Part shown: one piece after another, positions 1-8,454 of the stretch
How positions within the stretch are numbered: the first letter of the stretch is position 1
How the letters are laid out: every line of letters starts with the position of its first letter
Assembly: GCA_030698575.1 (NCBI GenBank)
Contig: JAUYMQ010000136.1
Location: forward strand, 1-8,454
Length of the DNA stretch: 8,454 nucleotides
Direction: 5' to 3'
Source of the DNA: Deltaproteobacteria bacterium
Lineage (GTDB): Bacteria > JAUYMQ01
Translations under genes and position numbers: made by a program
Notes under the pieces: model-generated
Seen by the model: only the letters and a program-made list of their open reading frames with translations
Told to the model about the DNA's origin: nothing
Databases searched by the model: none

Positions 1-111
1 GATACTGCGCTCACGCTCCCGCTCGACAAAGAGCTCCACAACGAGGCCGCTCTCGACGAGCGCCACGCGGGTCTCGCCGGCGGTGACGTTGATGATAATT
101 TCCTGCGACAT
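1..111 (-). CDS. rng: Ribonuclease G/E family protein, N-terminal fragment
   Basis: Reading the minus strand from ATG at 111 gives 37 codons that run off the left edge with no stop: MSQEIIINVTAGETRVALVE, then SGLVVELFVERERERSI. The NVT-x-x-ETRVAL block, a short hydrophobic stretch and an acidic/basic ER-repeat tail match the opening of RNase G and the short RNase E forms, just before their S1 RNA-binding domain. The family makes endonucleolytic cuts in single-stranded A/U-rich RNA and acts in mRNA turnover and rRNA maturation. A purine-rich AAGAAGG lies a few bases upstream of the ATG, supporting this start. Catalytic parts lie outside the window, so RNase G and RNase E cannot be told apart with certainty. 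The N-terminus is closer to RNase G. The gene is divergent from the GntR regulator. Confidence 0.85.
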   Translation of the reverse strand, partial: MSQEIIINVTAGETRVALVESGLVVELFVERERERSI

Positions 112-185
112 AAGAACCTTCTTCTTCCCCAGAACCGGGGCTTGTGCGAGGGGTACGAGGCGGGGCGGGGATGCCGTAACGTCGG

Positions 186-214
186 AAGGTAGCAAAGGAA
201 ACGGCACCCCTCAA
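186..214 (-). promoter_or_regulatory. Candidate sigma-70 promoter for the RNase G/E gene
   Basis: On the minus strand a TTGAGG box (plus-strand 209-214) is followed after exactly 17 bases by TACCTT (186-191). The bases just before the second box are TGC, an extended -10 feature. Box matches to consensus are 4 of 6 and 3 of 6. Transcription would start near 179 and leave a leader of about 68 bases. This is pattern matching only. Confidence 0.35.
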
Positions 215-266
215 GAGAATCCTCCAGCGGCCGGGGGTATTACCGGGACCACCCCGGCCCGCCCTT

Positions 267-295
267 TTGCAGTCGTGTATTGTATACTGCATACT
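267..295 (+). promoter_or_regulatory. Candidate promoter and GTATAC operator upstream of the GntR gene
   Basis: A short AT-rich island stands out in GC-rich DNA. TTGCAG (267-272) and CATACT (290-295) are 17 bases apart and could be -35 and -10 boxes. Inside lies the perfect palindrome GTATAC (282-287). It is flanked by GTAT (277-280) and ATAC (291-294), which form an outer inverted pair. The seven-base units GTATACT and GCATACT are adjacent near-direct repeats. Many FCD-type GntR regulators bind short palindromes of this kind (family knowledge), so binding by the product of the gene at 387 and autoregulation are plausible inferences. Which box is the true -10 (TATACT at 283 or CATACT at 290) is unclear. 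Confidence 0.45.
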
Positions 296-386
296 TTGTG
301 GCCCACCCTTGCGACCCCGCCTCCGGTCGCTCATGGCCTGTCGCCGCCCGCTTCATGGCGGCCGAGAGGGGCGTCGGAGAAACGGA

Positions 387-1076
387 ATGGAACGAACACG
401 CTTTACAGTCGAGAAGCACCAGACGCTTCGCGAGAGGGTCGTTGAGTCTATCCGCGAGGCCATAGTCAGAGGGAACCTGAAGGCGGGCGAGCGCCTGGCC
501 GAGTCGGACGTGGCCCAGCGGTTCGGGATCAGCAGGACCCCCGTGCGGGAGGCCTTCCGCCAGCTCGAGTCGGAGGGCTTTCTCGTGGTGGCCCCCAGGC
601 GGGGCGCCACCGTCAGCCCCGTGACCGACAGGGATGTCTTCGAGTTCTATACGATCAAGGGGATCCTCGAGGGTTACGCGGCGCGGGTGGCCGCCGAGCG
701 GCTTACCGACCGCGAGATCCGGCGCATGGAAGAGCTGAACAACCAGCTCGAGGAATACGCCGACCGCGGCGACGTCCGGGCCTGCCTGCGGGTGCACAAC
801 GAATTCCACGAGATGTTTCTCCGCGCCTGCGGCAACGAGAAGCTCTTCAAGCTCGTCCAGAGCCTCGTCCATCAGTTTCAGCGCTTTCGCCTCTCGCTCT
901 CGGTGACCGGCAAGCTCAAGAAATCGATCGAGCAGCATCGCGCCATCGTGAAGGCGTTCGAGGCGCGCGACGCCGATCTCGCCGAGCGCCTCGTGAAGGA
1001 GAACGCCGACTACGGCGGCGACACCTTCATCCGCGAGATCCTCGACCCCCAGCGTCCCGGGGATGACCGTCCCTGA
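387..1076 (+). CDS. GntR family transcriptional regulator, FCD subfamily
   Basis: A 229-residue DNA-binding regulator. Residues about 12-76 form the GntR winged helix-turn-helix, with LAESDVAQRFGISRTPVREA at 37-56 and the wing PRRGATVS at 70-77. Residues about 81-219 form the all-helical FCD effector domain, which in this family binds small organic acids, often through a metal ion. The usual metal-ligand positions are only partly kept: His141 (in NEFH) and His184 (in EQH) are present. The usual Asp four residues before the first His is His137, and the last His is replaced by Asn206. ATG 387 was chosen because GGAGA (376-380) sits at good spacing and the winged helix begins right after it. Upstream in-frame ATGs at 267 and 333 would add only low-complexity Arg/Gly sequence. 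No metabolic gene lies next to it, so the effector is unknown. It may control itself or the divergent RNase gene. Confidence 0.9.
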   Translation: MERTRFTVEKHQTLRERVVESIREAIVRGNLKAGERLAESDVAQRFGISRTPVREAFRQLESEGFLVVAPRRGATVSPVTDRDVFEFYTIKGILEGYAARVAAERLTDREIRRMEELNNQLEEYADRGDVRACLRVHNEFHEMFLRACGNEKLFKLVQSLVHQFQRFRLSLSVTGKLKKSIEQHRAIVKAFEARDADLAERLVKENADYGGDTFIREILDPQRPGDDRP

Positions 1077-1141
1077 ACCGCGCCGCCGTCCCCCGATCTT
1101 CCTCCGGTCCGTTCGCCGGGCGGCCCACGGCCGGGGGGCCC

Positions 1142-1166
1142 GGGGGAGACCCCCCAGGGCCGGCCC
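1142..1166. repeat. GC-only inverted repeats downstream of the GntR gene
   Basis: GGGGG-AGA-CCCCC (1142-1154) can form a tight hairpin, and GGGCCGGCCC (1157-1166) is a perfect 10-base palindrome. They lie 66-90 bases after the regulator stop codon. No T-run follows, so this is not a convincing intrinsic terminator. It could still stall polymerase or protect the 3' end of the transcript. Confidence 0.3.
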
Positions 1167-1183
1167 GCTCGCCCCAATAGACA

Positions 1184-1212
1184 TTGATCTCGCAGGGTTT
1201 GACGTGTATCTT
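1184..1212 (+). promoter_or_regulatory. Candidate sigma-70 promoter for the HNH gene
   Basis: TTGATC (1184-1189) and TATCTT (1207-1212) are separated by exactly 17 bases. Each matches consensus at 4 of 6 positions and lies in the least GC-rich part of the spacer. Transcription would start near 1219 and give a leader of about 99 bases containing the two hairpins at 1230 and 1273. TTGACG at 1199 is a better -35 box but has no matching -10. Confidence 0.4.
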
Positions 1213-1229
1213 CAGCTTTCGATTCCCTG

Positions 1230-1286
1230 ACGGGGACCCGGTCCCCGTGGTCCTCCAGCGCCCCGCTGCAACCCCGCTGTAGCGGG
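1230..1286 (+). other. Structured leader of the HNH gene (two hairpins)
   Basis: ACGGGGACCCGGTCCCCGT (1230-1248) is a perfect 9-base inverted repeat about a single central base. As RNA it would fold as a stable stem with a small loop. CCCGCT-GT-AGCGGG (1273-1286) is a second short inverted repeat. Neither is followed by a T-run, so these are probably not terminators of the preceding regulator. No Shine-Dalgarno sequence is visible between the second hairpin and ATG 1318. A role in RNA stability, in translation control or as a dyad binding site is possible but unproven. Confidence 0.35.
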
Positions 1287-1317
1287 TCCCCCTGGCGGCA
1301 CGATCGGCTCGATCAGC

Positions 1318-1917
1318 ATGGTCAATACCAGCGTCCTGGTTCTCAACCGCTCCTATATGCCGGTCCACGTGACAACGGCAAAACGGGCGTTTTCGCTTCT
1401 TTACCAGGGGCTTGCCCGCGCCATCGACCGGCATTACCAAACCTTCGATTTCGACAGCTGGACAGCGCTGTCGGTCGAGGCCGGGGATCCGCATATCGGG
1501 CTCATCGATCGTGCCATCAGGATCCCGATGGTGATCGTCCTGAGCGCCTTCGATCGCATGCCGCGACGCCACGTGCGCTTCAGCCGCTACAATATTTACG
1601 CGCGTGACGGCAATACGTGCCAGTATTGCGGAAAGCAGTACAGCCGCAGCGAACTCAATCTCGATCATGTGGTTCCGCGTTCCTGCGGGGGCACGAGCAC
1701 CTGGGAGAACGTGGTCTGCTCCTGCCTCACTTGTAACCGGAAGAAGGGCGGTCGTACCCCCCGGGAGGCCGGCCTCAAGCTTCTGAAGGCTCCCCGCCGG
1801 CCGAAGTGGACGCCGATCATGAGCCTCACGATGTCGGAGATCCGGCACCGCGAATGGCTTCCGTTCCTGAACATCGTTGACGCGTCGTACTGGAATACCG
1901 AGTTGCGCGAGGATTGA
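1318..1917 (+). CDS. HNH endonuclease family protein
   Basis: A 199-residue protein. The N-terminal third (VLVLNRSYMPVHV, then KRAFSLLYQGLARAID) matches the leader domain of a widespread small HNH family. The C-terminal part has a zinc-bound HNH fold: CQYC at 101-104, the Asp116-His117 pair in LDHVVPRS, Asn131 in WENVV, and CLTCN at 136-140, where Asn140 takes the third catalytic place. These are the expected metal and zinc ligands, so the nuclease core looks intact. The biological role of this chromosomal family is not established. It is often a lone gene with no methylase beside it, as here, which argues against a classical restriction system. The start at 1318 fits the family N-terminus although no Shine-Dalgarno is visible. 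The next gene follows after 120 bases on the same strand and may be cotranscribed. Confidence 0.88.
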   Translation: MVNTSVLVLNRSYMPVHVTTAKRAFSLLYQGLARAIDRHYQTFDFDSWTALSVEAGDPHIGLIDRAIRIPMVIVLSAFDRMPRRHVRFSRYNIYARDGNTCQYCGKQYSRSELNLDHVVPRSCGGTSTWENVVCSCLTCNRKKGGRTPREAGLKLLKAPRRPKWTPIMSLTMSEIRHREWLPFLNIVDASYWNTELRED

Positions 1918-2037
1918 TGCGCCGGTAGTCTCGGCATGCCCCCCCTCCGTCATCGGCATTTCTGTCCAAGTTGTGCGGCGGTGAGATCGCGCTCACTGCC
2001 TTCCGACGCACCCAAACCCGGGAGCGGAGTCGGCGGG

Positions 2038-3102
2038 ATGGAGCCAAGGGAGAAACTGCAAACCTACGCGGGGCCTTCGCCCCTCCAGAACGGTCTCTTT
2101 GCGCGGCCTGTGGTGAAGTCCGCCTCGCCCGTGGCGGCCCCGGAGCGGCGCACGCGCATTCTGGCGGTGGGCGGCGGGAAGGGGGGCGTCGGTAAGACCT
2201 TCCTGGCCTGTAATCTCGGTGCGATGATGGCGCGGCTTGGCAAGCGCGTCATTCTGGTCGACGCAGATCTCGGCGGTGCGAATCTTCACACCTACCTCGG
2301 CCTGGATTTCCCCGATCGGACGCTGAACGACGTCCTCACACGGCGGCTGGACCGGGTCGAGGATGCCGTGATCTCGACTTCCTACCCCAATCTGAAGCTC
2401 ATCAGCGGCGCACAGAGCGTGCTGGGAGCGGCCAATCCGCGTCACGACTACAAGGCGCGCCTGGCCCGGAAGCTCAGGGATCTTGACGCGGACGTGGTGA
2501 TTCTCGATCTGGGATCGGGAACGTCCTTCAACACGCTCGACACCTTCCTGCTCTCCGACGAAGGAATCTTCGTCGTGGTCCCCGAGCCGACCTCGCTGGA
2601 GAATGCTTACGCGTTCATCAAAGCGAGTTTCTTCCGCCGGCTGCGGCGAGCGGCCACGGACGCGCGAATCAAGACCCTCGTCGACCGCGTCGCGGACGGC
2701 CGGGTTGAGCGGAGCATCCGCACGCCGGCGGATCTGTTGTCGGCCATCGACGGGATGGATCCGCGGGCGGGGGCGAGGCTGCGCGAGGAAGTGAACCGGT
2801 TCCGGCCCCACGTGGTGATGAACCAGGTGCGCACCGTCGAGGACATCCAGATAGGATTCGCGATCCGCAAGGTGTGCCGGCGCTACTTCGGGCTGGACGT
2901 CGACTACCTGGGATACGTGAACTACGACAACGCGGTCTGGAAAGCGATCCGGAAGCGCTGCCTGCTTCTGACGGAGTATCCGCTCTCGGAGCCGGTCGAG
3001 TTTCTCGCGCGCATGGCCAAGAAGCTTCTGGAGCAGGAGGGCGGCGACCCGGTGATCACCCCTGTTCGGGTTCCTTCCGGGAACCGGCAGGGCACGGGGT
3101 AG
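2038..3102 (+). CDS. MinD/ParA-type ATPase, FlhG-like
   Basis: A 354-residue SIMIBI-class ATPase. The deviant Walker A motif GKGGVGKT spans residues 47-54 with the signature first lysine (Lys48). DADLGGAN is at 75-82 and the Walker B-type VVILDLGSG ends near 161 (Asp157). The C-terminal third has the family blocks HVVMNQVRT, DYLGYVNYD and EYPLSEPVEFLARMAKKL, typical of FlhG/YlxH-like proteins. Relatives use ATP-driven dimerisation to place flagella, division sites or other polar structures. An insertion between the Walker B region and HVVMNQ makes it longer than a typical MinD, and the N-terminus lacks an obvious DQAxxLR activation motif. ATG 2038 is preferred because GGAG (2026-2029) lies 8 bases ahead. 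An in-frame ATG at 1936 would add 34 residues containing a lone CPSC. No flagellar gene is visible here, so the symbol flhG is not assigned. Confidence 0.88.
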   Translation: MEPREKLQTYAGPSPLQNGLFARPVVKSASPVAAPERRTRILAVGGGKGGVGKTFLACNLGAMMARLGKRVILVDADLGGANLHTYLGLDFPDRTLNDVLTRRLDRVEDAVISTSYPNLKLISGAQSVLGAANPRHDYKARLARKLRDLDADVVILDLGSGTSFNTLDTFLLSDEGIFVVVPEPTSLENAYAFIKASFFRRLRRAATDARIKTLVDRVADGRVERSIRTPADLLSAIDGMDPRAGARLREEVNRFRPHVVMNQVRTVEDIQIGFAIRKVCRRYFGLDVDYLGYVNYDNAVWKAIRKRCLLLTEYPLSEPVEFLARMAKKLLEQEGGDPVITPVRVPSGNRQGTG

Positions 3103-3176
3103 CACCCCTTCATATTTCGAACCTCGAACGCCCGCCGTTCAGGCCAGCTTCCGGCGCGCGGCGGCCCCATGAACTG

Positions 3177-3914
3177 ATGATGCAAGACGAGATCAATCCC
3201 CACGAGATCCTTGAGATCGCACCCGGCGCAAGCCGCGGCGAGATCGAGCGTGCATACTATCTGGCGCGCCTCGCCTACGGATCGGACTCGCTGGCCTCTT
3301 ATTCTCTCTATTCGCCCGGGGAGCGAACGCTCATACTTGATCGCATCGAGCGGGCCTACCAGCTGCTGCTCGACGAACCCACGGGAGCGCCGCCTGGCGC
3401 CACTTCTGCGGGCGATGACGCGAGAGCGGCCGGGCGGGAAGCCCCAGCCGGCGCTACACCTCGCGCGCCGGTGCCTCCGGCGGACGAGTTCGGGGAAGCA
3501 GGTGCGGGCGCCCGGGGTAATGCTGATGGCAATGCGGAGGGTTCGCGCGTCGTTCCCGCCGGGCCCCCGCCCGTCAGGAGCCGGGAGCCGGTCCGGCCCG
3601 TTCCGGTCCGGCCGCAGATTGAGGCCACGGACGTTTCCCGACCCTACGTCGCCGGGGCGCTTCACCAGATCAGGAAATCACGGGGCCTCAAACTCGAGGA
3701 AATCGTGACGCAAACCAGGATCAGCCTGAAAAATCTCCGCCTGATCGAGTCAGGCGACTACGACCAGCTGCCTTCGGTCGTCTACCTGCGGGGATATCTC
3801 ACCCAATACGCCAATTGCCTCCGCTTGAGCCCGGCGGATGTGCTCGCCGACTATCTCGAAGCGATCGGCGGGGCGTCCGGCGGGAAGGGTGGCAAACCCG
3901 GAAAGCATGAGTGA
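3177..3914 (+). CDS. J-domain-like / RodZ-type helix-turn-helix protein
   Basis: A 245-residue protein in three parts. Residues about 8-67 (NPHEILEIAPGASRGEIERA, then a second helix ending in IERAYQLLLDE) have the helical pattern of a DnaJ J-domain. The His-Pro-Asp tripeptide that stimulates Hsp70 is absent, so it should not act as a true co-chaperone. Residues about 68-155 are a Pro/Ala/Gly-rich flexible linker. Residues about 157-231 are a RodZ/Cro-type helix-turn-helix, with LHQIRKSRGLKLEEIVTQT and the conserved block LPSVVYLRGYLTQYA. Unlike RodZ, there is no membrane segment after the HTH. ATG 3177 was chosen because it opens directly on the J-like helix; ATG 3180 is equally possible, and no strong Shine-Dalgarno is seen. 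It follows the MinD-like gene by 74 bases and overlaps the patatin gene by 8, which suggests cotranscription and perhaps partnership with the ATPase. Confidence 0.8.
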   Translation: MMQDEINPHEILEIAPGASRGEIERAYYLARLAYGSDSLASYSLYSPGERTLILDRIERAYQLLLDEPTGAPPGATSAGDDARAAGREAPAGATPRAPVPPADEFGEAGAGARGNADGNAEGSRVVPAGPPPVRSREPVRPVPVRPQIEATDVSRPYVAGALHQIRKSRGLKLEEIVTQTRISLKNLRLIESGDYDQLPSVVYLRGYLTQYANCLRLSPADVLADYLEAIGGASGGKGGKPGKHE

Positions 3915-5946
3915 CGACAAGAAGCTCGGTTTGGCGCTCGGCGGCGGAGCCGCGCGCGGATTTGCACATCTGGGCGTGCTGAAGGTCATCGAGGAAGCGG
4001 GACTCGGCATTCACGCCATCGCCGGGACGAGCATCGGCGCCATGGTCGGGGCGCTCTACTCGCAGCTGCTCCACCACCAGCTCGTCTGGGAGCGATTCGA
4101 CCGCTTCCTTCAGTCCGAGGCATGGAAGCGCTCGAAGCTGCATTTTCTCCGCGAGTCGAACAGCGTCCGCCGCGTCAGCTTCCTTTATAACTTCAAGAAC
4201 TTCGTCCGTCGCGGACTGATGTACAGCTCGACGGTCACGAAGATGTCGGTGATCCCTGAAAAGGACTTTATCGACGACATCGCCACCATCGTCGACGACA
4301 TCGATTTCGCGGAGCTGTCGATTCCCGTCAGCGTGGTGGCGGTGGATCTGAACACCGCCGATCAGGTCTTCATCACCAAAGGTTCCGTCCGGCGAGCCGT
4401 CACCGCGTCGTGCTCCATTCCGGGCGTGTTCCCCCCGATCGATCTCGACGGCATGCGCCTGGTCGACGGCGGGTGGGTGAACATCGTTCCGGTTGCAGCG
4501 CTCCCGGCGCTTGGCGCGGAAGTGCTGATCGCGGTGGACGTGGCCCAGGACGTCTCGGATACGCAGGATCTCAGGCACGGCCTCGATGTGCTCTTCCGGA
4601 CGAATGCCATTACGCGGCACCGGCTGAAGGAGCTTCAGCTCAAGCAGGCGGACATCCTCATCCGGCCCCGCGTCGATCACATCCACTGGGCGGACTTTTC
4701 TCGCATGGAAGAAGCTATGGAGCGGGGCGAGGAGGCGGCGCGCCAGGCGCTGCCGCAGATAGAGAGGCTCGTCCGCCCGGACGTTGCCAGGCAGGCCCCC
4801 CCGCCGCCTCCGCTGAGGCGAGAGGGGATTCTCAAACGCCTGCGTGCCGCCGTGACCGGCCCGGGATCGCGCTTCAACGCACAGTTGCTCTTCGTTTTTC
4901 TCCTGGCGGCCCTTGCGTCGGCCTGCGGATCGGCTTCGGAAATGACCCCGGCGAGCGAGACTGCATCTCTCCTGGCGGCGCAGGACGCCTTCGAGCGCGT
5001 CGGTAGCGAAGTGGTGCCGGCGGTGGTGAACATCCAGGCCGAGGGCGTCCATACGCGCGTCCAGGGCCCGGCGGGCGCCGAGAGCGATATGGAGTACCGC
5101 GGGCCGCGCGACGGCTTCGCGGCCCTCGAAGAATCGGGAATCCAGGGCGGTTCGGGGGTCATCACGAGCGCGGACGGTTACATTCTGACGAACCAGCACG
5201 TCATCGCCGGCGCCCGCCGCATCCGCGTGCGTCTTTCCGACGGGCGCGAGTTTCCAGCCGAGCGGGTGGGAACCGACGTCGTCACCGACCTGGCGATCAT
5301 CAAGGTGGATCCCCCGGCGCCACTCACCGTCGCCCGCCTGGGGAACTCTGATGAGGTGCGGCGGGGGCAGTGGGCCATCGCCATCGGCAATCCCTTCGGA
5401 CTTGATCACACCCTGACGGTCGGTGTCATTTCGGCGACGGCGCGATCGAACATCGGCCTCGACAGCTACGAAGACTTCATCCAGACCGACGCCGCAATCA
5501 ACCCGGGCAACTCCGGCGGCCCTTTGGTGGACATCAACGGTCTGGTCATCGGAATCAACAACGCCGTGGTCGCGCCGGGCCAGGGCATCGGCTTCGCCAT
5601 CCCGATCAACCTCGCCAAAGAGGTGCAGACGCAACTTGTCGCCAAGGGCCGGGTGACGCGCGGGTGGCTCGGGGTCGAGGTCCGGCGCTCCGTCGGCCTC
5701 GGCTTGCCCGATCAGGGCGGGCTCTTCATCGAGGCGGTTCACGATGGGAGCCCCGCCCAGAGCGCCGGCATCAGGCAGGGCGACGTCCTGCGTAATTATG
5801 GGGATCGGAAAATTTCCAACGTGCAGTCCCTCCAGCGCCTCGTGGCCCACACGCCCGTCGGCTCCCAGGTCGATCTGACCATCGAGCGGCGGGGCGAGGT
5901 CATGCAGGTCCCCGTCGTCATCGCGACGCGGGCATCCGATGGGTAG
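3907..5946 (+). CDS. Patatin-like phospholipase fused to HtrA/DegP-type serine protease with one PDZ domain
   Basis: One uninterrupted 679-residue frame with two enzymes. Residues about 7-295 are a patatin/RssA-like lipid acyl hydrolase: oxyanion loop GGGAARG (12-18), nucleophile Ser42 in GTSIG (40-44), and catalytic Asp187 in VDGG. A Pro-rich and basic linker (about 296-326) leads to a short hydrophobic run (327-339, LLFVFLLAALASA) ending at Cys340. The rest is a trypsin-like HtrA domain with His431 (TNQHVIAG), Asp461 (TDLAIIK) and Ser536 (GNSGGP), followed by one PDZ domain (about 586-675). Each enzyme alone is of normal family length and has its full catalytic set. The predicted layout is patatin in the cytoplasm and protease in the periplasm. 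Alternatives are two genes, with the second starting at GTG 4852 (a lipoprotein signal directly follows but no good Shine-Dalgarno precedes), or a false join from an error in the C7 run at 4796-4802. The start overlaps the upstream gene by 8 bases. Confidence 0.85.
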   Translation: MSDDKKLGLALGGGAARGFAHLGVLKVIEEAGLGIHAIAGTSIGAMVGALYSQLLHHQLVWERFDRFLQSEAWKRSKLHFLRESNSVRRVSFLYNFKNFVRRGLMYSSTVTKMSVIPEKDFIDDIATIVDDIDFAELSIPVSVVAVDLNTADQVFITKGSVRRAVTASCSIPGVFPPIDLDGMRLVDGGWVNIVPVAALPALGAEVLIAVDVAQDVSDTQDLRHGLDVLFRTNAITRHRLKELQLKQADILIRPRVDHIHWADFSRMEEAMERGEEAARQALPQIERLVRPDVARQAPPPPPLRREGILKRLRAAVTGPGSRFNAQLLFVFLLAALASACGSASEMTPASETASLLAAQDAFERVGSEVVPAVVNIQAEGVHTRVQGPAGAESDMEYRGPRDGFAALEESGIQGGSGVITSADGYILTNQHVIAGARRIRVRLSDGREFPAERVGTDVVTDLAIIKVDPPAPLTVARLGNSDEVRRGQWAIAIGNPFGLDHTLTVGVISATARSNIGLDSYEDFIQTDAAINPGNSGGPLVDINGLVIGINNAVVAPGQGIGFAIPINLAKEVQTQLVAKGRVTRGWLGVEVRRSVGLGLPDQGGLFIEAVHDGSPAQSAGIRQGDVLRNYGDRKISNVQSLQRLVAHTPVGSQVDLTIERRGEVMQVPVVIATRASDG

Positions 5947-5952
5947 AGCGAG

Positions 5953-6219
5953 ATGAGGATGATTGACACACCCGAAGAGGCCACCCGGCTGGCCCGCGCG
6001 ATCCTCTCTGACATCCGGGTTTACAACGAGCAGAAGATCCGAAAGGGCATCGAGGACGACACGGTGCTCGATCTGCTCGCGGAGGAGATCGAAGAGGGGC
6101 GCCGTCACTACCGGAGCCGCATCTCGCTGAGCCTGGCGGGGCGGACGAACTATTACAATCTTGCAATCGTCGACGTGCTGATCTACCAGAGCCGCAACGT
6201 TCGATCGAAGATCTGGTGA
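5953..6219 (+). CDS. Small conserved-looking protein of unknown function
   Basis: An 88-residue acidic, helix-rich soluble protein with no signal peptide and no membrane segment. The notable block is EEATRLARAILSDIRVYNEQ (8-27), followed by an acidic helix LLAEEIEEGRRHY and a Tyr/Asn-rich tail. I recall a similar RLAR-x-I/L-x-SDI-x-x-YN segment at the C-termini of deltaproteobacterial zinc-ribbon proteins, but I cannot confirm this here and assign no function. ATG 5959 is an alternative start two codons later. The gene begins 6 bases after the patatin-HtrA stop and its stop overlaps the GTG start of the rluD-like gene by 4 bases (GTGA). This position supports real translation as part of the operon. 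It lies in the same frame as the patatin-HtrA gene, separated by one TAG and two more codons. Confidence 0.72.
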   Translation: MRMIDTPEEATRLARAILSDIRVYNEQKIRKGIEDDTVLDLLAEEIEEGRRHYRSRISLSLAGRTNYYNLAIVDVLIYQSRNVRSKIW

Positions 6220-7220
6220 CCATCCCGGGTAGAAAGCGCCTCCGCGTAAAGCCCCCGGACGCCGATCAGCGGCTCGATGTCTTTCTGGCGGCCGCCGTTC
6301 CTGATCTGTCCCGGAGCCGCGTACAGCGGCTAATCCGGGAGGGGAAGATACGCGTTGACGGCAAGGCGCCCCGCTCCTCCGACTCGACGCGTGCGGGAAG
6401 CGTGATCGAGGTCGAGCTGCCGCCGCCTGCGCCGTCGTCAGCGCTGCCCGAGGACATTCCCCTCACGGTGGTCTTCGAAGACGCCTCGCTCATCGTTGTG
6501 GTCAAGCCGGCCGGTCTCGTGGTCCATCCGGCCGCCGGGCATGCCCGGGGAACGCTGGTCAACGCGCTCCTTCACCATTGCCGCGACCTCTCGGGCATCG
6601 GTGGAGTGCTTCGCCCCGGCATCGTCCACCGAATGGACAAGGGGACGAGCGGCCTGCTTGTCGCCGCCAAGAGCGATCGCGCCCATGCAAGCCTCGCGGG
6701 GCAGTTCAAGGAGCACACGGTCGACCGCGAGTATCTGGCCATCGTCTGGGGGCGGTTTCGTGATCAGAGCGGGCGCTATGATCAGCCCGTGGGTCGGCAT
6801 CCCCGGGACAGGAAGCGCATGAGCGTGACGAGCCGCCGGGGGAAGGAGGCCGCGACGCTCTACCGTGTCGAGAGTGAGGCTGCGGGAATGACCCTCCTCC
6901 GGCTGAAGTTGCTCACGGGGCGGACGCATCAGATCCGCGTCCACCTGTCGTCGGCGGGGCATCCGGTGCTGGGCGACCCGACCTACGGCGGCGCGACTTC
7001 CCGGGGGGCGGCCGCGCTGCCGGCGTTGAGGCCCATTGTCCGCGGGCTCGGGCGCCCGGCCCTGCACGCGACCGTTCTGGGCTTCGATCACCCCGAGACT
7101 GCAAAGCGGTTCAGATTCGAATCTCCGCTCCCGCCGGATCTGAGAGAGGTCTGGGGGCGGCTCGAGGCGCTCCAGGGGGGGCTTCAGGGTGGTTCAAGTT
7201 TTTCACGAGGGCCCCGATAA
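6216..7220 (+). CDS. rluD: RluA/RluD-family 23S rRNA pseudouridine synthase
   Basis: A 334-residue enzyme that converts uridine to pseudouridine, in RluD at helix 69 of 23S rRNA. Residues about 8-70 are an S4 RNA-binding domain (RLDVFLAAAVPDLSRSRVQ, then GKIRVDGK). The catalytic domain has motif I VVVKPAGLVVHPAAG, motif II GIVHRMDKGTSGLL with catalytic Asp141, and motif III LLTGRTHQIRVHLSSAGHPV, then LGDPTYGG. All family motifs are intact and the length is normal. The S4 domain and overall form fit RluD better than RluA, but site specificity cannot be read from sequence. The GTG start at 6216 overlaps the previous stop by 4 bases, indicating translational coupling. The Gly/Ser-rich C-terminal tail after about residue 320 is not conserved in the family. 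No terminator is visible after the stop. Confidence 0.93.
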   Translation: MTIPGRKRLRVKPPDADQRLDVFLAAAVPDLSRSRVQRLIREGKIRVDGKAPRSSDSTRAGSVIEVELPPPAPSSALPEDIPLTVVFEDASLIVVVKPAGLVVHPAAGHARGTLVNALLHHCRDLSGIGGVLRPGIVHRMDKGTSGLLVAAKSDRAHASLAGQFKEHTVDREYLAIVWGRFRDQSGRYDQPVGRHPRDRKRMSVTSRRGKEAATLYRVESEAAGMTLLRLKLLTGRTHQIRVHLSSAGHPVLGDPTYGGATSRGAAALPALRPIVRGLGRPALHATVLGFDHPETAKRFRFESPLPPDLREVWGRLEALQGGLQGGSSFSRGPR

Positions 7221-7235
7221 GTCTCAACAAATACC

Positions 7236-7264
7236 TTGACAGGCCAGGGGGGCTGCGTTACTTA
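7236..7264 (+). promoter_or_regulatory. Probable sigma-70 promoter of rho
   Basis: TTGACA (7236-7241) is a perfect -35 box beginning 16 bases after the rluD stop. The matching -10 is weak: TTACTT at 16-base spacing or TACTTA at 17-base spacing (7258-7264). The sequence changes from G-rich to C-rich just after it. Transcription would start near 7271. Confidence 0.55.
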
Positions 7265-7647
7265 GCTCAAAGACCTACGAAAATCCGCCACGTCAGCCTT
7301 TCCCCTGGCAGATCCAAAACAAGCAACCTTAATCCACTTTCCTAGCTTGGTGCGTTCATCAACAAGCCCGCGATCGGAGAAAGGCCGCCGCGGCGACCGG
7401 GAAGGAACCCACGCCGTCCAGGCACCCTGATGACGAATCCCAACCAGTTTCGTCGGACCTTCCCGAATCGCCGGAGCCATTTCCGAGCGTAAAGACACCC
7501 CCCGCGATCAATCCCAGCGCGATCGTTTGTAAGGAGCCGACCCAGCACGTTCCCTTCTTCCGTGACCCCTTCATCCAGAAGGGGCCCGCATACCTCCGAA
7601 CCCGCTTTGGCTCTGCGGGGCGGGGACACTAGCAGGCAGGAGCAGAG
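7265..7647 (+). other. Long C-rich, G-poor leader of rho (candidate Rho-dependent attenuator)
   Basis: About 375 bases lie between the likely start point and the rho ATG, with no convincing protein gene on either strand. Hand counts give C over G of 22 to 9 in 7261-7320, 18 to 12 in 7321-7380, and 22 to 13 in 7441-7500. This is the composition expected of a Rho-loading (rut) region. In E. coli the rho gene is known to be attenuated by Rho itself in a leader of similar size. Autoregulation here is therefore a reasonable inference, not a demonstration. Open frames on the minus strand in this stretch resemble no known family. A 20-codon Arg-rich frame at 7430-7492 lacks a clear Shine-Dalgarno. 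Confidence 0.5.
7566..7584 (+). repeat. Hairpin in the rho leader
   Basis: CCCCTTC-ATCCA-GAAGGGG is a perfect 7-base stem with a 5-base loop, 63 bases upstream of the rho start codon. No T-run follows, so it is not an intrinsic terminator. A weaker stem, CCCGC (7601-7605) with GCGGG (7615-7619), lies between it and the Shine-Dalgarno. The pair may shape the leader RNA. Confidence 0.4.
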
Positions 7648-8385
7648 ATGAATCTGAAGGAGCTCAAGGAAAAGAAGATCAGCGAACTGACCGCCATGGC
7701 GCGCGACCTGAAGGTCGAAGGCGCCGGCGGCTTGCGAAAGCAGGATTTGATTTTTGCAATTCTGCAGGCGCAGGCCGAGAAGGAAGGGCTGATCTATGGC
7801 GAGGGGGTCCTCGAGATACTCCCGGATGGCTTCGGCTTCCTGAGAGCGCCCGACTACAACTACCTGCCTGGTCCCGACGACATTTACGTGAGCCCTTCCC
7901 AGATCCGACGCTTCAACCTGCGCACCGGCGACACGGTGGCGGGGCAGATCCGGCCTCCCAAGGAGGCGGAGCGCTACTTCGCGCTCCTCAAGGTCGAGGC
8001 GCTCAACTATGAAGAGACCGAAGCTTCTCGCGACAAGATCCTCTTCGACAACCTGACGCCGCTCTATCCGCAGGAGCGGTTAGTCCTCGAATACGAGCCG
8101 AAAAACTTCTCGACGCGGGCGCTCGACATGATGACGCCCATCGGGAAGGGACAGCGCGGGCTCATCGTGGCGCCGCCCCGAACCGGAAAGACGATGATGC
8201 TTCAGGCCATCGCCAATGCCATCACGAGGAACCACAAGGAAGTGATCCTCATCGTGCTGCTCATCGACGAGCGGCCGGAGGAAGTGACCGACATGGAGCG
8301 CCACGTGGACGGCGAGGTCATCAGCTCGACCTTCGACGAGCCGCCGACGCGGCACGTCCAGGTGGCCGAGATGTTCATCGAGTAG
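7648..8385 (+). CDS. rho: Transcription termination factor Rho, cut short by an in-frame TAG
   Basis: Rho is a hexameric RNA-dependent ATPase and helicase that ends transcription at Rho-dependent sites. The 245 residues before the stop contain the Rho_N helical domain (about 1-45), the cold-shock-like RNA-binding domain with RNP-type DGFGFLR, the P-loop APPRTGKT (175-182) and [11 protein letters not shown] with the catalytic glutamate Glu208. AGGAG at 7638-7642, 5 bases before ATG, supports the start. A normal Rho is about 415 residues, so the product ending at TAG (8383-8385) would lack Walker B, the Q and R loops and most of the ATPase core, and could not work. The frame continues with clear Rho sequence after the TAG, so this is a point change at a codon that normally reads Lys (EKAKRLVE in relatives). 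Candidate causes are a sequencing or consensus error, a nonsense mutation, or amber recoding. Confidence 0.93.
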
Positions 8386-8454
8386 GCGAAGCGCCTCGTC
8401 GAGCACAAGCGCGACGTGGTCGTTCTGCTCGACTCCATTACGCGCCTCGCGCGG
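8386..8454 (+). pseudogene. rho: Rho, continuation after the in-frame TAG (runs off the window)
   Basis: Directly after the TAG the same frame reads AKRLVEHKRDV then VVLLDSITRLAR to the window end. This includes the Rho Walker B segment (LLDSITRLAR), which is nearly invariant in the family. No stop follows before the edge and no start codon with a Shine-Dalgarno is seen, so it is not a separate gene. It should be read with the preceding 245 codons as one rho gene interrupted by a single codon. Confidence 0.85.

Follow-up and report, generated by a model that had tools for sequence, protein, structure and literature searches.

The open reading frame at positions 3907-5946 (+) of the window, the 8,454-base contig analysed here, joins a patatin-like phospholipase to an HtrA protease; the open frame is real, its parts are known and the gene pair is conserved, and the apparent fusion has been found once, in this one draft genome. 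We consider it probable that the frame descends from an ancestral pair of operon genes joined by a single change at their junction, and that the hydrophobic segment between the two domains is the signal peptide of the HtrA. The joined frame is unusual, but probably does not encode a new transmembrane sensor.

Domains of the joined frame

Read from ATG to TAG, the frame is uninterrupted and encodes 679 amino acids within a stop-to-stop stretch of 705 open codons. The Pfam search was run on a 702-aa reading starting at ATG 3838; this codon lies within the upstream gene (stop at 3914), and 3907 is therefore the likely start. A complete patatin domain is followed by a hydrophobic stretch of 13 residues, an HtrA protease domain and one PDZ domain (Table 1). 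The joined frame, the domains and the catalytic residues named in the initial annotation are all present where it placed them, and so is the hydrophobic segment between the domains, the main one being residues 327-339, LLFVFLLAALASA, directly ahead of Cys340. A 769-aa antisense ORF (3799-6108) was set aside as a shadow of the GC-rich coding region.

Table 1. Features of the joined frame and its neighbours in the window
Feature	Position	Strand	Basis or remark
Upstream gene, HTH_25 domain (RodZ-like HTH)	3156..3914	+	Pfam; 8-bp overlap with patatin ATG
Patatin-like phospholipase part, residues 1-315	3907..4851	+	Pfam PF01734, E 1.8e-27
Pfam patatin core	3931-4500	+	Pfam PF01734
Patatin Ser42	4030-4032	+	GTSIG motif
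Patatin Asp187	4465-4467	+	DGG motif
C7 run in proline-rich linker	4796..4802	+	Sequence
+1-frame TGA; patatin would end here (~303 aa) if C7 were one base shorter	4814..4816	+	Translation
GTGA; its frame-0 GTG is the probable ancestral HtrA start, and a +1-frame TGA overlaps it	4852..4855	+	Alignment
Probable lipoprotein signal peptide: hydrophobic core plus lipobox (residues 327-340), LLFVFLLAALASA followed by C	4885..4926	+	Hydropathy, aligned Cys
HtrA trypsin-like protease domain, residues 415-550 (His431, Asp461, Ser536)	5149..5556	+	Pfam, alignment, AlphaFold2
Single PDZ domain, residues 588-670	5668..5916	+	Pfam PDZ_2, E 1.5e-11
orf88, small conserved protein	5953..6219	+	6 bp after HtrA stop; 4-bp GTGA overlap with RluD
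RluD-type pseudouridine synthase, conserved operon neighbour	6216..7220	+	Domain match, locus comparison

The two halves were aligned separately, since rows with only a patatin and rows with only an HtrA could not be usefully aligned together, and their AlphaFold2 models were likewise built apart, from alignments of the window and locus proteins. The patatin half contains the Ser-Asp dyad (GxSxG, DGG/A) and the GGG oxyanion motif that define PF01734; across 27 aligned patatins G12-14 are conserved, and Ser42 and Asp187 are invariant. Its model has a confident domain core (mean pLDDT 87.9), and the nearest solved structure is that of PlpD (5FYA: E 3.5e-20; TM 0.84 by target length). The catalytic motifs and the fold are shared, at ~30% identity, with RssA/YchK-like patatins (NF007623) and the PlpD patatin domain (5FQU/5FYA), although the window patatin falls short of the curated RssA cut-off (NF007623; 125.6 vs 272 bits). 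The PlpD patatin continues into a secretion barrel; in contrast to such type Vd proteins, with their POTRA and beta-barrel, the window protein has an HtrA as its C-terminal half. Identity to stand-alone patatins is 31-43%, and since these relatives finish at 292-339 residues, with basic tails, a patatin part extending to about residue 303-315 has a normal length. From what is known of the family, the patatin is most likely a cytoplasmic hydrolase of membrane lipids or acyl esters.

The HtrA half shows the composition of the HtrA/Do family, that is, a His-Asp-Ser triad in a trypsin fold, with one or more PDZ domains after it. The triad was located by motif (TNQHV, His431; TDLAI, Asp461; GNSGGP, Ser536), the 702-aa reading gave a Trypsin_2 match (E 3.7e-34), and among 22 aligned HtrAs His431 and Asp461 are invariant and Ser536 nearly so. 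The model, confident in its domain core (mean pLDDT 83.7), matches the DegQ, DegP, AlgW and DegS proteases with E-values of about 1e-32 to 1e-28, and identity to AlgW and DegP is ~40%. The protein scores below the cut-offs for both the Do family (TIGR02037; 349.9 vs 416.2 bits), the second PDZ being absent, and DegS (TIGR02038; 222.4 vs 422.95 bits). The protein ends after a single PDZ domain (5668-5946), an arrangement found in DegS and AlgW, whereas the HtrAs of genomes G035, G060 and G061 and one Geobacteraceae homologue have two each. Unlike HtrA/DegP/DegQ, AlgW and DegS, the window protein carries a lipobox in place of a plain anchor and is joined to a patatin. By analogy with its family, this HtrA is most likely a lipid-anchored protease that degrades misfolded envelope proteins.

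The probable signal peptide and the search for other fusions

The same patatin-HtrA tandem occurs in G035, G060 and G061, in each case as two genes. In G035, the HtrA ATG lies 27 bp downstream of the patatin TGA; in G060, the stop of the patatin and the start of the HtrA overlap within GTGA; and in G061, the HtrA gene begins with an ATG located a few bases ahead of the patatin gene end. All three HtrAs begin with a signal peptide that ends in a lipobox-like cysteine (LTAGC, LFAC and AAAC, respectively), and a lipobox signal peptide is also found in Geobacteraceae HtrAs at the equivalent locus (orf88 downstream; RluD too, except in L038). These tandems share gene order and signal-peptide type with the window and differ from it in their separate genes and two PDZ domains. 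In the G035 HtrA (L118:7246-8628, -), IDELAGGPL replaces INPGNSGGPL; because the catalytic serine is missing, this protein is probably an HtrA-PDZ lipoprotein without proteolytic activity.

In the HtrA alignment, GTG 4852 coincides with the start codons of the lipoprotein HtrAs of the relatives, and from this GTG onwards the MTGPGSRFNAQLLFVFLLAALASAC of the window matches their signal peptides from start to cysteine, with the lipobox LASA-C340 aligning its Cys with those of G035, G060, G061 and the Geobacteraceae HtrAs. A GTGA junction of this kind is also present in G060 and, within the window, between orf88 and RluD (6216-6219); upstream of GTG 4852 there is no convincing ribosome-binding site. 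Judged as a lipoprotein signal (charged n-region, hydrophobic core, N-terminal lipobox [LVI][ASTVI][GAS]C), the segment has the hydrophobic core and LASAC, and is internal unless GTG 4852 is the start. Given the usual length of the patatin and the alignment of the signal peptides, the hydrophobic segment is best read as an inheritance from a stand-alone lipoprotein, and the apparent membrane segment is most likely HtrA's own lipoprotein export signal.

The full protein was searched in 386 genomes from across the bacterial domain, in 7 of the phylum of G035 and in 3 of the phylum of G040, and the patatin half in the same 386. In the 386-genome search with the full protein, the best three candidates per genome were scored with a strict cut-off, but any fused homologue would be expected at the top of such a ranking. 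Only in the window were both halves matched without interruption, with no second fusion among about 390 other genomes and none in a plasmid set, where no record covered 80% of the fused query. A single-sequence fusion query against genome contigs gave matches on the HtrA side alone. An exact search of viral contigs for the junction region yielded none, and patatin matches on viral contigs did not exceed 33% identity, one 44-residue stretch excepted. Among the open-access papers retrieved by a search for such a fusion, none describes a patatin-HtrA protein in its title or abstract. The initial annotation had held that close relatives always encoding two separate genes, with a stop near 4816, would refute the fusion; separate genes are indeed what G035, G060 and G061 have, but this answers the question only by half, since the window's phylum is represented by one genome and all relatives compared come from other phyla.

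The junction and competing readings

In a codon model built on long ORFs taken from 185 kb of this genome, frame 0 is favoured both before and after the junction, with a weak stretch at about 4774-4816. The 12 codons at 4817-4851 score 2.05 in frame 0, a coding-like value (in-frame mean 1.84, SD 2.6; off-frame mean -3.1, SD 2.6) that makes translation through the junction plausible. C7/G7 runs are frequent in the ORFs of this genome (24 in 139 kb). Among the 16 scorable runs in long ORFs, the best frame is kept in 11 and lost in 5, the latter all in ORFs of poor coding signal, and 9 of the 9 runs with clear coding signal on both sides keep the frame. The C7 run of the window is not an obvious error.

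An assembly or sequencing error, by which two genes of the real genome are joined through one wrong base at or near the C7 run, overlaps with our preferred explanation and differs from it only on the natural existence of the joined frame. It would be in keeping with the draft, metagenome-type assembly (4.13 Mb in 653 contigs), with the normal family length of a patatin ending at the +1-frame TGA, and with the GTGA at 4852, whose register would suit a patatin read in the +1 frame, as in G060. However, the frame is held by such runs in clearly coding ORFs, the remaining genes of the window are intact, and the frame-0 tail ILKRLRAAV resembles the basic tails of the family; the coding score at 4817-4851 also weakly disfavours the simplest error model, with TGA 4814-4816 as the patatin stop and 4817-4851 as intergenic sequence. 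We regard such an error as a real possibility that is on balance doubtful. The C7 run may have a missing or an extra base, with codon usage leaning slightly against it (reads showing a missing base there would, according to the initial annotation, refute the fusion), and the chances that the joined frame exists in the real genome appear slightly better than even. If transcription or translation slipped at the C7 run, a short patatin and the fused chain could both arise, which would fit the position of the run directly ahead of the +1-frame stop; given how common such runs are in this genome's ORFs, and that the run is not conserved and shows no sign of slippage, we consider this highly improbable.

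The initial annotation had envisaged a single-chain transmembrane enzyme, with a cytoplasmic patatin, a periplasmic HtrA-PDZ and one helix between them, that couples envelope stress to lipid hydrolysis. Such an enzyme is compatible with a frame that is open with every catalytic residue, with coding-like codon usage from 4817 on, with the modelled linker (helix 305-317, then a hydrophobic helix 325-339) and with the single PDZ domain, which recalls the membrane-anchored stress sensor DegS. Yet this helix is homologous to lipoprotein signal peptides and retains an intact lipobox, the tandem relatives have two genes, no fusion was seen elsewhere in about 390 genomes and the plasmid set, and nothing ties patatin activity to sensing by HtrA. 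The case for a cross-membrane sensor is thus weak, and we judge it possible but unlikely. That a real, stable patatin-HtrA polypeptide spans the inner membrane in this phylum-level lineage only, with a periplasmic PDZ/protease controlling cytoplasmic phospholipid hydrolysis, seems to us decidedly unlikely.

We propose, then, an ancestral operon pair in which the gene for a cytoplasmic, RssA-like patatin lipid hydrolase preceded that for a lipoprotein HtrA with its own signal peptide. The frames would have been joined by one change at the junction, a stop loss or a one-base indel, in the lineage or in the assembly; conceivably, an in-frame stop ahead of GTG 4852 was lost, or the patatin tail acquired an indel of one base. 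The hydrophobic segment would accordingly be the HtrA signal peptide and not a purpose-built linker. The likeliest products would be two activities in two compartments, a cytoplasmic patatin and an exported HtrA that is lipid-anchored at Cys340 and acts on misfolded envelope proteins. Should a single chain be produced, the segment would enter the membrane with its N side cytoplasmic, and lipidation and cleavage before Cys340 might part the halves, with a lipobox ~340 residues into the chain; internal initiation at GTG 4852 would likewise give separate halves.

Operon context and functional implications

The genes flanking the joined frame overlap or almost touch (Table 1), and locus comparison reveals a conserved operon of the form GntR-HNH-(ParA-HTH25)-patatin and/or HtrA-orf88-RluD-(Rho). 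Without HtrA, it occurs as GntR-HNH-patatin-orf88-RluD in G020, G173 and G311 and as patatin-orf88-RluD in G040; without the patatin, Geobacteraceae have lipoprotein HtrA-orf88-RluD. The order is patatin-HtrA-orf88 in G035 and patatin-HtrA in G061, with RluD and Rho further downstream, and in G060 RluD again lies downstream. The absence of either the patatin or the HtrA from some of these loci argues that the two work as separable units.

A joined chain, if real and stable, would to our knowledge be a domain pairing not described before, and would connect quality control of envelope proteins with the turnover of membrane lipids. The firmer outcome is the operon itself, with a patatin and/or a lipoprotein HtrA, orf88 and RluD, in several phyla. 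Its conservation across phyla suggests a functional link between patatin and HtrA even as separate proteins, and their conserved adjacency suggests a shared role in envelope maintenance. A caution also follows, in that the "transmembrane linker" of a fused frame may be a leftover signal peptide.

Several neighbouring genes have features of their own. The 88-aa product of orf88, for which Pfam and NCBIfam returned no match, recurs at 39-51% identity in several phyla, with Geobacteraceae among its carriers, beside patatin/HtrA and RluD. The HTH_25 protein, encoded just behind a MinD/ParA-like ATPase, has an N-terminal part that looks J-domain-like by eye. A small HNH protein of the window (1318-1917) has counterparts, 53-59% identical, near patatins of this family in several other phyla, and there are weak matches between its HNH region and IscB/Cas9 models.
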